From Enemella evansiae (GTDB taxonomy: Bacteria; Pseudomonadota; Alphaproteobacteria; Rhodobacterales; Rhodobacteraceae), in assembly GCA_017255395.1 (NCBI GenBank), contig JAFKDC010000002.1, positions 1 through 64,000 on the forward strand: 64,000 bases of DNA, given 5' to 3'. How positions within the stretch are numbered: position 1 is the first letter of the stretch; each line of letters opens with the position of its first letter. This document shows positions 1 through 64,000 of the stretch, piece after piece. Both the position numbers and the translations under genes were made by a program. The notes beneath the pieces are model-generated. The model made no database searches, was not told where the DNA came from, and was given only the letters and a program-made list of their open reading frames with translations.

Positions 1-285
1 CCTCCGCGCAAGAATGCGCAGCTTTGGAAGCCAACGACGGCGGGCGCCATCGCGCGAAACGAAGCCGTGAAGGCCTGCAAATATCTCGGACGTGCCTTGT
101 GGCGAAAGTTGACCGGGTATCACCGCCGAAGCCGCGCAGAAACGAAGATGCACTGCGTCAAACTTCTTGGCCAAGGCCTCATGGCCCGGGACTTCGACCG
201 ACAGGTCGCTGAGCTCCAAATCCGGATTGCGGTGCTCAACCGCTACACTGCCCTTGGCATACCCGTCACAAAGCCCGTAGGATAA
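1..285 (+). pseudogene. IS5-family transposase, C-terminal part (cut by window start)
   Basis: Open frame from the first base to a stop at 285, giving about 94 residues. It reads like the C-terminus of alphaproteobacterial IS5-family DDE transposases: the segment around YHRRSRAETKMHC carries the conserved YREK-like C-terminal region with the last acidic residue (E), followed by LLGQGLMARDFDRQVAELQ and GIPVT. The start lies outside the window, so it cannot be said whether the upstream part is intact. Just downstream the sequence gatttgtgc resembles the inner half of an IS5-type terminal repeat and is where the IS110 element begins. Confidence 0.8.
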
Positions 286-335
286 GTCCGTCCCGGGAAA
301 GGGGAAGTGCGCTCAGACCCCGATTTGTGCATGTA

Positions 336-346
336 TGGATGCCCCC
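336..346 (+). repeat. IS1111-like subterminal inverted repeat, transposase-distal end
   Basis: TGGATGCCCCC, exact inverse of the sequence at 1700-1710. It lies beyond the 3' end of the transposase gene. Confidence 0.7.
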
Positions 347-604
347 TTTCGTGCAAGTGGTATTTGAACAGCTCAGGCGCGTGATCGGATGCGGTCATGT
401 ATCAGGCCTCATGGTGCGGCTCGAACGTGGCCGCAGGCCGTTATGGCGATGCGCGGGTCAGAGGCAAATCAACAGAGCGAGCTCTTCGGCTCCACGACAA
501 ATGCTGCTTTCTCCAACCCGGATCTTGTCGATCCTTTGCCCTTACTGTTCAGTGACCTCCTCACACGCCCGACGTACCGAGGCGCGATGGCAAGCTTTGC
601 TCTG
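347..604 (-). ncRNA. Non-coding end of the IS110 element; candidate bridge-RNA region
   Basis: About 258 bp with no credible gene between the transposase stop and the distal inverted repeat. In IS1111-subgroup elements the transposase-distal non-coding end is known to encode the bispecific guide (bridge) RNA used by the recombinase. That this stretch encodes one is inferred from position and length only; I did not fold it or identify target- and donor-binding loops. Several short self-complementary stretches are visible (for example gagcgagctcttcggctc near 475-492). Confidence 0.35.
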
Positions 605-1633
605 TCATGCCATCGTCGCCGCCGGGTTCCGGTAATCTTCCTGTTTAGTCATCATGGCCCAGAGACCTCGCGCCATTTTGTTCGCCAAGGCGACAGCGGC
701 AACCATGCGTGGCTTGCGCCCACGCAAGCGAACAAGCCATCCATGTTTTGAGCTGCCATAGCGCTCGACCGCCTGCAGCACAGCCATTGCGCCGGAGATC
801 AGGAGCCTTCGGATGTCCCGCTGTCCCATCTTCGAGGTTTTGCCCAGGCGTGGTTTGCCTCCTGTCGAATGCTGGCGGGGCACGAGCCCCAACCACGCGG
901 CAAAGTCCCTACCGCGCCGAAAGCTGGTCAGATCAGGTGCAAATGTTTCAATCGCCAATGCCGTGATCGGCCCGACCCCGGGCATGGTTTGAGCACGACG
1001 CGTCGATGCTGCTTCCTTCGTAGCTTGGCCCATCTTGCGGTCGAGTTCCGCAATGCGTTCACTCAACCCTTCGATCGCGTTCAGATACATCTGGCCGAGG
1101 TCTCGGACCGTGGCGGGCAAGCGCGTGTTCACGTCGCCGATGGCGTCCGCAAGCTTCTTGAGCTGGGCAACTCCTCGCGCAGCGACCAGGCCATGTTCGG
1201 CAAGATGCCCGCGAAGGGCGTTGATCATTTGAGTGCGCTGGCCGACAAACATCTGCCGCGTTCGAAACAGCATCGCGCGGGCTTGCTGGTCTTCGGTCTT
1301 CAAAGCCACAAAGCGCATTGTCGGACGCACCGCAGCTTCCACGATCGCCTCGGCATCTGCGCAATCGTTCTTCTGACGTTTGACGAATGGCTTCACGTAG
1401 ACCGGCGGGATCAGGCGCACTTCATGTCCAAGCTTCTCGAAGGCGCGGCCCCAGCCATGCGCCGTCGCACACGCCTCCATGGCGACAACGCACCGCGGTA
1501 CCTGAGACATGAACGCAAGCAGCTGGCCACGCGAAAGCCTTTTGCGAAATACGACGGACCCGTCGTGACCGGCACCGTGCAGGTGGAAAATGCGCTTTGC
1601 CAGATCGATCCCGATAATCGTAACCTCGGACAT
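605..1633 (-). CDS. IS110-family transposase (DEDD)
   Basis: 342-residue RuvC-like DEDD recombinase. The N-terminal DEDD domain shows GIDLAK (first Asp, residue 8), VVAMEA (Glu) and NDCADAEAI (paired Asp), and the C-terminal transposase_20 domain shows MPGVGPITA and GKTSKMGQRDIRRLLISGAM with the Ser that acts as nucleophile in this family. The start at 1633 is preceded by a strong AAGGAGGG ribosome-binding site; an in-frame upstream start would include that site and is rejected. No frameshift or stop is seen, so the enzyme may be active. Confidence 0.92.
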   Translation of the reverse strand: MSEVTIIGIDLAKRIFHLHGAGHDGSVVFRKRLSRGQLLAFMSQVPRCVVAMEACATAHGWGRAFEKLGHEVRLIPPVYVKPFVKRQKNDCADAEAIVEAAVRPTMRFVALKTEDQQARAMLFRTRQMFVGQRTQMINALRGHLAEHGLVAARGVAQLKKLADAIGDVNTRLPATVRDLGQMYLNAIEGLSERIAELDRKMGQATKEAASTRRAQTMPGVGPITALAIETFAPDLTSFRRGRDFAAWLGLVPRQHSTGGKPRLGKTSKMGQRDIRRLLISGAMAVLQAVERYGSSKHGWLVRLRGRKPRMVAAVALANKMARGLWAMMTKQEDYRNPAATMA

Positions 1634-1699
1634 GGATGCTCCCTCCTTCTGTGATGGCTTCAACACGCATCACATTGGCACATTGCGATGCCGTCAGGT

Positions 1700-1710
1700 G
1701 GGGGCATCCA
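1700..1710 (-). repeat. IS1111-like subterminal inverted repeat, transposase-proximal end
   Basis: GGGGGCATCCA, the exact inverse of 336-346, 67 bp upstream of the transposase start. Confidence 0.7.
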
Positions 1711-1822
1711 CGCCATCAACAGAGCCGATCCCCCGGCCCCTCTCGGCAGCGCAGGACGTGCCAGGACACGGGCGTTCCGGTCTCCGGCGGCAAGGCTCCG
1801 GCGGAGAACCGGACCTGACCCC

Positions 1823-2116
1823 TCAGGCGGCGGGTTGCCAGTTCATCGTCGTGAAGTCCTCGCGGAAGGCGAAGCGGGCGAGGTGGTCGTCGATGATCGC
1901 CCGGGCGCGCGGCAGGCCCTCGGCGCTGTCCGCCTCGATCTCGATGGTCAGCCCCTCGGGATCGGCCCGCAGCTGCGCCGGACCCGTGGGCAGGGCGGCG
2001 GTGCCCTGTTCGGCGTCATAGGTGACGGCGATCTTGTGTTCGAAGTGCTTGCAGAGCTGTTGCAGGTATTTCGATCCGTTCGGAGTCTCGAAGCGCCCGA
2101 TTTCGTGATGTGCCAT
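1823..2116 (-). CDS. DUF2218 family protein
   Basis: 97 residues, full length for DUF2218. Typical family features are RFETPNGSKYLQQLCKHF at the N-terminus, GPAQLRADPEGL in the middle and the closing HLARFAFREDF. The start is preceded by an AAAGGAAAG ribosome-binding site. It is transcribed away from the iron-chelate ABC transporter next door. Family members are repeatedly found beside iron/siderophore uptake genes, so a role linked to iron or siderophore handling is likely, but the biochemical activity is not known to me. Confidence 0.85.
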   Translation of the reverse strand: MAHHEIGRFETPNGSKYLQQLCKHFEHKIAVTYDAEQGTAALPTGPAQLRADPEGLTIEIEADSAEGLPRARAIIDDHLARFAFREDFTTMNWQPAA

Positions 2117-2163
2117 GTCTTTCCTTTCCGAGTGTTTTTGTCAGAATGGGGATTGCGGCGGCG

Positions 2164-2173
2164 GATTGCAATC
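2164..2173. promoter_or_regulatory. Short palindrome in the DUF2218 / iron-transporter divergent promoter region
   Basis: GATTGCAATC, a perfect 10-bp palindrome in the 135-bp gap between the divergent genes. Position fits an operator for an iron regulator, but it is too short to assign to Fur/Mur, RirA or Irr. Confidence 0.25.
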
Positions 2174-2251
2174 GTCTACCACCGGCGCGACATGCGAAGC
2201 CAACCCAAGCGGGCCAGCCACGCGCAGACATATGCCCTGAAAGGAGCACCC

Positions 2252-3157
2252 ATGCGCACCCGCCTTCTTGCCGGCCTCGCCGCGCTGACCCTTGCCGCGC
2301 CGGTTCTGGCGCAGGACCTGACCGTCGAGACCGCTACCGGGCCGGTCCAGGTCGGCGCCAATCCCGAAACGGTTGCGGTCTTCGACATTGCCGCGCTCGA
2401 CACGCTGACCGCGCTTGGCGTGCCGGTCGCGGGTGTGCCGAACCCGGTCTACCTGTCCAGCCTGTCGGAGGTGGCGGCACAGGCGCAGGCCGTGGGCACG
2501 CTCTTCGAGCCGGACTTCGAGGCGCTGGCGGTCCTGCAGCCCGACCTGATCGTGGTCGGCGGGCGCTCGTCCGAGCAGCTGGGGCCGGTGTCGGATATCG
2601 CGCCCGCCATCGATATGACCATCTGGGGCGACGACCTGCCGGGGCAGGCCCGCGCGCGCATCGCCGCCTATGGCGCCCTGTTCGGCAAGGAGGCCGAGGC
2701 CGAGGCGCTGACCGCCGATCTGGACGCCAAGGTCGCCGAGGCGAAAGAGGCGGTCGCAGGCAAGGGCAGCGGCCTGATCCTGCTGACCAATGGCGGCAAG
2801 GTCTCCGTCTACGGCGCGGGCAGCCGCTTTGGCTGGCTGCACAGCGAGATCGGCCTGCCCGAGGCGGTCGACGGACTGGACGCCGAGAACCACGGCCAGC
2901 CGGTGTCCTTCGAGTTCCTCGCCGAGCACGATCCCGAGTGGCTGTTGGTGATCGACCGGGGCGCCGCCATCGGCGCCGAGGGCGAGGCCGCGGCGGCGAC
3001 GCTGGACAACCCGCTGGTGGCCAAGACCACGGCGGCCCGCGAAGGGCAGATCGTCTACCTCGACGCCGCGCCGCTTTACATCGCGGCGGGTGGCGCCGGG
3101 GCGATGATGCACACGCTGGATCAGGTCATCGCGGCCTTCGGCGCCTCCGAAGGCTGA
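2252..3157 (+). CDS. Siderophore ABC transporter, periplasmic substrate-binding protein
   Basis: 301 residues of the FecB/CeuE/YclQ-like class III binding-protein family. A signal peptide (residues 1-20, cleavage after APVLA) exports it to the periplasm, where it should bind a ferric siderophore and deliver it to the two permeases encoded downstream. The body shows the typical start VAVFDIAALDTLTALGV, the LQPDLIVVGGR motif and a C-terminal YIAAGG/MMHTLDQV helix. An AAGGAG site sits 5 bases before the chosen ATG. It is first in a tight four-gene operon (4-bp gap to the next gene). Substrate is inferred from family; haem or other chelates remain possible. Confidence 0.88.
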   Translation: MRTRLLAGLAALTLAAPVLAQDLTVETATGPVQVGANPETVAVFDIAALDTLTALGVPVAGVPNPVYLSSLSEVAAQAQAVGTLFEPDFEALAVLQPDLIVVGGRSSEQLGPVSDIAPAIDMTIWGDDLPGQARARIAAYGALFGKEAEAEALTADLDAKVAEAKEAVAGKGSGLILLTNGGKVSVYGAGSRFGWLHSEIGLPEAVDGLDAENHGQPVSFEFLAEHDPEWLLVIDRGAAIGAEGEAAAATLDNPLVAKTTAAREGQIVYLDAAPLYIAAGGAGAMMHTLDQVIAAFGASEG

Positions 3158-3161
3158 TCGC

Positions 3162-4094
3162 TTGCGCCTTACCCTCTGCCTTGTCGCCCTTGCCGGGCTG
3201 ATCGCCCTCAGCCTTGCGCTGGGGGCGGCGTCGCTGTCGCAGGACGGCGGCTGGCTGATCTGGGTCAGCCGCCTGCCGCGCACCGCCGCCGCGCTTCTGG
3301 CGGGGGCCGGGCTGGCGCTGGCGGGGGTGGTGGTGCAGCAGGTGGTGCAGAACCGGCTGGTGGAACCCTCGCTGACCGGCACGCCCGAGGCGGCGATGCT
3401 GGGGCTGCTGGCGGTGACGCTGATCGCGCCGGGCATGGCGGTGGCGGGCAAGATGCTGGTCGCGGCGGGCTCTGCGCTGGCGGGGATGCTGGGCTTTCTG
3501 GCGCTGGCCGACCGGGTGCCGCGACAGGACCCGATGCTCTTGCCGATCGTGGGCCTCGTCTACGGCGGCATCCTCGGCGCGACCGCGACATGGTTCGCGT
3601 GGAGCGCGGACCTGATGCAATACCTCGGCACTTGGCGGCTGGGGGAGTTCTCGGGCGTGGTGCAGGGCCGCTACGAATGGCTCTGGGCCGTGGCTGCGCT
3701 GGCGGCGCTGCTGTATGTCGTGGCGGACCGCATCACCATCCTCGGGCTGGGCGAGACGCAGGCGCGGTCGCTGGGCCTGAACTATGGGCGGACGCGGGCG
3801 CTGGGGCTGGTCGTGGTCTCCATGCTGACGGCGCTGGTGCTGGTGACGGTCGGGGTCTTTCCCTTCGTCGGACTGGTGGCGCCCAACCTGATCTCGCGCT
3901 GGCGGGGCGACAACCTGCGCGCCAACCTCGGTGTCATAGCCCTGTTCGGAGCGGCGCTGGTGCTGGCCGCCGACGTATTGGGCCGCCTGATCCGCTACCC
4001 CTACGAGATCCCTGCGGCGACGGTCTTTGCTGTCTTCGGCGCGGGCGTCTTCCTGTGGCTCCTGCACGCAAGGCCGGGGCGGGCGCATGGCTGA
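3162..4094 (+). CDS. Iron-chelate ABC transporter permease, FecCD family (first)
   Basis: 310-residue inner-membrane protein with about nine hydrophobic segments. FecCD hallmarks are RLPRTAAALLAGAGLALAG near residue 35, GLGETQARSLGLNYGRTR (BtuC-like coupling region) and FPFVGLVAPNLISRW. It begins with TTG four bases after the upstream stop, with GAAGG in the previous gene's end as ribosome-binding site, and overlaps the second permease by 8 bp. Together with that protein it should form the heterodimeric channel of the siderophore importer (CeuB/CeuC, YclN/YclO type). Confidence 0.9.
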   Translation: MRLTLCLVALAGLIALSLALGAASLSQDGGWLIWVSRLPRTAAALLAGAGLALAGVVVQQVVQNRLVEPSLTGTPEAAMLGLLAVTLIAPGMAVAGKMLVAAGSALAGMLGFLALADRVPRQDPMLLPIVGLVYGGILGATATWFAWSADLMQYLGTWRLGEFSGVVQGRYEWLWAVAALAALLYVVADRITILGLGETQARSLGLNYGRTRALGLVVVSMLTALVLVTVGVFPFVGLVAPNLISRWRGDNLRANLGVIALFGAALVLAADVLGRLIRYPYEIPAATVFAVFGAGVFLWLLHARPGRAHG

Positions 4095-5100
4095 CCGGGG
4101 CATCGACACCGGGCAGGGGCACCTGCCGCTGGCCGCCGAAGCGGCGGGGGCGTCGGGGTCGGCAGGCCGGCTTTGGGTCATGGCGGGCGTTCTGGCGGTC
4201 CTGTCGGCCCTCTTCCTGCTCTGGGGGCTGCGCGCGCCCTACGGGTTCATCCTCGAACTGCGGGGCGGCAAGCTGGCGGCGCTGGTCTGCGTGGGCGCGG
4301 CGACCGGTGCGGCGACGGTGCTGTTCCAGACCGTGGCCATGAACCGGCTTCTGACGCCGGGGGTCGTGGGTTTCGACGCGCTCTTCGTGCTGATGCAGAC
4401 GCTGCTGGTGGCGGCCCTGGGCGGCGTCGGGCTGGCGCAGGTGCCCGAGGCGCTGCGCTTTGTGCTTGAGACCGGGGTGCTGATGGCGGCGGCCATGGCG
4501 CTGTTTGGCGTGCTGCTGCGGCGCGATGCGGCGGATGTGACGCGGATGATCCTGACCGGCGTGATCCTCGGGGTGCTGCTGCGCGGGCTGTCCGAGATGG
4601 TGCAGCGCATGCTGGACCCGGCCGAGTTCTCGGTGGTGCAGCAGGCGGTCGTGGCCTCGTTCAACCGGGTCGACGGCGGGCAGATGGCCGTGGCGGGCGC
4701 GTTTCTGGCGCTGGCCATGGGGCTGGCGCTGCGGATGGCCCCGGCGCTGGACGTGGCCGGGCTGGGCCGGGCCACGGCGCGCGGGCTGGGGCTGAACCAC
4801 GACCGGGTGGTGATGCGCGCGCTTCTGCTGATCGCGGCGATGGTTTCGGTCTCGACCGCTCTGGTCGGGCCGATCACCTTCCTTGGCCTTCTGGCGGCCA
4901 GCCTTGCGCGGCAGATCTGCGACACCCACCGGCACGCGGTGCTGATCCCGGCCTCGGCGCTGATCGGCGCGGTGATCCTCGTGGCCGGACAGGCGGTCTT
5001 CGAACGCCTGCTGGGGATGCAATCGGCGCTGGCCGTGGTGGTGGAATTCTTCGGCGGGCTGGTGTTCCTCGCCCTCGTGTTGAGAAAGGTGCGGACATGA
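4087..5100 (+). CDS. Iron-chelate ABC transporter permease, FecCD family (second)
   Basis: 337 residues, multi-spanning FecCD permease. A hydrophilic N-terminal tail of about 30 residues precedes the first membrane helix. Motifs include GAATGAATVLFQTVAMNRLLTPG, LGLNHDRVV in the ATPase-coupling region and GPITFLGLLAASLARQ. The ATG overlaps the end of the first permease by 8 bp, and its own stop overlaps the ATPase start (ATGA), so the three membrane-complex genes are translationally coupled. Confidence 0.9.
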   Translation: MADRGIDTGQGHLPLAAEAAGASGSAGRLWVMAGVLAVLSALFLLWGLRAPYGFILELRGGKLAALVCVGAATGAATVLFQTVAMNRLLTPGVVGFDALFVLMQTLLVAALGGVGLAQVPEALRFVLETGVLMAAAMALFGVLLRRDAADVTRMILTGVILGVLLRGLSEMVQRMLDPAEFSVVQQAVVASFNRVDGGQMAVAGAFLALAMGLALRMAPALDVAGLGRATARGLGLNHDRVVMRALLLIAAMVSVSTALVGPITFLGLLAASLARQICDTHRHAVLIPASALIGAVILVAGQAVFERLLGMQSALAVVVEFFGGLVFLALVLRKVRT

Positions 5101-5852
5101 TCCGGGTATCGGGACTGACCTACCGGGCGGGCGGCGCAGAGATCCTGCGCGGCGTGGACCTGACGATCCCCGAGGGCGGGATCACCGCCCTGATCGGCCC
5201 CAACGGGGCGGGCAAGTCGACTCTGCTGCACTGCCTCTCGGGGCTGCTGCGCCCCTCTGGCGGCTCGGTGGCCTTGGGCGAAATGGACCCTGTCACGGCA
5301 GAGCCAGAGGCCCGCGCGCGGCGCGTGGCGCTGTTGCAGCAATCGCCGACGGTGGTCAGCCGCCTGTCGGTCGAGGAACTGGTGAGCTTTGGCCGTTGGC
5401 CGCATCACCGGGGCCGCGTCACCGACCACGACCGCCGCGTGGTGCGCGAGGCGCTGTCGGCCTTCGCCCTCGGCGATCTGGCGGACCGGCGGATCGAAAC
5501 GCTGTCCGGCGGGCAGCGCCAGCGCGCCTTCGTGGCGATGACATGGGCGCAGGAGACGCCGTGGATGTTCCTCGACGAGCCGCTGAACGCGCTCGATCCC
5601 CGGCACGCGCGCGACCTGATGGCGCGGATGCATGCGCTGTCGCGCGGGACCGGGCGCAGCATCGTGATCGTGCTGCACGACATCAACGCGGCGGCGGGCT
5701 GGGCCGACCGGGTGGTGGCGATGAAGGACGGCTGCGTGATGGCCGAAGGGGCGGCAGAGGCGGTGCTGTCGGCAGAGCGGCTGGGCGCGATCTTCGACAC
5801 GCCTTTCGAGATCCTGCAACACGCCGGGCGGCCCGTCGTGGTGGCCCGCTAG
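5097..5852 (+). CDS. Iron-chelate ABC transporter ATP-binding protein
   Basis: 251-residue FepC/FhuC-type ATPase that powers the siderophore importer from the cytoplasmic face. Walker A is GPNGAGKST (about residue 34), the ABC signature LSGGQRQRAFVAM (about 138) and Walker B MFLDEPLNALD (about 159), followed by the switch His in VLHDIN. It is the last gene of the operon; its ATG overlaps the stop of the second permease by 4 bp. Confidence 0.93.
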   Translation: MIRVSGLTYRAGGAEILRGVDLTIPEGGITALIGPNGAGKSTLLHCLSGLLRPSGGSVALGEMDPVTAEPEARARRVALLQQSPTVVSRLSVEELVSFGRWPHHRGRVTDHDRRVVREALSAFALGDLADRRIETLSGGQRQRAFVAMTWAQETPWMFLDEPLNALDPRHARDLMARMHALSRGTGRSIVIVLHDINAAAGWADRVVAMKDGCVMAEGAAEAVLSAERLGAIFDTPFEILQHAGRPVVVAR

Positions 5853-5906
5853 GCGCGGCCTATGGAGGCTCGCGGGCTTCCCACGGCGGCAAATTCGGGG
5901 GTGTCG

Positions 5907-6190
5907 GCGGGCTGAAGCCCGCCCTACGGGACGCGGAACGGGTTTGCTGTGCGCGCAGCTCGGCATTCTCTGGCTCATGGTGGCCTTGGGTGGCGGGTGT
6001 GGCGGGCTGAAGCCCACCCTAAGGGACGCGGAACGGGTTCGCTTTGCGCGCAGGTCGGCGTCCGCTGGCTCGTGGTGCCCTTGGGCGGCGGGTGATGGCG
6101 GGCTGAAGCCCGCCCTACGGGACGCGGAACCGGTTCGCCGAGCGCGCAGGTCAGCATCCGCTGACTCGGAGTGTCTTCGGTCGTCGGGGT
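5907..6190 (+). repeat. Three tandem ~95-bp repeats with REP-like palindrome
   Basis: Three imperfect direct repeats begin at 5907, 6001 and 6097 (periods 94 and 96 bp). Each opens with a hairpin GGCGGGCTGAAGCCCGCC, continues with CTACGGGACGCGGAAC and ends with a GCGCGCAG...GGCTC stretch. They fill the 450-bp space between two convergent operons; no gene is credible there. The hairpin resembles repetitive extragenic palindromes common in marine Rhodobacteraceae. Confidence 0.85.
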
Positions 6191-6252
6191 TCGCAGGCTG
6201 CAGTCGGCGCTGTGGCAGCGCATTTCCTGAGTCCGCAGCCTCAGGAACGGCA

Positions 6253-6277
6253 GAAGGGCGGGTCTTGCCCGCCCTTC
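6253..6277. terminator. Hairpin terminator between convergent operons
   Basis: Perfect 10-bp stem GAAGGGCGGG / CCCGCCCTTC with a 5-base loop, 24 bp past the stop of the minus-strand binding-protein gene. T-rich DNA follows on the plus strand (cttgtcatctt), so it may serve both directions. Confidence 0.6.
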
Positions 6278-6300
6278 GCCTTGTCATCTTCGTGGTCCGA

Positions 6301-7251
6301 TCAGAACGGGCTGTCGGGGAAGTAGAACTTCTCGGCGTTCTCCGGCGTGATGACCTGGCTGCCGATGATGAAGCGGCCCGAGACCGGCGTATCGGAAACG
6401 AGACCCAGCGCCGTCAGCTCGATCGCGGTGGCGATCTGCGCGGGCGGGTAGGTCACATTGACCGGCAGCATGGGGTCCTTGTCCATAATGCGCTGGATGA
6501 TCTCCTTCATGCCGGCGCCGCCGACGACCCACATCTCCTCGTTGCGACCGGCCTGCGAGATGGCCTCCAGCACGCCGATGGCCATGTCGTCGTCCGCCGC
6601 CCAGACCGCGTCGATGTCGTCGTATTTCGACAGGAAGTCCTGCATCACGTTGAAGGCGTCGTCGCGGTTCCAGTTGCCGTGCTGCATGTCGAGCATGTTG
6701 ATGCCAGAGCCCTCGATGGCGGCGGTGAAGGCATCCACGCGCTCGTTGTCCAGCGTCGTGGGAATGCCGCGCAGCACGACGATATTGTCGCCCTCGCCGA
6801 GGGTCTCGGCAAAGTACTCACCGGCGGTGCGGCCGAAGCCCGGGTTGTCGCCCGCGACATAAAGGTCTTCGATGCCCTCGACCGAGAGGCCGCGGTCGAC
6901 GACCGTCACCCAGATGCCCTGTTCCTTGACGAATTGCACCGGCGCGGTCAGCGGCTCGGATTCGAAGGGCAGCACCACCAGCGCCGAGATGTTGCGCGTG
7001 GCGACCATGTCCTCGATGTCGTTGACCATTTTTCCGGCGTCCCCCGCTGTGGCGAGCACGAAGTCGAGCTGCGGATAGGTCTCTTCGAGACGTTCGATGG
7101 CGGCCTGCGCGTGGTAGTTCAGGCCCCCCATGAAGCCATGCGTGGCCGAGGGGATGGCGACGCCGACGGTCATGGTCTCCTGCGCCAGCGCCGGGGTGGC
7201 GGTCAGCGCCAGCCCGAGGGCCGCGCCCTTGAAAAGCGTTCTGCGGTTCAT
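6301..7251 (-). CDS. Sugar ABC transporter, periplasmic substrate-binding protein (RbsB-like)
   Basis: 316 residues, Peripla_BP_4/RbsB family. The N-terminus MNRRTLFKGAALGLAL with an alanine-rich end (ATPALAQ) is a signal peptide with a twin arginine, so Tat export is possible. The mature protein opens with VGVAIPSATHGFMGG, followed by KMVNDIEDMVATRNISALVV, the NPGFGRTAGEYF segment and AVWAADDDMAIGVLEA, as in monosaccharide-binding proteins. It lies 111 bp downstream of the permease gene in the same orientation and is the last gene of the operon. The sugar cannot be told from sequence. Confidence 0.88.
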   Translation of the reverse strand: MNRRTLFKGAALGLALTATPALAQETMTVGVAIPSATHGFMGGLNYHAQAAIERLEETYPQLDFVLATAGDAGKMVNDIEDMVATRNISALVVLPFESEPLTAPVQFVKEQGIWVTVVDRGLSVEGIEDLYVAGDNPGFGRTAGEYFAETLGEGDNIVVLRGIPTTLDNERVDAFTAAIEGSGINMLDMQHGNWNRDDAFNVMQDFLSKYDDIDAVWAADDDMAIGVLEAISQAGRNEEMWVVGGAGMKEIIQRIMDKDPMLPVNVTYPPAQIATAIELTALGLVSDTPVSGRFIIGSQVITPENAEKFYFPDSPF

Positions 7252-7362
7252 GGTAGTCCTCCCTGATGTTCTGCCGGTTGCCCCGGCGGGTCGTATTGAT
7301 TGCCGATGGAGTCGGCGGGTCTTGTGTTGCGCCGGTTGCCCGGCGGGCCGTTCAGGCGCCGG

Positions 7363-8364
7363 TCACTCGGCGCTCTTGCCCTGCCGCTGCAAGACCACGG
7401 CAAGGATAACGATGACGCCCTGGATCGTGCCGTTCAGGTAGGGCGAGACGATCGAGGCGAGGTTCAGGATATTGTCGATCAGGCTGAGGATCAGCACGCC
7501 GACCACGGTGCCCCAGACCCGGCCGAAGCCGCCCTTGAGCACGGTGCCGCCGATGATCACGGCGGCGATGGCCTCGAGCTCCCACAGCACGCCGGTCGAG
7601 CCCGAGGCAGAGCCCAGGCGCGGCACGTACATGATGGTGGCCAGCCCCACGAGCCCGCCCAGCAGCACGTAGGTTGCCATGCGGACGCGGTCGACCTTGA
7701 CGGCGGAATACTTCGCCACCTGCTCGTTGGCGCCAAGGGCGGCGCAGTGGCGCCCGAAGGGGGTCTTGCGCATGGCGATCTCGCCAAGGATCGCGACGAG
7801 GGCGAAGACGATGATCGGCCACGCCACGCCGAGGATGCCGTCGTAATAGACCGGCCGGTAGAAGCTGCGTGCCGCGAAGTCGAGCGACAGCGTGCCGCCG
7901 TCCGCGAGCCATGTGGTCAGCGAGCGGTAGATGCCCATGGCGCCCAGCGTGACGATGAAGGGCTCGATCCCGACCTTGGCGATCAGCATTCCGTTCAAGA
8001 GCCCCGCCGCAAGGCCCGCCAGCAATGCCACCGCCATGCCGGCGGCGATCAGCGGCACGCCGATGCCAAGGCTGGGAACCAGCGCGTTCATGGCAAGGAT
8101 CATGACCCCCGCGACGACGGCCGCCATCGAGCCCACCGAGAGGTCGATCCCACCGCCGGTGATGACGAAGGTCATGCCGACGGCGATGATCCCGATGAAG
8201 GCAGAGCGCGCCAGTACGTTCGTCAGGTTTGCCGCGCCGAGGAAGTTCGAGTTCAGCGAGGCGCCGAGGATCACCAGCGCGATCAGCGCCAGCACGGGGC
8301 CCAGCGTGTGCAGCGACAGGCGGCGGCGCGGCCTCGCCTCGGGGGTGGCGGTCATGTCGGTCAT
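7363..8364 (-). CDS. Sugar ABC transporter permease (RbsC-like)
   Basis: 333 residues, BPD_transp_2 family, eight to ten membrane helices. The motif FVITGGGIDLSVGSMAA near residue 65 and GLLNGMLIAKVGIEPFIVTLG are diagnostic for ribose/inositol/xylose-type permeases; the EAA-like coupling loop is in GANEQVAKYSAVKVDRVR. The ATG at 8364 follows GGAG at suitable distance; a longer frame upstream has no homology. The gap of about 220 bp to the ATPase gene is unusually long for this operon and holds two inverted copies of the dispersed AGTATTT...AGAAGAA element. Confidence 0.9.
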   Translation of the reverse strand: MTDMTATPEARPRRRLSLHTLGPVLALIALVILGASLNSNFLGAANLTNVLARSAFIGIIAVGMTFVITGGGIDLSVGSMAAVVAGVMILAMNALVPSLGIGVPLIAAGMAVALLAGLAAGLLNGMLIAKVGIEPFIVTLGAMGIYRSLTTWLADGGTLSLDFAARSFYRPVYYDGILGVAWPIIVFALVAILGEIAMRKTPFGRHCAALGANEQVAKYSAVKVDRVRMATYVLLGGLVGLATIMYVPRLGSASGSTGVLWELEAIAAVIIGGTVLKGGFGRVWGTVVGVLILSLIDNILNLASIVSPYLNGTIQGVIVILAVVLQRQGKSAE

Positions 8365-8422
8365 GAAGGGACTCCGGTCCGGATCGTCGGTCGGCGCTGC
8401 GCTGCTGGCAGGCCGGGCAGGT

Positions 8423-8443
8423 GAGTATTTGTACAGAGAAGAA
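8423..8443 (+). repeat. Dispersed 3'-UTR-type element, copy a
   Basis: GAGTATTTGTACAGAGAAGAA. The only copy of seven that is not in sense orientation 3' of a stop; it forms an inverted pair with copy b 50 bp away in the ATPase-permease gap. Confidence 0.6.
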
Positions 8444-8491
8444 GAACAGGGGTGGTCTTGGCGGCCCCGGGCTCGGCAGCGCAGGCCCCGG

Positions 8492-8548
8492 TTTCTTCTG
8501 TCCACAAATATCCCGGGGAGCTGCGCAGCAGCGGGGCAGAGCCCCCAT
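8492..8548 (-). repeat. Dispersed 3'-UTR-type element, copy b, with two hairpins
   Basis: Read on the minus strand from the ATPase stop: a GGGGGCTCTGCCCC hairpin, a second hairpin GCTGCGCAGC, then CTCCCCGGGATATTTGTGG and ACAGAAGAAA. Probably transcription-terminating or 3'-end-forming. Confidence 0.6.
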
Positions 8549-8581
8549 CGCGGAGCCTGTCCTGCGGCGGGACGATCCGGA

Positions 8582-10081
8582 TCATGCGGCGTCCCCCGAA
8601 AGCTCCCCCACGCCCATGGCGCGGCGCAGGATGGCGTCTTCGGTGATCTGCTCGCCGGCCAGTTCGCCGGCGATGTGGCCGCGGCCCATGACCATGACGC
8701 GGTTCGCCAGGCCGATCACCTCGGGCAGTTCCGAGGAGACGACGATCACGCTCTTGCCCTCGCCGGCCAGCGCCGCGATGAAGTCGTAGATCTGCTGCTT
8801 GGTGCCGATGTCGATGCCGCGCGTGGGCTCGTCGATGATGACGATCTGCGGCTCGGCCAGCATGGTCTTGGCCAGCAGCAGCTTTTGCTGGTTGCCGCCC
8901 GAGAGGCTGCCCGCCAGCATGGTGCGGTCGTTGGCGCGGATGTCGAATTCCTTGGTGGCCTGCGTCAGGGCGCGGTCCTCGGCCCCCTTGTCGATGAACA
9001 GGCGGCCAAAGCGGTCGAGCGCCAGAAGGGTCAGGTTCTCGGTCAGGTCCTTGCCCAGCAGCAGGCCCTTTTCCTTGCGGTCCTCGGTCAGATAGACCAG
9101 CCCCGCCTCGCGCGCCGCCAGCACGGAACCCGCTTTCAGTGGCTTGCCGTTGATCTCGATCTTGCCGGTGGTGGGGCGCAGGCCCGCGATGCCTTCCATC
9201 AGTTCCGTGCGGCCCGCGCCGACGAGACCGGCAAAGCCCAGCACCTCGCCGCGCCTCAGCGTGAAGGAGGCGTCGCGGACATGGCCGGGGACGGTGACGC
9301 CCTCGACGGTCAGCACGATGTCCTCCGATGGCACGGGTTTCGCCGGGTAGAGGTCGGTCAGGTCGCGGCCCACCATGGCCTCTGCCATGGCGTGCTCGGT
9401 GAAGCCCTCCGCCGCGCGCGTGGTGATATGGGTGCCGTCGCGCAGCACGGTGACGCGGTCGGCGATGCGGGCGATCTCGTCCAGCTTGTGGCTGGTATAA
9501 AGGATCGCCGTCCCCTGCGCCTTCAGCCGCTCGATCTGGTCCAGCAGCACGTCCGTTTCGCGGCCCGTCAGCACGGCGGTGGGTTCGTCCATGATCAGCA
9601 CGCGGGCCTTGCGTCCCAGCGCGCGGGCGATCTCGACCATCTGGCGGTTCGGCACGGACAGGTCCGACACCCGGGCCTTTGGGTCGACGTTGCAGTCGAG
9701 CCGCGCCAGCCACTCGCGCGCCTCGGCCATCATGGCGCGGCTGTCGAGAAAGGGGCCGCGGCGTTTCTCGCGGCCCAGAAAGAGGTTCTCCTCGACCGTC
9801 AGTTGCAGGGCGAGGTTGAACTCCTGATGGATCATCAGGATGCCCGCCGCTTCGGCCTCGCGCTGGTCGGCGAAAATCACGGGCGTGCCGTCCAGTTCCA
9901 GCCCGCCGGTGGTGGGCGAGAGGTAGCCGCCGAGGATCTTCATCATCGTCGACTTGCCCGCGCCGTTCTCGCCGATCAGGGCGTGGATCTCGCCGGGCCG
10001 CAGGTCGAAGTCGACGCCGTGCAGCACCTCGATCGGGCCGAAGCTGCGGGTCACCCCCTTTGCGGCGAGGACGGCTGTCAC
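8582..10081 (-). CDS. Sugar ABC transporter ATP-binding protein (RbsA/MglA-like, two ABC domains)
   Basis: 499 residues, a tandem ATPase as in ribose/galactose-type importers. First domain: Walker A GENGAGKST at 37-45, signature LSVPNRQMVEIARAL, Walker B VLIMDEPTAVL. Second domain: degenerate Walker A GLVGAGRTE, as is normal for this family, signature SLSGGNQQKLLLAK and IVIIDEPTRGID. The GTG start overlaps the stop of the oxidoreductase gene (GTGA), which argues for this start over longer in-frame extensions that run inside that gene. It works with the permease and binding protein downstream. Confidence 0.92.
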   Translation of the reverse strand: MTAVLAAKGVTRSFGPIEVLHGVDFDLRPGEIHALIGENGAGKSTMMKILGGYLSPTTGGLELDGTPVIFADQREAEAAGILMIHQEFNLALQLTVEENLFLGREKRRGPFLDSRAMMAEAREWLARLDCNVDPKARVSDLSVPNRQMVEIARALGRKARVLIMDEPTAVLTGRETDVLLDQIERLKAQGTAILYTSHKLDEIARIADRVTVLRDGTHITTRAAEGFTEHAMAEAMVGRDLTDLYPAKPVPSEDIVLTVEGVTVPGHVRDASFTLRRGEVLGFAGLVGAGRTELMEGIAGLRPTTGKIEINGKPLKAGSVLAAREAGLVYLTEDRKEKGLLLGKDLTENLTLLALDRFGRLFIDKGAEDRALTQATKEFDIRANDRTMLAGSLSGGNQQKLLLAKTMLAEPQIVIIDEPTRGIDIGTKQQIYDFIAALAGEGKSVIVVSSELPEVIGLANRVMVMGRGHIAGELAGEQITEDAILRRAMGVGELSGDAA

Positions 10082-11235
10082 AGCTTCACCCACGCGGCGT
10101 CGCGTTTCGAGGACCGCACGCAGGCATCGACGAAGCGCACGCCCTCGACCCCGTCGTCGATCGTCGGGAAGAGCACGCCCTCGGGGACCGGATCGCCGGT
10201 GCGGGCGGCGCGGATCGCGGCGGCGGCCTCTGCGTAGATGTTGGCGAAGGCCTCGTGAAAGCCCTCGGGGTGGCCCGGCGGGATGCGGGTCAGGCGCTTT
10301 GACGCCTCGCAGGTCGCGGCGGAGGCCTTGGTCACGATCTGCGTGGAGCAGCCCAGCGGGGTGACGTGCAGCGCGTTGGGCTGCTCCTGCCGCCATTCGA
10401 GGCCGCCCTTGGTGCCGAAGACCCGCAGGCGCAGGTTGTTCTCTTGCCCCGCCGCGACCTGACTGCACCAGAGCGACCCGCGCGCGCCGCCCTCGAACCG
10501 CAGAAGCACCTGCGCATTGTCGTCGACACGCCTCCCGGGGACGAAGCTTTGCAGGTCGGCGGCCAGCGCCTCGGGCTGCAACGCCGTCACGAACCGGGCG
10601 AGGTTCCAGGCATGCGTGCCGATGTCGCCGGTCGACCCGCCTGCGCCGGAGCGGGCCGGATCGGTGCGCCAGTCGGCCTGCTTGTTGTCGGGGTCCGGTT
10701 CCTCGGCCAGCCAGTCCTGCGCGTATTCCACCTGCACCAGCCGGATTTCGCCCAACGCGCCGGATGCCACGCGGGCGCGCGCCTCTCGCACCATCGGGTA
10801 GCCAGTGTAGTTATGCGTCAGGATGAAATGCGCATGCGAGGCGTCGGCGGAGCGCTTCAGCCGCTTGGCGTCCGAGAGCGTTCCGGTCAGCGGCTTGTCG
10901 CAGATGACATGGATGCCGCGCCGCAGGAACTCGCGCGCGGCGGGCAGGTGCATGTGGTTGGGCGTGACGATGGCCACCGCTTCGATGCCGTCCTTCAGGC
11001 GGGCCTCGCGGCGGGCCATCTGGGTGAAGTCGTCGTAGCTGCGATCCTCGGGCAGCCCCAGTTCGGCGGCAGAGGCCCGGGCCTTCTCGGGCGTCGAGGA
11101 CAGCGCCCCCGCAATCAGCGTGTAATGCCCGTCCATGCGTGCGGCGAGGCGGTGCACGGCGCCGATCAGCGCGCCCTGTCCGCCGCCCACCATGCCAAGG
11201 CGGATGGGTCCGGTGCGGTCCTCGAACTTGCTCAT
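10078..11235 (-). CDS. Gfo/Idh/MocA family oxidoreductase
   Basis: 385 residues. The N-terminal Rossmann fold starts [17 protein letters not shown]; the family's EKP motif appears as CDKPLTG (about residue 100), followed by the C-terminal alpha/beta domain with [13 protein letters not shown]. Such enzymes oxidise or reduce sugars, inositols or amino-sugar derivatives with NAD(P). It overlaps both neighbours by 4 bp (ATGA with the isomerase gene upstream, GTGA with the ATPase downstream), so it is co-translated with a sugar importer and very likely acts on the imported compound. The substrate is unknown; this family is close to 1,5-anhydrosugar and inositol dehydrogenase relatives. Confidence 0.88.
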
Positions 11236-12290
11236 CTGTCCAGCCCCAGCATACGGCGGTTGGCGGCGTCGTCGGTGCCGCCGTCCGCGAAGTCGTCGAA
11301 GGCGCGCGGGGTCACGCGGATGATGTGGTCACGCACGAACTGCGCGCCCTCGCGGGCCCCGTCTTCGGGGTGCTTGAGGGCGCATTCCCACTCGACCACC
11401 GCCCAGCCGTCGAAATCCATCGCGGCGAGCTTCGAGAAGATCGCGCCGAAATCGACCTGCCCGTCACCCAGAGACCGGAACCGCCCGGCGCGGTTCACCC
11501 AGGACTGGAAGCCGCCGTAGACGCCCTGTTTCGCGGTCGGGTTGAACTCGGCATCCTTGACGTGGAAAGCGCCGATGCGCTCGGCGTAGGTGTCCAGATG
11601 TGCCACGTAATCAAGGCATTGCAGCACGTAGTGGCTGGGATCGTAGAGCATCATGGCGCGGGCGTGGTTGTCCACGCGCTCGAGGAACATCTCGTAGCTG
11701 ACGCCGTCGTGCAGGTCCTCGCCCGGGTGGATCTCGTAGCAGAGGTTCACGCCATGCGAGTCCGCCAGATCCAGCAGGGGGCGCCAGCGCTTGGCCAACT
11801 CGTCGAAGGCTGCCTCGACAAGGCCCGCGGGCCGCTGGGGCCAAGGGTAGATGTAGGGCCATGCCAGCGCGCCCGAGAAGGTCGGCAGCGCGGTCAGGCC
11901 AAGGTTGGCCGAGGCGCGGATGCCCTTTTCCACCTGATCGACGGCCCATGCCTGCCGGGCGGCGGGATTGCCGCGCACCTCGGGGGCTGCGAAGCCGTCG
12001 AAGGCCGCGTCATAGGCGGGGTGCACGGCGACAAGCTGGCCTTGAAGATGCGTCGACAGCTCGGTCACGGTGACGCCGTTCTCGTGCGCCTTGCCAGCCC
12101 AGTCCTCGCAATAGGTCTTGCTTTCGGCGGCCTGTGCAAGGTCGATCAGCCGGGCGTCCCAGCTGGGCACCTGCACGCCCTCGTAACCGCAGTCGGCGGC
12201 CCATTTGGTGATGCCGTCCCAAGTGTCGAAGGGCGCGTCATCGCCCGCGAACTGCGCCAAAAACAGCGCAGGGCCCTTGATGGTCTTCAA
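11232..12290 (-). CDS. Sugar phosphate isomerase/epimerase family TIM barrel
   Basis: 352 residues of the AP endonuclease 2 / xylose isomerase-like TIM-barrel family (PF01261). Likely metal ligands are in CYEIHPGED, MMLYDPSHYV, AFHVKDAE and AVVEWECAL. It probably isomerises or epimerises an intermediate formed by the coupled oxidoreductase. The start codon is TTG with GGGAGGACATC just upstream; it is the first gene of the five-gene sugar operon and faces the LacI regulator. Pairing of a MocA-type dehydrogenase with such an isomerase is common in inositol and keto-sugar catabolism. Confidence 0.87.
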   Translation of the reverse strand: MKTIKGPALFLAQFAGDDAPFDTWDGITKWAADCGYEGVQVPSWDARLIDLAQAAESKTYCEDWAGKAHENGVTVTELSTHLQGQLVAVHPAYDAAFDGFAAPEVRGNPAARQAWAVDQVEKGIRASANLGLTALPTFSGALAWPYIYPWPQRPAGLVEAAFDELAKRWRPLLDLADSHGVNLCYEIHPGEDLHDGVSYEMFLERVDNHARAMMLYDPSHYVLQCLDYVAHLDTYAERIGAFHVKDAEFNPTAKQGVYGGFQSWVNRAGRFRSLGDGQVDFGAIFSKLAAMDFDGWAVVEWECALKHPEDGAREGAQFVRDHIIRVTPRAFDDFADGGTDDAANRRMLGLDR

Positions 12291-12353
12291 GATGTCCTCC
12301 CATGGCCGGTTGCCCGGCTCTTCGTGACGCCCCGTCTCCCCTCGCGGCGGTCA

Positions 12354-12367
12354 TGAAATCGTTTACA
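12354..12367. promoter_or_regulatory. LacI-family operator, site 1
   Basis: TGAAATCGTTTACA fits the LacI/GalR consensus TGNAANCGNTTNCA. It lies in the divergent promoter region 63 bp from the isomerase start. Confidence 0.75.
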
Positions 12368-12385
12368 TGAGAGCCTGACAAAGGT

Positions 12386-12399
12386 TGCAATCGTTTACA
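12386..12399. promoter_or_regulatory. LacI-family operator, site 2
   Basis: TGCAATCGTTTACA, the same consensus as site 1 and spaced 32 bp from it, about three helical turns. It lies 45 bp before the lacI-type start and so probably mediates autorepression as well. Confidence 0.75.
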
Positions 12400-12444
12400 A
12401 GGAAAATTTTACGGGCCATGCTGGAGCACCGCGAAAGGAAGACG

Positions 12445-13452
12445 ATGGATCGCAGAACCGCCACGATTCAGGATGTTGCCCGCGTGGCGGGGGTGTCGAC
12501 CGCCACCGTCAGCCGGACCCTGTCGAAGCCCGCCGTGGTGACGAAGGCGACACGGGACGCGGTGCTGAGCGCCGTGGCCGAGACCGGCTACCGCGTGAAC
12601 ACCACGGCCTCGAACCTGCGGCGCCAGCGCACCGGCTCGGTGATCGTGCTGCTGCCCAATATCGCCAATCCCTTCTTCGCGCAGATCCTCGCGGGGCTGT
12701 CCTCGGTCCTGACACCCGCCGAATACGGCATGCTGATCGCCGACACGCAGTCCGGGCCGGACGCCGATGCGCGGCTGGCGCATTACCTCGCCTCGGGGCA
12801 GGCGGACGGGCTCGTGCTGCTGGACGGCACGCTGTCGGCAGAGGTGCTGGCCAGCCCCGCGCGCCCGCCCATCGTCATGGCCTGCGAATGGATGGGCAGC
12901 ACGTTGCCCTCGGTTCGGGTCGAGAACGCGCGCGGCGGTGCGCTGGCGGTGGGCCACCTCGCGCAGCTGGGGCACCGCAAGATCGGCCATGTGACCGGTC
13001 CGCCGGACAATGTGCTGACGCAGACCCGGCTTGCAGGCTTTTCCGACGCGCTCCGCGCGCTTGGCCTGCCGCAGAACCCCGACTGGGTGCTCGAAGGCGA
13101 CTTCACCATGGACAGCGGCGCCGCCGCCGCCCGGGCCTGGCTGGCGCTGAAGGATCGTCCGACCGGGTTGTTCCTGTCCTCGGACGAGATGGCCACCGGC
13201 TTTATCGGAGAGGTCCAGCGCGCGGGCCTGAGCGTGCCGGGCGACGTTTCTGTCGTGGGCTTCGACAATATCGAGATCGCCCAGCACCTCGCGCCGGGCC
13301 TGACCACGATCCGCCAGCCGCGCACCCAGATCGGCGTGCGCGCCGCCGAACTGCTGCTGACGATGATCGAGAACAACACCCGCGATGCGCCTTCGGAAAT
13401 CATCGAGGTTGAACTCATCTGCCGCGGCAGCGCGGGCCCGCCGCCGGGCTGA
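12445..13452 (+). CDS. LacI-family transcriptional regulator
   Basis: 335 residues. Helix-turn-helix TIQDVARVAGVSTATVSRTL at residues 7-26, hinge with NTTASNLRRQRTG, then a periplasmic-binding-protein-like sensor domain ending in VSVVGFDNIEIAQHLAPGLTTIRQP. The ATG at 12445 has AAAGGAAG upstream and places the HTH at the usual distance from the N-terminus. Divergent from the sugar operon, with two matching operators between; it is therefore likely its repressor, responding to the imported sugar or a metabolite. Confidence 0.92.
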   Translation: MDRRTATIQDVARVAGVSTATVSRTLSKPAVVTKATRDAVLSAVAETGYRVNTTASNLRRQRTGSVIVLLPNIANPFFAQILAGLSSVLTPAEYGMLIADTQSGPDADARLAHYLASGQADGLVLLDGTLSAEVLASPARPPIVMACEWMGSTLPSVRVENARGGALAVGHLAQLGHRKIGHVTGPPDNVLTQTRLAGFSDALRALGLPQNPDWVLEGDFTMDSGAAAARAWLALKDRPTGLFLSSDEMATGFIGEVQRAGLSVPGDVSVVGFDNIEIAQHLAPGLTTIRQPRTQIGVRAAELLLTMIENNTRDAPSEIIEVELICRGSAGPPPG

Positions 13453-13482
13453 CCCAACCCGCCATCAAGGCGCGCGCCTGTC

Positions 13483-13537
13483 TTCTTCGGTCTGAAAATA
13501 CCTCGGGGGGAGGGCGCAGCCCGGGGGGCAGAGCCCC
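13483..13537 (-). repeat. Dispersed 3'-UTR-type element, copy c, with two hairpins
   Basis: Minus-strand order: GGGGGCTCTGCCCC hairpin, GGGCTGCGCCC hairpin, then CCCGAGGTATTTTCAG and CGAAGAAG. It follows the HDAC-like gene and is also 3' of the LacI gene, in a convergent gap. Confidence 0.6.
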
Positions 13538-13607
13538 CTCTCTCGGGGCCGCCCCACCGCCAGGGGCCGCAGGCGGGTTCCCGCGTGACCAGCTTTCCGA
13601 CCCGGCC

Positions 13608-14639
13608 TCAGCCCGCGCCGGGCGCCATGACCGCCGAGAGGAAGGCCTCCAGCGAGCCGCTCAGGTCCGGCGAGAGATAGCCGCCTTCCTGTACGATCAC
13701 TGCAGGCACACCCGCACCGGCGATCAGCCGCCCGGCGCGGCGAAAGCCGTCGAAGGTGATCTTCATGCCCTGCAGCGGGTCATTTTCGTGCGCGTCCAGC
13801 CCGAGGCTGACCACAAGGGCGCCCGGGGCGAAATCCGCCACACGCGCCAGCCCTGCCTCGATCGCGGCGATCCAGGCGTCGTCGCGGGTGGCGCGGGGCA
13901 GGGGCAGGTTCAGATTGAACCCCGCTCCGGCGCCGCGGCCGGTCTCGTCCGGGTAGCCGGTGAAGAAGGGGTAATAGGTTCGCGTCTCCGCATGGACCGA
14001 GACGGTCAGCACGTCGCTTCGGTCGTAGAAGATCTCCTGTGTGCCGTTGCCGTGGTGAACGTCGATGTCCAGCACTGCCACCCGGTCGTATGCGCCGCGC
14101 AGATGCGCCGCGGCGATGGCCGAGACGTTCAGCAGGCAGTGCCCGGCGGCCACCTCGGCCCCGGTGTGGTGGCCCGGCGGGCGGCACAGCGCATAGGCGG
14201 CGGGGGCGCCCGCCAGCACCGCCTCGGCGGCGGCCACCGCGCAATCGGCGGCGCGGCAGGTGGCCTGCCAGCTTTCCGGCCCGATGGGGGCAGAGGTGTC
14301 GCCCATATGCCAGCCCGCCCGCGCCACGATGCTGTCGGGGTAGGTCAGCGGCGCGCCGCGCGGAAAGACATTGGCCACCACCTCGGGCCCGGCGCCGGGC
14401 AGGCGCTGCCACTTGGTCCAGGCGGTTTCGAGGAAGGCCAGGAATCGCTTCGTGTGCACCGCCTCCAGCGCGCTGCGCGGCGCCGGCGGAGGCGAGACCG
14501 TGGCAAGCCCCAGCCGGTCCAGCCCGGCCAGAAGCAGGCGCGCGCGCTCTGCCTGTTCGGCGTTGCGGGCGACGGCGCCATGGGACAGGCGGAAGATCGG
14601 ATCGTGGGCCTCTGTCTCGGGGGCATAGAAACAGTGCAT
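13608..14639 (-). CDS. Histone deacetylase / acetylpolyamine amidohydrolase family protein
   Basis: 343-residue zinc-dependent deacetylase of the HDAC superfamily. The catalytic His pair is in RPPGHHTG (157-158), zinc ligands in DIDVHHGNGT (Asp193, His195) and GLDAHENDP, and the transition-state Tyr in QEGGYLS. Bacterial members remove acetyl groups from polyamines or other small amines. The N-terminus MHCFYAPETEAHDP matches the acetylpolyamine amidohydrolase branch, and an AAAGGA site precedes this ATG; an extension to 14702 is unlikely. It is downstream of the transglutaminase operon on the same strand but separated by 237 bp containing palindromes. Confidence 0.88.
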   Translation of the reverse strand: MHCFYAPETEAHDPIFRLSHGAVARNAEQAERARLLLAGLDRLGLATVSPPPAPRSALEAVHTKRFLAFLETAWTKWQRLPGAGPEVVANVFPRGAPLTYPDSIVARAGWHMGDTSAPIGPESWQATCRAADCAVAAAEAVLAGAPAAYALCRPPGHHTGAEVAAGHCLLNVSAIAAAHLRGAYDRVAVLDIDVHHGNGTQEIFYDRSDVLTVSVHAETRTYYPFFTGYPDETGRGAGAGFNLNLPLPRATRDDAWIAAIEAGLARVADFAPGALVVSLGLDAHENDPLQGMKITFDGFRRAGRLIAGAGVPAVIVQEGGYLSPDLSGSLEAFLSAVMAPGAG

Positions 14640-14790
14640 CGGGGCAGGGGTCCTTTGGCTGGGCGTCCGGGTGAGGGTTTCGTGCCGGCGCCCGGCTGTC
14701 AAGCGGTCCGGGCGAGAGGCGCAGACCCATCCGGCACCCGGCCCGGAACCGCGGGGCGGCCCCTGCGGAAGGCCCGGCGGCGCGTGCGGG

Positions 14791-14834
14791 GAACGGCCTT
14801 CGAAGGCCGTTCAAAGCCGGTTCGAACCGGCTTT
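14791..14834. repeat. Two adjacent perfect 22-bp palindromes
   Basis: GAACGGCCTTC/GAAGGCCGTTC at 14791-14812 is followed without a gap by AAAGCCGGTTC/GAACCGGCTTT at 14813-14834. They lie 43 bp 3' of the transglutaminase stop. Either could fold into a terminator-like or cruciform structure. Confidence 0.8.
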
Positions 14835-14876
14835 CGCCGCCGCAGGCGTCGCAGCGGCGCGGGGAAACCGGCTGAC

Positions 14877-15755
14877 CTAGACCGGCACGACGTCGACGTG
14901 ATGCCGGGTGTCGTGTGCGCCCGCGCTGGTCAGGGTGCCGCGCACCGGGGCGACATCGGCATAGTCGCGCCCCAGCGCCACCATCACGTGATCGGTGCCC
15001 ACGCGCATGTCGTTCGTGGGGTCGATCTGCACCCAGCCCAGCTCTGTCCCGCACCAGGCGCGGACCCAGGCATGCATGGCGTCGGCACCCTCCAGCCTTG
15101 GTTTGCCCTCGGGCGGCACGGTGCGCAGAAAGCCCGAGACGTAGCCCGCCGGGATGCCCACTGCCCGCAGCGCCGCGATGGTGACATGGCTGATGTCCTG
15201 ACAGACGCCCCGGCGGTTGCGGAAGGCCTCGGCGGGGTCGGTGCGCACGTCCGTGGCGGTCGGGTCGAAGTCGAACTCGGCGTGCATCTGCCGCGAGATC
15301 GCCTTGACCGCCGTCAGCGCCGACATCGCCGGAGAGGTCACCGCGCGGGCAAAGGCGGTGATCTCGGGCACCGGCTGCACGCGCTCGGATGCGCCGATGA
15401 AATGATGCGGGGCGTTCGGCCCGAGGTCGCCGATCTCTGCCATCTCCTGGCCAAGCTCCGCCAGCGGGCAGGACAGGTCGAGCCCGTCGGGGACGGGTCT
15501 GCGTTCCACCCGCCCGCTGTAGCGGAAGGCCAGCCGGTCCGTCGGCGCGTCATGGGCGACCTCGCAGATCGCATTGCCGAAGAAATCCGTCCAGTCGCGG
15601 CGCGTTGCCGGGGCCGGGTCGATGGTCAGCAGGCCCGACACCAGCCGCTGGTCGGGCCGGTTCAGCGGCTGCATCCGCAGCAGTGTCCGGGCCGAACGCG
15701 CCGGGTTCTGGTAGCGGTAGTGGATCGCGAGGGTGAGGTCGTAGAGCTGGGACAT
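14877..15755 (-). CDS. Transglutaminase-like family protein
   Basis: 292 residues: N-terminal bacterial transglutaminase domain (1-80) then a papain-like transglutaminase core with the catalytic triad Cys185 (RRGVCQDIS), His228 (AMHAWVRAW) and Asp245 (QIDPTND). No signal peptide, so cytoplasmic. Three bases separate it from the ATP-grasp/alpha-E gene. This conserved three-gene set is thought to make or cleave peptide/isopeptide bonds, but no product has been established to my knowledge. Confidence 0.88.
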   Translation of the reverse strand: MSQLYDLTLAIHYRYQNPARSARTLLRMQPLNRPDQRLVSGLLTIDPAPATRRDWTDFFGNAICEVAHDAPTDRLAFRYSGRVERRPVPDGLDLSCPLAELGQEMAEIGDLGPNAPHHFIGASERVQPVPEITAFARAVTSPAMSALTAVKAISRQMHAEFDFDPTATDVRTDPAEAFRNRRGVCQDISHVTIAALRAVGIPAGYVSGFLRTVPPEGKPRLEGADAMHAWVRAWCGTELGWVQIDPTNDMRVGTDHVMVALGRDYADVAPVRGTLTSAGAHDTRHHVDVVPV

Positions 15756-15758
15756 GGC

Positions 15759-18167
15759 TCAGCTCAGGTACTGCGCGGCGATGCTGTCCGAGATTGCCCA
15801 AAGCTCGGACCGCAGGGTCAGGAAATCATCGGTGTCCAGAGTCTCTGGCGAGGCGACGGACAGGTCGGTGTGCAGCGTCAGGAGGGCGCGTGCCACCGGG
15901 CTAAGCTGGGTGTTGAACTGCCGGTGCGGCAGGGCAAGCTGTTGTTCGCGCAAGAGGTTCACCTGATAGACCAGAGAGATCGGGTTTTCCGGGTCCAGCG
16001 CCAGAAGGTCGATCAGCGTGTTGCGGTTGATCTCGACCGAGTAGCGGCGGCGGTGGGTCATGACGCTGTCGCCGATCTCGATGCACAGGTCGTAGCTGCC
16101 CTGCGGCGCCTCGGGCGTGGCGAAGCGGTGCAGCAGGCTGCACATCTGGATGCCGCGTTCCACGGCGCGGCCCATGGTCATGAAGCGCCAGCCCGAGAAG
16201 CGGAACATGTTGTCGTTCGAGATTCCCGCGAAGGCCGCGAGGATGCGCAGCAGGCGCCCCATGTTGCGGGCCGTGTCTTCGCCCGGGCGGCTGTCCTTGG
16301 CTATGCGGCGGACCTCTTGCGAGAGGTCGTCGAGCGCGTGCAGCCCGTCGTCGGAAAAGCGGTCGCTCACCTTGCCGGCGCAGAAGCCGGTGGCGTCCAT
16401 CAGCGTCAGCAGAGAGTCCGGCACCGGCTGGGTCGCCGGGTCCGGGGCCTTGCCGAAGGTGGCGAGGTGTTTGCCCAGCTCGCGCATCATCGGCATGGGC
16501 GCCGGCCCTGCGGTTTCCAGCCGCAGGTGATAGGCACGCAGCGCGCGGATCTGCGCATTGGCCCGTTCGACGTAGCGGCCCAGCCAGTACAGGTTGTCGG
16601 CGGCGCGCGCGGGCAGGCGGCCCGGCATCCGGCGGATGAACGGCCCCTTGCGCGTCGCCACCAGCGAGTCGAACTCGGCGGGTTTCCCGCCCGTCACCCA
16701 GACGTCGGAGACCGAGCCGCCCGCCTGCATGGCCAGCGCGGTCGGGTCCTCGGTTTTGCCGATGCGGGCGTAGCCGCCGGGCATGACGGTCCAGCCCTGC
16801 GGCGTGCGCACGGCGAAGACGCGCACCACCATCGGGCGCGGCACAAGCTGGCCGTCGATCATCGCGGGCGTCGTCGACAGGGTCACCGCCTGCTGCGCCA
16901 CCAGATCGTGGCCTTCGGCGTCCAGCCATTGACGCACCGGCGGATGCGCGGAGGAGCGGAACTTGCCGCCAAGCGCCGTGGCGCTGTCGATGTCGAAGGG
17001 CAGTTGCGTGGACATCGCGCGCCCGATCATCATTTTCTCGAAGTTGTCGCGGACGTAGGACAGCTCCTTGTCCTGGCCGCACCACCAGGTTGCGATATTG
17101 GGCAGCGCCAGCGGCGCGCCGGTCAGGGCCTGCGCGATGCGCGGCAGGAAGTCCATCAGCGCCCGCGCCTCCAGCACCCCGGACCCCAGCGCGTTGAGCA
17201 TCGACACCGAACGGTTGCGCAGCGCCCCGACGAGGCCGGGCGTGCCAAGGGTCGAGGTCTCGTCCAGTTCCAAGGGGTCGGCGGAGCGCGAGTCGAGCCT
17301 CCGCCAGAGCACGCTGACCGGCTCCAGCCCGTTGATGGTGCGCACCATCAGCTGCCCGTCGACCACGCGCAGGTCCTCGCATTCCAGCAGCAGAAAGCCG
17401 AGGTAGCGCGCGATATAGGCATGTTCGAAATAGGTATCGGTGTGCTGGCCGGGGGTCAGGATGGCGACCCGCCCGTCGCCGCCCTGCCGCAGTGCGTTCA
17501 TGGCGTCGCGGAACTCGCGGAAGAAGCCGGCAAGGCGGCGGACGTTGGCGTCGGGCATGAAGTCGTGGAAGATCCGCGCCGTGGCCATGCGGTTTTCCAG
17601 CGCGAAGCCCGCGCCGGATGGCGCCTGCGTGCGGTCGCCCAGCACCAGCCAGCCGCCGTCCGGAGACCGCCCGACCTCGAAGGCGAGGACGTGCAGGTAG
17701 TGCCCGTCGCGCGGCTGCACGCCCACCATGGGGCGCAGCCATTCCGGGTTCGAGGCCACCAGCGAGGCGGGCAGCAGCCCGCGCCGCACCAGATCGCCGG
17801 GGCCGTAGAGGTCGGCCATGACCTTTTCCAGCACCTCGGCGCGCTGCACCAGCCCGGCGGCGAGGGTGTCCCACTCTTCCTCGGCGATGATCACCGGCAG
17901 GTGGCTCAGCGGCCAGTCCCGCACCGTCGAGCCTTCGGCGGTATAGTGGCGAAAGTAGACGCCCGCGTCGCGGAGGTACTGGTCGCCCCGCTCGAAGTCC
18001 TGCGCGATCTCCGCCGGGTCGTGGCGGGCAAGGTGGGTGATCAGCGGCTCCCACCCCGGGCGGATGCTGCCATCCGCCCGCAGAAGCTCGTCCGCCACGC
18101 CCTCGGGTGGGTGGTAGCTGTCGAGCAATGTGTCCAACCCCTCCTCCAGGGTGGCGGGTTCGTCCAT
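15759..18167 (-). CDS. Circularly permuted ATP-grasp + alpha-E domain protein
   Basis: 802 residues, a fusion of what are two genes in many bacteria. Residues about 60-480 are the circularly permuted ATP-grasp type 2 domain (DUF404/DUF407), with DLYGPGDLVRRGLLPA, GDRTQAPSGAGFALENRM and EARALMDFLP. Residues about 490-800 are the alpha-E (DUF403) domain, opening ARAADNLYWLGRYVERAN. ATP-grasp ligases form amide bonds via acyl phosphates, so with two transglutaminase-fold partners this looks like a peptide-tagging or peptide-synthesis system. One base separates it from the large transglutaminase gene. Confidence 0.9.
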   Translation of the reverse strand: MDEPATLEEGLDTLLDSYHPPEGVADELLRADGSIRPGWEPLITHLARHDPAEIAQDFERGDQYLRDAGVYFRHYTAEGSTVRDWPLSHLPVIIAEEEWDTLAAGLVQRAEVLEKVMADLYGPGDLVRRGLLPASLVASNPEWLRPMVGVQPRDGHYLHVLAFEVGRSPDGGWLVLGDRTQAPSGAGFALENRMATARIFHDFMPDANVRRLAGFFREFRDAMNALRQGGDGRVAILTPGQHTDTYFEHAYIARYLGFLLLECEDLRVVDGQLMVRTINGLEPVSVLWRRLDSRSADPLELDETSTLGTPGLVGALRNRSVSMLNALGSGVLEARALMDFLPRIAQALTGAPLALPNIATWWCGQDKELSYVRDNFEKMMIGRAMSTQLPFDIDSATALGGKFRSSAHPPVRQWLDAEGHDLVAQQAVTLSTTPAMIDGQLVPRPMVVRVFAVRTPQGWTVMPGGYARIGKTEDPTALAMQAGGSVSDVWVTGGKPAEFDSLVATRKGPFIRRMPGRLPARAADNLYWLGRYVERANAQIRALRAYHLRLETAGPAPMPMMRELGKHLATFGKAPDPATQPVPDSLLTLMDATGFCAGKVSDRFSDDGLHALDDLSQEVRRIAKDSRPGEDTARNMGRLLRILAAFAGISNDNMFRFSGWRFMTMGRAVERGIQMCSLLHRFATPEAPQGSYDLCIEIGDSVMTHRRRYSVEINRNTLIDLLALDPENPISLVYQVNLLREQQLALPHRQFNTQLSPVARALLTLHTDLSVASPETLDTDDFLTLRSELWAISDSIAAQYLS

Positions 18168-18168
18168 G

Positions 18169-21100
18169 TCAGATCCCCGGCGCGCGGCGCAGGTCCAGTG
18201 TCATCGGAAATTCCGGGTGCGTCCGTTCGGTCGCGGGCCAGAAGCTGCCCGGCGTGTGACCGAACTTTTCGAAGCGCGCAAGGCGGCGGGCGTCGGCCTC
18301 GTTGGTGTTGACCGGGAAGGTGTCGTAGCTGCGCCCGCCCGGATGGGCCGCGTGATAGGTGCAGCCGCCGATGGAGCGCCCCGAATAGGTGTCGAAGATG
18401 TCGAACACCAGGTGCGCGTTGATCGGCAGCACCGGGTGCAGCGCGTCGGCCGGTTGCCACGCCTTGAAGCGCACGCCTCCCACTTTGACGCCGCTTTCGC
18501 CGGTGCCGGTCAGCGGCACGGCACGCTGGTTGCAGGTCACGATGTAGCGGTCGGGGTTCAGCGTGGTCAGCTGCACCTGCATCCGCTCGACCGAGCTGTC
18601 GGTGTAGCGCACCGTCCCGCCGATGGCGCCGCGTTCGCCCAGCACGTGCCAGGGCTCCAGCGCCTGATTGATCTGAAGGTGGACACCCTCGTATTCCACC
18701 TCTCCGGCGAAGGGGAAGCGGAACTCCTTCTGGGCCTCGTACCATTCAGGGCGGAAGTCGTAGCCGTGGTCAGAGAGGTCGCGCAGCACGTCCATGAAGT
18801 CGGCCCAGACGAAATGCGGCAGCATGAAGCGGTCGTGCAGCTGCGTACCCCAGCGCACCGGCTTGCCCTTAATCGGGGCTTTCCAGAAGCGCGCGATCAG
18901 CGCCCGGATCAGCAATTGCTGGGCGAGGCTCATGCGCGCGTCGGGCGGCATCTCGAAGCCACGGAACTCGACCAGACCCAGACGCCCGGTGGGGCCGTCG
19001 GGCGAGAACAGCTTGTCGATGCAGATCTCGGCGCGGTGGGTGTTGCCGGTCACGTCGATCAGGATGTTGCGCAGCAGGCGGTCCACCAGCCAAGGCTGCG
19101 GCTGGGGCGCGTCGTCCCACGGATCGGGGATCTGCGACAGCGCGATCTCCAACTCGTACAGCGAGTCGTGGCGGGCCTCGTCGATGCGCGGCGCCTGCGA
19201 GGTCGGCCCGATGAACATGCCGCTGAAGAGGTAGCTGAGCGAGGGATGCCTCTGCCAGTAGAGGATCAGTGACCGCATCAGGTCGGGCCTGCGCAGGAAG
19301 GGCGAGTCGTTCGGCGTCTCGCCGCCCACGACGACGTGGTTGCCGCCGCCTGTGCCGGTGTGCCGCCCGTCGATCATGAACTTGTCGGCGCCAAGACGGC
19401 TTTGCCGTGCCTCCTCGTAGACGCCATTGGTGATCGAGACGCAGTCTTCCCAGCTTGCGGCGGGGTGGACGTTGACCTCGATCACGCCGGGGTCGGGCGC
19501 CACGCGGATCACGTTCAGGCGCGGGTCCTGCGGGGGCGCGTAGCCCTCGATGTGGATGGGCAGGCCAAGCTCTTCGGCGGTGGTCTCGGCTGCGGCGATC
19601 AGGTCGAGGTAATCCTCGAGCGTCTCGACCGGCGGCATGAACAGACACAGCCGCCCGTCACGCGGTTCGATGGCGATGGCGGTGCGCACGGGCCCCTCGA
19701 AGGGATCATAGGCCTGCGCCTGCACCTCCTGCCGGGTGCCGAGGTCGCGCGCGGCGCTGACCGGCTGGCTGCGGCCCGGGGTCTGGTCGGGCTCGACCAC
19801 CTTGCCCTTGCCATCCTTGCCGCCCTTGGCCAGCCTGCGGCCCTTGGCGTCCTTGAGGGCTTTGCCGTCCTTCTTACCCTTCTTGCCGTCACCCCCGGCC
19901 TTCTCTTCGGCGGCGATGCGTTCGAGTTCCTCCATCAGGGTGCGGCGGCGTTCGGAGATATCGGCGTGGAAGTCGGGCAGATCCTCGCGCGGGACGGTGG
20001 GATCGGCGGGATAGGTATAGGGGTAGGACGAGGGCGGCACATAGGGCAGCGTGCCCAGCGGCAGGCGGAAGCCCACCGGGCTGTCGCCGGGGATCAGGTA
20101 CAGATGCCCGCGCCGGGTCTGCCACTTCTCCGACCGCCAGCGGCGGCCCGTGGACTTGGATTGCCAGCGCTGGATCGGCAGGACGAAGCCCGAGGCCGTG
20201 GTCAGTCCCCGCTCGAAGACCCGCGCGATGCGCGCCCGCGCCTCGGGGTCCTTCAGGCGCGAGTCCTCGGGCGTGACGTTCAGCGGCAGGTCGGATTCCT
20301 TCAAGATCCACTCTGCCGGGTCCTCGTAGGCGGGCAGAGTGTAGTCCTCCTCCAGCCCGAGGTTGCCCGCGAAGGTCTTCATGAACTGCCCGGCCTGTTC
20401 GGCAGTGGCGTCCTTGGCGGTCTCGCGGGCGATCAGCGCGGGGTTCTTCCAGACCGGCTGGCCGTCGCGGCGCCAGAACAGCGAGAAGGTCCAGCGCGGC
20501 AGGGTCTCGCCCGGATACCACTTGCCCTGACCGTAATGCAGGAAGCCGCCGGGCGCGAAGCGGTCGCGCAAGCGGCGGATCAGGTCGTCGGCCAGCCCGC
20601 GCTTCATGGGGCCGACGGCGGCGGTGTTCCACTCGCCGCTTTCGAAGTCGTCGATCGACACGAAGGTCGGCTCGCCGCCCATGGTCAGGCGCATGTCCTC
20701 CTTCGCCATCTCGGCATCGACCTTTTGCCCCAGCGCATCCAGCGCCTGCCAGCTTTCCTCGGAGAAGGGCTTGGTGATGCGCGGATGTTCGGCGACGCGG
20801 TTGACCGTCATGGCGAAGTCGAAGTCGGTTTTGGTGTCCTTGTGCCCGGAAAAACCGCCGACGATGGGGGCCGCGTTGGAATAATGCGGCGTGGCGGCCA
20901 GCGGGATATGGCTTTCGCCGGTCAGCAGGCCGGAGGTCGGGTCAAGGCCGATCCAGCCCGCGCCGGGCAGGTAGACCTCGCACCACGCGTGCAGGTCGGT
21001 GAAGTCGTGGTCGGTGCCCGAGGGGCCGTCCAGCGCCTCGAGATCCGGCTTCAGCTGGATCAAGTAGCCCGAGACGAAGCGCGTGGCGAAACCCAGATGC

Positions 21101-21675
21101 CGCAAGAGGTGGATCAGCAGCCAGGATGTGTCGCGGCAGGACCCCGACCCCTTCTCCAGCGTCTCTTCCGGCGTCTGCACGCCCGGCTCCATGCGGATCA
21201 GGTAGTCGATGTGTTGTTCGAGCTTGGCGTTCACGTCGACGAGGAAATCGACCGTGCCCATGGTCTTGCGCGGGATGCCCTTGAGGTAGGTCTGGAACTT
21301 CGGGCCGAACTCTTCAGTCTTGCGGTAGACCGCAACATCGCCCGCGATCTCTTCGGGGTAGGTGAAGGGCCAGTCCTTGGCCATATCCTCGAGGAAGAAG
21401 TCGAAAGGGTTGTAGACGGTCATGTCGGCGACCAGATCGACCTCGATCCGGAATTCGGTCACCGGCTCGGGGAAGACGAAGCGCGCCAGCCAGTTGCCGT
21501 AGATGTCCTGCTGGTGATTGACGAAATGCCCCTCGGGGCCAACCTTCAGCGAATGCGAGATGACGCGGGTGCGCGAATGCGGCGCCGGGCGCAGGCGGAT
21601 GATCTGCGGGCTCAGCCTGACCGGGCGGTCGTACTTGTAATGCGTGAGGTGGCGAATGCCTGCAGTGATGGCCAT
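18169..21675 (-). CDS. Large transglutaminase / DUF2126 family protein
   Basis: 1168 residues. N-terminal transglutaminase region (1-250) with Cys180 ([10 protein letters not shown]), His229 (DLHAWCEVY) and Asp245 (GLDPTSG) followed by a DUF2126 part with [19 protein letters not shown] and the repeated phrase [10 protein letters not shown] lysine-rich low-complexity stretch ([17 protein letters not shown], about residue 610) links the two halves. The start at 21675 gives [15 protein letters not shown], the usual N-terminus, with AGGAGA upstream. First gene of the operon with ATP-grasp/alpha-E and the small transglutaminase. Confidence 0.9.
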
Positions 21676-22060
21676 CGGGTGTCCGTTTCTCCTGTCCCCC
21701 AAGGATAGAGCGCGGAAGGGCCCCTGTGTAAACCCGCAGGGCGTGGGCAGTGCGGGGGGAGCGGCCCTTGGGGAGGCAGACGGGCGAGCCCGGTGCCTGT
21801 TTCTTGTGCAGGCGGGTGGCCGGTGTCCCGGGCGGTCGTGGCGGTGTTGCGCGACGGGGCCGGAACGGCCTTACTCGCGCCCCCGAATGTCGCGCCGCGG
21901 GAAACAATCCTTCCGACAGCGGCCGCAGGGCAGAAAGGCCGTTCCCCGCGCCCGCCTGCAAGGTCTTGACGAAACCGTGAAGCGGGCACCCAGATATGCG
22001 CGCAAAAGCGCCGGAAACCCCCTTTTGCCCTTTGCCGTGGCGTGACATGGTTTAGGGTGA
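21676..22060. other. 385-bp divergent intergenic region
   Basis: Separates the transglutaminase operon from tamA and must hold both promoters. The only clear structure is an 11-bp perfect inverted repeat, GGAACGGCCTT at 21862-21872 and its complement at 21935-21945, 62 bases apart; the arm is the same as in the palindrome at 14791. No gene is credible. Confidence 0.6.
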
Positions 22061-23905
22061 ATGCGACTGGGGAAAACAATCCGAACAACGGACGGGACAT
22101 GCATGTGGGGTAAACGCGCGGCTGTGGCGCTTGTGGTCATGGGTCTTGGCGGCCAGGGTCAGGCTCTGGACAATCTGGAATTTCGCCTTGTCGGGCAAAA
22201 GAACGACGAGCTTGTCGGGGCGCTGCGCGGTGCCTCCCTTTTGGCGGACCTGCAGTCCCGCGATATCGACGACACCCCCGACATCCTCTCTGCGGCGCAG
22301 GGCGATTATGCCCGCCTTGTCGAAACGCTCTATGCGCTGGGCTACTACTCCGCCGTCGTGAATATCCGCGTCGACGGGCGCGAGGCGGCCGAGATTTCGC
22401 CGCTTTCCGTCCCGGCGCGCATTTCGAACGTGACGGTGACGGTCGAGCCGCGCTCTGCCTTCACCTTCGGGCGCGCCGATATCGCGCCGCTGGCGCATGG
22501 CCGCGACCGGCCCGAGGGTTTCAGAACCGGCCAGCCCGCGCTGGCGACCGTGGTGCGTGACGCGGCCAGCGGCGCCATCGACGGCTGGCGCGAGGAGGGC
22601 CACGCCAAGGCCGATCTGGCCGGGCAGGACATCGCCGCGCGCCACCGCGAGTCGCAACTGGACGTGACGCTTCGGGTCGATCCCGGCCAGAAGCTGAGTT
22701 TCGGCGACGTGATCGTGACCTCTGACAGCGCGGTGAAGGCGCCGCGCATCCGCCAGATCGCGGGCATCCCGCGCGGCGAGACCTTTTCACCGGACGATGT
22801 CGAGAAGGCGGCAGAGCGCCTGCGCGCCACCGGCACCTTTCGCTCGGTCCAGGTGACGGAATCCGAGACCGTGAATCCCGATGCCTCGATGGATATCTTC
22901 ATCGAGGTGGTCGACCAGAAGCCGCGCCGCTTCGGCGCCGGGCTGGAGCTGTCGTCGAACGAAGGGCTGGCGGTCTCTGCCTTCTGGCTGCACCGCAATT
23001 TCCTTGGCGGGGCCGAGCGGTTCCGCGTTGACGGGCAGGCGCGCCAGCTTGGCAATGTCGGCGGGCAGAAGCCCGACTACCAGATCACCGCCCGGCTGGA
23101 ACGGCCCGCCGTCTATGGCCCCGACACGCTGGCCTATCTTTTCACCGACCTCGAATACGAGGAAGAGCCCGACTACATCTCGCGCAAGTTCGAGATCGGC
23201 ATCGGCGCCTCGCGCGAGTTCTCGGACCAGGTGACCGGGGATCTCGGCATCACCTACATGCGCTCGCGGGTGACGGACCTCTACCTGCCGGGCGAACCGA
23301 CGCGCGTGCTGAACGTGCTCAGCGTCCCGGCCTCGCTGACCGTGGACCGCCGCGACGACCCCCTGAACGCGACCGAGGGCTTTTACCTCAAGGTCGAGGC
23401 AGAGCCCTTCTACATGCTCAACGACGACCAGCCCGGCGCGCGGGTGTCGCTGGACACGCGCGGCTACCGCGCCTTCGGCGAGGCGCAGGCCGTGGTGCTG
23501 GCGGGGCGGTTGCAACTGGGCTCTCTGGTCGGACCGGACGCCGCCGATGCCCCGCCGAACGACCTGTATTACTCCGGCGGCGGCGGCACCGTGCGCGGTC
23601 ATCCCTACCAGTCGCTCGACGTCGACTATGGCGGCAACAGCCTTGGCGGGCGCAGCTTCGTCGCGCTCTCGACAGAACTGCGCGTCGACGTGACCGACAA
23701 GATCGGCGTCGTGGGGTTCTTCGACACCGGCTACGTCGGCCCTGAAAGCTTCTACGACGGCAGCGGCGACTGGCATTCCGGTGCCGGGCTGGGGCTGCGT
23801 TACGACACCCCCGTGGGTCCGATCCGCTTCGACGTGGCCGGGCCGGTGCAGGGCGATACCGGCGACGGGGTTCAGATCTATATCGGGATCGGGCAGGCCT
23901 TCTGA
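22061..23905 (+). CDS. tamA: TamA, outer-membrane translocation/assembly subunit
   Basis: 614-residue Omp85/BamA-superfamily protein. POTRA domains occupy the first ~300 residues and a 16-strand beta barrel the rest, with the lid-lock motif GTVRGHPY (VRG) near residue 510 and a terminal aromatic strand ending QAF. With TamB it forms the translocation and assembly module linking inner and outer membranes, implicated in autotransporter assembly and lipid transport. A signal peptide starts at the second ATG (22103, MWGKRAAVALVVMGLGG); the true start may be there rather than at 22061. The next gene overlaps its stop by one base, as is typical of tamAB. Confidence 0.9.
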   Translation: MRLGKTIRTTDGTCMWGKRAAVALVVMGLGGQGQALDNLEFRLVGQKNDELVGALRGASLLADLQSRDIDDTPDILSAAQGDYARLVETLYALGYYSAVVNIRVDGREAAEISPLSVPARISNVTVTVEPRSAFTFGRADIAPLAHGRDRPEGFRTGQPALATVVRDAASGAIDGWREEGHAKADLAGQDIAARHRESQLDVTLRVDPGQKLSFGDVIVTSDSAVKAPRIRQIAGIPRGETFSPDDVEKAAERLRATGTFRSVQVTESETVNPDASMDIFIEVVDQKPRRFGAGLELSSNEGLAVSAFWLHRNFLGGAERFRVDGQARQLGNVGGQKPDYQITARLERPAVYGPDTLAYLFTDLEYEEEPDYISRKFEIGIGASREFSDQVTGDLGITYMRSRVTDLYLPGEPTRVLNVLSVPASLTVDRRDDPLNATEGFYLKVEAEPFYMLNDDQPGARVSLDTRGYRAFGEAQAVVLAGRLQLGSLVGPDAADAPPNDLYYSGGGGTVRGHPYQSLDVDYGGNSLGGRSFVALSTELRVDVTDKIGVVGFFDTGYVGPESFYDGSGDWHSGAGLGLRYDTPVGPIRFDVAGPVQGDTGDGVQIYIGIGQAF

Positions 23906-26900
23906 TGACTTACCTTGTGCGCGTTTTCACGCTTTTCATGGCAGTTTGCCTGCCGGTCACGCTGTCTGCGCAGGACAGTGAATCGGACCGCGGCTTCATC
24001 CAGGGCCTGCTGGAGGACGCGCTCTCGGGCGAGGGCCGCAGCGTCCGCATCGTGGGCTTCGCCGGCGCGCTGAGTTCGCGCGCGACCATCGAGGAAATCA
24101 CCGTCAGCGACCCGGACGGCATCTGGCTGACCATCTCGGACGTGGCGATGACGTGGAACCGCTCCGCGCTGCTGCGCGGGGCCATCGACATCGAGGAAAT
24201 CTCTGCCGGGCAGATCGACCTGCCGCGCCTGCCCTTGCCCGCCGAAGGAGAAATCCCGACGCCCGAGGCCTCGGTGCCCTTTGCCCTGCCGGACCTGCCC
24301 GTCTCGGTCAACCTCGAAGAGCTGTCGCTGGCGCGGGTCAATCTTGGCGAAGGGCTGTTCGGAGAAGCGGCATCGCTGTCCGTCGCGGGCTCGGCTGAAC
24401 TGTCTGGCGGCGAGGGGCAGGCGGACCTGCAGGTCCAGCGGCTGGACAAGGGCGGCGAGATCGCCTTTCGCGGCGCTTACAGCAACACCTCGCGGGTGCT
24501 GGGGCTGACCCTTTCGGTGCAGGAACCCGAAGAGGGCATCGTCGTCAACCTGCTGAACCTGCCGGGGCGGCCCTCGCTGGCGCTGACGCTGGAGGGCAAC
24601 AGCCCGATCGACAATTTCGATGCGCAGCTACAGCTGGCCACCGACGGGCAGGAACGCCTTGCGGGCAACGTGATCCTGCGCGCCGATGCCGAGACGGACG
24701 CGCGCCGCTTCCGTGTCGATATCGGCGGCGACATCGCGCCTGTCGTGGCCCCGGCCTACCGTGACTTCCTCGGTGACGAGGTGCGGCTGGTGGCCGAGGT
24801 CGCGCAGGGCGCCGACGGGCGTGTCGCGCTGAACGAGCTGGAGCTGAGCGCGCAGGCCCTGACCCTGACCGGAGAGGCGGCCATCGGGGCCGACGGCTGG
24901 CCCGAGACGCTGGACCTTCAGGGCCGCATCGTGCCGCCCTCGGGCGACGAGGTGCTGCTGCCGGTTTCCGGCGCCGACACCTACGTGCAGTCCGCCACCC
25001 TGTCGGGCACCTTCGACGCCAGCGCGGGCAATGGCTGGCGGCTGGAGGCGCGTGTCGCGGGCCTGCGCCAGCCGGCGATGCAGATCGACACCCTGTCGCT
25101 GACCGGCGGCGGCGAGATCTCGCGCCAGACCAACCGCGTCGACGGGTCGCTTGCCCTGAACGCCTCGGGTCTGGATCTGACGGATGCGGCGCTGGCGCAG
25201 GCGGTCGGCAACAGCCTGCGCGGCGCGCTGCGGTTCGACTGGCAGCCGGGATCGCCGCTGATCCTTGACGAGATCGACCTTGCGGGCGGCGACTACGGCG
25301 TGACCGGCGCCGTCACCGTCTCGGCGCTGGACACGCTCAATCCCATCGTTTCGCCCGACATCACCCTGCGCACCGAAGACCTGTCGCGCTTCGCCGCGCT
25401 GGCGGGGCTGGCGCTTTCGGGCGGGGCCGAACTGGGCATCGACGGCGGGCTCGAGCCGCGCTCGGGGGCCTTCGACATCGATGTGCGCGGCACCACGCGC
25501 GACCTGGCGCTTGGCATCCCGCAGGCGGATACGCTGCTGGCGGGTGTTGGGTCCGTTGCGCTTCAGGCGCGGCGCAACGAAGAGGGCCTCGTGGTCGATC
25601 CGCTGCGGATCGCCACGCGGGCGGCAGAGATCAACGGCACCGCGCGCCTTGCCTCGGGCGCCAGCACGGCACGGCTGGACGCGGTCATCAACGAGACCGG
25701 CGACGTGCTGCCCGGTCTCTCGGGGGCTTCGACGCTGGTCGCAACGCTGGGCCAGACCGGCGACAGTTTCGATATCGACGCCGACGTGACGATCCCCGGC
25801 GCGGCGCGCGTCAACTACGTGGGCAATATCCAGACCAACCTGCCGCTGGGCATGCAGATCGCCGGGCGGGTCGAGGCCATGGTCACGCGGCTGGGCGCCT
25901 TTTCCGAGCTGGTGGGGCGCGACCTTGGCGGGTCCGCCGAACTGGTGATCGAGGGCACGGGCAACCCGCAGGCCCTGACCTTCGACCTGACCGCCAATGG
26001 CACCACGCGGGACGTAGAGGTGCAGATCCCGGCGGTGGATTCCCTGCTGGCGGGGCAGAATGGCATCCGCTTCATGGGCAGCCGCACGGACACCGGCCGG
26101 ATGGAGATCACCCGGCTGGAGATCGACGGCGCCACCGATGCCTCCTTCGCGGGGATCGTGACGGGCGACAGCCTTGAAACGCTGGACGTGGACGGACGCC
26201 TGACCGCCTCTGTGCCGGACCTCGCGCGCTTTTCCGGCGTGACCGGGCGGCCGATGTCGGGGGCCGCCTCGGTGGACCTGACGGTGGACGGGCCGGTGAT
26301 GCAGGGGCCGCTGACGGTGACGGGCAATGCCACGGCGCAGGACGCGGTGCTGGGGCTCGAGGCCATCGACCCGGTGCTGCAAGGGGCAACCCGGATCGAC
26401 CTCGATGCCGCCCGGGCCGAAGACGGCACGATCACCGTCACCCGGCTGCAGACCCAGGGCGCGGCCAATGCCAGCTTTACCGGCACCGTTGCGGGCTTCG
26501 ACCCGCAGGCGCCGGGCGATCTGGACGACCTCGCCGTGGATGGGCGCCTGACGGCGGATGTGCCGCAACTCTCGCGGTTTTCGCGGCTGGCCGGGCGCGA
26601 TCTGGCGGGCTCTGCCTCGGCGGATGTGACGGCACAGGGGCAGGTGCTGGAGGGGCCGCTTTCGGTCGAGGCCATCGCCACGGCGCGCGGCGTCGCCATC
26701 GGCATGGGTCAGGTGGATTCGCTTCTGGGTGGCGAGACGCGCCTTGATCTGAAGGGCAGCCGCGACGCGGCGGGTGTCTATACGGTCGAGCGGTTGCAGA
26801 CCTCGGGGGCGGTCAATGCCACTTACAACGGCACCCTGCAGGTGGCCGAGGGCGATGCCGCGCTGGATGGTTCTCTTGTCGGTGACATTCCCAACCTCGC

Positions 26901-28665
26901 GGCCCTGTCGGGGCTTGCGGGACGGCGGCTTGGCGGGTCGGTCCGCTTCGACGCCGTGGTGCAGGGGCAGGCGCTGAGCGGGCCGCTGTCGGTTCGGGCC
27001 GATGTGACGGCGCAGAACCTCGTGACCGCGGTCGAGACCGCCGACCGCCTGCTGCGCGGCACGACGACCCTGAACCTTCAGGCGGCGCGGGACGCCAACG
27101 GCCTGCTCAGGATCGAGCGCGGCGTGCTGGATGCCAGCGGCATCGACGCCACGGTGTCGGGGCAATACGCCTCTTCGAATGCCAATGTGACGCTGGATGT
27201 CTCGGTGCCGAATGTCGGGCTGATCGTGCCGGATCTTCAGGGCGCGGGCACGGTGCGCGGCACCGTCAGCCATTCCGGCGGCCCTTGGCAGGTGAACCTG
27301 ACCGGGACCGGTCCGGGCAGCATCGGTGCCACCGCGCGCGGGTCGATCGCGCAGGACTTCGGCTCTGCCAACCTGTCGCTGAACGGCTCGGCCCCGCTGG
27401 CGCTGGCGAACGAGCGGATCGCGCCGCAGGTTCTTACCGGCGTGCTGAACTTCGACATCGGCGTGAACGGGCCGCTGGCGCTGTCCTCGGTGTCCGGCAG
27501 CGTCAGCACCGATGGCGCGCGGCTTGCCGTGCCCTCGGTCTCGCTGGTGATCGACGGGCTCTCGGGCGCGGTGCGGCTGTCCGGGGGCAGCGCGCAGGTG
27601 GACCTTGGCGGCAGGCTCTCGTCCGGCGGCCAGCTGCGGGTCAGTGGCCCGGTGACGCTGTCGCCGCCCTTCAACGCCAACCTGACGGTGCAGCTGATCG
27701 AGGCGGTGCTGCGGCAGGCCGACCTGCTGGAGACCACGGCCAACGGCACGGTGACGATGAACGGCGCGCTGACCGGCGGCGCCCAGATCGGCGGCGTGAT
27801 CAACCTTGGCGAGGTCGAGGTGCGGATTCCCAACCTTGGCGCTTCCTACTCGGCGCTGGACGGGCTGCGCCATATCAACCCGCCCGCCGACGTGCAGCGC
27901 ACGCTGGCCTTCGCGGGGCTGAACGCCTCGGGCCGCGAAAGCGCCGGAGGGGGCGGCGGCAGCGCGGTGGCCTATCCGATCAACCTGAGGGTCAATGCGC
28001 CGAACCAGATCTTCGTGCGCGGGCGTGGTCTGGATGCCGAGCTTGGCGGCTCCCTGCTGCTGACCGGCACGACGGCGAACCTTGTTCCGCAGGGGCAGTT
28101 CGACCTGATCCGCGGGCGGCTGGATCTTCTGGGGCGGCGTCTGGACCTGACCGACGGATCGGTCAGCCTGCGCGGCAGCTTCGATCCATACGTCCGCTTC
28201 GGCGCCTCGACGCAGGTCGAGGACACGACGATCACCATCCGGATCGAGGGCTTCGCCTCGGAGCCGGACCTGCGCGTCACCTCGGATCCGGAACTGCCCG
28301 AGGACGAGGCGCTGTCCTTCTTCCTGTTCGGACGTTCGGTGACCGACCTCTCGCCGCTTCAGGCGGTGCAGCTGGCGGCGGCGGTGCGGACGCTGTCGGG
28401 GCAGGGCGGGCTTGGCCTGACCGAGAACCTGCGCAGCGGGCTGGGGGTCGACAACCTCGACATCGGCACCGATGCGGACGGCAATGCGCAGGCGACGGTG
28501 GGCAAGTATATCTCGGACAATATCTATACCGATGTGACGGTGGGGGGAGACGGCACCTCGCAGATCAACCTGAACCTTCAGGTGAACCCCAATGTGACGG
28601 TGCGGGGGCGCGTCGGGTCGGACGGCGACACCGGGGTGGGCGTGTTTTTCGAAAGGGACTACTGA
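23905..28665 (+). CDS. tamB: TamB, inner-membrane translocation/assembly subunit
   Basis: 1586 residues. An N-terminal signal anchor (VFTLFMAVCLPVTLSA) is followed by a very long periplasmic beta-taco made of repeated LSG/ADVT-type strands, with recurrent phrases such as FSRLAGRDLAGSASADVT every ~140 residues. The conserved C-terminal TamB/DUF490 domain is present, with QGQFDLIRGRLDLLGRRLDLTDGSV and DEALSFFLFGR. It spans the periplasm as a lipid or substrate conduit with TamA. Translationally coupled to tamA by a TGATG junction. Confidence 0.93.
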   Translation: MTYLVRVFTLFMAVCLPVTLSAQDSESDRGFIQGLLEDALSGEGRSVRIVGFAGALSSRATIEEITVSDPDGIWLTISDVAMTWNRSALLRGAIDIEEISAGQIDLPRLPLPAEGEIPTPEASVPFALPDLPVSVNLEELSLARVNLGEGLFGEAASLSVAGSAELSGGEGQADLQVQRLDKGGEIAFRGAYSNTSRVLGLTLSVQEPEEGIVVNLLNLPGRPSLALTLEGNSPIDNFDAQLQLATDGQERLAGNVILRADAETDARRFRVDIGGDIAPVVAPAYRDFLGDEVRLVAEVAQGADGRVALNELELSAQALTLTGEAAIGADGWPETLDLQGRIVPPSGDEVLLPVSGADTYVQSATLSGTFDASAGNGWRLEARVAGLRQPAMQIDTLSLTGGGEISRQTNRVDGSLALNASGLDLTDAALAQAVGNSLRGALRFDWQPGSPLILDEIDLAGGDYGVTGAVTVSALDTLNPIVSPDITLRTEDLSRFAALAGLALSGGAELGIDGGLEPRSGAFDIDVRGTTRDLALGIPQADTLLAGVGSVALQARRNEEGLVVDPLRIATRAAEINGTARLASGASTARLDAVINETGDVLPGLSGASTLVATLGQTGDSFDIDADVTIPGAARVNYVGNIQTNLPLGMQIAGRVEAMVTRLGAFSELVGRDLGGSAELVIEGTGNPQALTFDLTANGTTRDVEVQIPAVDSLLAGQNGIRFMGSRTDTGRMEITRLEIDGATDASFAGIVTGDSLETLDVDGRLTASVPDLARFSGVTGRPMSGAASVDLTVDGPVMQGPLTVTGNATAQDAVLGLEAIDPVLQGATRIDLDAARAEDGTITVTRLQTQGAANASFTGTVAGFDPQAPGDLDDLAVDGRLTADVPQLSRFSRLAGRDLAGSASADVTAQGQVLEGPLSVEAIATARGVAIGMGQVDSLLGGETRLDLKGSRDAAGVYTVERLQTSGAVNATYNGTLQVAEGDAALDGSLVGDIPNLAALSGLAGRRLGGSVRFDAVVQGQALSGPLSVRADVTAQNLVTAVETADRLLRGTTTLNLQAARDANGLLRIERGVLDASGIDATVSGQYASSNANVTLDVSVPNVGLIVPDLQGAGTVRGTVSHSGGPWQVNLTGTGPGSIGATARGSIAQDFGSANLSLNGSAPLALANERIAPQVLTGVLNFDIGVNGPLALSSVSGSVSTDGARLAVPSVSLVIDGLSGAVRLSGGSAQVDLGGRLSSGGQLRVSGPVTLSPPFNANLTVQLIEAVLRQADLLETTANGTVTMNGALTGGAQIGGVINLGEVEVRIPNLGASYSALDGLRHINPPADVQRTLAFAGLNASGRESAGGGGGSAVAYPINLRVNAPNQIFVRGRGLDAELGGSLLLTGTTANLVPQGQFDLIRGRLDLLGRRLDLTDGSVSLRGSFDPYVRFGASTQVEDTTITIRIEGFASEPDLRVTSDPELPEDEALSFFLFGRSVTDLSPLQAVQLAAAVRTLSGQGGLGLTENLRSGLGVDNLDIGTDADGNAQATVGKYISDNIYTDVTVGGDGTSQINLNLQVNPNVTVRGRVGSDGDTGVGVFFERDY

Positions 28666-28709
28666 GGCGCGCCTTTCCGGGCGGCGGGCTGCGGGGCGGC
28701 GTCGCTGTT

Positions 28710-28730
28710 GAGTATTTGGACAGAGAAGAA
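28710..28730 (+). repeat. Dispersed 3'-UTR-type element, copy d
   Basis: GAGTATTTGGACAGAGAAGAA, sense orientation 45 bp after the tamB stop. Confidence 0.65.
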
Positions 28731-28819
28731 GCGCAGGGTCTTGGTTGGGATTGCCGTGTTCCGCGTTTTGCGGGCGGGTTTACGGCGGATAAATCGCCAA
28801 GGGGCCGACGGTGCCTTGT

Positions 28820-29314
28820 TCAGCTGTCCCTGTAGAGCGAGGGTATGTCCCGCGCGTGCCCGCCGAGGGTCAGCGAGGCGCGCCAGAGCAGCCGGGCATG
28901 GCGATCAGGCAGGGTCTGCGCTGCCGTGCCGTCGGGGAGGGGGGCGGACCAGGCCGGGCCGGGCAGGTCGCGCATGTCCACGTCCAGATGCCGCGCGGTA
29001 TGCGCGAAGAGCGCGCGCAGGGCTCGTGGCGGCAGGGTCGCGCCAAGCGCCAGTTCGGCGGCGCGCTGTGCCTCGCTGTCCCACATCGGCTGGCCCGCGA
29101 GGAGGCGGGTCGCGGCCCGGGCGTGATAGCCGAGCGTCGCGATGGTTTCTGCCACCGGACCCGAGAGCGCGCTGTCGGGTAGAGCATCGATCAGGCGCGC
29201 CACGGCGGCATTGCCGCGCCGCATCCTGAGCAGGGCTTCGGCGGGGGCTTCGGGGGCGTCATAGCGGGCGCCCGCGCCCTGACGGGCGCGCAGGGCAGCG
29301 CGCGGGTCGGTCAT
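28820..29314 (-). CDS. Maleylpyruvate isomerase N-terminal (MDMPI/DinB-like) family protein
   Basis: 164 residues. The pattern MRRGNAAVARLIDALPD, a helix with IATLGYHARAATRLLAG and HTARHLDVDMRDLPGPAW follows the four-helix DinB-like fold of maleylpyruvate isomerases, including the metal-ligand His in YHAR and in HTARHLD. It overlaps the gentisate dioxygenase stop (ATGA), so context makes maleylpyruvate to fumarylpyruvate isomerisation its likely job. The much longer open frame reading through the dioxygenase gene is a shadow. The characterised relatives use mycothiol, which alphaproteobacteria are not known to make. Confidence 0.75.
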   Translation of the reverse strand: MTDPRAALRARQGAGARYDAPEAPAEALLRMRRGNAAVARLIDALPDSALSGPVAETIATLGYHARAATRLLAGQPMWDSEAQRAAELALGATLPPRALRALFAHTARHLDVDMRDLPGPAWSAPLPDGTAAQTLPDRHARLLWRASLTLGGHARDIPSLYRDS

Positions 29315-30408
29315 CCGCCGACCTGGATGCGCATGAACTCCAGCCGTTCCATGATCGGGGCGTCGGAGAAGCGGAAGAGGTCGAACTGCGCCTCGGCCTC
29401 CAGAGACCACTGGCACCAGGAGGGGGCGACGAAGATGTCGCCCTTTTCCACCGCGTGCCGGGTTCCGTCCAGAACCACCGCGCCGCGCCCCTCGAAGACC
29501 TGAAAGACCGTGGAGCCGACCTCGCGCCGCGCCTCGGTCCGGGTGCCCTCGCGCAGGCGGTGAAATTCGCAGCGGATTGTCGGCATCACGTCGCCCCCGG
29601 TGGTCGGGTTGACGTAGCGCACCGCCGCATGGCCCGGGGCGACGGTGGCCGGATGGCCCTCGTCCTCGAGCAGCAATTGTTCGGTCAGGGCGCGGTCCGT
29701 ATGCTCCCACCGGAAGGCGGCCAGCGGCGAGGACACGGTATTCTGCAACTGCGACAGGGGCCGCAGGCCCGGGTTGGCCCAAAGCCGCTCCCCGCGCGAG
29801 AAGTTCGGCGTGGCGTAGTCTGTGACCTTGTCGGCGCCGAACTCGAAGAAGCCCACGTCCATCTGCTGGCTGAAGGGGATGTCCAGCCCGTCGATCCAGG
29901 CCATGGGCGCGTCGCGGTCGTTGTGGTGGCCGTGGAAGTTCCAGCCCGGCGTCAGCAGCAGGTCGCCCCGCGACATGCGCACCGGGTCGCCGTTGACCAC
30001 GGTCCAGACGCCTTCGCCTTCGACCACGAAGCGGAAGGCGTTCTGGGAATGGCGGTGTTCCGGCGCTGTCTCGCGCGGGCCGAGGTACTGCACGGCGGCC
30101 CAGAGCGTCGGCGAGACATAGGCCTTGCCGCCCAGCCCGGGGTTCGCCAGCCCGATGGCCCGCCGCTCTCCGCCGCGCCCGACCGGCACCAGCCGCCCAG
30201 AGGTCTCTGCCAGCGGCAGCAGCACCGACCACTTCCAGACGTGCGGAACGGCCCGGGGCTTGGGGTGCATGGGCATCAGGTCGCCGGTCTGCGTCCAGAG
30301 CGGGTTCATGTGGTTCTCGGCAAACCCCCTGTACAGCGCCCGCAACTCGGCGCTGTCCTCGGGCATCATGCCATGCGCCACCGTGTCGTGATCCAGATCC
30401 TCGCCCAT
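29311..30408 (-). CDS. Gentisate 1,2-dioxygenase
   Basis: 365-residue bicupin Fe(II) enzyme that opens gentisate to maleylpyruvate. The first cupin holds the iron-binding set HRHSQNAFRF (His-x-His) with PGWNFHGHHN; the second cupin, with VFQVFEGRGAVVLDG, lacks the metal residues, as in the family. N-terminus ALYRGFAENHMNPLW is typical. An excellent AGGAGG site precedes the ATG. It is followed by the isomerase gene with overlap and preceded by the hydrolase gene, forming the lower gentisate pathway. Confidence 0.92.
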   Translation of the reverse strand: MGEDLDHDTVAHGMMPEDSAELRALYRGFAENHMNPLWTQTGDLMPMHPKPRAVPHVWKWSVLLPLAETSGRLVPVGRGGERRAIGLANPGLGGKAYVSPTLWAAVQYLGPRETAPEHRHSQNAFRFVVEGEGVWTVVNGDPVRMSRGDLLLTPGWNFHGHHNDRDAPMAWIDGLDIPFSQQMDVGFFEFGADKVTDYATPNFSRGERLWANPGLRPLSQLQNTVSSPLAAFRWEHTDRALTEQLLLEDEGHPATVAPGHAAVRYVNPTTGGDVMPTIRCEFHRLREGTRTEARREVGSTVFQVFEGRGAVVLDGTRHAVEKGDIFVAPSWCQWSLEAEAQFDLFRFSDAPIMERLEFMRIQVGG

Positions 30409-30430
30409 GCGACCCTCCTCCCGGTCGATG

Positions 30431-30487
30431 TTTCTTCTGTCCGAAAATATCCCGGGGGAGTCCCGCAGGGACGGGGGCAGAGCCCCC
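30431..30487 (-). repeat. Dispersed 3'-UTR-type element, copy e, with two hairpins
   Basis: Directly after the hydrolase stop on the minus strand: GGGGGCTCTGCCCC hairpin, GTCCCTGCGGGAC hairpin, then CTCCCCCGGGATATTTTCGG and ACAGAAGAAA. Confidence 0.65.
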
Positions 30488-31183
30488 TTATCCCCGCGCC
30501 CCGATGGTCACCGTCAGGCCCGGCAGCCCGTCGATGGACACGGTGCAGACGTCGCCGGGCACCAGCGCGCCGACACCGGCGGGGGTGCCGGTCATGATCA
30601 GGTCGCCGGGCCGGATCTCGACAGAGCGCGACAGGAAGGCCACCACCTCGGGCACCGACCAGATCATTTCCTTCAGGTCGCCGTCCTGCTTGCGCGAGCC
30701 GTTCACCGTCAGGCGGATAGACCCCTCCGACAGGTGCCCGACCGAAGCGACCGGATGCACCGGCCCGATCACCGCCGAGCGGTCGAAACCCTTGGCGAAA
30801 TCCCAAGGACGGCCCATCTGCTTGGCCTCGGCCTGCAGGTCGCGCCGGGTCAGGTCGTTGCCCGCGGCATAGCCCCAGATGTGGTCCAGTGCCTGCGCCT
30901 CGGCGATGTCGCGCCCGCCCGTGCCGATCACCACCACAAGCTCCGCCTCGTAATGCAGATCCTCGGTCAGCGGGGGATAGGCCACGGTCTGGCCGTGATC
31001 GACCACCGCGTCGGCGGGCTTGGTGAAGAAGAACGGCGGCTCGCGGTCCGGGTCCTTGCCCATCTCGCGCGCATGGGCGGCGTAGTTGCGGCCCACGCAG
31101 AAGATCCGGCGCACCGGCAGGCGATCCTCGCTGCCTGCCACCGCCACAGAGGCCACCGGGGCCGGTTCAAAAACGAAACTCAT
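30488..31183 (-). CDS. Fumarylacetoacetate hydrolase family protein (fumarylpyruvate hydrolase)
   Basis: 231 residues, FAH catalytic fold. Conserved pieces are FCVGRNYAAHAREMG, PFFFTKPADAVV, LHYEAELVVVIG (metal-binding Glu pair), GNDLTRRDLQ and DLIMTGTPAGVG. In this cluster it should hydrolyse fumarylpyruvate to fumarate and pyruvate, the last step of gentisate breakdown. The start MSFVFEP at 31183 is preferred to an upstream ATG because it matches family N-termini. Confidence 0.88.
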   Translation of the reverse strand: MSFVFEPAPVASVAVAGSEDRLPVRRIFCVGRNYAAHAREMGKDPDREPPFFFTKPADAVVDHGQTVAYPPLTEDLHYEAELVVVIGTGGRDIAEAQALDHIWGYAAGNDLTRRDLQAEAKQMGRPWDFAKGFDRSAVIGPVHPVASVGHLSEGSIRLTVNGSRKQDGDLKEMIWSVPEVVAFLSRSVEIRPGDLIMTGTPAGVGALVPGDVCTVSIDGLPGLTVTIGARG

Positions 31184-31218
31184 CGCGCATCCTTTACTGC
31201 GGAGCATCCGGCCCCTGC

Positions 31219-31244
31219 TTCTTCTCTGCAAAAATACTCAAATC
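31219..31244 (-). repeat. Dispersed 3'-UTR-type element, copy f
   Basis: Minus strand: TTTGAGTATTTTTGCAGAGA followed by AGAA, beginning 19 bp after the hydroxylase stop, in the gap before the hydrolase start. Confidence 0.65.
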
Positions 31245-31262
31245 AACCGGCCTGCAACAGGC

Positions 31263-32444
31263 CTAACCCTCCAACCCGTCAGAGCCGTAAAGCCACTGCA
31301 ACTGCCGGTACCAGTCTTGTGGGGACATGCCCTGCATCACCTGGTTGCGCACGGTGGCCTGCGCGTCGGCGGGGTGATAGATATACTCTCCGATCAGGCG
31401 CGAGTTCATCTGCACCCGCGCCGTGCGCAGGCTGCGCATCGCCTGGTAGCGCGCCAGCGCGGCATCCCGGTCCGCCGCGCCGTCGAGGCAATGGGCCAGC
31501 GCCACCGCGTCCTCCATCGCCATGCAGGCGCCCTGCGCGAAATATTGCAGCATCGGGTGCGCCGCATCGCCCAGAAGCACCACGCGCCCGTCGACCCATG
31601 TGGATACCGGGTCGCGGTCGCAGAGCACCCAGAGCTTCCAGTTGTCGCTATGCTCGATGATCTGCCGCGCCCTGGGGTGGATATGCTCGAAGCCCTGCGC
31701 GACCTCTTCGCGAGGCACCGGGCGGCCCGAGATCGCCTCCTGCACGTCACGGTGGTAGGTCACCACCAAGTTGTAGACCTTGCCGCCCTTCAGCGGGTAG
31801 TGGACGATGTGGCACTTGGGACCGGCCCAGAGCGTCGCCGCGTTCCAGCGCAGGTCCTCGGGCATCTGCCCAGCCGGGATCACCGAGCGGTAGGTGGTAT
31901 GGCCCGAGATGCGCGGCTCTCCGTCGCCCAGCATCTGCGCGCGGATCGGCGAGCGCAGGCCCTCTGCCGCCACCAGCAGCGCGCCCTTCAGCGGATCGCG
32001 GCCCGCAAGGTGCAGCGTCACCGCGTCGCCGTCCTGCGCGTAGCCCGCGACCCGGTGTTCGGTGCGCAACTCCACGAGGTCCGAGCGTCGGCATTCCTCC
32101 AGCAGAACGCCATGCAGGTCGGCGCGGTGCACCACCGCGTAGGGATTGCCGTAGAAGTCGCGGAAGGGCTGGTCGAGCGGGATCCGGGTGATTTCCTCGG
32201 CGGTCTGGGCGTCCATCAGGCGCAGGGCGTCGATGTAGACCGCCTTTTCGCGCGCGGCGTCCCCCACGCCCAGCCTGTCGAAGCAGTGAAAGGCGTTGGG
32301 GCCGATCTGGATGCCCGCGCCGATCTCGCCAAAGGCCCGCGCCTGTTCGACGACCACGCTGCGCAGCCCCTTGCGGGCGAGGGCGCAGGCCGTGGCCAGC
32401 CCGCCGATGCCGCCCCCGGCGATCAGGATGGGAAGCTCCGTCAA
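31263..32444 (-). CDS. 3-hydroxybenzoate 6-hydroxylase (FAD monooxygenase)
   Basis: 393 residues, class A flavoprotein monooxygenase. FAD-binding GGGIGGL at 10-16, the DG-type motif and the FAD-contact segment LLGDAAHPMLQYFAQGA near residue 290 are intact, and the C-terminus with DWYRQLQWLYG is typical of 3-hydroxybenzoate 6-hydroxylases and salicylate hydroxylases. Being first in an operon with gentisate dioxygenase, it should hydroxylate 3-hydroxybenzoate to gentisate with NADH and O2; salicylate 5-hydroxylation is less likely because that enzyme is a different type. Start is TTG with AAGGAGG upstream. Confidence 0.88.
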   Translation of the reverse strand: MTELPILIAGGGIGGLATACALARKGLRSVVVEQARAFGEIGAGIQIGPNAFHCFDRLGVGDAAREKAVYIDALRLMDAQTAEEITRIPLDQPFRDFYGNPYAVVHRADLHGVLLEECRRSDLVELRTEHRVAGYAQDGDAVTLHLAGRDPLKGALLVAAEGLRSPIRAQMLGDGEPRISGHTTYRSVIPAGQMPEDLRWNAATLWAGPKCHIVHYPLKGGKVYNLVVTYHRDVQEAISGRPVPREEVAQGFEHIHPRARQIIEHSDNWKLWVLCDRDPVSTWVDGRVVLLGDAAHPMLQYFAQGACMAMEDAVALAHCLDGAADRDAALARYQAMRSLRTARVQMNSRLIGEYIYHPADAQATVRNQVMQGMSPQDWYRQLQWLYGSDGLEG

Positions 32445-32475
32445 CGCGCGCTCCTCCTTCGCGAGTTGATGATAT

Positions 32476-32494
32476 GTGTACTTATTAATTGCAC
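32476..32494. promoter_or_regulatory. Candidate MarR operator
   Basis: A 19-bp imperfect palindrome, GTGTACTTATTAATTGCAC, with 7 of 9 arm positions matching, in the 63-bp gap between the divergent hydroxylase and MarR genes. AT-rich in otherwise GC-rich DNA, as expected for an operator/promoter. Confidence 0.6.
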
Positions 32495-32507
32495 GGGGTG
32501 CCGGGTC

Positions 32508-32963
32508 ATGTCAAGAAGGGCCATGGGTGGGGACACAGACATCGGCATGATGGCGGGGCATGTGATCCGCCGGTTGCACCAGCACTCGGTGCAGGTTTTC
32601 GCGGCCCATGCCCGCGCGGCGGGGGTGGACCTGACCCCGGTGCAATTCGCCGCGCTGGAGGCGGTGCGCACCGAGCCCGGCCTCGATCAGGCACGCATCG
32701 CGGCGGCCATCGCCTATGACCGGGCCACCATCGGCGGCGTCATCGACCGGCTGGAGGCCAAGGGCCTTCTGTCGCGAAAGGTCAGCGCAACCGACCGCCG
32801 CGCCCGCGTCGTCCACCTGACGGAGCAGGGGGAGGCGCTGCTGCAAGGCTTTCGCCCGGTGGTCGAAGCCGCGCAGGCAGAGATCCTCGGCCCGCTCGAC
32901 GCGGCGGAGCGGCAGGTCTTCTTGGCGCTGGCACGGCGGGCGCTGGGGCTGGTGGGCGACTAG
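32508..32963 (+). CDS. MarR-family transcriptional regulator
   Basis: 151 residues, winged helix. The recognition region LDQARIAAAIAYDRATIGGVIDRLEAKGLL and wing VSATDRRARVVHLTEQG are clear. Divergent from the 3-hydroxybenzoate/gentisate operon, so presumably its repressor, released by the aromatic substrate or a CoA-free intermediate. A second ATG at 32523 is preceded by AAGAAGGG and is an alternative start. Confidence 0.88.
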   Translation: MSRRAMGGDTDIGMMAGHVIRRLHQHSVQVFAAHARAAGVDLTPVQFAALEAVRTEPGLDQARIAAAIAYDRATIGGVIDRLEAKGLLSRKVSATDRRARVVHLTEQGEALLQGFRPVVEAAQAEILGPLDAAERQVFLALARRALGLVGD

Positions 32964-33177
32964 GCCGCCTGTTTCAGGGATGCAATCCGGCTAAGTTCTC
33001 GCCGTTGAAAGCTGGAGCCGCGCCGGGCTACCAAAACCGAGTGAGGGCGAGAAAAGTGCAGGCCGCTTGCAAATCGTCTTGCGACGATGATTGAAATTTA
33101 GGTTTGCGCTATGGTGCGGGAATTCGTCGAGGCACGCGCTAAGGTTTTGTGATTTAAGCAGTTCGCCAGAAGTAAAA

Positions 33178-33672
33178 TTACGGACATGGGAATGTTAGCC
33201 GGCGAGCTTTCGCCCAACCGTGAATGAATTGACGAAGCTCCTCGCTACGCTGCTGCGGCGGCCTTTTGCCATCACGCATGGCCACGGTTGCGTCGTGTCC
33301 GACGAGCCAGGGGAGTAAACCTAAACGGTCATAGTTCTCGCCTGAATCAGAATGACCTGGATTTAACCACTGTACGAAAATGTCGAATTCATTTCCAACG
33401 AAGTAATCGAGCGTCTTACGTACTGTCTCGGTGTATTGGATTGAGCACAAGATGATGCGGCAGTCCTGCTTTTCCAGAATATCCCCTGCATAAAGTTGTC
33501 GCTCTTCGGGTGACCCGCTTATCAAAAAAATCTCAACACATTCTCTGCCATAAAGTGATAAATTCCGTGAGTTTTTACCAGTGCGTACCGTAGATTTGAA
33601 CAATGTATTCCACGTAATCGATTTGCCCGAGTTCCGATTGCCGAGAACTCCAACGAAAAGGCGATCGCTCAT
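33178..33672 (-). CDS. Small P-loop NTPase of unknown function
   Basis: 164 residues. Walker A GVLGNRNSGKSITWNTLF sits at residues 8-25, right at the N-terminus; later strands CRIILCSIQY and FDIFVQWLNPG are typical of a Rossmann-type core, but no GTPase NKxD or clear Walker B is visible. The ATG has AGGAGGATGGT directly upstream. GC content is visibly lower than in its neighbours and the flanking 200 bp on each side are also AT-rich, suggesting transfer. I do not recognise a named family; no partner gene is adjacent. Confidence 0.65.
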   Translation of the reverse strand: MSDRLFVGVLGNRNSGKSITWNTLFKSTVRTGKNSRNLSLYGRECVEIFLISGSPEERQLYAGDILEKQDCRIILCSIQYTETVRKTLDYFVGNEFDIFVQWLNPGHSDSGENYDRLGLLPWLVGHDATVAMRDGKRPPQQRSEELRQFIHGWAKARRLTFPCP

Positions 33673-33850
33673 ACCATCCTCCTGATATTAGACCTGCTAA
33701 ATACCTGCGATCGCGCGCTGTGCGCAAATCCTAATTTTCAAGAACGGATTACAAGGCTGAGCATTCGCCTTGTTGTGGTCAATCGGTCGGCTGGTTCTTC
33801 AACGGACATGGCGCATCGCACCGCCGAGACCTTACCCCCTCCAAAAACCA

Positions 33851-33874
33851 AAGGGCGGACCGAAGCCCGCCCTT
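33851..33874 (-). terminator. Rho-independent terminator of the UspA gene
   Basis: Stem AAGGGCGG / CCGCCCTT with an 8-base loop; on the minus strand the stem is followed by GGTTTTTGG. It lies 23 bp past the UspA stop. Confidence 0.8.
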
Positions 33875-33896
33875 GCGTGACAGCCGCAAGCCCTGA

Positions 33897-34322
33897 CTAC
33901 CGCACCACCAGCACCGACTGGCTGGCGTGGCGCACCACCCGCGCGGCGTTGGGGCCGACGAGGTAGTCGCGCAGCTCGGGGCTGTGGGCGCCGACGACGA
34001 TGGCATCGGCCTTCAGCGCATTGGCCATGCGGATGATCTGGTCGTAGATCGTGCCGTGGGTCACATGGACCTGCGGGGCCAGCCCCGCGGGCAGGGCGGT
34101 CGCGGCCCATGCGGAGAGGCCCGCCTTGGTCTCGGCCTCCATCGTCTTGACGTGATCCGGCCCGAAGGCCGAACCCACCACCGCCATGCCCATCTTGGGT
34201 AGGACCGTCAGAACATGCAGTTCTGCCCCCTCCGTGGCGGCCAGCTTGCCGCCGTACTCTGCCACCTTGGCCGCGCCTTCCAGGTCGTTGTAGTCGACGG
34301 CGAGCAGGATTCTCCTGAACAT
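33897..34322 (-). CDS. Universal stress protein, UspA family
   Basis: 141 residues. N-terminus FRRILLAVDYND and the ATP-binding signature GAHSPELRDYLVGPNAARVVRHASQSVLVVR (G-2x-G-9x-G-S/N type) are present. It is 12 bp downstream of the fused TRAP permease on the same strand; small Usp proteins are common partners of TRAP transporters and may regulate or sense energy for them. Confidence 0.9.
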   Translation of the reverse strand: MFRRILLAVDYNDLEGAAKVAEYGGKLAATEGAELHVLTVLPKMGMAVVGSAFGPDHVKTMEAETKAGLSAWAATALPAGLAPQVHVTHGTIYDQIIRMANALKADAIVVGAHSPELRDYLVGPNAARVVRHASQSVLVVR

Positions 34323-34334
34323 GCGCTTTCCTCC

Positions 34335-36965
34335 TCAGAACGCGGGTTGCGTGGCGCGGCGGCGCTGGATCATCACGACGCCCGCCAGAAGCAGCAACGC
34401 CGGGATGAAGAACAGCTCTTTCGGCAGGCGCTCTGCCTCGACCTCGACCAGCGTGATCTCGACCGGGTCGTCGCCGTAGTAGTCGTATTCCAGCCCCAGC
34501 GTGTCGAAGAGCGGCGTGCCGGGGAAGGGTTCCTCCAGCAAGAGGCGCCCGTCCTCTTCGAGCACCGTCAGGCCCTGCGCCTCCAGCGCGGCCATGCCGT
34601 CGCCCGGCACCGCCGGAACCGTGACCGTCGTGGGCCGTGGCTCGCCGTCGTCGAAGTCCGGGCCGGTGACGTTCAGGCGGATCGGCTCTCCCTCCGGCGC
34701 GGTGCCCATCAGCTCGATGGCGGCGGGGCCGCTGGCGGTGTCGTAGGGCTCGCTCACCTGGTCCAGCCAGAAGCCGGGCCGGAACAGCGTGAAGGCGATC
34801 AGCAGCAGGACGACCGTTTCGTACCATTTCGACTTGGCGATGAAGTAGCCCTGCGTCGCGGCGGCGAAGAGCAACATGGCTATCAACGCGATGATGAAGA
34901 CGAAGACCGCCTTGAACAGCCCCACGTCGATCAGCAGCAGGTCGGTGTTGAAGATGAACAGGAAGGGCAGCAGCGCCGTGCGGATGTCATAGGCGAAGCC
35001 CTGGATGCCGGTCTTGATCGGGTCGCCCCGGCTGATCGCCGCCGCCGCATAGGCCGCAAGGCCCACCGGTGGCGTGTCGTCCGCCAGGATCCCGAAGTAG
35101 AAGACGAACATATGCACCGCGATCAGCGGCACGATCAGCCCTGCCTGCGCGCCGACCGAGATGATCACCGGCGCCATCAGCGAGGAGACGACGATGTAGT
35201 TCGCCGTGGTCGGCAGGCCCATCCCGAGGATCAGCGACAGGACCGCGACGAGGAACAGCAGGACCATCAGGTTGCCGCCCGAGATGACCTCGATCACGGT
35301 GCCGATGACCTGGTGTGCGCCGGTCAGCGAGATGGTGCCCACGATGATGCCCGCGGCACCCGTCGCGACGCCGATGCCGATCATGTTCCGCGCGCCGAGG
35401 ATCAGCCCCTGCACGAAGTCCTTCCAGCCTGCCAGCGTCTCTGCCGCGGCGCCTTCGCCCCGGAAGAAGGCCTTGATGGGCCGGTGGGTCAGCGCGATAA
35501 TGATCATGAAGATCGTCGCCCAGAAGGCGGAGAGCGCGGGCGACAGCCGGTCGAGGTTCTCGGTCCGCACCATCAGGTTCCAGACCAGGATGAAGATCGG
35601 GATCGAGAAATACAGCCCGCCGACCAGCGTCGGGGTCAGGCGCGGGGCCACCGGGGCGCCGTCCTCTCCGGACTGGTTTTCGATCTCGGGATAGCGCGAC
35701 GAGACCCAGAGCAGGTAAAGATAGAGCGCCGCGACCAGCGCCACGGCGGCGTAGATCGAATCCCCCATGATCGGGTCGAGGATCGCCCGCAGGCCGACCA
35801 TCAGGAAGGCGAGGATGCCCAGCACGATGAAGCCGGTCAGGAACAGGATCGCGATCATGATCACGCCGATCTTGCGGCCCGGTTTCTCAAGGCCCTTCAG
35901 GCCCATCTTCAGGCTTTCGAGGTGCACGATGTAGAGCAGTGCGATGTAGCTGATCACCGCCGGCAGGAAAGCGTGCTTGACCACGTCGATGTAGGGAATG
36001 TTGACGTATTCCACCATCAGGAAGGCCGCGGCCCCCATGACCGGCGGCGTCAGCTGGCCGTTGGTCGAAGAGGCCACCTCGACCGCGCCGGCCTTTTCCG
36101 CCGGAAAGCCGATGCGTTTCATCAGCGGAATGGTGAAAGTGCCGGTCGTCACGGTGTTGGCGATGGACGAGCCGGAGATCATGCCGGTCATCATCGACGA
36201 CAGCACGGATGCCTTGGCCGGGCCGCCCCGCAGCGAGCCCAGTAGAGCGATGGCCACCTGGATGAACCAGTTGCCGCCGCCCGCGCGGTCCAGCAGCGCG
36301 CCGAACAGCACGAAGAGGAAGATCATCGCCGTCGAGACACCCAGCGCCACGCCGAAGACGCCCTCGGTCTGCATCCAGTAGTGCCCCAGCGCCTTCGACA
36401 GCGAGGCGCCGCCGTAGTTGGTGATATTGCGCGCCCATTCCGAATAGCCGCCGAAGAAGGCGAAGGCGATGAAGGCACAGGCGATGATCACCAGCGGCAG
36501 GCCCAGAGAGCGGTAGACCGCGATCATCAGGACAACCATGCCGATGGCCGACATGGTGATGTCGGAGGTGCTCCAGAGGCCGGGGCGGCTGGCGATCTCG
36601 AAGCGGAAGACCACGAGGTACAGACAGGCCGCGACGCCGAGGAACATCAGCACCCAGTCATAAAGCGGGATGCGGTCCTTGGGGGCCGAGGCGGTCAGCG
36701 GAAAGGCCATTGTGGCCAGCGCGATGGCAAAGGCAAGGTGGATGTACCGCGCCTGCGCCACGAGGTTGGCGAAGAAGCTGGTCCCAAAGGTGGTCGACAG
36801 CGTCGAGGGGATCGACGAGGCGATATAGAGCTGGAACAGCGACCACGCGATGCAGGTGCCGATGATCAGTTGTGCTTGCCACCTGGCTGCCGGGTTGCGC
36901 GCGCCGGTATCGGCTTCGGCGACCATGTCGTCGGCTGTTCTGTCGGTCGAAGGCGTATCCACCAT
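34335..36965 (-). CDS. TRAP transporter permease, fused 4TM/12TM (DctQM) type
   Basis: 876 residues. The first ~200 residues hold four hydrophobic helices (DctQ-like), the remainder the DctM-like 12-helix unit, with GDAIF-like core motifs GALLDRAGGGNWFIQ, KASVLSSMMTGMISGSSIANTVTTGTF and GMGLPTTANYIVVSSLMAPV, and a C-terminal DUF3394 extension. Such fusions work with TAXI-type binding proteins to import organic acids using the sodium gradient. Its partner is encoded 427 bp upstream on the same strand; aromatic or dicarboxylic acids are plausible substrates given the neighbours. Confidence 0.92.
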   Translation of the reverse strand: MVDTPSTDRTADDMVAEADTGARNPAARWQAQLIIGTCIAWSLFQLYIASSIPSTLSTTFGTSFFANLVAQARYIHLAFAIALATMAFPLTASAPKDRIPLYDWVLMFLGVAACLYLVVFRFEIASRPGLWSTSDITMSAIGMVVLMIAVYRSLGLPLVIIACAFIAFAFFGGYSEWARNITNYGGASLSKALGHYWMQTEGVFGVALGVSTAMIFLFVLFGALLDRAGGGNWFIQVAIALLGSLRGGPAKASVLSSMMTGMISGSSIANTVTTGTFTIPLMKRIGFPAEKAGAVEVASSTNGQLTPPVMGAAAFLMVEYVNIPYIDVVKHAFLPAVISYIALLYIVHLESLKMGLKGLEKPGRKIGVIMIAILFLTGFIVLGILAFLMVGLRAILDPIMGDSIYAAVALVAALYLYLLWVSSRYPEIENQSGEDGAPVAPRLTPTLVGGLYFSIPIFILVWNLMVRTENLDRLSPALSAFWATIFMIIIALTHRPIKAFFRGEGAAAETLAGWKDFVQGLILGARNMIGIGVATGAAGIIVGTISLTGAHQVIGTVIEVISGGNLMVLLFLVAVLSLILGMGLPTTANYIVVSSLMAPVIISVGAQAGLIVPLIAVHMFVFYFGILADDTPPVGLAAYAAAAISRGDPIKTGIQGFAYDIRTALLPFLFIFNTDLLLIDVGLFKAVFVFIIALIAMLLFAAATQGYFIAKSKWYETVVLLLIAFTLFRPGFWLDQVSEPYDTASGPAAIELMGTAPEGEPIRLNVTGPDFDDGEPRPTTVTVPAVPGDGMAALEAQGLTVLEEDGRLLLEEPFPGTPLFDTLGLEYDYYGDDPVEITLVEVEAERLPKELFFIPALLLLAGVVMIQRRRATQPAF

Positions 36966-37392
36966 CTCCGTCGTCCCCCTTTATGTCGTTCTCTGCTGCA
37001 AGGCTGCGTCGTAAGGGGAAGGGGGGCAAGGGAAAAGTGAATTCGACACAAGGACAGACGGGGTTGGGACTTGAAATCGGGGTGTCGAATGACCAACGCG
37101 GGGGCCGGGATGACCCGCTGAAGCGGCAGCGGGGTGGCGTCGCGGCGGTTTCGGCATCAGGCCGGGCCCTGCCTGCGCCGATGCACTTCGCCCCATCCTT
37201 GCGCCTTGCCGGTGCGGCGGACTGCTTCTGCGCCACCGACGCCCTCTGGCCCGACCCGTGAGGCGGGATTGTCCCGCCGCACCGTCGGCCTGCTGCGGCG
37301 TATCGCCCGGAGAGAGCAGGGCGCATGACGGCAAGGAAAAACGGCGGCAGGTTGCCCCGCCGCCGTCTGTCACGCTCTCGGGTGAGAGGCGC
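36966..37392. other. 427-bp gap between TAXI binding protein and TRAP permease genes
   Basis: No gene is credible. It holds the hairpin terminator at 37337-37366 just after the binding-protein stop, and otherwise GC-rich DNA presumably carrying a second promoter or a read-through leader for the permease. Confidence 0.6.
37337..37366 (-). terminator. Rho-independent terminator / attenuator after the TAXI binding-protein gene
   Basis: Stem ACGGCGGC / GCCGCCGT with a 10-base loop, followed on the minus strand by TTTTTCC. It would leave the binding protein more abundant than the permease. Confidence 0.8.
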
Positions 37393-38355
37393 TTATTCCA
37401 TCAGGCCCAGTTCCTTGTAGGCCTTTTCCGCACCGGGGTGCAGCGGGGCCGACAGGCCGTCCTTGACCATTTCCTCGGGCTTGAGATCGGCGAAGGCCGG
37501 GTGCAGCTGCTGGAAGTCCGAGATGTTTTCCATCACGGCCTTGGCCACGACGTAGACGGTGTCCTCGGGGACCGAGGCAGAGGTCACGAAGGTCGCGCCG
37601 ACGCCGAAGGTCGTGGTGTCCTCGTCGTTGCCCTCGTACATGCCGCCGGGGATGGTGGCGACGCGGTAGTACGGGTTGTCCGCGACCAGCGTGTCGATGG
37701 GTTCGCCCACGACGTCGATCAGCTTCACGTCGCAGGTGGTGGTGGCTTCCTGAATGGCGGCGGCCGGGTGACCCACGGTGTAGATCATCGCGTCGATGTT
37801 GCCGTCGCACAGCTGCTGCGCCATCTCCGAACCCTTGTACTCGGTCGCGAGCGCAAGGTCGTCCATGCCGATGCCGAAGGCTTCCATGACGACTTCCATG
37901 GTGGCGCGCTGGCCGGAACCGGGGTTGCCCACGTTCACGCGCTTGCCGGCAAGATCCTCGAACTTCTCGACGCCTGCATCGGCACGGGCCAGCAGGGTGA
38001 AGGGCTCGGGGTGGACCGAGAAGACGGCGCGCAGGTCGGGGAAGGCCGCATCGCCTTCGAACTGCGAGGAGCCGTTGTAGGCGTGGTACTGCCAGTCGGA
38101 CTGCGCGACGCCGAATTCCAGCTCGCCCGCCTTGATGGTGTTGATGTTGTAGACCGAACCGCCGGTCGACTCGACGGCGCAGCGGATGCCGTGCTCTTTG
38201 CGGTCCTTGTTCACCAGGCGGCAGATCGCGCCGCCGGTCGGGTAGTAGACGCCCGTGACGCCGCCGGTGCCGATCGAGATGAACTCTTGCGCCTGTGCGG
38301 CGCCGCCGAAGGCGAGGCCCGCAACCGCGGCAAAGCCGAGTACCGTATGTTTCAT
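37393..38355 (-). CDS. TAXI-family TRAP transporter substrate-binding protein
   Basis: 320 residues. Signal peptide [20 protein letters not shown] cleaved near AQAQ; mature start [25 protein letters not shown] is the signature of the TAXI family (the TAXI phrase itself is TGG-type here). Delivers a periplasmic ligand to the fused TRAP permease. [17 protein letters not shown] and [13 protein letters not shown] are typical family segments. Four cysteines including Cys44 and Cys59 could form disulfides in the periplasm. Confidence 0.92.
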
Positions 38356-38723
38356 GGTGGTGCTCCCTGGTTATACGCTTGCTCCGCGACCCCTCGGGGT
38401 CGCCCGGGACCGTCGGCCCCACGAATGCCCACAGTAGAAGCCAAGGTTCGCCTCGCTTGCAACCCGAAAAGGGCAAACAGCCGCGAGGTATCTCTTTGCC
38501 CGGAGGGCGCGCGCGCCTCTGTCCCCCGTGGCTCATGGGCCGCTTATCGATCTGACAAGTCAGGCAAAGCCTGCCCGAAGGGGGCGGGCGGCCCTGTCCG
38601 GGGCAGGGCGATTCGCCTGTCCCCGGGGCGATCCCTGCCCGATGCGAGACGCTGGCCGTCGCGGCACCGGCTTCTTCCCGGCGGACCCGGTCAGGGCGCT
38701 GTCCGGGCGGTGGGCTGGTGGGC
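38356..38723. other. 368-bp intergenic region
   Basis: Lies upstream of the TAXI binding-protein gene and 3' of the flavin monooxygenase gene (both minus strand), so it should hold the transporter promoter. GC-rich, no gene, no clear repeat or terminator recognised. Confidence 0.5.
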
Positions 38724-40004
38724 TCAGGCCCTGACCCGCGCGCTTTCGGGGATCGTCCGGGGCGCCGCGTTCAATGCGTCGATTGCAAAGCCCGCGGCGC
38801 GCTTGTAATCGGCCATGAAGGCCGCGCGCTCCTTGGCCGGGATCACCGCGTCGATATCCTCGAAAGTGCCGCCGCAGCGCTCGTGCACCATGTTCAGCAA
38901 GCCGAAGGGACCGGCGCCCCGATTGCGCAGCACCAGTTGCGAGACCGGGCCGCAGACGCGTGCGTCGAAGGCGGCCAGCGCGTCGGGCGAAACCCCCTGT
39001 TCCAGCAGGCAGATCCCCAGCGTGCGGGCGTCGATCACGGCCTGGCTCGCGCCGTTGGACCCGGTGGGATACATCGCATGAGCCGCGTCGCCCATCAGCG
39101 CCACCGGCCCGTCGACCCATGTGGGCACCGGATCGCGGTCGATCATCGGGTTCTCATAGGCCACCTCGGCGCCGCGCAATAGCGCGGGCACGTCCAGCCA
39201 GTCATAGCGGAAGCCGTCGAAGTGATGCGCGAAGCTGTCGACCGAGACCGGGCGGAACCAGCCGGTTTCCTGCCACTCCTCGCTGTCGTTCAAGGTGCGC
39301 TCCGCGATCCAGTTGACCAGCGCCTCGCCGTTCTGGTCGGGGGCTGAGATCGGGTAGATCACCATGCGGTGCCTGTGCGTGCCGAGACCGACGAAGCTGG
39401 ACCCGGTGCGGATCGGTTTCGCCCGTGTCACGCCGCGCCACATGAGCGCGCCGCCCCAGTGGATCGGCGGCTGGTCCGGGTGCATCTGGGCGCGCAGGGC
39501 CGAATGGATGCCCTCGCCCGAGATCAGCAGCGCGGCGCGATCCTGAAACGGCCCGTCGGCGTGTTCGAAGAAGGCGGTGACGGTGCCGTCCGCCTCCTTG
39601 CGATAGCCGGTGACCCGCGATCCGGTCTTCACTGCATCGGGTCCGGCGCGCTCCAGCAGGGTGCGGTAGAGCAGCATGTGGAAGGCGCCCCGGTGCACCG
39701 CGTATTGCGGCCACATATACCCCGCCTCCAGCCCGCGCGGCTCGGCATAGATGTCGCGCCCGTTCAGCCCCACCAAGGCCCATTCGCGGGCCTTCAGGCC
39801 GACGCCGTCCAGCGCCTCGGGCCCCAGCCCCATGTCGAAAAGCTCTCGCACGGCATTGGGTTGCAGGTTGATGCCCACACCCAGCGGCTTCAACTCCCGC
39901 ACCGCCTCGTAGACGGTGAAGGGCACACCGATTTCGTGCAGGGTCAGCGCCACCGCCAGCCCGCCGATGCCGCCGCCCGCGATGATCACCCGCTTGTCGG
40001 TCAT
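38724..40004 (-). CDS. FAD-dependent monooxygenase (salicylate hydroxylase / PhzS-like)
   Basis: 426 residues, class A flavoprotein hydroxylase. FAD-binding IIAGGGIGGLAVALTLHEIG at 7-26, DG-like QAVIDARTLG region, and GDAAHAMYPTGSNGASQA that contacts FAD. The relatives with the MWPQYAVHRGAFHMLL and WRGVTRAKPIRTG segments are the flavin-dependent oxidoreductases near phenazine monooxygenase PhzS. It probably hydroxylates an aromatic acid, perhaps with decarboxylation. Followed upstream on the same strand by an amidohydrolase, MarR and crotonase gene. Confidence 0.85.
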   Translation of the reverse strand: MTDKRVIIAGGGIGGLAVALTLHEIGVPFTVYEAVRELKPLGVGINLQPNAVRELFDMGLGPEALDGVGLKAREWALVGLNGRDIYAEPRGLEAGYMWPQYAVHRGAFHMLLYRTLLERAGPDAVKTGSRVTGYRKEADGTVTAFFEHADGPFQDRAALLISGEGIHSALRAQMHPDQPPIHWGGALMWRGVTRAKPIRTGSSFVGLGTHRHRMVIYPISAPDQNGEALVNWIAERTLNDSEEWQETGWFRPVSVDSFAHHFDGFRYDWLDVPALLRGAEVAYENPMIDRDPVPTWVDGPVALMGDAAHAMYPTGSNGASQAVIDARTLGICLLEQGVSPDALAAFDARVCGPVSQLVLRNRGAGPFGLLNMVHERCGGTFEDIDAVIPAKERAAFMADYKRAAGFAIDALNAAPRTIPESARVRA

Positions 40005-40093
40005 GGTTCGTCCTTCCGTCCGTGTTCTCGGGCGCTGACTTTTCGGCCCGCACCTTCGCCGCCATGAACGTCAATGCCATGGTGCGTTGCCTC

Positions 40094-40975
40094 TTACATT
40101 CCCAAGAGACGCCGCGCGTTTTCCTTCAGGATCAGCGGGCGCACCTCGTCGCGGATCTCCAGCCCTTCGAAGTCCGACAGCCAGCGGTCCGGCGTGATCG
40201 CGGGCCAGTCCGAGCCGAAGAGCATCTTCTTCTTCAGGATCGTGTTGGCGTATTGCACGAAGATCGGCGGGAAGTATTTCGGCGACCACCCGGACATGTC
40301 GATGTAGACGTTGGGTTTGTGCTGCGCGACCATCAGCCCCTCTTCCGTCCACGGAAACGACGGGTGGGCGAGGATGATCGGCGTGTCGGGGAAATCCACC
40401 GCCACGTCGTCGACATGCAGCGGGTTCGAGTACTTCAGCCGCATCCCCATGCCGCCGCGCATCCCCGATCCGACGCCGGTCTGCCCTGTGTGGAAGAGCA
40501 TGATCGCGCCTTCCTCGGCAATCGCCTCGTACATCGGGTAGGCCCAGCGTTCGTTGGGATAGAAGCCCTGCATCGTCGGGTGGAACTTGAAGCCCTTGAC
40601 GCCGAATTCGCGCACCAGCCGCCGCGCCTCGCGGGCGCCCACCTTGCCCTTGGCCGGGTCGATCGAGGCGAAGGGCACGAGGATATCGTCGTTCTCGGCG
40701 GCGATCTGGGCCACCTCTTCGTTCGAATAGCGGCGGAAGCCGGTCTCGCGCTCGGCATCGACGGGGAAGATCACCGCGCCGATCTTGCGCTCGCGGAAAT
40801 ACTCGGCGGTCTGCTGGACCGAGGGCAGCATCCCCGAGGCCCCCGCCGGGTTGCGGAAGTACCTGGCCATGGCCGCCTGAAAGTCGTCGTAGCCATCGTC
40901 GCGCGGCCCGCAGCAGGGTTCTTCGGCGTGGGTGTGGATGTCGAAGGCGACAAGCTCGTCGAAATTCAGGGGCAT
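40094..40975 (-). CDS. Amidohydrolase family (ACMSD / decarboxylase-like) protein
   Basis: 293-residue metal-dependent TIM-barrel of the amidohydrolase 2 family (COG2159). Metal ligands: His-x-His in DIHTHAEE (residues 16-20), the His in KFHPTMQGFYP, ILAHPSFPW, and the Asp in FGSDWPAI. Members include aminocarboxymuconate semialdehyde, gamma-resorcylate and 5-carboxyvanillate decarboxylases, so a non-oxidative decarboxylase or lactone hydrolase for an aromatic acid is plausible. The start MPLNFDELVAFD at 40975 is family-typical. Confidence 0.85.
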   Translation of the reverse strand: MPLNFDELVAFDIHTHAEEPCCGPRDDGYDDFQAAMARYFRNPAGASGMLPSVQQTAEYFRERKIGAVIFPVDAERETGFRRYSNEEVAQIAAENDDILVPFASIDPAKGKVGAREARRLVREFGVKGFKFHPTMQGFYPNERWAYPMYEAIAEEGAIMLFHTGQTGVGSGMRGGMGMRLKYSNPLHVDDVAVDFPDTPIILAHPSFPWTEEGLMVAQHKPNVYIDMSGWSPKYFPPIFVQYANTILKKKMLFGSDWPAITPDRWLSDFEGLEIRDEVRPLILKENARRLLGM

Positions 40976-40988
40976 CGGGTGTCCTTTC

Positions 40989-41477
40989 TCAGGGCTCGGC
41001 GTCGAGCCGCAGGTAGCGTTGCAGCAGGCCGCGCAGGGTGGCGGCATCCTCGGGCGTCATGCCGGAGCCGCTGCGCGCCTCATGCGCCAGAAGCGGGCCG
41101 CGCACCGCGCGCACGCGCCCGGCGCCTGCCTCGGTCAGCCACAGTTCGACCGACCGGCGGTCGCTGTCGGGCACGGTGCGGCGCACCAGCCCGGCCTCTT
41201 CGAAGCCCTGCACCATCTTGGTCATATGCGCGCGCTTGATCATCAGCGCGCGCGCCAGCAGGCCCTGCCGGATGCCGGGGTTCTCGGCGATCAGCAGGAG
41301 CACGGTCATCTCTCCGGGGCGCAGACCGAGGGCCTCGAACCCGTCGTAGAAATCCTGAAAGGCCTGCAATTGCGCGATGCGCAGCAGGAACCCGAGGCTG
41401 TTGGACAGCGGACCAAGGCGCACCCCGTCCTCCGTCCGCATGTCGGACGTGTCGGAAGAGGCGGGGCCTTCAGGCAT
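40989..41477 (-). CDS. MarR-family transcriptional regulator
   Basis: 162 residues. DNA-binding region GIRQGLLARALMIKRAHMTKMVQGFEEAGLV and wing TVPDSDRRSVELWLTEAG. It overlaps the crotonase gene end by 8 bp and lies 13 bp before the amidohydrolase, so it is embedded in the operon it probably controls. Confidence 0.87.
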   Translation of the reverse strand: MPEGPASSDTSDMRTEDGVRLGPLSNSLGFLLRIAQLQAFQDFYDGFEALGLRPGEMTVLLLIAENPGIRQGLLARALMIKRAHMTKMVQGFEEAGLVRRTVPDSDRRSVELWLTEAGAGRVRAVRGPLLAHEARSGSGMTPEDAATLRGLLQRYLRLDAEP

Positions 41478-42255
41478 CGGGGGCCTTCACCTTCTCGGCC
41501 CGCTTTTCAAGGAAATCGCGCAGGCGCTCCTGTGCCTCGGGGGTCATGGTCGCCAGCGAGGCCACCATGCTTTCGGCAAAGAGCCCGTCCTCGGAGGACA
41601 TGTCGGCGATCCGGGGCAGGGCGTTGATCACCGCGTAATTGGTGAACTCGGCATTCTGCGCCATGCGGGTGGCGATCTCGATGCCCCGCTCCAGCGCCTT
41701 GCCCGGCTCCACCACGTAAGAGACGCCACCCCAGCGCTCCATCTCGGCGGCAGAGACCGACCGCCCGGTCAGCATCATGTCTCCCATGCGCGCCGGGCCG
41801 ATCAGGCGGGCGATGCGGACCGAGCCGCCGCCGCCCACGAAGATGCCGCGCTGGCCCTCGGGCAGGGCGAAGAAGGCGCCCTCCTCGGCCACGCGGATAT
41901 GGGTCGAGGCGGCCAGTTCAAAGCCGCCGCCCACCGCCGCGCCACTGATGGCGCTGACGAAGGGGATGCGCCCGCGTTCGATGCTGTCGAAGGCTGAATG
42001 CCAGCGCCGCGACCCCAGCACCGCCTCGAACAGTGGCTTCTGCGAATGCTCCGACAGGTCGAGCCCGGCGCAGAAGTGCTTACCATGGCCGTGGATCACG
42101 CCTGCCTTGGCCTCGCGCGTGGCGCGGGCGACAGCATCCACGATGGCCTCGACAAAGCGGTCAGAGATGGCGTTGCGCTTGTCGGGGCGGTTCAGGCCCA
42201 GAATGGCAACCTCGCCACGCAACTCGTAGCGGACCAGATCCGAGGCGTCGGACAT
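41470..42255 (-). CDS. Enoyl-CoA hydratase/isomerase (crotonase) family protein
   Basis: 261 residues. Crotonase oxyanion-hole loops are GHGKHFCAGLDLSEH (about 65-79) and ISGAAVGGGFELA (about 105-117). Its C-terminus (EAQERLRDFLEKRAEKV) matches the trimerisation helix. Acts on an acyl-CoA; the exact reaction (hydration, isomerisation, ring cleavage) cannot be read from sequence. First gene of the operon with MarR, amidohydrolase and flavin monooxygenase, which suggests a CoA-linked aromatic or lipid-like degradation route. Confidence 0.86.
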   Translation of the reverse strand: MSDASDLVRYELRGEVAILGLNRPDKRNAISDRFVEAIVDAVARATREAKAGVIHGHGKHFCAGLDLSEHSQKPLFEAVLGSRRWHSAFDSIERGRIPFVSAISGAAVGGGFELAASTHIRVAEEGAFFALPEGQRGIFVGGGGSVRIARLIGPARMGDMMLTGRSVSAAEMERWGGVSYVVEPGKALERGIEIATRMAQNAEFTNYAVINALPRIADMSSEDGLFAESMVASLATMTPEAQERLRDFLEKRAEKVKAPDA

Positions 42256-42376
42256 GGCGTTCTCCTCCCTGAAACACACCGGACGGGCGTCATTTAGTTT
42301 CCCAGTAGACAATATGCGCAATTCGGGACCAAGGTAAAGCGCCCTGACCGGGGCCGTGCGGGGGGAGGGCGCCGGC

Positions 42377-42600
42377 ATGGATATGGGCTTCATCGCAGAG
42401 CTTTTGGCCGTGACGCCGGGTTGGCAGGCGCAGGCGGATGCCACCGGGTTGGACCGGGGCGCCGTTGCGCAGGTGCTGTCCGGGGCCGGGCGCTTTGCCG
42501 CCGCCGAGCTGGCGCCCATGGCGGTGCGGGCCGACCGCGCGGGGTGTCGGCTGGCAGAGGGCCGGGTGCGGGTGCCCGAAGGCTACCGCGCCGCCCGGCC
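42377..42600 (+). pseudogene. Acyl-CoA dehydrogenase, N-terminal remnant
   Basis: A 70-residue fragment beginning MDMGFIAELLAVTPGWQ matches the N-terminus of acyl-CoA dehydrogenases: a helix with VAQVLSGAGRFAAAELAPM, then DRAGCRLAEGRVRVPEGY. Homology stops abruptly near 42595 and no continuation (the FAD-binding or catalytic domains) is found. It is on the strand opposite its neighbours, inside a 466-bp gap between the crotonase and SDR genes. This is deletion debris; it supports a former beta-oxidation-like gene here. Confidence 0.7.
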
Positions 42601-42656
42601 CGGCCACCATGGCCCGAGAGCGGAGAGCCCCCGGATATCGTCGGCACCGCCTTCCA

Positions 42657-42681
42657 TCTTCTTTGGTCTTCCAAATACCTC
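42657..42681 (-). repeat. Dispersed 3'-UTR-type element, copy g
   Basis: Minus strand GAGGTATTTGGAAGACCAAA followed by GAAGA, 41 bp after the SDR stop. Confidence 0.55.
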
Positions 42682-42721
42682 TGCGCGCGCCGGTCGCAGG
42701 GCGCCCCGGGGCGGCAAGGCC

Positions 42722-43480
42722 TCAGATGGCGCCGCCCTCGACCATGAAATTCCCCGCCGTGCACATCGCCGCATCGTCCGAGGCGAGAAACAGCACCATG
42801 CGTGCCAGGTAGACCGGTTCCAGCGGCACCGGCAGGCACTGCCGGGCCAGGTTTGTCTCCATCGCCTCGGGCGTCACCCACAGCTCTTTCTGGCGCTCGG
42901 TCATGACCCAGCCGGGCACCACCGTGTTCACCCGGATGCCATGCGGGCCCAGATCGCGCGCCATGCCCCGGGTCAGCCCGTGCACCGCGGCCTTGGCGGT
43001 GGTGTAGGCGGGCATATTGCCCATGGCCTGCCACCAGGAACTCGACCCCATGTTGATGATCGAGCCCTTGCCCTTCTCGATCATCCCCGGCGCCACCGCC
43101 TGTATCGCGAAGAAGGCGTGGCGCAGGTTCGTCGCCTGCCGTTCGTCCCAATACTCGGGCGTGACCTCGCGCCAGTCGTGGCGGTCGTCGCGCGCCGCGT
43201 TGTTGACGAGGACATCCGCGGCGCCCAGCCGCTCGGTGAGCCGGGAAAAGGCGCTTCGAAGCGCCTTCACGTCCCGCAGGTCGCAGGGTTCGAAATCCAC
43301 CGCGCCCGCTGTCTCCGCCACCAGTGCCCGGGCCGCGTCTTCGTCGAAATCGACAAAGCCGGTGCGGGCGCCCTGCGCGGCGAAGGCCCTGACGATCTCG
43401 GCGCCGATGCCCGAGGCGCCGCCGGTGATAAGCACCGTCCGTCCTTCCAGACTGGGATACTGTGCGAATTGCATGGTCAT
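42722..43480 (-). CDS. SDR family oxidoreductase (xylose/arabinose dehydrogenase-like)
   Basis: 252 residues, classical short-chain dehydrogenase. Cofactor motif TGGASGIG at 19-26, NNAARDDRHDW, catalytic Ser in GSSSWW and Tyr-x-x-x-Lys in YTTAKAAVHG. The sequence follows Caulobacter-type D-xylose 1-dehydrogenase closely in YPSL..GRTVLITGG, DDRHDW and LFLASDDAAMCT, so NAD-dependent oxidation of an aldose to its lactone is a fair guess. No sugar pathway genes sit next to it. Confidence 0.82.
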   Translation of the reverse strand: MTMQFAQYPSLEGRTVLITGGASGIGAEIVRAFAAQGARTGFVDFDEDAARALVAETAGAVDFEPCDLRDVKALRSAFSRLTERLGAADVLVNNAARDDRHDWREVTPEYWDERQATNLRHAFFAIQAVAPGMIEKGKGSIINMGSSSWWQAMGNMPAYTTAKAAVHGLTRGMARDLGPHGIRVNTVVPGWVMTERQKELWVTPEAMETNLARQCLPVPLEPVYLARMVLFLASDDAAMCTAGNFMVEGGAI

Positions 43481-43715
43481 CGATGATCCTCCGTCCTGGC
43501 CCCTTTGGCCCCCGCGGCACTGAACGCCGGGCGCGCGGGCTTGTCAAACCCGGGCAGCCTGTGTGGCAAACCGGGTCTTTCCCGCACCACTCCACGCTCG
43601 GGCCCACGTCCGGGCGGTCGGGACGCACCTTTCTGGCCGTGGCCCGCCGGTGCAGGCTTTCCGCCGAAGTCGTGACGCGCCGGGCGTCAGCGCAACGCGC
43701 CGGAGGCAAGGCGCG

Positions 43716-44561
43716 TCAGGCCTCGCGCCGCTTCGGAGGGTCGGCGGGCGCGGCATCGGCGGCGGTGTCCACGGCGGACCAGCCCTGTGGCCCGTGCCGC
43801 CAATGCGCCCGGTCCAGCTCGGTGAAGCGGTCCGGGGCCTCGGGGCGCGTGCCCATGGTCACCACCTCCAGCCGGTTGCCGTCGAAGTCGAGCAGGTTGA
43901 AGGTGTTGCGCTGATCGTGGCGCAGCCGGGTCGACAGGCCGGTGCCGGCCTCGACGAACAGCAGGTCCGGCGCGGCGCGGAAGGGCCGGGCCGAGGCGCG
44001 GTGCAGATGCCCCGACAGGACAAGGTTGGCGCCATAGTGGGACAGCACCTCCAGCGCCTTAGTCGCCCCGCGCATCAGCCGCTTGTCGGTCTCTGGCCCG
44101 TGCTCCAGCGGGTGGTGCAGCACCGCGATCCGCAAGACTTGCGGCGCATCCGCCAGACGCGCCGACAGCCGCGCCAGCCTTGTCCGCCCGACCTTGCCGC
44201 GCTGCCACGAAAAGCGGTTCACCGTGTTCACGCCCGCCACGATCATCTGGTCGTCGCGGAACTCGGGCTCCAGATCGCGGCAGATGTGCTTGCGGTAGCG
44301 GTAGAAGGGCCAGAGGAAGCGCACGAAGACATTGTCGAGCGGGATGTCGTGGTTGCCGGGCACCGAAAGCACCGGCCCGGGCAACTGGTCGATCAGTGCG
44401 CGGGCCTTGCGGAACTGGCTGTGCCGGGCGCGCTGTGTCAGGTCGCCCGAGATCACCGTCAGATCGGGCGCCAGCGCAGAGACCGCCGCGACAAGCGGGG
44501 CGGTCAGCGACTGGTCGACGCGGCCGAAGTGCAGGTCGGAAAGGTGAACAAGGCGGGTCAC
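43716..44561 (-). CDS. Metallophosphoesterase (class III cyclic nucleotide phosphodiesterase-like)
   Basis: 281 residues. All calcineurin-like metal motifs are present: LSDLHFGR (residues 7-14), ISGDLTQRA, VPGNHDIP, LHHPLEH and LSGHLHR. Typical substrates are cAMP or nucleoside/lipid phosphates. It overlaps the diacylglycerol kinase-like gene (ATGA), and the two form a lipid-phosphate or signalling pair commonly found together in Rhodobacterales. Confidence 0.87.
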   Translation of the reverse strand: MTRLVHLSDLHFGRVDQSLTAPLVAAVSALAPDLTVISGDLTQRARHSQFRKARALIDQLPGPVLSVPGNHDIPLDNVFVRFLWPFYRYRKHICRDLEPEFRDDQMIVAGVNTVNRFSWQRGKVGRTRLARLSARLADAPQVLRIAVLHHPLEHGPETDKRLMRGATKALEVLSHYGANLVLSGHLHRASARPFRAAPDLLFVEAGTGLSTRLRHDQRNTFNLLDFDGNRLEVVTMGTRPEAPDRFTELDRAHWRHGPQGWSAVDTAADAAPADPPKRREA

Positions 44562-45535
44562 GCGTCCTCCGTGTCGGGTTCGGGAATGAGGATGTTCAGC
44601 ATCCGGTCGGACATGCGGAAATCGAAAGGCGGCCTGGCAAGGGATTTCTCGCCGTCATAGGCCACCAGCGCCCGGGACTTGCGCATGTCCACGGTCATGC
44701 TGCGCGCGGCGATGAAATCGTAGTCGCGCCCCTCGACGGCGGTCCGGGTGACCATGCGCAGGGCGGTGCGGAACAGGTCGGCGCGGGTGTCGCCCCGGCC
44801 CACCAGCACCGCAAAGCTGTCGTCGCTGATGGCCTCGGCACCGCTCAGGCCGAAGCGCTCCAGCTGGAAGGCCGAGCGCGAGACGAACAGCAGCGGCGTG
44901 CGGCGGGTCTGCACGCTGCCGTCCGCGTCGAGGGTCAGGTGCATGGGGCGCTGGAAGCGCAGGAAGGTCTTGGCAACGGACCAGTGTGCCATGATGCGGT
45001 GGCGGCCATAGCGCGCGTAGACCGACTCGCGCTGCTTCAGGATTGCGGGGTAGATGCCGAGGCTGGCGTTGTTCAGGAAGACCTTGCCATTCACCATGCC
45101 AACCCGGATGCGGTGCCGTCGCGCGCGCATCAGCGCGGCGGCCGCTTCTCCGGCCTCTTCCGGCAGGCCAAGGCCGCGCGCGAAATAGTTGAAGGTGCCA
45201 AGGGGCAGGGCGGCGAAGGTTGTGTCGGTGTCGAGCACGGCCTGCGCCACGGCCATGGCGGTGCCGTCGCCCCCCGCAGAGACGACGGTCTGAGCGCCCT
45301 CGTGGATCGCCGTCGCGACCAGCCTGCGCATAGAGTCGTCGGGGTCCTTGCCGGGGGTCCAGCTGTAGCGCCGGGCGCGTTCCGTCCCGAAGGCCTTCAT
45401 TGCGCGCTCGATCGCGGCATTGTCGCGGGCATTGGTGCCGGATTTTCGGTTGGCGATGACCGCGACCCGGCCCAGGTCGGCCGACGGCGCGGGGTCCGCC
45501 GGACTGGCGGTGGCAAGGTCTGGGCTTTGCAGCAT
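44558..45535 (-). CDS. Diacylglycerol/lipid kinase family protein
   Basis: 325 residues, DAGK catalytic domain. VVSAGGDGTAMAVA holds the GGDGT nucleotide motif; PLGTFNYFARGLGL corresponds to the P-G-T-x-N-D-x-A-R motif; NNASLGIYPAILKQRE and YDGE near the C-terminus are also conserved. Phosphorylates diacylglycerol or another lipid at the inner membrane. The start MLQSPDL at 45535 has GAGGGA upstream; an in-frame ATG 60 bp earlier is possible. Overlaps the phosphoesterase gene. Confidence 0.85.
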   Translation of the reverse strand: MLQSPDLATASPADPAPSADLGRVAVIANRKSGTNARDNAAIERAMKAFGTERARRYSWTPGKDPDDSMRRLVATAIHEGAQTVVSAGGDGTAMAVAQAVLDTDTTFAALPLGTFNYFARGLGLPEEAGEAAAALMRARRHRIRVGMVNGKVFLNNASLGIYPAILKQRESVYARYGRHRIMAHWSVAKTFLRFQRPMHLTLDADGSVQTRRTPLLFVSRSAFQLERFGLSGAEAISDDSFAVLVGRGDTRADLFRTALRMVTRTAVEGRDYDFIAARSMTVDMRKSRALVAYDGEKSLARPPFDFRMSDRMLNILIPEPDTEDA

Positions 45536-45607
45536 CTGTGTGTCCCTCTTCGCCCGGACAACGCCGCCTCGGCGGGGATGGTTGCAGCCATTCACTTCGG
45601 TTTCGTG

Positions 45608-45960
45608 TTATTGTCGGGCTTTCCCGGCGAGACGGGGCAGGGCCACCGCCTGATGCAAATCGGCGACGAAGTCAGCGCTGTCCTGGCCCCGGTCTGCCGC
45701 CAGGGTCGGGCGCCGGGCCGATCCGGGAGCGGGCCGGTGGAGCATGTCGGTGGCAGCACGGCGCGCGGCGTTACCCTTTGCCTGCGTCGGGTCGGCCTGA
45801 ACGATGAGCCCGGAACGCGCCTCCATCGGGCCATGATTCATGAAACACAGCATGGCGCCGGGCGGCGTCTGGAACAGCCGGGCCTTGGGATCGGGCGGCG
45901 CGGCAGGGCGCGCGCTGGAGCGCCGCATGCCACGGAAACCGGCTTCGGCGTTGCGGGTGC
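45608..45960 (-). pseudogene. IS5/IS1182-type transposase remnant
   Basis: A fragment whose translation passes RNAEAGFRGMRRSSA, PDPKARLFQ, LCFMNHGPMEARSGLIVQAD, TQAKGNAARRAATDML and ADRGQDSADFVADL, in the order found in the middle of IS5/IS1182-family transposases. The N-terminal helix-turn-helix part and the C-terminal half with the last catalytic Glu are missing, and the frame ends in unrelated residues. It occupies the 970-bp gap between the kinase and SulP genes; the rest of that gap (45961-46505) shows no recognisable gene. Confidence 0.72.
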
Positions 45961-46505
45961 GGGCCATCTCAGGCTCGGCGGAGGCGCGGTCAGGGCAGGA
46001 GGCGGGGGGCACAAAGCCCGTCGCACTCAGCATCCGGTGAGCGCGGCGCGTCGTCGGCGCCCCTTCGGATCTTGCGCAGAGGAAGGCGCTCTTCAGGATC
46101 GGCGTGGCTGGACAGCGACCCCGTCACCCTGTCCGGTTCGCGCATCGTCGCCGCTGCCCTTCCAGTGCTGGCGATGGAGCATGTTCCGCGATGGGCCTCT
46201 TGACCGGGGCTTAGCAGCGCCCTGTAAGGGGGGGCGGTGAACCGTGAAAACGGTGCGTGGTGCCCCCGGAGGCGCGCCGGGCTGGCCGCTGACCTGAGCT
46301 GGCAGAGGCCAGAGGTCCCCTGCGCGGCGATTCGGGTGGCGCGTCGGACGAATTGCCTGCTGGGCCCGGACGTCCACGCTTCCGGGGGTGATTTTCGTGC
46401 AGAGGGTGCTATAGAGCGCGCAAACCGCGCTGCATTGCAGCCAAGGTGGTGGCGAAACGGTGCCGTTTGCGCTATCCGACCGCCGCGCGACCGAAAGGAC
46501 CCCTG
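45961..46505. other. Intergenic region before the SulP gene
   Basis: About 545 bp with no gene that I can support; probably more transposon-derived debris plus the sulP promoter. A short inverted repeat AAACGG-TG-CCGTTT lies at 46458-46471, 35 bp before the SulP start. Confidence 0.4.
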
Positions 46506-48143
46506 ATGAAGAACACTCCGCTGGCGAGTTTCGCCAACCGCATCGCCATGCCGGATCTGTCGATCTCTCCCGGAGGCGATAAGCTGACGCCCTCGCGCAT
46601 CCGGATCGAGCTTCTGGCGGGCCTGACCGTCGCGCTGGCGCTGGTGCCCGAGGCGGTGGCCTTCGCCTTCGTCGCGGGGGTGCACCCGCTGGTGGGCCTC
46701 TACGCGGCCTTCCTTGTGGGCCTCGTGACCGCCCTGATCGGCGGGCGGCCCGGCATGATCTCGGGCGCGACGGGGGCGCTGGCGGTCGTCATGGTGGCGT
46801 TGGTGGCCGAGCATGGCGTCGAATACCTCTTTGCGACCGTCGTTCTGATGGGCGCCCTGCAGGTCTTTGCGGGGGCCATGCAGTGGGGCAAGTTCATCCG
46901 GCTGGTGCCGCACCCGGTGATGCTGGGCTTCGTCAACGGGCTGGCCATCGTGATCTTCCTTGCGCAGCTGGGCCAGTTCAAGGTGCCCGGCACCGCAGAG
47001 GCCTCGGGCCACGGGGTCGGCGGCGGCGAATGGCTGTCGGGCACGCCGCTGGTCCTGATGCTGGGGCTTACCGCGCTGACGATGCTGATCATCTGGGGCA
47101 TGCCCAAGCTGTCCAAGGTGGTGCCGGCGCCGCTGGCGGGGATCGGCATTGTCGCGATCCTCGTGATCGGTCTGGGGTTGGATACGCCGCGCGTGGGCGA
47201 CATGGCCTCGATTCAGGGCGGGCTGCCCAGCTTCCATATCCCCATGGTGCCGCTGAACTGGGAAACGCTGGAGATCATCCTGCCCTACGCGGTTATCCTT
47301 GCGGCCATCGGCCTGATCGAAAGCCTGCTGACGCTGAACCTTGTCGGCGAGATCACCGGCAAGCGCGGCGGCGCCAGCCAGGAGTGCATCGCGCAGGGCG
47401 CGGCCAACCTGCTGACCGGCTTCTTCGGCGGCATGGGCGGCTGCGCGATGATCGGCCAGTCGATGATCAACGTGAAATCCGGCGCGCGCACCCGGATCGC
47501 GGGCATCGCGGCGGCGCTCTTCCTGCTGATCTTCATCCTGTTTGCCGCGCCGCTGATCGAGCTGATCCCGCTGGCTGCGCTGGTCGGCGTGATGTTCATG
47601 GTGGTGATTGGCACCTTCGCGTGGAACTCTTTGAAGATCCTCGCGAAAGTGCCCGCGATGGATGCTTTCGTGATCATCCTCGTGACCGTGGTGACGGTGC
47701 TGGAAGACCTCGCCGTCGCGGTGGTGGTGGGCGTCATCGTCTCGGCGCTGGCCTACGCCTGGAACAACGCGCGACGCATCCACGCCAAGACCCGCGAGTC
47801 GGTCACCGATGCCGGGGCCAAGGTCTACGAGATCCAGGGGCCGCTGTTCTTCGGCTCCACCGATGGCTTTGCCGAGCTGTTCGACGTCGAGGGCGACCCG
47901 GATGTGGTGATCGTCGACTTTGCCGACAGCCGGGTGGTGGACCAGTCGGCCCTGCAGGCGATCGAGGCCATCGCGGGCAAATACGAGGCTGCCGGAAAGC
48001 AGGTCAAGCTGCGCCACCTGTCGCGGGATTGCCACCGGCTCTTGTCAAAGGCCGGTCACCTGATGGTCGATTCCGACGACGATCCGGATTACCAGCTGGC
48101 GGTGGATTACAACGTCCGCACGGGCATCCTCGGCGGGCACTGA
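46506..48143 (+). CDS. SulP family inorganic anion transporter
   Basis: 545 residues. Residues about 25-420 form the SulP/SLC26 membrane domain with about 12-14 helices; sulphate-transporter signature-like GVHPLVGLYAAFLVGLVTALIGGRPGM and the PxSG-equivalent ISGATGALAVV are visible. Residues about 435-540 are a STAS domain (VYEIQGPLFFGSTDGFAELF, DFADSRVVDQSALQAIEAI). May carry sulphate, bicarbonate or another anion. The ATG with AAAGGA upstream is chosen; a longer frame lacks homology. Confidence 0.9.
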   Translation: MKNTPLASFANRIAMPDLSISPGGDKLTPSRIRIELLAGLTVALALVPEAVAFAFVAGVHPLVGLYAAFLVGLVTALIGGRPGMISGATGALAVVMVALVAEHGVEYLFATVVLMGALQVFAGAMQWGKFIRLVPHPVMLGFVNGLAIVIFLAQLGQFKVPGTAEASGHGVGGGEWLSGTPLVLMLGLTALTMLIIWGMPKLSKVVPAPLAGIGIVAILVIGLGLDTPRVGDMASIQGGLPSFHIPMVPLNWETLEIILPYAVILAAIGLIESLLTLNLVGEITGKRGGASQECIAQGAANLLTGFFGGMGGCAMIGQSMINVKSGARTRIAGIAAALFLLIFILFAAPLIELIPLAALVGVMFMVVIGTFAWNSLKILAKVPAMDAFVIILVTVVTVLEDLAVAVVVGVIVSALAYAWNNARRIHAKTRESVTDAGAKVYEIQGPLFFGSTDGFAELFDVEGDPDVVIVDFADSRVVDQSALQAIEAIAGKYEAAGKQVKLRHLSRDCHRLLSKAGHLMVDSDDDPDYQLAVDYNVRTGILGGH

Positions 48144-48288
48144 CGCGGCCCGGCGCGCGCCGGACGGGGCTATCGCGGGAACGGGCGGTCCGGGCAACGG
48201 GCCGCCCCTTGTCGTCTACGAGGCCTGCGCGGGGGGCGCGGGGATGCGCTGCCCCCCCGCCGCGGCAGGGCGGGGGCGCGCGATGGGC

Positions 48289-48314
48289 GGGAAGATTTTT
48301 CGAAAAATCTTCCC
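48289..48314. terminator. 26-bp perfect palindrome, bidirectional terminator
   Basis: GGGAAGATTTTTC/GAAAAATCTTCCC between the convergent SulP and acetyltransferase genes; T and A runs on each arm give a U-tract in both directions. This palindrome type recurs widely in Rhodobacteraceae intergenic DNA. Confidence 0.8.
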
Positions 48315-48331
48315 ACCGCCTGTTGCAGGGG

Positions 48332-48994
48332 TCAGGGCGCCAGTGCGGAGAGGGCGCGCAGGTCGCCGCCTTCCAGCGCCGGGCGGGCCCGGGCGATACG
48401 CTCGGGTTCCCAGTGCCACCAGGCCAGACGGTTGAGGGTCTCGATCTCCTGCGGCGCGTAGCGCAGGCGCACCACCCGGGCCGGGTTGCCGGTGACCACG
48501 GCGTAGTCCGGAACCGTGCCGCGCACCACCGAACCCGCCCCGATGATCACGCCGTTGCCGATCCGCGCGCCGGGCAGGACAAGGGCGCCATAGCCCAGCC
48601 AGACGTCGTGTCCGATCACCATGTCGCGGCTGTCGGGCTGGTAGCCGGTCATGGCGGCGGGATCGAAGACGGTGAAGGGAAAGGTGGTGAGCCCGTCCAT
48701 GGCGTGGTTCGCGGACGACCCGATAAAGCGCACGCCGTGGGCGATCTGGCAGAACCTGCCGATCCGCAGATGTTCCTGGCTGAAGGCGAAGAGATAGGGT
48801 GCGAGGCGCGCGGCCCAGTCGCCGCCCCAAAGCGCGGGCGGGTCGAAGTCCGAGGCATAGCTGTAGGCGCCAACATCGAAGCGCGGGTGGTCGATGACGT
48901 TCTTCAAATAGACGGTGCCCGCATGGGGCGTGCCGTCGGGCAGGGTGATGGGATGCGTCAGCGACGCATCGGGCAGGGCGAAGGGTGCGGGCAC
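48332..48994 (-). CDS. CatB/Vat-like xenobiotic acetyltransferase (left-handed beta helix)
   Basis: 220 residues. Hexapeptide-repeat acyltransferase with FCQIAHGVRFIGSSANHAMDGLTTFPF, in which the His of NHAMDG is the expected catalytic base, then IGHDVWLGYGALVLPGARIGNGVIIGAGSVV. Homologous to chloramphenicol and streptogramin acetyltransferases, but most environmental members are not proven resistance enzymes. Isolated gene; upstream 320 bp (48995-49314) contain no credible gene. Confidence 0.85.
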   Translation of the reverse strand: MPAPFALPDASLTHPITLPDGTPHAGTVYLKNVIDHPRFDVGAYSYASDFDPPALWGGDWAARLAPYLFAFSQEHLRIGRFCQIAHGVRFIGSSANHAMDGLTTFPFTVFDPAAMTGYQPDSRDMVIGHDVWLGYGALVLPGARIGNGVIIGAGSVVRGTVPDYAVVTGNPARVVRLRYAPQEIETLNRLAWWHWEPERIARARPALEGGDLRALSALAP

Positions 48995-49314
48995 GGCGGC
49001 CTCCTTTGAATCCTTGAAATCAGGTCAGGGGATCAAAGGTGCTGGTCCACGGCGCTCTCCATCGGTTGCGGGGCTGTGCATAGCAGATTGGCGCCGGTTT
49101 GGCCACCGGCGGGGTGGGGCCTTCAAGGCGAGGCAAGGCGCCGCCGGGTGGTCCTGTTCGGCCTGCGGCCGAAGGCGCCCACCCGCCAGCCCCGGGTCCA
49201 GCGCCCGGGCGATGGGGTCAGCGCTGTTGTCCGCCGGGGCGCAGGGCGGATGCCCCTGACCCGAGACCCGGCGCGCGCAGGGCGGCGGCGCCCTCCTGCC
49301 AGCCCCGGGACAGT
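48995..49314. other. 320-bp intergenic region
   Basis: GC-rich; contains two near-repeats of GCCAGCCCCGGG at 49184 and 49300 flanking CCCGGGCG and GGGCGG inverted stretches. No gene is supported. It holds the acetyltransferase promoter and the flavin reductase 3' end. Confidence 0.4.
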
Positions 49315-49920
49315 TTATTCGCCGGGCCGCTTCAGCGCGAATTTCTCGCGCACGACGGTGTAATCGCGGTAGCCCATGCGCGAGAGCGGGTTGAACGACA
49401 GCACGTCGAAAACACCGTCCTTCAGACAATCGTCGCGCATGTGGATGCCGGTGACCTCGCCGAAGACGGCGAAATTGGCCTCTCCGGGCAGTTGCACGAT
49501 CTGCGTCAGCTTGCATTCGAGGTTCGCGGGCGCCGCGGCGACGCGCGGGCAGTCGATGGTCTGGCACTGCGCCTTTTCGATCCCGGCGAGCTCGAATTCG
49601 TCGACGCCTTTTTCCCAGGGACCCGAGGTCACGTTCATCGCGTCGCGCATGGCGTATTCGACGATGTTCACGCAGAAGACGCCGGTTTCACGGATCTGCG
49701 CGAGGCTGTCCTTGGTATCGCCCCGGTCGGGCTTGGCGCTGGTCGAGGAAAACATCACCTGCGGCGGAAAATAGGCCACGGCATTGAAGAAGCTGTAGGG
49801 CGCGAGGTTGTCGTGACCATCGGCGCCACGGGTCGAGATCCAGCCGATGGGGCGCGGCGAGACAATGGCGTTAAAGGGATTGTGCGGCAGGCCGTGGCCG
49901 TCTTCGGGGCGGTAGAACAT
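49315..49920 (-). CDS. Flavin reductase family protein
   Basis: 201 residues, FMN-binding split barrel. The segment NAIVSPRPIGWISTRGADGHDNLAPYSFFNAV and KDSLAQIRETGVFCVNIV are family hallmarks, as is the C-terminal NPLSRMGYRDYTVV. It may supply reduced flavin to a monooxygenase or reduce other substrates. The start MFYRPEDG at 49920 is the conserved N-terminus. Confidence 0.88.
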   Translation of the reverse strand: MFYRPEDGHGLPHNPFNAIVSPRPIGWISTRGADGHDNLAPYSFFNAVAYFPPQVMFSSTSAKPDRGDTKDSLAQIRETGVFCVNIVEYAMRDAMNVTSGPWEKGVDEFELAGIEKAQCQTIDCPRVAAAPANLECKLTQIVQLPGEANFAVFGEVTGIHMRDDCLKDGVFDVLSFNPLSRMGYRDYTVVREKFALKRPGE

Positions 49921-49981
49921 CGCGGGCTTTTTCCGTGGTTTGCGTCGGGTCCGGCCTCGTGATACGCGGTTCGCGCTTGGA

Positions 49982-50482
49982 ATGCACGGGGTCGGCTTGT
50001 TCACGCTTGCACAGGAAATGCCGCAGGACTGGTGGGAGGTCGAAGCCCTGTTCGATCTGTGCTTTGCGCCGGGGCGCACGGCGTTGTCGTCCTATCGGCT
50101 GCGCGACGAGGTGCCGCCCGTGGCGGGCCTGTGCCGGGTGGCGCGCGACCAGTACGGCAACCTCGGCGGGGCGATCCGCTGCTGGCCGGTGATGGTGGGG
50201 CTGCACGAGGCGCTGCTTCTGGGACCGGTGGCCGTGCACCCGACGGCGCAGGGCGAGGGGCTGGGCGGCGCGCTGGTGCGCGACACGGTGGCCCGCGCCG
50301 GGGAACAGGGCTACGCGCGCATCCTGCTGGTGGGCGATGCGCCCTACTACGCCCGCTTCGGTTTCGAACGGCTGGAAGGCGTCGAGATGCCGCCGCCGAC
50401 GAACCCCGACCGGGTGCTGGGGCTGGCGCTGGTCGATGGCGCATGGGACGGCGTCCGGGGCACGGTGACGCGGCTGGCCTGA
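49982..50482 (+). CDS. GNAT-family N-acetyltransferase
   Basis: 166 residues. Acetyl-CoA-binding motif A is LLLGPVAVHPTAQGEGLGGALV with the Q/RxxGxG/A element QGEGLGG; motif B follows with GDAPYYARFGFERL. Relatives act on small molecules or are YhbS-like. Start ATG 49982 chosen; frames extending to 49940 or starting at 50018 are alternatives. Divergent from the flavin reductase gene. Confidence 0.82.
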   Translation: MHGVGLFTLAQEMPQDWWEVEALFDLCFAPGRTALSSYRLRDEVPPVAGLCRVARDQYGNLGGAIRCWPVMVGLHEALLLGPVAVHPTAQGEGLGGALVRDTVARAGEQGYARILLVGDAPYYARFGFERLEGVEMPPPTNPDRVLGLALVDGAWDGVRGTVTRLA

Positions 50483-50595
50483 GCTGACCGGCACGGGGGC
50501 CTGATGCCCGGCGAAGGGACTGGCGTTCCCGCGTCAACTTGACCGAAGGCAGGGGCGGCCACATCTGATGTGACAGATGTTGAGGAGTGCCCGTG

Positions 50596-51369
50596 ATGAC
50601 ACCAGAGACCGAGATGAGCCTGCCGACCGTTTCGGTCGATGCCGAGATCGCCGCGCTGGCAAAGCGGTACAAGGCCGCGAATTCCGTGGGGATGCAGGTG
50701 CTGAACCTGATCGGCGGACAGGCCGAGAACCTTCTGGAGCGGTTGCCGGACCGGGTGAAGGACCAGCTTGAAGGCGCCACGGCGCGGGCGCTGGAGGTGG
50801 CGATGCGCGCGGCGCAGGGGTCGCGCGGGGTGGTGCCGGACCAGAAGGGCTGGCTGAACACCGCGCTGGCCACCGCCATGGGCGCGGCGGGCGGCGCTGG
50901 CGGGCTGCCCTCGGCGCTGGCCGAGCTGCCGGTGACCACGACCGTGTTGTTGCGCTCGATCCAGGGGATCGCTGCGGAACACGGCTATGACCCGGAAGAC
51001 CCGGAGATCGCGAAGGAATGCCTGACCGTCTTCGCCTCGGCCGGGCCGCTGGCTCAGGACGACGGGGCGGATCTGGGTTTTCTCTCGGCGCGGGTGACGC
51101 TGACCGGGGCGACGGTTCACGGGGTGATCAACCGCATCGCGCCTCGGCTGGCGACGGTCATGGGGCAGAAGCTGGCGACGCAGACGGTGCCGCTGCTGGG
51201 CGCCGCGGCGGGGGCGGCCACGAATTACGCCTACACGAGCTACTACCAGCAGATGGCGCATGTGCATTTCGGGCTTCGGACGCTGGTGCGCCGGTCCGGT
51301 CAGCCTCGGGAAGAACTGGTGGAGGCGCTGCGCGTGGCGGTGACCCGCCCGAAGGTGACGATCGGCTGA
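50596..51369 (+). CDS. EcsC family protein
   Basis: 257 residues. The EcsC domain shows GMQVLNLIGGQAENLLERLP, GGLPSALAELPVTTTVLLRSIQGIAAEHGYDP and a glycine/alanine-rich membrane-associated helix in TLTGATVHGVINRIAP and GAAAGAATNYAYTSYYQQMA. The namesake Bacillus EcsC works with an ABC exporter; function of proteobacterial forms is unknown. GAGGAG precedes the ATG by 8 bases. Confidence 0.82.
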   Translation: MTPETEMSLPTVSVDAEIAALAKRYKAANSVGMQVLNLIGGQAENLLERLPDRVKDQLEGATARALEVAMRAAQGSRGVVPDQKGWLNTALATAMGAAGGAGGLPSALAELPVTTTVLLRSIQGIAAEHGYDPEDPEIAKECLTVFASAGPLAQDDGADLGFLSARVTLTGATVHGVINRIAPRLATVMGQKLATQTVPLLGAAAGAATNYAYTSYYQQMAHVHFGLRTLVRRSGQPREELVEALRVAVTRPKVTIG

Positions 51370-51479
51370 CCGGGTCCGCGCGGGCGGACCTGTATCCTGC
51401 GGAAAGGCGGCCCGCCCACCCGGGCCATCTCTGCGGGGCTGCCTGTGTCGGGCCGGGTGACTGGGTTAACCTTGGGTTA

Positions 51480-51707
51480 GGTCACAGCGTGCTAGGGACG
51501 TGGCATCCGAGGGGAGAATCCTCTGCGATGAAGCGCCCGGTCCCGGGCACGCGATGGCAAAGCCAGCCGATCCGGCACGGCGTGCGACAGGGGCAAGGGA
51601 CTCCGCCCGCGAAGAATCCGGGTGGCGCGTCTTGCCAGAAGGCAGGATGCAAGGGACGAATACACCTGAAGGTCCGGTGTCCGGCAGAAACCGGCACCGG
51701 GCTTTTT
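51480..51707 (+). ncRNA. Candidate structured ncRNA or leader RNA ending in a terminator
   Basis: A ~230-base stretch with several strong hairpins in series: GAGG..CCTC near 51514-51528, GCCCGGTCCCGGGC, TTGCCAGAAGGCA, and a terminator CCGGTG.CCGG / CCGG.CACCGG at 51674-51700 followed by GCTTTTT. GCATCC at 51507-51512 and GGATGC at 51645-51650 could close the outer stem. ACACC at 51662-51666 can pair with GGTGT at 51676-51680, excluding the terminator stem, which would make it a switch. No protein is credible. I cannot match it to a known riboswitch or RNA family. Confidence 0.5.
51674..51707 (+). terminator. Rho-independent terminator of the leader RNA
   Basis: Nearly perfect stem CCGGTG-t-CCGG / CCGG-CACCGG with loop CAGAAA and a GCTTTTT tail, 166 bp before the DUF4153 start. 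Confidence 0.82.
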
Positions 51708-51872
51708 CATGCGACGATGCGGCCTGTACGATCCCGCCTTGGGACGCGGGCGCGTGCGCCTTCGCGCAGGTCTTTGGCCCGGGCTCCCGGCCTCGCGCCG
51801 CCGGTCCGCTGCGTGCCCTCTGGCCTCGTCCGCCGGTCCGTGGGACAAGGGCGCATGAAAGGGACAACGCCC

Positions 51873-53585
51873 ATGACACCGACCCCCAATGCACGGCTGC
51901 TGCCGTTCCTCATGATCGCCGGAGCGCTTGCCGGAGCGGCGGGCTGGGCCCTGACAGAGGCCTGGGACAGCGCCGTTCTGGCGCCCCGGGCGCTGCTTTT
52001 CCTGACCGCCCTTGCGGCGGCGGGCTTCACGCTTCTGCTCGCCCTGTCGGGGCCTGTGGCACCGGCGCGCGCGGTGCTGCCGTCGGTGCTGGCGGGGGCG
52101 GTGCTGGCGGCGGCGCTGTGGTGGGCATCGGGGCGGCACGGTGACGTCCAGTCCTTCCTCGAACTCGGCTACCCGCTTGCGGCCTTCGGCCTTGCGCTGT
52201 CGATTGCCATACCCTTTCTCGTGGCGGGACTGTCGCGCCCGGACGGCTGGACGGACTACCCGGCGCTCTTCGACGCGACATGGGAGACGACGGTGCGCCT
52301 GCTGGCGGGCGTCTTCTTTGCCGCGCTCTTCTGGGGGTTGCTGTCGCTCTCGGATGCGCTGCTGAGACTCGTCGACGTGCGGCTGCTGGAGTGGGTGACC
52401 GATATCGAGGCCGTTGCATGGGCCCTGACCGGCACGGTCTTCGGGCTGGCGCTGGCGGTCATGTTCCGGCTGTCGGGGCAGGTCTCTCCGGTCCTGCTGC
52501 TGAGGCTTCTGAGGCTCTTGCTGCCGGTGGTGCTGGTGGTGACGCTGGTCTTTCTGGCGGCCTTGCCGCTGCGTGGCTGGGAGGGGCTGGCGCAGGGCTT
52601 CTCGCCCGCCGCGATCCTGATGGCGGTGGCGCTGGCGGCGGTGGTGCTGGTCACCGTGGCGGTGGACCGCGACAGCGGGGAGGCCGTGCAGAGCCGCCCC
52701 TGGCGGATGATGACCGGCGCACTGGCGCTCTGCGTGCCGCTTCTGGCCGGGCTGGCGGGCTGGGCGTTGTGGCTGCGCGTGGGGCAATACGGCTGGACAC
52801 CCTCGCGGCTGATGGCGGCCTGCGTGGTCGCCGTGCTGCTGGTCTACGGGCTGGCCTATGCGTTGTCGGTCCTGATCGGGCGGCACTGGATGGCGCGCCT
52901 GCGCGAAGTGAACACATGGATGGCGCTTGCGGTTCTGGCGATCTGCCTGCTGTGGCTGAGCCCGGCCTTCGAGCCCGAGCGCACCGCCGCTTCGGATCAG
53001 GTGAACCGGGCACGCTCGGGCGTTGCCGGTGCGACCCTGCCGCTGCCGGAACTGGCGCAGGAGTGGGGCAGGTCGGGCAAGGCGGCGCTGGAGGCCATCG
53101 CCGAAGCCCGGCCCGACCTGGCCGCCGAGATCGAGCTGGCGCGCCTGGGGCGCAGCCGGCCCGCGCCTGAATCGCTGCTGGCAGAGCGGCGCGCCGCGGT
53201 GATCGCGGCCCTGCCGGTCTATCCCGAGGGCGCCACGCTGGACGGCGACTCGCTGGCAGAGATGGACGCGATCCAGCTTTCGGGCCTGCTGGAGGCCTGC
53301 GCGCGGCGCGTGACCGGGGGGCCGGGCTGTGCCTTCTACCGTCAGGGCGAGGCGCGCGCGCTGCTGTTGCAGAAGGTCTCGGAGGATTTCGTGACCCTGA
53401 CGCCCATGCAACTGAGCGGTGGCGTGTGGCAGCCCGGCGGGCGGCTGATCACATTGGACGGTGATCAGGGTCCGGGGGACCGGGTCGCGGCGCTTGAGGC
53501 CCTGCATCGCGGCGGGATCGGCACGCAAAGCCGGACGATCGAGGTTCTCTGGTTGGGGGATATGCTGTTGTACCTGCCCGAGTGA
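51873..53585 (+). CDS. DUF4153 domain-containing membrane protein
   Basis: 570 residues: about ten membrane helices in the first ~380 residues (for example FLMIAGALAGAAGWALTEAW, LLLPVVLVVTLVFLAALPL, VVAVLLVYGLAYALSVLIG) then a soluble C-terminal domain of ~190 residues with VNRARSGVAGATLPLPELAQEW. DUF4153/DUF4173 proteins are of unknown function. An ATG 18 bp upstream (51855) is a possible start but has poorer ribosome-binding-site spacing. Preceded by the structured leader. Confidence 0.82.
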   Translation: MTPTPNARLLPFLMIAGALAGAAGWALTEAWDSAVLAPRALLFLTALAAAGFTLLLALSGPVAPARAVLPSVLAGAVLAAALWWASGRHGDVQSFLELGYPLAAFGLALSIAIPFLVAGLSRPDGWTDYPALFDATWETTVRLLAGVFFAALFWGLLSLSDALLRLVDVRLLEWVTDIEAVAWALTGTVFGLALAVMFRLSGQVSPVLLLRLLRLLLPVVLVVTLVFLAALPLRGWEGLAQGFSPAAILMAVALAAVVLVTVAVDRDSGEAVQSRPWRMMTGALALCVPLLAGLAGWALWLRVGQYGWTPSRLMAACVVAVLLVYGLAYALSVLIGRHWMARLREVNTWMALAVLAICLLWLSPAFEPERTAASDQVNRARSGVAGATLPLPELAQEWGRSGKAALEAIAEARPDLAAEIELARLGRSRPAPESLLAERRAAVIAALPVYPEGATLDGDSLAEMDAIQLSGLLEACARRVTGGPGCAFYRQGEARALLLQKVSEDFVTLTPMQLSGGVWQPGGRLITLDGDQGPGDRVAALEALHRGGIGTQSRTIEVLWLGDMLLYLPE

Positions 53586-53676
53586 GGCGCGGCGACTATT
53601 TATCCGCAATTGCGATTGTTACGTCTTTCTTAAGGCCGCCCGCCTCATGGTCCCACCCAATGCGGTGAGGTTTCCT

Positions 53677-54282
53677 ATGATGCATGGATTGATCCTTCGG
53701 ACCTTTCAGGTTTTCGTTCAGGACACTTATGGCTCTGAACCGTGGCGGCGGATCGTCGACGGGGCGGGGCTGGATGCGCCGGATTTCGAGGCCATGCTCA
53801 GTTATCCGCAGGACACCTTCACGGCGGTTGTCGGGGCCGCCGAGGTGGAACTGAGAAAGCCCCCGGACGCCTTTCTGGAAGATGTCGGCACCTACCTCGT
53901 CTCGCACCCCAACAGCGAGGGGCTGCGCCGTCTTCTGCGCTTCGGGGGTGTCGATTTCATCGAGTTCCTGCATTCGCTGGAGGATCTGCCAGACCGGGCC
54001 CGGCTGGCCGTCGCGGATCTGGAGCTGCCGGATCTGGACCTTGTGGACGTGGCGCCCCACCGGTTCACGCTGCAGGTCGGGGCGGGGCTGCCCGGCTTCG
54101 GTTTTGTCCTGCTGGGCGTGCTGCGGGCCATGGCCGATGACTATGGCGCGCTTGTGCTGATGGAGTGTGACAGCGGCACCCTGGGACGGCAGACCATCGC
54201 CATCACCCTGGTCGAGACCGCCTATTCGCAGGGACGGCAATTCGCCCTGGCGGCGTCCGGCGCGCCGGAGGAGGAGGGATGA
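53677..54282 (+). CDS. H-NOX (heme NO/O2-binding) fold protein lacking heme ligands
   Basis: 201 residues; overall like a bacterial H-NOX protein: MMHGLILRTFQVFVQDTYGSEPW, LEDVGTYLVSHPNSEGL and VDFIEFLHSLEDLPDRARL align with the expected alpha-helices. At the proximal heme-ligand site (typical FLMMMDEVH or LENLHERV), this protein has FLHSLEDLP, so Pro105 replaces the histidine; the YxSxR propionate-binding motif is also absent (LQVGAGLPG). The usual start has GTGAGG in front. It overlaps the GGDEF gene by 4 bp, so the two are a sensor-output pair. Whether it binds heme by another ligand (His99 is near) is unknown. Confidence 0.78.
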   Translation: MMHGLILRTFQVFVQDTYGSEPWRRIVDGAGLDAPDFEAMLSYPQDTFTAVVGAAEVELRKPPDAFLEDVGTYLVSHPNSEGLRRLLRFGGVDFIEFLHSLEDLPDRARLAVADLELPDLDLVDVAPHRFTLQVGAGLPGFGFVLLGVLRAMADDYGALVLMECDSGTLGRQTIAITLVETAYSQGRQFALAASGAPEEEG

Positions 54283-55277
54283 CCGGGGTGCCCACCGAGA
54301 TCCTGCTGGCGCTCTGCCCGATGCATGCGGTGCTCGACCCCGGGGGCCGCATCCGGCAGGCGGGGCCGACGCTGCGCAAGCTGCGCGAGGAGGGGCTGGA
54401 CAGCGAACGCTTTCTCGATGTTTTCGAAGTCTACCGCCCGCGCCGGGTCGAGAGCATGGCGCAGCTTCTGTCGACCGAGGGGCGCAAGCTGCACCTGCGC
54501 CTGCGCGGCGGTCTGCGGACGCCGCTGAAGGGCATCATGGTGCCGGACGGGCAGGGCGGCGCGGTGGTGAACCTGTCCTTCGGCATTTCGGTCATGGATG
54601 CGGTGCGGGATTATGCCCTGACCAACACCGATTTCGCGCCCACCGACCTTGCTGTCGAAATGCTCTACCTCGTTGAGGCGAAATCCGCCGCGCTGGATGC
54701 GTCGCGCAGCCTGAACACCCGCCTTCAGGGGGCCATGGTCGCGGCAGAGGAACGTGCCTTCACCGATACGCTGACCGGGCTGCGCAACCGCCGCGCGCTC
54801 GACGCGGTGCTGGACCGCGTCACCCGCAGCGGAGAGCCGTTTTCGCTGATGCATCTCGACCTCGATTTCTTCAAGCAGGTCAACGACAGCATGGGGCACG
54901 CCGCCGGGGATCAGGTCCTGCGGCAGGTGGCGCGTGTGATGCTGGAGGTGACGCGCAAGGACGATACGGTTGCGCGCATCGGCGGCGACGAGTTCGTGCT
55001 GCTGTTCCCCGGCCTCACGCGGCACGAACGCCTGGCAGAGATGGCCGGTCGCCTGATCTCACGCGTCGAAGAACCGATTCCCGTCGATGCGGAAGAGTGC
55101 CGGGTCTCCCTGAGCATCGGAATCACCGTTTCAGACCGTGGGCAGGCGACCCCGGAAGAGATATTGTTGCAGTCGGACGAGGCGCTCTACGCCTCGAAAC
55201 GCGCGGGCCGGGCGCAGTTTCGCTTCTACGAAAACACCGCCAAGGGCCCTTCTGCCGGACGCATTGCCGGAGAATGA
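54279..55277 (+). CDS. HNOBA-GGDEF diguanylate cyclase
   Basis: 332 residues. Residues 1-130 resemble the H-NOX-associated (HNOBA) PAS-like domain (LLALCPMHAVLDPGGRIRQAG, with SFGISVMDAV later), residues ~133-160 a signalling helix, and 160-320 a GGDEF domain: DTLTGLRNRRAL, HLDLDFFKQVNDSMGH, active-site GGDEF at 235-239 and an RxxD inhibitory site RKDD at 226-229. All catalytic residues are intact, so it should make cyclic di-GMP under control of the partner H-NOX-like protein. The ATG overlaps that gene's stop. Confidence 0.88.
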   Translation: MTGVPTEILLALCPMHAVLDPGGRIRQAGPTLRKLREEGLDSERFLDVFEVYRPRRVESMAQLLSTEGRKLHLRLRGGLRTPLKGIMVPDGQGGAVVNLSFGISVMDAVRDYALTNTDFAPTDLAVEMLYLVEAKSAALDASRSLNTRLQGAMVAAEERAFTDTLTGLRNRRALDAVLDRVTRSGEPFSLMHLDLDFFKQVNDSMGHAAGDQVLRQVARVMLEVTRKDDTVARIGGDEFVLLFPGLTRHERLAEMAGRLISRVEEPIPVDAEECRVSLSIGITVSDRGQATPEEILLQSDEALYASKRAGRAQFRFYENTAKGPSAGRIAGE

Positions 55278-55337
55278 TTTTTTCGGCGAGGGGGGCTTGA
55301 TCCTCCCGAAATGCCGTCGTAAGTAGCGCGCCACGGT

Positions 55338-55412
55338 TGGGGTGTAGCCAAGTGGTAAGGCACCGGTTTTTGGTACCGCGCACCGTAGGTTCGAATCCTA
55401 CCACCCCAGCCA
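55338..55412 (+). tRNA. tRNA-Gln(TTG)
   Basis: 75-nt tRNA with 3' CCA encoded. Acceptor stem TGGGGTG / CACCCCA is perfect, D-arm region TAGCCAAGTGGTAAGGCA, anticodon loop TTTTGGT with anticodon TTG, and T-arm TAGGTTCGAATCCTA. The bottom of the anticodon stem has a C-C mismatch at 27-43. Confidence 0.93.
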
Positions 55413-55544
55413 GTTTCCTTAGTGTGACGTTCGCCTAAGATTGGAACCTATCCGGTTCTACTTGGGATCTTGCCCGGGCAAGACTGGCATCTGCTGACAT
55501 TTCGAACGTCTCACCGTCCAGAATCCCTCTGAACTAACAGGCAT

Positions 55545-55837
55545 TTGCGCCGGTGTGATCTCGTCCCTAAACTGAGGGACGACGAACACGGAGGGCACAG
55601 GTATGGCAACTGGTATTCGGCCGACCTGCACTTCGGCCACCACCGCATCATCGACTTCTGCAAACGCCCCTTCGCCTCAACGGCGGAGATGAACGCAGCC
55701 CTGATCGCCAATTTCCAGGGCTGCGTCGCGCACGATGATGACCTCTGGATTTTAGGAGATTTCGCCTTCGGTCGCGCTGACGATACGGCACAGTTCGAGA
55801 GCTGGTTTCACAGCCTCCCCGGTCGCAAGCATCAGAC
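55545..55837 (+). pseudogene. Metallophosphoesterase, N-terminal part cut by an IS
   Basis: The frame contains WYSADLHFGHHRIIDFCKRP and DDLWILGDFAFG, the first two metal motifs of bacterial phosphoesterases, then FESWFHSLPGRKH just before the IS boundary. The downstream GNHD and GHxH motifs are lost; the sequence beyond the IS does not resume the gene, so deletion accompanied insertion. The 5' end is unclear: a TTG at 55545 opens the frame but homology begins near 55606. Confidence 0.75.
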
Positions 55838-56407
55838 TGAGCTGCTCCCCATCCCTTGGACAGTTTCCGGGATGATTTGAGCTACCCTCTGCCCCTGCTG
55901 GTCGGTTTCGATCTGGTTGAAGTAGACCAGGGCAGGCGGTTGTCGGCCATGGGCGGCGTGGGGCCGCTGGTGGTTGTAGAAGGTGATCCATCGGCCAACG
56001 CCGGCCTTGGCCTGCGAGCCGGTCTCCCAGGCGTGGAGGTAGACGCACTCATACTTCAGGGACCGCCGGAGCCGTTCGATGAAGATGTTGTCGAGACACC
56101 GGCCCTTGGCGGCCTTGCTGGTGTTGGGCTTCTGGTAAATCGGCATCAGACGCATGAGCCGCATCAGGCGTCTGATGCGCTTCTGGTTCACAGGATGCCC
56201 CTCGTTCTGCAGGTGTCAGGTCATCTGCCGGACGCCGTAGAACGGGGTTTCCAGGAACTGCTGGTCGATCACCTGCATCAGCGCCTGGTTCATCTCGGTC
56301 TCGCCCTGTGGCGCGTAGGAGAATGACGACCGCGAGACCGACAGCAGGCGGCATTGCGTCCCGACCGACAGCGAGGGGTGAGCACGTTCAATCATCCCGC
56401 GCCTCAC
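55832..56407 (-). pseudogene. IS3-family transposase orfB, deleted and with nonsense codon
   Basis: The N-terminus RRGMIERAHPSLSVGTQCRL through FYGVRQMT is followed by an in-frame TGA (56216-56218) where relatives have TGG (Trp). Continuing in frame: HLQNEGHPVNQKRIRRLMR, then MPIYQKPNTSKAAKG joined straight to RCLDNIFIERLRRSLKYECV. About 110 residues holding the first two catalytic acids are missing. C-terminal HAWETGSQAKAGVGRWITFY and the last catalytic Glu region survive. Nonfunctional. Confidence 0.82.
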
Positions 56408-56814
56408 TTGCCGGTCCACGGCCTGAGCTTTCTGGACAAAAAATCGTTGGCGACGGCCAGCTCTCCGATCTTGGCGTGCAGCGACCGCACCGTCTCCTTG
56501 TCGACCTCGGCTTTTTTCTTCCCGCCGCGTTCGAAGATCTCCGATGCCATTTCGAGCAGCGCCTTCTTCCATTGATGGATCATCGTCGCCTATCGGACAT
56601 GCTTTGCATGTCCTGTCGGTTCAAGATGCACGCCGTATTCTGCGGCCAGCGCCGACACGGTGCGCTCGCCCTTCACGGCTTCCAGCGCCACGCGAGCCTT
56701 GAAGCCCGCGTCGTGGTTCCTGCGTTTCGACATCGTCTGCTCTCCTCGTTCTTGGAGATCAGCAGACGGCAGATCGTAGCGCACGTCACTGTCCGATTTT
56801 CCGGGAGAAGCTCA
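55838..56814 (-). mobile_element. Decayed IS3-family element
   Basis: 977 bp bounded by inverted repeats. The left end reads TGAGCT-G-CTCCC...GGACAGT at 55838-55864 and the right end, reversed, TGAGCT-T-CTCCC...GGACAGT at 56814-56788; the intervening 8 bases differ. It is shorter than a normal ~1.3-kb element of this type because of an internal deletion in orfB. No clear target duplication: flanks GAC and GAT. Not autonomous (see orfA and orfB). Confidence 0.85.
56404..56733 (-). pseudogene. IS3-family orfA with small palindromic insertion
   Basis: Starts MSKRRNHDAGFKARVALEAV. Between the conserved GVH and MIHQWKKALLEMASEIFERG there is an extra ~36 bp containing a palindrome GGACATGC-TTT-GCATGTCC at 56595-56613 and an in-frame TAG at 56590-56592. 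The remainder up to RKLRPWTGK and its stop is intact, in the same frame. The insertion thus disables a gene that is otherwise complete. Confidence 0.75.
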
Positions 56815-56917
56815 GATGGCTGGCGCGTAGAGAACTCCTTGCCGGAAGGGGCCGTGATTGTGCGCTCCAGAGCGAGACGACTTGACTCGGCGAAGCGTTA
56901 CAATACCGTCACGCTCC

Positions 56918-57070
56918 ATGAGCTCCAACATATCTGTCAGCAACGCCCTCACAGCGCTCTGGGAGCGTATGAATCCCGTGGAACCTTCGATCGGCTATCT
57001 GGTCAAACTGATGATCGCCTGCCTGTCGGTCATGGCCCTCGGCGGGCTGATCGGGCACTTCTGGATCTGA
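56918..57070 (+). CDS. Small hypothetical membrane protein
   Basis: 50 residues with one strong membrane helix (LVKLMIACLSVMALGGLIGHFW) and a plausible soluble N-terminus MSSNISVSNALTALWERMNP. A GCGCG..CGCGC TTTT terminator follows the stop by 8 bp, which supports expression, but no good ribosome-binding site is visible. Might alternatively start upstream at 56858. Function unknown; it lies between the IS3 remnant and the TIR gene. Confidence 0.35.
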   Translation: MSSNISVSNALTALWERMNPVEPSIGYLVKLMIACLSVMALGGLIGHFWI

Positions 57071-57077
57071 CGGTTTC

Positions 57078-57098
57078 GCGCGCTCGTTGACGCGCTTT
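57078..57098 (+). terminator. Candidate terminator after the small membrane ORF
   Basis: GCGCG - 8-base loop - CGCGC followed by TTTT. A short stem only; supports that the small ORF is a transcribed unit. Confidence 0.45.
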
Positions 57099-57179
57099 TA
57101 AGCCTGACGGGTGAGGGTGGGGGGTGGCGATCTATCTCCGCCCCCGCGTGACGGGGGTCACTGCTTTCTTCCGGTTTGA

Positions 57180-58661
57180 CTAAGAATCAGCTTCCAGCAT
57201 CTTTTGAGCCAATAGTTCGACTAGTTCTTTGACTTCTGCCTCGGGTTTTTCGTTCTTGATGCGAAAATGCCCAACTTTCTCTATCTTCGAGAAGACATGA
57301 TCCTTGAAGTTACCAATCAAGATGGGAATGACGGCTCCATCTCCCAGCCTTTCTTCGAACTTCGTAACTTCAAACCTTGGCCACATTTTCTTTGAATATT
57401 CATCGTCAATAATGCAGAGAACGTATTTTGCCTCCGATCGATATATCGGTTCAAGGTATTCCTCAATATCTTGAGCGAGCATACGCTGCTCTTCCTGTCT
57501 GTCATAGAATACTTCAAACTGAAATTCCTGAAGGCCTTCAAATATTCTTTCAGCGATGGCTCTTGAGGTTCCCGAAAATGATAGAGCAAAGTCGTATCGC
57601 GTTTTGAATGTTACATTCTTGAATCCTACTTCTTTTGTAAAATGATTCCACGGCATTTCTCTAATATAGAAGGCAAACTGCGGGTCTTCAAGCGTGAGGC
57701 GAGTGTTATCGGGGTCGAAATGCAGGACTGCCGATATATCTGAGTTGTTCTCGATGTGATCTCGGAGATAGTTCTTCTGAACAACTTGACCCACACTGCC
57801 TCTCATCTGGGAGTGTTTTTGCAGCATGTCGCGAATAGATAAGGTCCACTCGTTTTGTTCCGCCAACCAAAACAAGACGTGGTGATACGGCGCTCTGCCG
57901 CTAGCTTGAAACTTTGGCCCCTTGCAAAAGGTTATCGTACGATCCTTGAACCTGTTGCTTAAGTCCCGCCAAACACCGCTCTTCACTTGTTCAAAGCTGA
58001 TATCGATAGTTTCTTGCTTTTCTCTGCTTTCCAGAACGTTCGCCTTAGCGCAAAGTTCATAGCAAAGCATCTGAGCTAAGTAGAAACTGCCTCCACTGGC
58101 TGTCGCGATCTGATCTTTTGAATCTATTTTAATATTAAGCGCTGTTTCTCCCTTGGTGATTAGTTCAGCCATCTTCTCCAGAGGATTAACTTCCATCCTG
58201 AAGAAATCCACGCGATTTGTGACATCATCCGCAAACGAAATCAGTCTCTTTCCACAGTCGTTAATCCCTACAATTACTATATCTAGGTCGTCTCTTTCTT
58301 CGTCAGCGCATACCTTGACGACGTCGGCGATCTTTCTCTGAATTTCTGCATCGAATTTGTGAAAGTCGTCGAATATATAGCTGCCGGAGAACTCGGATTC
58401 TAAGAGTTTTGCAACGGCTTCTCGCTCAGTAGCTTTCCTTGCAGAATACTTCACAAACGTATCATTTTTTCCCGTTCGTTCGAGTGCATTCTTAATTGCA
58501 GTTGTTTTTCCAATTCCAGAAGGCCCTTCCACCACGGCGCTTCTGCCAGGAGCTCTAAGTGAGACCACCAGTTTAGAAAAATCTACTGGTTCGACGAATG
58601 TGTGAGTTGGAGTACCACTTTTCTTGAAAACGTCTTCCAGAAATACTTTCATCTCACCCAT
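57180..58661 (-). CDS. ATPase-TIR protein, candidate anti-phage defence gene
   Basis: 493 residues. A P-loop ATPase occupies about 30-240: Walker [10 protein letters not shown] (46-54), Walker B SYIFDDF (94-100), sensor-like VIVGIND (129-134), and [17 protein letters not shown] (188-204), as in STAND/AAA-type NTPases. Residues 355-485 form a TIR domain: [50 protein letters not shown], and Glu431 in the FEVTKFE helix, where the NADase Glu is expected. The DNA is far AT-richer than its neighbours. The start overlaps the lepA stop by 8 bp; the second ATG (58652) is possible. TIR at the C-terminus is unlike most bacterial STAND-TIR proteins. Confidence 0.8.
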
Positions 58662-60459
58662 CCATCTTCAACGCCGAGATAAACGCTTCCTGCGGGATCT
58701 CGACCTTGCCGAACTGGCGCATGCGCTTCTTGCCGGCCTTCTGCTTCTCCAGCAGCTTCTTCTTCCGCGTGGCGTCGCCGCCGTAGCACTTGGCGGTCAC
58801 GTCCTTGCGCATCGCCGACAGCGTCTCGCGCGCGATGACCTTGCCGCCGATGGCCGCCTGGATCGGGATCTTGAACATGTGGCGGGGGATCAGATCCTTG
58901 AGCTTCTCGCACATGGCGCGGCCGCGCATCTCGGCCCGGTCGCGGTGGACCATCATCGACAGCGCGTCCACGGGTTCGTCGTTGACGAGGATCTGCATCT
59001 TCACGAGGTTGTCTTCGCGGTAGCCTTCCAGCGCGTAATCGAAGGAGGCGTAACCCTTCGTTACCGATTTCAGCCTATCGTAAAAGTCGAAGACGACCTC
59101 GTTGAGGGGCAGGTCGTAGACGGCCATGGCGCGGCCGCCGACATAGGTCAGGTCCAGCTGGATGCCGCGGCGGTCCTGGCAGAGCTTCAGCACGTCGCCG
59201 AGGTATTCGTCGGGCACGAGGATGGTCGCCTTGATGCGCGGCTCTTCGACGTGGTCGACGTAGGTCAGGTCGGGCATGTCGGCGGGGTTGTGCAGGTCGC
59301 GCCGCTCCCCGTCCTTCATGTAGAGGTGGTAGATCACCGAAGGCGCGGTGGTGATCAGGTCGATGTCATACTCGCGCTCCAGCCGGTCGCGGATCACCTC
59401 GAGGTGCAAAAGGCCGAGGAAGCCGCAGCGGAAGCCGAAGCCGAGCGCGGCAGAGGTTTCCATCTCGTAGGTGAAGGAGGCATCGTTCAGCGCCAGCTTC
59501 TCGATGGCGTCGCGCATGTCCTCGAAGTCGTTGGCGTCCACCGGGAAAAGGCCGCAGAAGACGACGGGAATCGAGGGTTTGAAGCCGGGCAGCGGGTCGG
59601 TCGCGCCCTTCTTCTCATGCGTGATGGTGTCGCCGACACGGGTGTCGCGCACCTGCTTGATCGACCCGGTGAAGAAGCCGATCTCGCCGGGGCCAAGCTC
59701 TGGCACGTCTTGCATGGCGGGGCGGAAGACGCCCAGCTTGTCGACGCCGTACTTGCCGCCGGTGCGCATCATCTTGATGTTGTCGCCCTTGCGGATCGTA
59801 CCGTCCATGACGCGGATCAGAACGACGACGCCGAGGTAAGGGTCGTACCACGAGTCCACCAGCATCGCCTTGAGCGGCGCGTCCGGGTCGCCGCCGTGGG
59901 GCGGGGGCAGGCGGGTGACGATGGCCTCCAGCACGTCGGGGATGCCGACGCCGGTCTTGGCCGAGATCAGGCAGGCGTTGGAGGCGTCGATGCCGATGAC
60001 GTCCTCGATCTGCTCGGCGACCTTTTCCGGTTCGGCCGCCGGCAGGTCGACCTTGTTGAGCACGGGCACGATCTCGTGGTCGGCCTCGATGGCGGTATAG
60101 ACGTTCGCCAGAGTCTGCGCCTCGACACCCTGAGAGGCATCGACGACCAGCAGCGAGCCTTCGACCGCGCGCATGGAGCGGGAGACCTCGTAGGCGAAGT
60201 CGACGTGCCCGGGGGTGTCGATCAGGTTGAGGATATAGGTCTGGCCGTCCTTCGCCGGATAGTCGATGCGGACGGTGTTGGCCTTGATGGTGATGCCGCG
60301 TTCGCGCTCGATGTCCATGGCGTCGAGAAGCTGGGCCTTCATGTCGCGTTCGGCGACGGTTCCGGTCAGCTGGATCAGCCGGTCGGCCAGGGTGGATTTC
60401 CCGTGGTCGATATGGGCGACGATGGAGAAGTTGCGGATGCGGGACAAGGGTGTGCTCAT
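58654..60459 (-). CDS. lepA: Elongation factor 4 (LepA)
   Basis: 601 residues, full length. GTPase motifs [13 protein letters not shown] (G1), [12 protein letters not shown] (G3), NKVD (G4) and the EF-G-like domains and C-terminal unique domain ending [17 protein letters not shown]. Back-translocates stalled ribosomes or aids initiation. Its stop lies inside the start of the adjacent TIR gene. A later ATG at 60459 is chosen ([11 protein letters not shown]); earlier frames are not homologous. Confidence 0.97.
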
Positions 60460-60766
60460 GTCTCGCGATATGCGGTGGAACAGGGGTTTGGTCAAGTGGG
60501 CTTGCGTGTCGGAAGCCGAACCGCCGCGGGTTTCGGCGCAGTCTATGCCGGTTCCTGCCTTTTGCGGTCATCGGGGGCCGGTTTCCCCTGGGTGTCGGGC
60601 CGTGACAGATCCGCGCTGGCGCGCAGATTTCGGTGACCCCGTCCCGGCGCGGCAGGACGTTAAGGACCGCGCGGCAGTGCGAGCGGTCGGGAGAGGCCAG
60701 CGGTTCGCCAGGGGCAGCGGTGGCCCCCCTGCACAAGCCCGCTGCCACTGGCTTTGGCCGGGCGGA
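60460..60766. other. 307-bp region upstream of lepA
   Basis: No gene seen; the lepA promoter should be here. GC-rich without clear palindrome or repeat. Confidence 0.4.
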
Positions 60767-61507
60767 TTACTCCGCGCCCGGGAGGAAGCCGTAGCGGGTC
60801 AGCTCCTCGGGCACGAGAATATAGATCTCGTCCGCCGGGGTGGACATGGCATGCCGCATCACCAGCGGGTCGATCCCCATGTCGTCGAGATAGGTCATGA
60901 CCTCGGCCTGCCCGCGCTGGATGTCTTCGGTCGCGATGAAGGCGGGCAAGAGCGTGTTCTCTCCGAAGCTGTGCTGGTGGACCCCGATGGAGGCACTGTC
61001 CGAGGCGCTGCGGGTCGTGCCACCGGCAAAGAGATAGGGGCAGGCGGAATAGCAGATCTCGCCCGACAGGATCTCGGTCGCGATGGCGCGGTCGCGCAGG
61101 TGGCGGCCCAGCGTCAGCGCGTCCTGCACCGCACCGCCCGGGGATTGCAGGACAAGGGTTTCGATCACCGGGTCGGCTTCGTCGATCAGCGCGATCACGC
61201 GTTCGGCGTCACCGGGGGCGATGGTGCCTTCCAGCCGGTCCTGACCGTTCTCGCGGGTCAGGGTCAGCCGGTCCGGCAGGTCGCCGGGCTCGCGCAGGGG
61301 TCGGGTGGCCGGGCGGTCTCGGTCGGGCGCATAGGTGCGGCGCTGGTCGCCGGGGCGCACGGGTTCCGACAGGCGCGGCGTCTGCGGGCCCATGAAGGGC
61401 ATGGAAAGCGGCGCCTGCCGGACGTCGCCAAGGATCAGCAGCGCGCCGATGCCCACCTGGAACAGCAGCACGGCAGAGAGGGTGCGCGCAATATTGCGGG
61501 CGTTCAT
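60767..61507 (-). CDS. ClpP-like/serine protease-fold periplasmic protein (COG3904)
   Basis: 246 residues. An N-terminal signal anchor (TLSAVLLFQVGIGALLILG) is followed by a proline-rich linker and a crotonase/ClpP-fold domain: LVLQSPGGAVQDALTLGRHLRD, then GEICYSACPYLFAGG with a Ser in the position of the ClpP nucleophile and IGVHQHSFG with the His. Predicted periplasmic; substrate unknown. The start MNARNIART is chosen because the upstream frame is low-complexity proline/arginine. Confidence 0.8.
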   Translation of the reverse strand: MNARNIARTLSAVLLFQVGIGALLILGDVRQAPLSMPFMGPQTPRLSEPVRPGDQRRTYAPDRDRPATRPLREPGDLPDRLTLTRENGQDRLEGTIAPGDAERVIALIDEADPVIETLVLQSPGGAVQDALTLGRHLRDRAIATEILSGEICYSACPYLFAGGTTRSASDSASIGVHQHSFGENTLLPAFIATEDIQRGQAEVMTYLDDMGIDPLVMRHAMSTPADEIYILVPEELTRYGFLPGAE

Positions 61508-61658
61508 GGCTGCCGCTCCCGGGGGGCGGTGGGTTGGAAAGCCAGCCTCGGGGCCCTGGTGACGGGCCGGTGCCGCCGCGCGGGCTGCGGGGGCGGGGCA
61601 GGCCGCGCAGCGGGGCCACCGCAGGCCCGGTGTGTCGCTGTGCCGGGGCGGGGGTGGT

Positions 61659-63014
61659 TCATTCCGCAGCCTCGCGCGGCGCCTGCGGATCGCGGGCGGG
61701 CGTCGGCTTGGTCCCCGTCGTGGAGTCCGGCGCGACTGGGGCCGGGGCGGCGGGCGCTTCCGTCTGCCGGGCAACGGCGTCGCGGCTGGCCGAGACCGCC
61801 TCGACCTCTTGCAGCGCGGTCAGGGCGGCGCGCAGTTCGGCCAGCGTCAGCGTGTCCTCGACACCCGCACCGTCGCGGCCCTGCCGGATCGCGCCCTGCG
61901 TCACCGCGAGGATCAGCACCAAGACGGCGGGCAGAAGGTCGATGGCGATGGCACCGGCCCAGCTTGGCACGAAGTTGCGGGCGTAAAGGATCACCGCGTC
62001 CGCCGCGGAGATCGGGGTATAGGTCACGTCGGTGGGCTGGCCCAGATCCTGCACCGCCTGCGCCGCGCGTTCCAGCGTCGCGGCGCGCTGGCCCAGCACT
62101 TCGAGCACCGAGGTGATGGTGGCGGACTGGTCGGCGCGCCCCGCCGCCGTCGAACTGTCGAGCTCCGGCAGCACCACCGAGGCGGCGAGGTCTTGCGCCG
62201 CGCGTTCCACCAGCGGCGCGACCGAAAGCTGGCGCAGCTGCGTGATCAGGCCCTGCAGGCGTACGGCGGCTTCGGAAAACTCGACCGAGCGGGCCTCGAC
62301 ATTGCCGGGCTCGACCGTCAGCGCACGCATCCGCGACAGGATCGAGTTGCCCTCGGTGAAGGCGCTTTCCACCAGCGGGGTCTGGGCGGCGATCTGGGTC
62401 TCCAGCGCCTGAAGTTCCGCCGATTTCTGGCGCAGCACGCGGAAGACGGCGCCCCGGCCGGCGAGGCCGGAGAGGGAGCCTTCGGCCTCTTGCTGCGACA
62501 GGTCCTCGAAGCTTTGCCGCGTGCGGGCGACGTCGCGTTCCAGCCCCTGTCCGGTCAGGGCGATCTCATGCGCGCGTTCCAGCGCGACCTGGTAATCCTG
62601 CACGGTCTTGGCAAGGTGCTGTTCGACGGCCGCCGATCCTGCCAGCGCGGCGGCGTTCAGCCAGGACGACATGGCGACGATGGCGAGGCTGCCGAGGCCC
62701 ATGGCGGCCAGCAGCCCGGTGCGCGCGCGGGTGGTGCGGACGGCGGGAAAGAGCCGCATCAGGTAGGACCAGAAGACGAAGATCCCGACCGAGACGGCGG
62801 TGGAATAGGCCACGGCGGCAAAGACCGAGAGCGCGCCGTTGTCGTCCAGAAGCGAGGACACACCGAGGTAGGTGTAGATCCCCGAGGCGACGGACAAGAC
62901 GCCGAGCGCCGTGCCCGAGAAGGTTTCCAGCCAGGTGATATGGCCTTCGAGTTCGCGGGCGTTGCGGACGCCGCGCGCGGCCTCGCGGCCCAGGGGGTCT
63001 TGGTCTCGGGTCAT
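61659..63014 (-). CDS. Membrane protein with large periplasmic/cytoplasmic coiled coil
   Basis: 451 residues. Three N-terminal helices (TALGVLSVASGIYTYLGVSS, FAAVAYSTAVSVGIFVFWSYL, LAAMGLGSLAIVAMSSWLN) then a ~200-residue alpha-helical coiled coil rich in Gln, Glu, Ala (VQDYQVALERAHEIALTGQGLERDVARTRQSFEDL) and a terminal helix WAGAIAIDLLPAVLVLILAVT, with a Pro/Ala-rich tail. I do not recognise the family. Start 63014 has GAGGA upstream; ATGs at 63044 and 63101 are alternatives. Confidence 0.72.
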   Translation of the reverse strand: MTRDQDPLGREAARGVRNARELEGHITWLETFSGTALGVLSVASGIYTYLGVSSLLDDNGALSVFAAVAYSTAVSVGIFVFWSYLMRLFPAVRTTRARTGLLAAMGLGSLAIVAMSSWLNAAALAGSAAVEQHLAKTVQDYQVALERAHEIALTGQGLERDVARTRQSFEDLSQQEAEGSLSGLAGRGAVFRVLRQKSAELQALETQIAAQTPLVESAFTEGNSILSRMRALTVEPGNVEARSVEFSEAAVRLQGLITQLRQLSVAPLVERAAQDLAASVVLPELDSSTAAGRADQSATITSVLEVLGQRAATLERAAQAVQDLGQPTDVTYTPISAADAVILYARNFVPSWAGAIAIDLLPAVLVLILAVTQGAIRQGRDGAGVEDTLTLAELRAALTALQEVEAVSASRDAVARQTEAPAAPAPVAPDSTTGTKPTPARDPQAPREAAE

Positions 63015-63095
63015 GCGGTCCTCGGTCCGGGGAACGTTCAGCATGTAGGTATTTTGCCGGTCATGGAAAGCGTTTGCTGCGGGGGGCTTGCGCTT

Positions 63096-63110
63096 GTTCA
63101 CCTATTGTTC
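63096..63110 (+). promoter_or_regulatory. Alphaproteobacterial LexA (SOS) box
   Basis: GTTC-ACCTATT-GTTC, exact GTTC-N7-GTTC, 12 bp before the mmcB ATG. Confidence 0.88.
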
Positions 63111-63122
63111 ATATTTTTGGGC

Positions 63123-63587
63123 ATGGATACAGGGATCTTGGATAGCGGAACGGTGCCCCTCATGCCGGGGCAGGTGCTGGCGCGGGGAGTGTGCCGACAC
63201 CTGCTGACGCATGGCTTTGCGGTGATCGAAGAGTTCGTGCCGGAGCGCGGGCTGCGCGTCGACGTGATGGCGCTGGGGCCGAAGGGTGAGCTTTGGGTGG
63301 TCGAGTGCAAGTCGAGCCGGGCGGACTTCCTGTGTGACGCGAAGTGGCAGGGCTATCTGCCCTATTGCGACCGCTATTTCTGGGCGGTCGATCAGGATTT
63401 TCCGACCGACCTTCTGCCCGGAGAGACGGGGCTGATCATCGCGGATGGCTATGACGCCGAGATCCTGCGCATGGGGCCGGAAGACAAGCTGGCGGCGGCG
63501 CGCCGGACCAAGCTGACGCGGAAGTTCGCGGTCCACGCGGCGCGGCGCCTGCAGGCCCTGCGGGACCCGGACGCGCTGCTGCGGTGA
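63123..63587 (+). CDS. mmcB: MmcB family DNA repair protein
   Basis: 154 residues, DUF2204/MmcB-like PD-(D/E)XK nuclease fold: VDVMALGPKGELWVVECKSSRADF provides D...ECK. Caulobacter mmcB protects against mitomycin C. The SOS box immediately upstream fits damage induction. A 25-bp hairpin follows the stop by 40 bp. Confidence 0.9.
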   Translation: MDTGILDSGTVPLMPGQVLARGVCRHLLTHGFAVIEEFVPERGLRVDVMALGPKGELWVVECKSSRADFLCDAKWQGYLPYCDRYFWAVDQDFPTDLLPGETGLIIADGYDAEILRMGPEDKLAAARRTKLTRKFAVHAARRLQALRDPDALLR

Positions 63588-63626
63588 CGGTTTGTCCGGG
63601 CGCGCGAATTCCGGGGCGGAATTCGG

Positions 63627-63651
63627 GCCGGTTTCTTTGAAAGAAACCGGC
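63627..63651 (+). terminator. Terminator of mmcB
   Basis: 12-bp perfect arms GCCGGTTTCTTT / AAAGAAACCGGC with a single-base loop centre, 40 bp after the mmcB stop. Confidence 0.7.
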
Positions 63652-63846
63652 GCCTGTCGACCGTCGGTGTCTGCGGGGCCGAGGGGCCCTGCTGCGCCCG
63701 TTCGGCTTTCGCCTCATCCCCCGTGCTTTCCGAGGTGTTTGTTGAACCAATAAGGGCCGAGACAGGCCCGTCCGGTGTTTGACGGGCGGGATGGGCCGGA
63801 GCCTACGCGGCATTGGAACGGAGCGTACCGGCCCTGCCGCGTCGGC

Positions 63847-64000
63847 CTAGCGTTTCTTGTTCTTCGCGCCCTTGCGGGCGGTCGCGGCGGCGGCGCGGAG
63901 CTCTTCGGCGATCTCCTCGGCCTCTTCGGGGTCGAAATCCATCGGAATCTCGAGACCCTCGGCGATGACGAAGAGGCGCACCATGCCCTTGTCGGTCGGC
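63847..64000 (-). CDS. DUF6324-like small protein (partial)
   Basis: C-terminal 50 residues reading in from the window end: PTDKGMVRLFVIAEGLEIPM, DFDPEEAEEIAEELRAAAA, then a Lys-rich tail ending KNKKR and TAG at 63847-63849. Matches small DUF6324-type proteins of Rhodobacterales as I remember them; the N-terminus lies beyond the window. Function unknown. Confidence 0.55.
   Translation of the reverse strand, partial: PTDKGMVRLFVIAEGLEIPMDFDPEEAEEIAEELRAAAATARKGAKNKKR

Follow-up and report, generated by a model that had tools for sequence, protein, structure and literature searches.

The RNA-guided mechanism and the element family treated here are already known (PMC11187229, PMC11208160). The IS1111-group elements ISEc11, ISKpn4, ISPst6 and ISPa11 (PMC11187229) carry a DEDD transposase, subterminal inverted repeats of 11-13 bp and a downstream non-coding region with two guides, in which the top-strand complement precedes the bottom-strand match, and their relatives show natural retargeting. 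The present element is like them in all these respects and differs in its target, an IS5 terminal repeat. IS621 and the IS110-group bridge RNA elements (PMC11208160) likewise combine a target loop with a donor loop in their RNA and share a core dinucleotide between junctions, but in the IS110 group the RNA precedes the gene and the guides come in the opposite order (PMC11187229), whereas the non-coding region is downstream here. With respect to IS4321 / IS5075 (Partridge and Hall 2003), the difference lies in the target, which is the IS5 family in our case. ISPye46 of Paracoccus yeei (PMC11578231) is alike in belonging to the IS110 family, in TG direct repeats and in adjoining IS5 elements in arrays; by its published description alone it measures 1361 bp, against 1387 bp for the element below. 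No statement on IS1111 targeting of IS5 terminal repeats was found in searches of the open-licence literature (subscription papers lie mostly outside it, and ISfinder was not covered), and no priority is claimed.

An IS1111-group (IS110 family) insertion sequence was located at 332-1718, minus strand, of the window (the whole analysed stretch of 64,000 nucleotides), inside the terminal repeat of an IS5 element. With a probability of roughly 0.93, it is an IS1111-group element guided by a seekRNA (bridge RNA) to the tip of the IS5 terminal repeat. By analogy with published experiments on other IS1111 elements, the downstream non-coding end would be transcribed and processed into the seekRNA. 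In its target loop each strand of GGCTCTGT-TG-CACAAATC, which forms the tip of the IS5-family terminal repeat, has a guide of its own, and the donor loop would match the element's own joined ends. A circular form would be produced, and catalysis by the DEDD transposase with its RNA would insert it at the TG core, with the IS5 tip expected always on the upstream side of the transposase.

Boundaries were set by comparison with six uninterrupted IS5 ends elsewhere in the window's genome (contigs C6, C10, C30, C46, C50 and C60; sequence GATTTGTGCAACAGAGCC), which have 119 bases of the window's IS5 in common, then read GATTTGTGCA/ACAGAGCC (slashes mark junctions), and then enter six different flanks. 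The occupied site in the window reads GATTTGTGCA/332...1716/CA/ACAGAGCC. Because the empty ends read GATTTGTGCAACAGAGCC, the CA (TG on the transposase strand) is common to both junctions and the element measures 1387 bp with one copy of this core dinucleotide; the core lies at 330-331 (right junction) and 1717-1718 (left junction) by empty-site and relative comparison, and the limits are 332-1718 or, equivalently, 330-1716. The original prediction had given 331-1716, which these empty sites correct. It had also proposed that the two flanks join into an IS5-type end and that uninterrupted copies be sought; the six ends bear out the join in substance, but as written it holds one base too many. 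Perfect 11-bp subterminal inverted repeats were present as claimed at 336-346 (right) and 1700-1710 (left, in transposase orientation), within the 11-13 bp of the IS1111 group. Beyond them lie the left end ATGGCG (1711-1716, minus strand) and the right end TACA (332-335, minus strand), both common to relatives with differing flanks. In the IS1111 group, as in ISEc11, ISKpn4, ISPst6 and ISPa11, the left end extends 7 bp and the right end 3 bp past the repeat with no added bases; here 1387 bp are added, and the ends fit 7/3 only if the repeat is taken as 12 bp with an outermost mismatch. Counted otherwise, they are 8 and 4, or, if TG is duplicated, 6 and 4. The same left junction stands at the start or end of contigs C21 and C29, where CAACAGAGCC comes next and different DNA after it, so that together with the window three IS5 ends carry the element; for the C21 and C29 copies only junctions were seen, as the element bodies were not separately assembled.

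The host IS5 is represented by its 3' part at 1-331 (plus strand), of which 213-331 recur before the six other IS5 ends, and by the outer tip of its terminal repeat, ACAGAGCC, at 1719-1726 (plus strand), displaced by the insertion according to the empty-site comparison. The transposase C-terminus expected ahead of the element lies at 1-285 and matched NF033579 at 4.8e-24, under the cut-off because it is only a fragment. This truncation is explained by window position 1 being base 1 of contig C2, inside the IS5-family transposase gene. Both marks of the IS5 family, a transposase and a terminal inverted repeat, are present in the host, the former as this fragment under the cut-off and the latter with six intact right-hand ends. 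The other end of the host IS5 was not identified in the window's genome. Seven GGCTTTGTTGCACAAATG ends were considered for it and compared by eye with nine right-hand flanks; no common target-site duplication was evident, and they seem to be part of another IS5.

The transposase gene occupies 605-1666 (minus strand; 353 aa from the GTG at 1666), although homologues suggest a start at the ATG at 1633 rather than at this GTG. The assignment to an IS110-type DEDD transposase was confirmed by profile search with NF033542 (2e-93, 313 bits, cut-off 140), PF01548 and PF02371, giving the DEDD transposase with Transposase_20 C-terminal domain that is characteristic of the IS1111 group. Residues of the DEDD motif and of the C-terminal domain are catalytic in this family. 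Alignment with the ISCro4 transposase (9t56) placed D21, E64, D101, D104 and S267-T268-G269, the DEDD residues having counterparts in ISCro4, and the C-terminal domain in both ISCro4 and IS621. Their catalytic role is taken from PMC11187229.

Directly after the transposase stop lies the predicted 258-nt non-coding stretch (347-604, minus strand), the long downstream non-coding region of the IS1111 group, which would encode the seekRNA (bridge RNA) judging by the alignment of relatives and pair counts. On the transposase strand it reads ...GCAG-C-AUUUGUCG-UG-GAGCCGAAGAGCUC-GCUCUGUUGAU-UUGCC.... The first target guide, AUUUGUCG (495-502, minus strand), pairs through AUUUGU with the inner flank ACAAAT (6 nt) and leaves CG unpaired, thus covering 6 of about 9 IS5-flank bases. 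In relatives the guide reads AUUUGUGC(A); the window copy has CG (495-496) in place of GC, so the pairing beside the core is lost. A hairpin, GAGC-CGAAGA-GCUC (479-492, minus strand), with pairs invariant in 23 relatives, separates the first guide from the second, GCUCUGUUGAU (468-478, minus strand), which repeats the left junction GCTCTGTTG/AT over 11 nt. When the non-coding end was shuffled with dinucleotides kept, 11 of 20,000 versions matched the left junction over at least 11 bases; taken together with the junction geometry, which was seen again in relatives of the element, this argues that the second-guide match is not due to chance. As in other IS1111 seekRNAs (PMC11187229), the top-strand complement stands 5' of the bottom-strand match, with the first guide partly matched in the window copy. 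The target loop is closed by a stem (helix 1) with its 5' arm at 511-519 and its 3' arm at 455-463 (both minus strand; pair counts in relatives). A donor loop matching the element ends is expected from bridge RNA work (PMC11208160), and two putative donor guides were found on the minus strand, CGCCAU at 443-448, the complement of the left end ATGGCG, and AUACAUG at 396-402, equal to the right end plus core; in permutation the right side was significant and the left was not. Folding 347-604 and comparing its loops with the flanks had been proposed: the single-sequence fold was uninformative, being no better than shuffles (z -0.18); the loop guides matched the flanks, the first only over 6 of about 9 bases. 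No Rfam family was found over 347-604 at E up to 1; the single listed match, at 1985-2029, was under its gathering score.

For guide statistics, 80 loci were taken from one scan of genome contigs, and more from plasmid searches and a family search. Ends and repeats were searched automatically in 110 loci, giving 70 usable loci (69 distinct sites), with 40 failed and left out; close relatives were re-mapped by matching known element ends. At the 69 distinct sites, the mean match of a guide was 7.17 nt to its own left flank and 7.32 nt to its own right flank, vs. 5.19 and 5.28 nt for the flanks of other loci, and no permutation out of 10,000 came up to the summed match of 14.49 (permuted mean 10.53, maximum 11.42). 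Between the 3' part of the RNA and its own right end the match spanned 7.08 nt vs. 5.19 permuted (0/10,000; 60 distinct loci); for its own left end the value was 5.13 nt, which 999 of 10,000 permutations reached, no gain over permutation. The helices around the target loop were paired in 98.0% of 666 cells across 23 aligned relatives (slid partners, 28-41%), in line with the expectation that the non-coding end is conserved in other copies, and five helix pairs with changes on both sides were counted, a number reached in 2 of 500 shuffles. A search of 41 genomes with the non-coding DNA gave matches in 3, the window's own genome included. Guide C or T was associated with target C or T (Fisher p = 0.029, 18 loci, L052 and L047 dropped as their target base is neither), a value uncorrected for kinship and given little weight.

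These data bear on two alternatives. Protein alone could recognise the non-coding end as a structure, in which case the guide matches would be relics of flanking DNA captured earlier. RNA steps are drawn here by analogy, and a guide region with 11 nt in common with the junction is what a captured flank would give; against this, the guides keep fixed positions within a conserved loop, both strands are matched in the order that experiments gave for IS1111 elements (PMC11187229), and the right donor guide tracks the right end, which makes such an account very improbable. Still less credible is chance or selection bias, whereby IS5 ends would simply be abundant and neutral with no RNA guidance at all: such ends are indeed common in the window's genome, but exact position and orientation repeat in relatives, guides match their own flanks and retargeted relatives carry matching guides. 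The reading preferred throughout is RNA-guided insertion, and the prediction that the element used an IS5 terminal repeat as its target and holds a guide RNA in its distal end is supported, with the guides now located.

Targets of close relatives were compared at 28 distinct loci (35 entered, less five without a mapped right junction and two repeat insertions). An IS5 transposase match started 20-58 bp past the right junction in 16/28, and within 60 bp of the left junction in 0/28. The adjoining part is mostly the C-terminus (right IS5 end); L016, L045, L058 and L075 have the N-terminus (left end) there. No IS5 transposase stood beside the right junction in the other 12/28, among which L073 has a flank of only 39 bp; L065 and L068 keep the flank TGCACAAATC, and the rest, besides L073, lie elsewhere or are degraded. 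A changed first guide (TTTACTGC or TTTCACTGC) occurs together with the flank GCAGTAAA in L050, L073 and L078, the match being exact in L050 and L078 and with one mismatch in L073. Joining the flanks of L050 gives a single reading frame that spans the RFVAVK stretch of a different IS110-family transposase, which places this copy in a relative's transposase gene. In L054, TCCGTTG stands in guide and flank alike, where other relatives have TCTGTTG or TTTGTTG.

Three copies in the window's genome apparently occupy the same right-hand end of the same IS5, with one inner-side sequence found, as would be expected if IS5 and the IS1111 element moved as one composite and a single insertion had been spread by IS5 transposition. 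This is unlikely: relatives occupy the ends of different IS5 elements, right-hand or left-hand, guide and target change together, and no target duplications of a composite were established. Varied IS5 ends and the co-change of guide and target call for targeting rather than co-mobility.

Targeting by guide also has exceptions. L052 (P. yeei BAA-599), 99% identical to the window copy, lies outside IS5 ends at the site TTG/ACAAAT, where the guide matches 7 nt of the right flank TGACAAAT and, in the left flank, only GTTG. Two further copies in one relative's genome are outside IS5 by their flanks, L153 with a partial guide match and L155 with none. Together with the CG of the window's guide, these cases suggest drift or a starting change of target. 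As separate observations, the IS5 that carries the close relative in Roseovarius (L057) is itself interrupted, a few hundred bases inward, by the gene for another IS110-family transposase, and the many loci L083-L131 form a related clade (transposase about 60% identical) with the conserved right flank AGAAGGTTGGATATCAGGC and the matching guide AACCTTCTC.

A second IS1111 lineage is represented in P. yeei BAA-599 by another IS1111-like element, with an N-terminal identity of about 64-67% to the window's. Eighteen of its 19 distinct left flanks end in GGCTCTG (16), GGCTTTG (1) or GGCGTTG (1), the nineteenth, from a diverged copy, ending in GCCTCTG, and its guides GUGCAACA and GGCUUUGAU spell GGCTTTGTTGCAC. 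The two right ends seen (L231, L232) are not in IS5 ends, so the IS5 link of this element comes from left tips and guides. Both ends of one IS5 (about 1.05 kb) on plasmid NZ_CP020444 of P. yeei FDAARGOS_252 are occupied by a relative from this lineage, which shares 53% identity with the window transposase over 340 aa; the result is an IS110-IS5-IS110 array with left flanks GGCGTTG, right flanks TGTTGCAGAAC, and guides CUGCAACA and GGCGUUGAU. For the P. yeei arrays with ISPye46 and TG repeats, it was left unclear in 2024 whether they are functional elements or reflect preferential insertion (PMC11578231). In the array of NZ_CP020444 each end of a single IS5 holds an IS110-family copy whose guides match, which on the sequence evidence favours preferential insertion, an outline answer to that question from the one array examined. 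We hold at even odds the wider reading that at least two alphaproteobacterial IS1111 lineages have guides independently programmed against the conserved IS5 tips, with cuts 3 bp apart and guides following the end variants GGCTCTGTTGCAC and GGCGTTGTTGCAG, and that one sublineage has moved on to target a conserved part of IS110-family transposase genes; this would be RNA-guided parasitism by one IS family on another, also building the P. yeei arrays. The locus provides a case, resolved down to the guides, in which one insertion sequence family is aimed at another, and the natural guide/target pairs are usable for testing the pairing rules of IS1111 RNAs.

Further observations were made at these and neighbouring loci. 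In the seekRNA region of L231 (reverse strand, 148-197) and L232 (reverse strand, 288-337), a 25-nt unit occurs as two tandem copies; it comprises the first target guide and part of the hairpin. Each of the two IS1111 copies in the NZ_CP020444 array is broken in the non-coding end by a further IS110-family element (L228). A second-lineage remnant with the left flank GGCTTTG (L202/L229) lies on contig C36 of the window's genome and shares its contig end with a fragment of an IS5 transposase. To the right of the element, window positions 1823-5100 hold a small minus-strand ORF and, from a look at the sequence, an apparent iron-siderophore uptake cluster.

Follow-up and report, generated by a model that had tools for sequence, protein, structure and literature searches.

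A Group 5 H-NOX protein without canonical heme-binding residues, encoded in overlap with a diguanylate cyclase gene in Rhodobacterales

H-NOX proteins that lack the axial heme ligand have been described in Rhodobacterales. Kumar & Spiro (2017) reported that the H-NOX of Paracoccus denitrificans has no axial His and that its gene, hnoX, overlaps the diguanylate cyclase gene dgcA (Pden_3719/3720); the H-NOX of R. sphaeroides likewise lacks the axial His (PMC5588039). In P. denitrificans, an hnoX mutant underproduces biofilm and a mutant without both cyclases overproduces it, and the authors suggest that H-NOX inhibits DgcA. Biofilm formation is stimulated by NO, which was proposed to act via H-NOX despite the missing His, and an H-NOX-independent NO route was also inferred (PMC5588039). 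A direct measurement of c-di-GMP in this organism failed (PMC12582929). According to Lee-Lopez & Yukl (2022), less than 10% of their "Group 5" H-NOX proteins carry the proximal His and most have Pro, no Cys is conserved, the hinge glycines are conserved, and the signal is unknown (PMC8738867). Heme-free control of a cyclase by an H-NOX was raised as a question in print in 2022, and no answer was found in the accessible literature. The sole biochemically characterized relative known to us is Hnox of Dinoroseobacter shibae, which is reported to bind NO and inhibit the cyclase Dgc1 (PMC8846402; PMC7232146).

We analyzed a gene pair in a 64,000-nt stretch of DNA, here called the window. Its forward strand encodes an H-NOX-fold protein of 200 aa (hnox, P0001; 53680..54282), followed by a diguanylate cyclase of 332 aa (P0002; 54279..55277), and the two genes share an ATGA start/stop overlap of 4 nt (54279..54282). 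This overlap, as well as the FLHSLEDLP and LQVGAGLPG stretches in the hnox open reading frame, is present as read in a first-pass annotation made from the sequence alone. That annotation placed the ligand site correctly, but its residue numbers (Pro105 and His99) are one too high because they were counted from an ATG at 53677, three bases upstream of 53680. The family start is the second ATG at 53680 (MHGL...), where Met is found in 94% of the relatives, and the residues are therefore Pro104 and His98.

The cyclase carries an intact GGDEF active-site motif (residues 235-239; 54981..54995, + strand) and an intact RxxD inhibitory (I) site, RKDD (residues 226-229; 54954..54965, + strand), both as previously annotated, and judging from its sequence the enzyme is apparently active. 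It matches Pfam GGDEF with an E-value of 6.5e-43. The HNOBA domain attributed to it does have a Pfam match, but this is weaker than implied and partial (E 7.6e-6), with residues 4-58 aligned to positions 3-57 of a 216-position profile. As modelled by AlphaFold2 (pLDDT 91), the cyclase has a PAS-like N-terminal domain (residues ~6-100), a long coiled-coil helix (124-160) and the GGDEF domain. In the PDB this model best matches PAS-GGDEF and coiled-coil-GGDEF proteins, and we describe the architecture as PAS/HNOBA-like, coiled coil, GGDEF.

The H-NOX-like fold proposed for the upstream protein was borne out by both profile and model. The protein matches Pfam HNOB (PF07700) with an E-value of 1.3e-18 and 67.9 bits, above the curated cut-off of 25.5, and an AlphaFold2 model built with 63 sequences predicts an H-NOX fold at a pLDDT of 89 (89.3). 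The best PDB match of this model is Nostoc H-NOX (TM 0.78/0.85), followed by soluble guanylate cyclase (sGC) beta and bacterial H-NOX proteins. A phmmer search against solved structures also retrieved Nostoc H-NOX Alr2278 (E 2e-13). Here, LPDR of the window protein aligns exactly over Nostoc LHAR, placing Pro104 (codon CCA, 53989..53991, + strand) opposite the heme-ligating His105, and Nostoc YQSTR aligns with VGAGL (residues 133-137; 54076..54090, + strand). By alignment, the protein thus has neither the proximal heme-ligating His nor the YxSxR propionate motif.

Conservation analysis showed that this state is common. A protein search of 199 family genomes, sampled at nearly one per genus, gave a homologue in 139, and at the level of the order 242 of 296 genomes contain the HNOB family; the named relatives are roseobacters such as Mameliella, Salipiger, Ruegeria, Phaeobacter, Tritonibacter and others. 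We aligned 217 distinct sequences, 17 of them canonical (with His and YxSxR, two references included) and 200 without YxSxR. None of these 200 group members keeps the Y, S and R together. Their ligand column holds Pro in 154, His in 14, Ser in 7, Asn in 6, Ala in 5, Arg and Gln in 3 each, Thr and Gly in 2 each, and Asp, Lys, Glu and Tyr in one each. The alignment with Rhodobacterales proteins that the first-pass annotation had called for shows that the lack of His is shared by a subfamily (186/200). The annotation was right about the lost heme ligands and the pairing with a cyclase, but a diverged input of this kind is not rare: most members in the order have Pro, and this form had been reported in 2017 and 2022. 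The His share among the relatives (14/200, 7%) agrees with the published value of <10%, and the window protein groups with the H-NOX of P. denitrificans (tblastn E 9e-18, 96% of the protein covered), whose site in the plasmid record, LRELPGR, is of the Pro type and whose partner gene also encodes a diguanylate cyclase. The window protein is a member of the described Group 5. The protein is widespread in roseobacters under "heme NO-binding" family names, and in most of them the residues that would justify the name are missing.

The coupling to a cyclase is nearly universal. A GGDEF-type cyclase gene lies directly downstream in essentially all loci; among 204 loci, which include up to four canonical ones (L116, L213, L214, L218), in part next to a different type of GGDEF gene, the 4-nt overlap is found in 146, an intact GGDEF motif in 202 and an intact I-site (RxxD-N5-GGDEF) in 197. 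Within the H-NOX protein, the hinge glycines G70 and G146 are kept in 100% of the relatives and Pro117, aligned with Nostoc Pro118, is kept as well. Several residues are near-invariant in the group and absent from canonical H-NOX proteins, namely E67, D68, R83, R84, R87, R106, R149, ADDYG at 152-156, R186, F188 and L190. These are about equally conserved in His-bearing and His-less members, a pattern in the alignment that would fit a shared partner interface rather than a change of the pocket. The single Cys of the window protein (C163) is not a conserved column, and the best Cys column of the family (57%) is Val in the window. The Tyr column of YxSxR (family column 133) has turned into Cys in 111 of the 200 relatives; the window has Val133 at this position (54076-54078).

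Could heme still be bound, either via a different residue or with no axial ligand from the protein, so that NO is sensed as in D. shibae Hnox? The H-NOX fold is kept, D. shibae Hnox functions without YxSxR, and a heme/CO structure (2kil) has been solved for an engineered H-NOX from which the His was removed (S. oneidensis H103G). In our alignment, however, the 186 His104-less relatives show no gain of a conserved His, Cys, Met, Tyr, Lys or Arg over the 14 His104-bearing ones at the thresholds used, and the Cys that many members have in the Tyr column is Val in the window. The nearest candidate is His98 (53971..53973, + strand), put forward earlier as an atypical heme ligand. It is found in 141/200 relatives and is somewhat more frequent in His104-less (135/186) than in His104-bearing members (6/14), which speaks for such a role. 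On the other hand, it is not strictly conserved, both His98 and His104 are missing in 51/186, and it shares a helix with position 104 but lies six residues away, turned by about 120 degrees from the face that bears the ligand, so that as a replacement ligand it is weakly disfavoured. His2 is equally conserved in His-bearing and His-less members and is therefore no replacement ligand. Taken together, we consider retained heme binding unlikely, at roughly one chance in five.

The strong conservation of the fold in spite of the lost ligands could also mean that the former heme pocket holds another small hydrophobic molecule as the true input. H-NOX pockets can accommodate non-heme drugs, as seen for Nostoc H-NOX with BAY 60-2770 (4iae), but for the group we identified neither a ligand nor a gene for making one, nor any conserved new chemistry in the pocket, and we regard this as rather improbable.

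Comparison with the sister species gave a dN of 0.014 and a dS of 0.130 for hnox (dN/dS ~0.11), showing that the gene is under purifying selection. Loss of the heme ligands together with the overlap of the two genes might suggest a decaying relic retained solely because its translation is coupled to that of the cyclase. This explanation, and that of a pseudogene, is rejected by the dN/dS value; moreover, many residues are near-invariant family-wide, the reading frame is open in nearly all genomes, and deletion of the P. denitrificans gene has a strong phenotype, so that we give it hardly any credence.

The distribution of the His was followed on a tree of H-NOX and cyclase sequences from which the ligand and YxSxR columns had been left out. 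The 14 His-bearing members are scattered over this tree, which requires the His to have changed at least 8 times. A single loss of His, with the 14 His-bearing members as one clade, was rejected (p-AU 2e-5 in a 60-row subset with 9 changes). With canonical H-NOX proteins as the root, the heme-competent relatives branch outside the group. The simplest reading is that an ancestral His was lost several times, with the caveat that the counts alone do not tell loss from regain. Two Rhodobacterales H-NOX proteins that have the His as well as YxSxR, with a GGDEF gene nearby (L213 and L214, from genomes G217 and G318) branch just outside the group and are a possible model of the ancestral state. Retention of the His was not associated with the nitrite reductase genes nirK/nirS (7/14 His-bearing versus 26/66 His-less genomes, the latter not a random sample; Fisher p 0.55), and the genome of the window has no strong match to nirK or nirS.

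Upstream of hnox we found a conserved element ending in TTAAG (53612..53634, + strand), about 50 nt before the start codon. Of 199 upstream regions, 144 contain TTAA[CG], with a cluster between -41 and -60; the window copy is at 53630-53634. The element reads roughly T.TT..G...TTT[CG]TTAA[CG] and occurs upstream of both the His-less window member and the His-bearing D. shibae member. The H-NOX/cyclase pairs of D. shibae and R. capsulatus are under CtrA control according to the literature, and our guess is that the element might be a CtrA half site. The classical full CtrA site, TTAA-N7-TTAA, is found in only 0.5% of the loci.

Directly after the cyclase gene lies a tRNA-Gln(TTG) (55338-55412). 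Synteny with the sister species (G002) stops exactly at the 3' end of this tRNA (55412), and each genome carries different cargo beyond, so that the site resembles a hotspot for insertions; within the window, the tRNA 3' end occurs only once. Further downstream, an AAA-ATPase and TIR-domain protein of 493 aa (57180-58661, - strand), with a weak match to the PADLOC candidate defence family PDC-S59, is encoded between transposase-like remnants, recognized by eye, and lepA (58654-60495).

Our preferred reading, to which we assign a probability of about 0.6, is that the Group 5 H-NOX is a heme-independent regulatory subunit of its co-encoded cyclase and probably an inhibitory one. It draws on the near-universal coupling to an intact cyclase, the missing ligands and the purifying selection. 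The protein has lost its axial heme ligand along with the propionate clamp YxSxR, while the H-NOX fold, as predicted, was kept. H-NOX and cyclase would bind each other via the PAS/HNOBA-like domain and the coiled coil, like a soluble guanylate cyclase divided over two proteins, and the H-NOX subunit would hold down c-di-GMP synthesis, as the Pro-type orthologue of P. denitrificans appears to do from genetics. Since the H-NOX is encoded one-to-one with the enzyme, a permanent brake is unlikely and therefore some input must exist; this input would be independent of heme and other than NO sensing by a His-ligated heme. The pocket may be empty, in which case the protein would be structural, as the H-NOX domain of sGC alpha is, or may hold another ligand.

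More tentatively, and with slightly less than even odds, most Rhodobacterales H-NOX proteins may not be gas sensors at all, heme sensing having been lost repeatedly and a heme-independent input to the same cyclase having been kept or gained. If so, a sensor fold has switched its signal with its output partner unchanged, and a direct comparison could be made between orthologues with and without the His in one operon. The scattered pattern of the two types within one conserved operon offers natural pairs for studying heme-less control of a cyclase.

Among the known systems, Group 5 with HnoX/DgcA of P. denitrificans has in common with the window pair the Pro site, the absence of YxSxR and of a conserved Cys, the overlapping GGDEF gene and the occurrence in Rhodobacterales. 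The window protein is about 37% identical to the P. denitrificans protein, and nothing was found that sets it apart from the group. The Hnox/Dgc1 pair of D. shibae (Dshi_2815) is orthologous as well, with 43% identity in the genome search, no YxSxR and the same TTAAG-type upstream element. Because D. shibae Hnox is reported to bind NO without YxSxR, loss of this motif alone does not abolish heme function. Its site, however, reads LDDLHDR with the proximal His kept, and it is reported to act through NO-bound H-NOX, whereas the window protein has Pro104. D. shibae Hnox is thus one of the minority that kept the His, and what is known of its NO/heme mechanism should not be carried over to the Pro type.

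A second H-NOX in the same genome (G000:C24:29362-29838, locus L001) adjoins a hybrid histidine kinase gene. It has the HNOB family and fold in common with the window protein, but is canonical, keeping the His within IHxEVRKLYPDA and YxSxR, and has this different partner. The domain order of sGC, H-NOX, PAS (HNOBA), coiled coil and cyclase, would by analogy be split over two genes in the window pair, with c-di-GMP, as deduced from the genes, instead of cGMP as output. In Foldseek comparisons, the window model is closer to the beta chain of sGC (TM 0.79) than to the alpha chain (~0.5), and it is the H-NOX domain of the alpha subunit that provides the precedent for a heme-free H-NOX domain.

Follow-up and report, generated by a model that had tools for sequence, protein, structure and literature searches.

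The 3′ end of lepA is well supported as a defense hotspot of the Rhodobacteraceae, in which a fixed flank is followed by variable, defense-rich cargo at a frequency above background. One occupant of this site, in the 64,000-nucleotide stretch of DNA analyzed here (the window), is a gene encoding an ATPase-TIR fusion protein. It is probable that this lepA-linked, horizontally transferred gene specifies a single-gene abortive-infection NADase that is triggered through ATP-dependent oligomerization. The hotspot was a side remark in the earlier note on this DNA; it is the stronger result than the gene itself.

The lepA 3′ end in the Rhodobacteraceae

The DNA behind lepA was fetched from 115 genomes of the family, almost all from different genera (loci L139-L153 and L168-L267). 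An AT-rich dip was scored when the GC content of the first kilobase fell short of that of the DNA 2.5-4 kb further on by 8 points or more. Such a dip follows lepA in 52 of 111 genomes, compared with 1 of 126 background windows; these windows overlap one another and were taken from 15 genomes of the set. Behind lepA, 99 AT-rich ORFs were collected; they represent 86 families and are mostly different genes. These ORFs were called by a simple script, and some come from loci of weaker contrast and include ordinary genes, which makes the 51 occupied loci the safer count. In 35 of those 51 loci the cargo begins with an ORF oriented like lepA, which in 19 cases lies no more than 75 bp from the lepA stop codon. 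Sampling was at genus level, so that the swapping of cargo is not itself visible.

The cargo includes a DRT reverse transcriptase, RT_UG13a, recognized with PADLOC and Pfam (1.9e-163), and PDC-M32A/B at two lepA loci. Further cargo ORFs match PDC-S15 (FRG), PDC-S34, PDC-S60 (DUF4062) and PDC-S31, and others match OLD-like AAA, AbiJ_NTD4, SocA/Panacea and SIR2-like proteins. At one locus (L148:2268-4044, plus strand) a GmrSD_N (NsnA-like) gene and then a MAE_28990-type HEPN gene, both AT-rich, stand directly behind lepA, and in another genus (G187, L266:279-1568, minus strand) the same position is held by a PDC-S59-like ATPase without a TIR domain. Control ORFs, taken in equal number from positions farther downstream at these loci, had no match in PADLOC (0/59). 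The suggestion that the lepA 3′ end is an insertion hotspot is therefore borne out by the excess of dips, the diversity of the genes and the defense matches among them. The dip was not clearly seen in eight genomes from other families of the class, which are too few to generalize.

Two observations can be added on individual cargo genes. The DRT-type reverse transcriptase (RT_UG13a) at L143:9647-11470 is convergent with lepA. A family of ~250-270 aa recurs behind lepA in four genera (L142, L153, L202 and L223); the L142 copy has no PADLOC match, no Pfam model recurs in the group, and the family is a candidate defense gene.

An attachment-like motif was sought after the lepA stop codon and none was found: conservation ends with the last lepA codons, and a conserved motif of this kind was rejected. 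A literature search, with subscription papers and bioRxiv largely outside its reach, found no report of the site. The lepA 3′ end, occupied in nearly half of the sampled genera and mostly by uncharacterized AT-rich genes, is a hunting ground for new defense systems of the Rhodobacteraceae and poses the question of how cargo enters it.

The ATPase-TIR gene of the window

The host gene lepA (elongation factor 4) lies at 58654..60495 on the minus strand of the window, identified by Pfam LepA_C and GTP_EFTU and by synteny, and its 3′ end is the insertion site. Directly behind it, on the same strand, is the ATPase-TIR gene (57180..58652). The ORF 58661..57180 (minus strand) is present in the window and encodes 493 aa from the ATG at 58661, or 490 aa from a second ATG at 58652 (MKVFLEDVF), 1 bp past the lepA stop codon. 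Aligned relatives begin at the position of this second ATG (M-x-YLEDVF), and for that reason the 8-bp overlap with lepA described in the earlier note is doubtful: it exists if the ATG at 58661 is used, but is probably not real.

The gene is indeed much more AT-rich than the rest of the window, as had been noticed, with a GC content of 44% (0.438) against 67% (0.674) for the window; its third-position GC is 0.46 against 0.91 for lepA. It encodes the sole TIR_2 protein of its genome. Horizontal acquisition of this DNA is supported. In a genome of the same genus, G002, lepA is followed after 343 bp by a small convergent ORF, and in the window the corresponding ORF (56918..57070, plus strand) comes after the ATPase-TIR gene. 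G002 thus shows the site without the gene, and the far edge of the insertion falls between the small ORF and 57180. The region is not conserved in the family, and the alternative raised in the earlier note, a region conserved in all Rhodobacterales with normal base composition, does not apply.

An IS3-like remnant at 55838-56815, read by eye, has broken transposase frames and TGAGCT-type ends and interrupts a metallophosphoesterase-like ORF (55545 onwards). The earlier note saw this decayed element as the marker of a variable locus, which is beside the point. Since the conserved small ORF separates the remnant from the gene, the remnant does not bound the insertion and was rejected as its boundary. 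Also in this region, a heme-NO-binding/GGDEF gene pair with a tRNA-Gln (window 53461-55412, G002:C1:916828-918741) is ~3 kb from lepA in the window and ~28 kb from it in G002, in the opposite relative orientation, so that the two genomes differ by an inversion or rearrangement.

The domains of the protein are, in order, an AAA+ ATPase with core and lid (58038..58580, minus strand), a helical, winged-helix region past the lid (57624..57905, minus strand) and a C-terminal TIR domain (57219..57605, minus strand). The first is identified by Pfam AAA_22 (above cut-off, E 8.6e-8), conservation, the structural model and fold matches, and the second by the secondary structure of the model and by alignment with ORC/Cdc6-type chains and with the end of PDC-S59 proteins. 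The earlier note placed the Walker A motif, the DDFH Walker B region and Glu431 correctly, and all three hardly vary among 100 relatives. Walker A K52 is kept in 99/99 aligned relatives, D98/D99 in 99 of 100 aligned proteins and H101 in all 100. The same alignment contains a sensor-1-like GIN strand, and R150 (100/100) appears to occupy the place expected of an arginine finger. The motif SGGSFYLAQ, earlier called sensor-like, is present but is located in the helical lid of the AAA+ domain.

The full-length protein was modeled with a pLDDT of 89.5 and a pTM of 0.83, and the ATPase-winged-helix part with values of 94.8 and 0.90. The nearest folds to the latter in Foldseek are ORC/Cdc6, clamp-loader subunits (RFC) and RuvB, no STAND receptor occurs among the top 50 matches, and the nSTAND5 and NB-ARC Pfam models remain below cut-off against the window protein. 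Classification as a STAND protein is thus supported neither by the Pfam cut-offs nor by the fold ranking. The ATPase resembles the AAA+ proteins of the ORC/Cdc6, clamp-loader and RuvB type more than STAND proteins, although its AAA+ subclass is provisional because the TM-scores are modest (~0.45-0.5) and STAND proteins have the same core. Matches to VbhT (Fic) in the structure search were judged to be due to chance.

The TIR domain matches Pfam TIR_2 above cut-off (E 1e-8, residues 358-480), and a profile match to solved TIR structures reaches 2e-11. It contains a WxxxE motif (W427, E431) and D387. In the profile alignment E431 corresponds to E208 of AbTIR, W427 to W204 and D387 to D167, and these AbTIR residues are required for its NADase activity (PMC11374754). 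W204 is also reported to be necessary for the cyclic product (PMC11374754). Among the ~100 aligned relatives E431 is kept in 97/97, W427 in 97/98 and D387 in 97/98. The claim of a C-terminal TIR domain with Glu431 at the NADase position is upheld by the TIR_2 match, the confident model and the alignment, which also place this Glu within a TIR fold. The TIR domain carries an intact predicted NADase active-site signature.

Family distribution and proposed function

A query of species genomes with the single window protein found no relative. A profile of seven sequences, drawn from hits on plasmids and within the family and used for both species genomes and viral contigs, recovered 80 loci in the former and 16 in the latter. 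More than 80 relatives are full length, nearly all of ~490-510 aa, with the same domain order and 25-48% identity. The ATPase-then-TIR order, which had been regarded as a reversed and odd arrangement, is therefore the norm in a large existing family. The relatives span 15 or more phylum-level groups, one archaeal bin among them, and are also found on plasmids and in viral contigs. The phylum label changes many times along the family tree, which fits with horizontal transfer. In 79 of 89 loci the GC content of the gene is lower than that of its flanks by 5 points or more, and at no locus is the gene the richer in GC. The bacterial family of the window has two full-length copies in 298 genomes; they belong to different subfamilies and are ~30% identical.

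Neighbor clustering across 99 loci found no conserved partner gene outside prophage clusters, and a conserved operon partner was rejected. Since no neighbor family is conserved, the gene has the look of a one-gene system, in agreement with the single-gene organization first proposed. Recognizable neighbors among the 118 tested include four type I specificity subunits, three TIR proteins and two integrases, and recognized defense genes are a minority of the immediate neighbors over all loci. The gene is near TIR, caspase or CapV-type genes on three plasmids. On the prophage-like contigs L094, L095, L097 and L108 (and L100) it stands between the same two tail-type genes, likely a cargo position in the phage genome.

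The residue conservation, models and fold matches lead us to infer that the protein assembles in an ATP-dependent manner and that the TIR domains, once clustered, destroy NAD+. At rest the protein would be an inactive monomer or small oligomer. During infection the ATPase-winged-helix part would meet an infection product, which the fold leads us to guess is DNA of the phage or one of its DNA-bound proteins, and this product would drive ATP-dependent assembly of a ring or filament. Assembly would unite the TIR domains into composite active sites; NAD+ would then be destroyed and the infected cell would halt before phage release. The position of the gene on the same strand directly behind lepA suggests co-transcription with lepA. 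The window protein contains no C-terminal superstructure-forming repeat sensor, its 490 aa being filled by ATPase, winged helix and TIR, and this absence of a dedicated repeat sensor domain counts against the defense-NADase reading.

It is less likely, by a wide measure, that the TIR domain makes a signal, a cyclic ADP-ribose-type product to which a separate effector would respond, as in Thoeris. From sequence, NAD depletion and signal production cannot be told apart; W427 aligns with the AbTIR residue implicated in cyclization, some relatives match ThsB-like models, and a few copies are near other TIR genes. Against it, no partner gene is kept across the 99 loci, and the window copy is alone. 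Similarly improbable is an addiction or maintenance module, or inter-element exclusion, in which the protein guards its own plasmid or prophage against competing elements. The plasmid and prophage-like copies, several of which share one position among tail genes, would fit this explanation, but the window copy is chromosomal, sits in a housekeeping context and has neither a mobile-element gene as its immediate neighbor nor an antitoxin-like partner. A non-enzymatic or non-defense role, with the TIR domain as an interaction scaffold or the protein as an ORC-like regulator, is suggested by the resemblance of the ATPase-winged-helix part to replication initiators and is very improbable given that the catalytic Glu and WxxxE are fully conserved, that the gene is patchy and AT-rich in its occurrence, and that the site holds defense cargo.

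The abortive-infection NADase remains our preferred reading, and a more specific version of it can be put forward tentatively, as a possibility that we think more likely wrong than right: an ORC/Cdc6-like, initiator-type AAA+ module would serve as an intracellular sensor of phage DNA or replication intermediates that assembles and clusters C-terminal TIR NADases. The gene would then be one cargo of a previously unreported lepA hotspot, in which cargo relies on the transcript of lepA and is exchanged through recombination, with no integrase of its own. If the ATPase-winged-helix part does sense infection directly, replication-initiator-type AAA+ machines would be tied to immunity, and the protein would offer a compact model of TIR activation. 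A compact one-gene TIR sensor-effector that occurs in many phyla and is unnamed in the catalogs searched should be easy to clone and test.

Relationship to known systems

The best PADLOC match of the window protein is the single-gene phage defense candidate PDC-S59 (E 9.6e-13), which covers only residues 79-346. At least 86 of 87 members of the ATPase-TIR family match PDC-S59 (best E 2.4e-25), PADLOC counts over members being lower bounds. The ATPase-winged-helix parts are homologous, but the PDC-S59 proteins are ~430 aa long, stop after the winged helix, lack a TIR domain and have a ~65-residue insert after Walker A that is absent from the window protein. The window protein is for these reasons not a member of PDC-S59; since its ATPase half belongs to the PDC-S59 superfamily, the fusion is not wholly outside the catalogs either. 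The NCBIfam models gave weak partial matches only. Similarity to DS-41, a DefensePredictor system (PMC13092281), is confined to the P-loop region (E 0.003, 16.8 bits against a curated cut-off of 370 bits), and in the reverse test a DS41_1 protein above the curated cut-off matched the ATPase-TIR family profile without significance (E 0.077), so that DS-41 was rejected as a named equivalent. A literature search for PDC-S59 or a named ATPase-TIR fusion, again largely without access to subscription papers and bioRxiv, found nothing relevant. The earlier failure to match the gene to a named system thus persists after the HMM comparison with PADLOC: no known defense family under another name was found, and only the PDC-S59 module is shared. 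A TIR effector joined to an ATPase is a known kind of protein, and this fusion is unnamed in the catalogs searched.

Thoeris ThsB and retron-TIR show TIR subtype similarity to some relatives, whereas the matches of the window protein to them are weak and partial; no ThsA-type partner adjoins the window gene or recurs as a conserved neighbor, and an RT/ncRNA retron partner is also absent. The AbTIR and TcpB-type bacterial TIR NADases resemble the window protein in their TIR fold and in the E, W and D residues that align, but have other companion domains and no AAA+ ATPase. STAND receptors such as TIR-NLR and Avs have in common with the window protein a P-loop with Walker A and B. The TIR-NLR of P4-like satellites, validated against phages (PMC9122126), likewise unites a P-loop NTPase and a TIR effector in one polypeptide, where the TIR is combined with a STAND NTPase in the center and TPR repeats at the C terminus (PMC9122126); in contrast, the window protein has its TIR domain at the C terminus, no repeats and an NTPase with an ORC/RuvB-like fold. 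The insertion site also has known counterparts: the P2/P4 phage hotspots and the defense-island integration sites of E. coli likewise hold variable defense cargo at a fixed position, whereas the lepA site belongs to the Rhodobacteraceae and carries cargo of one or two genes.
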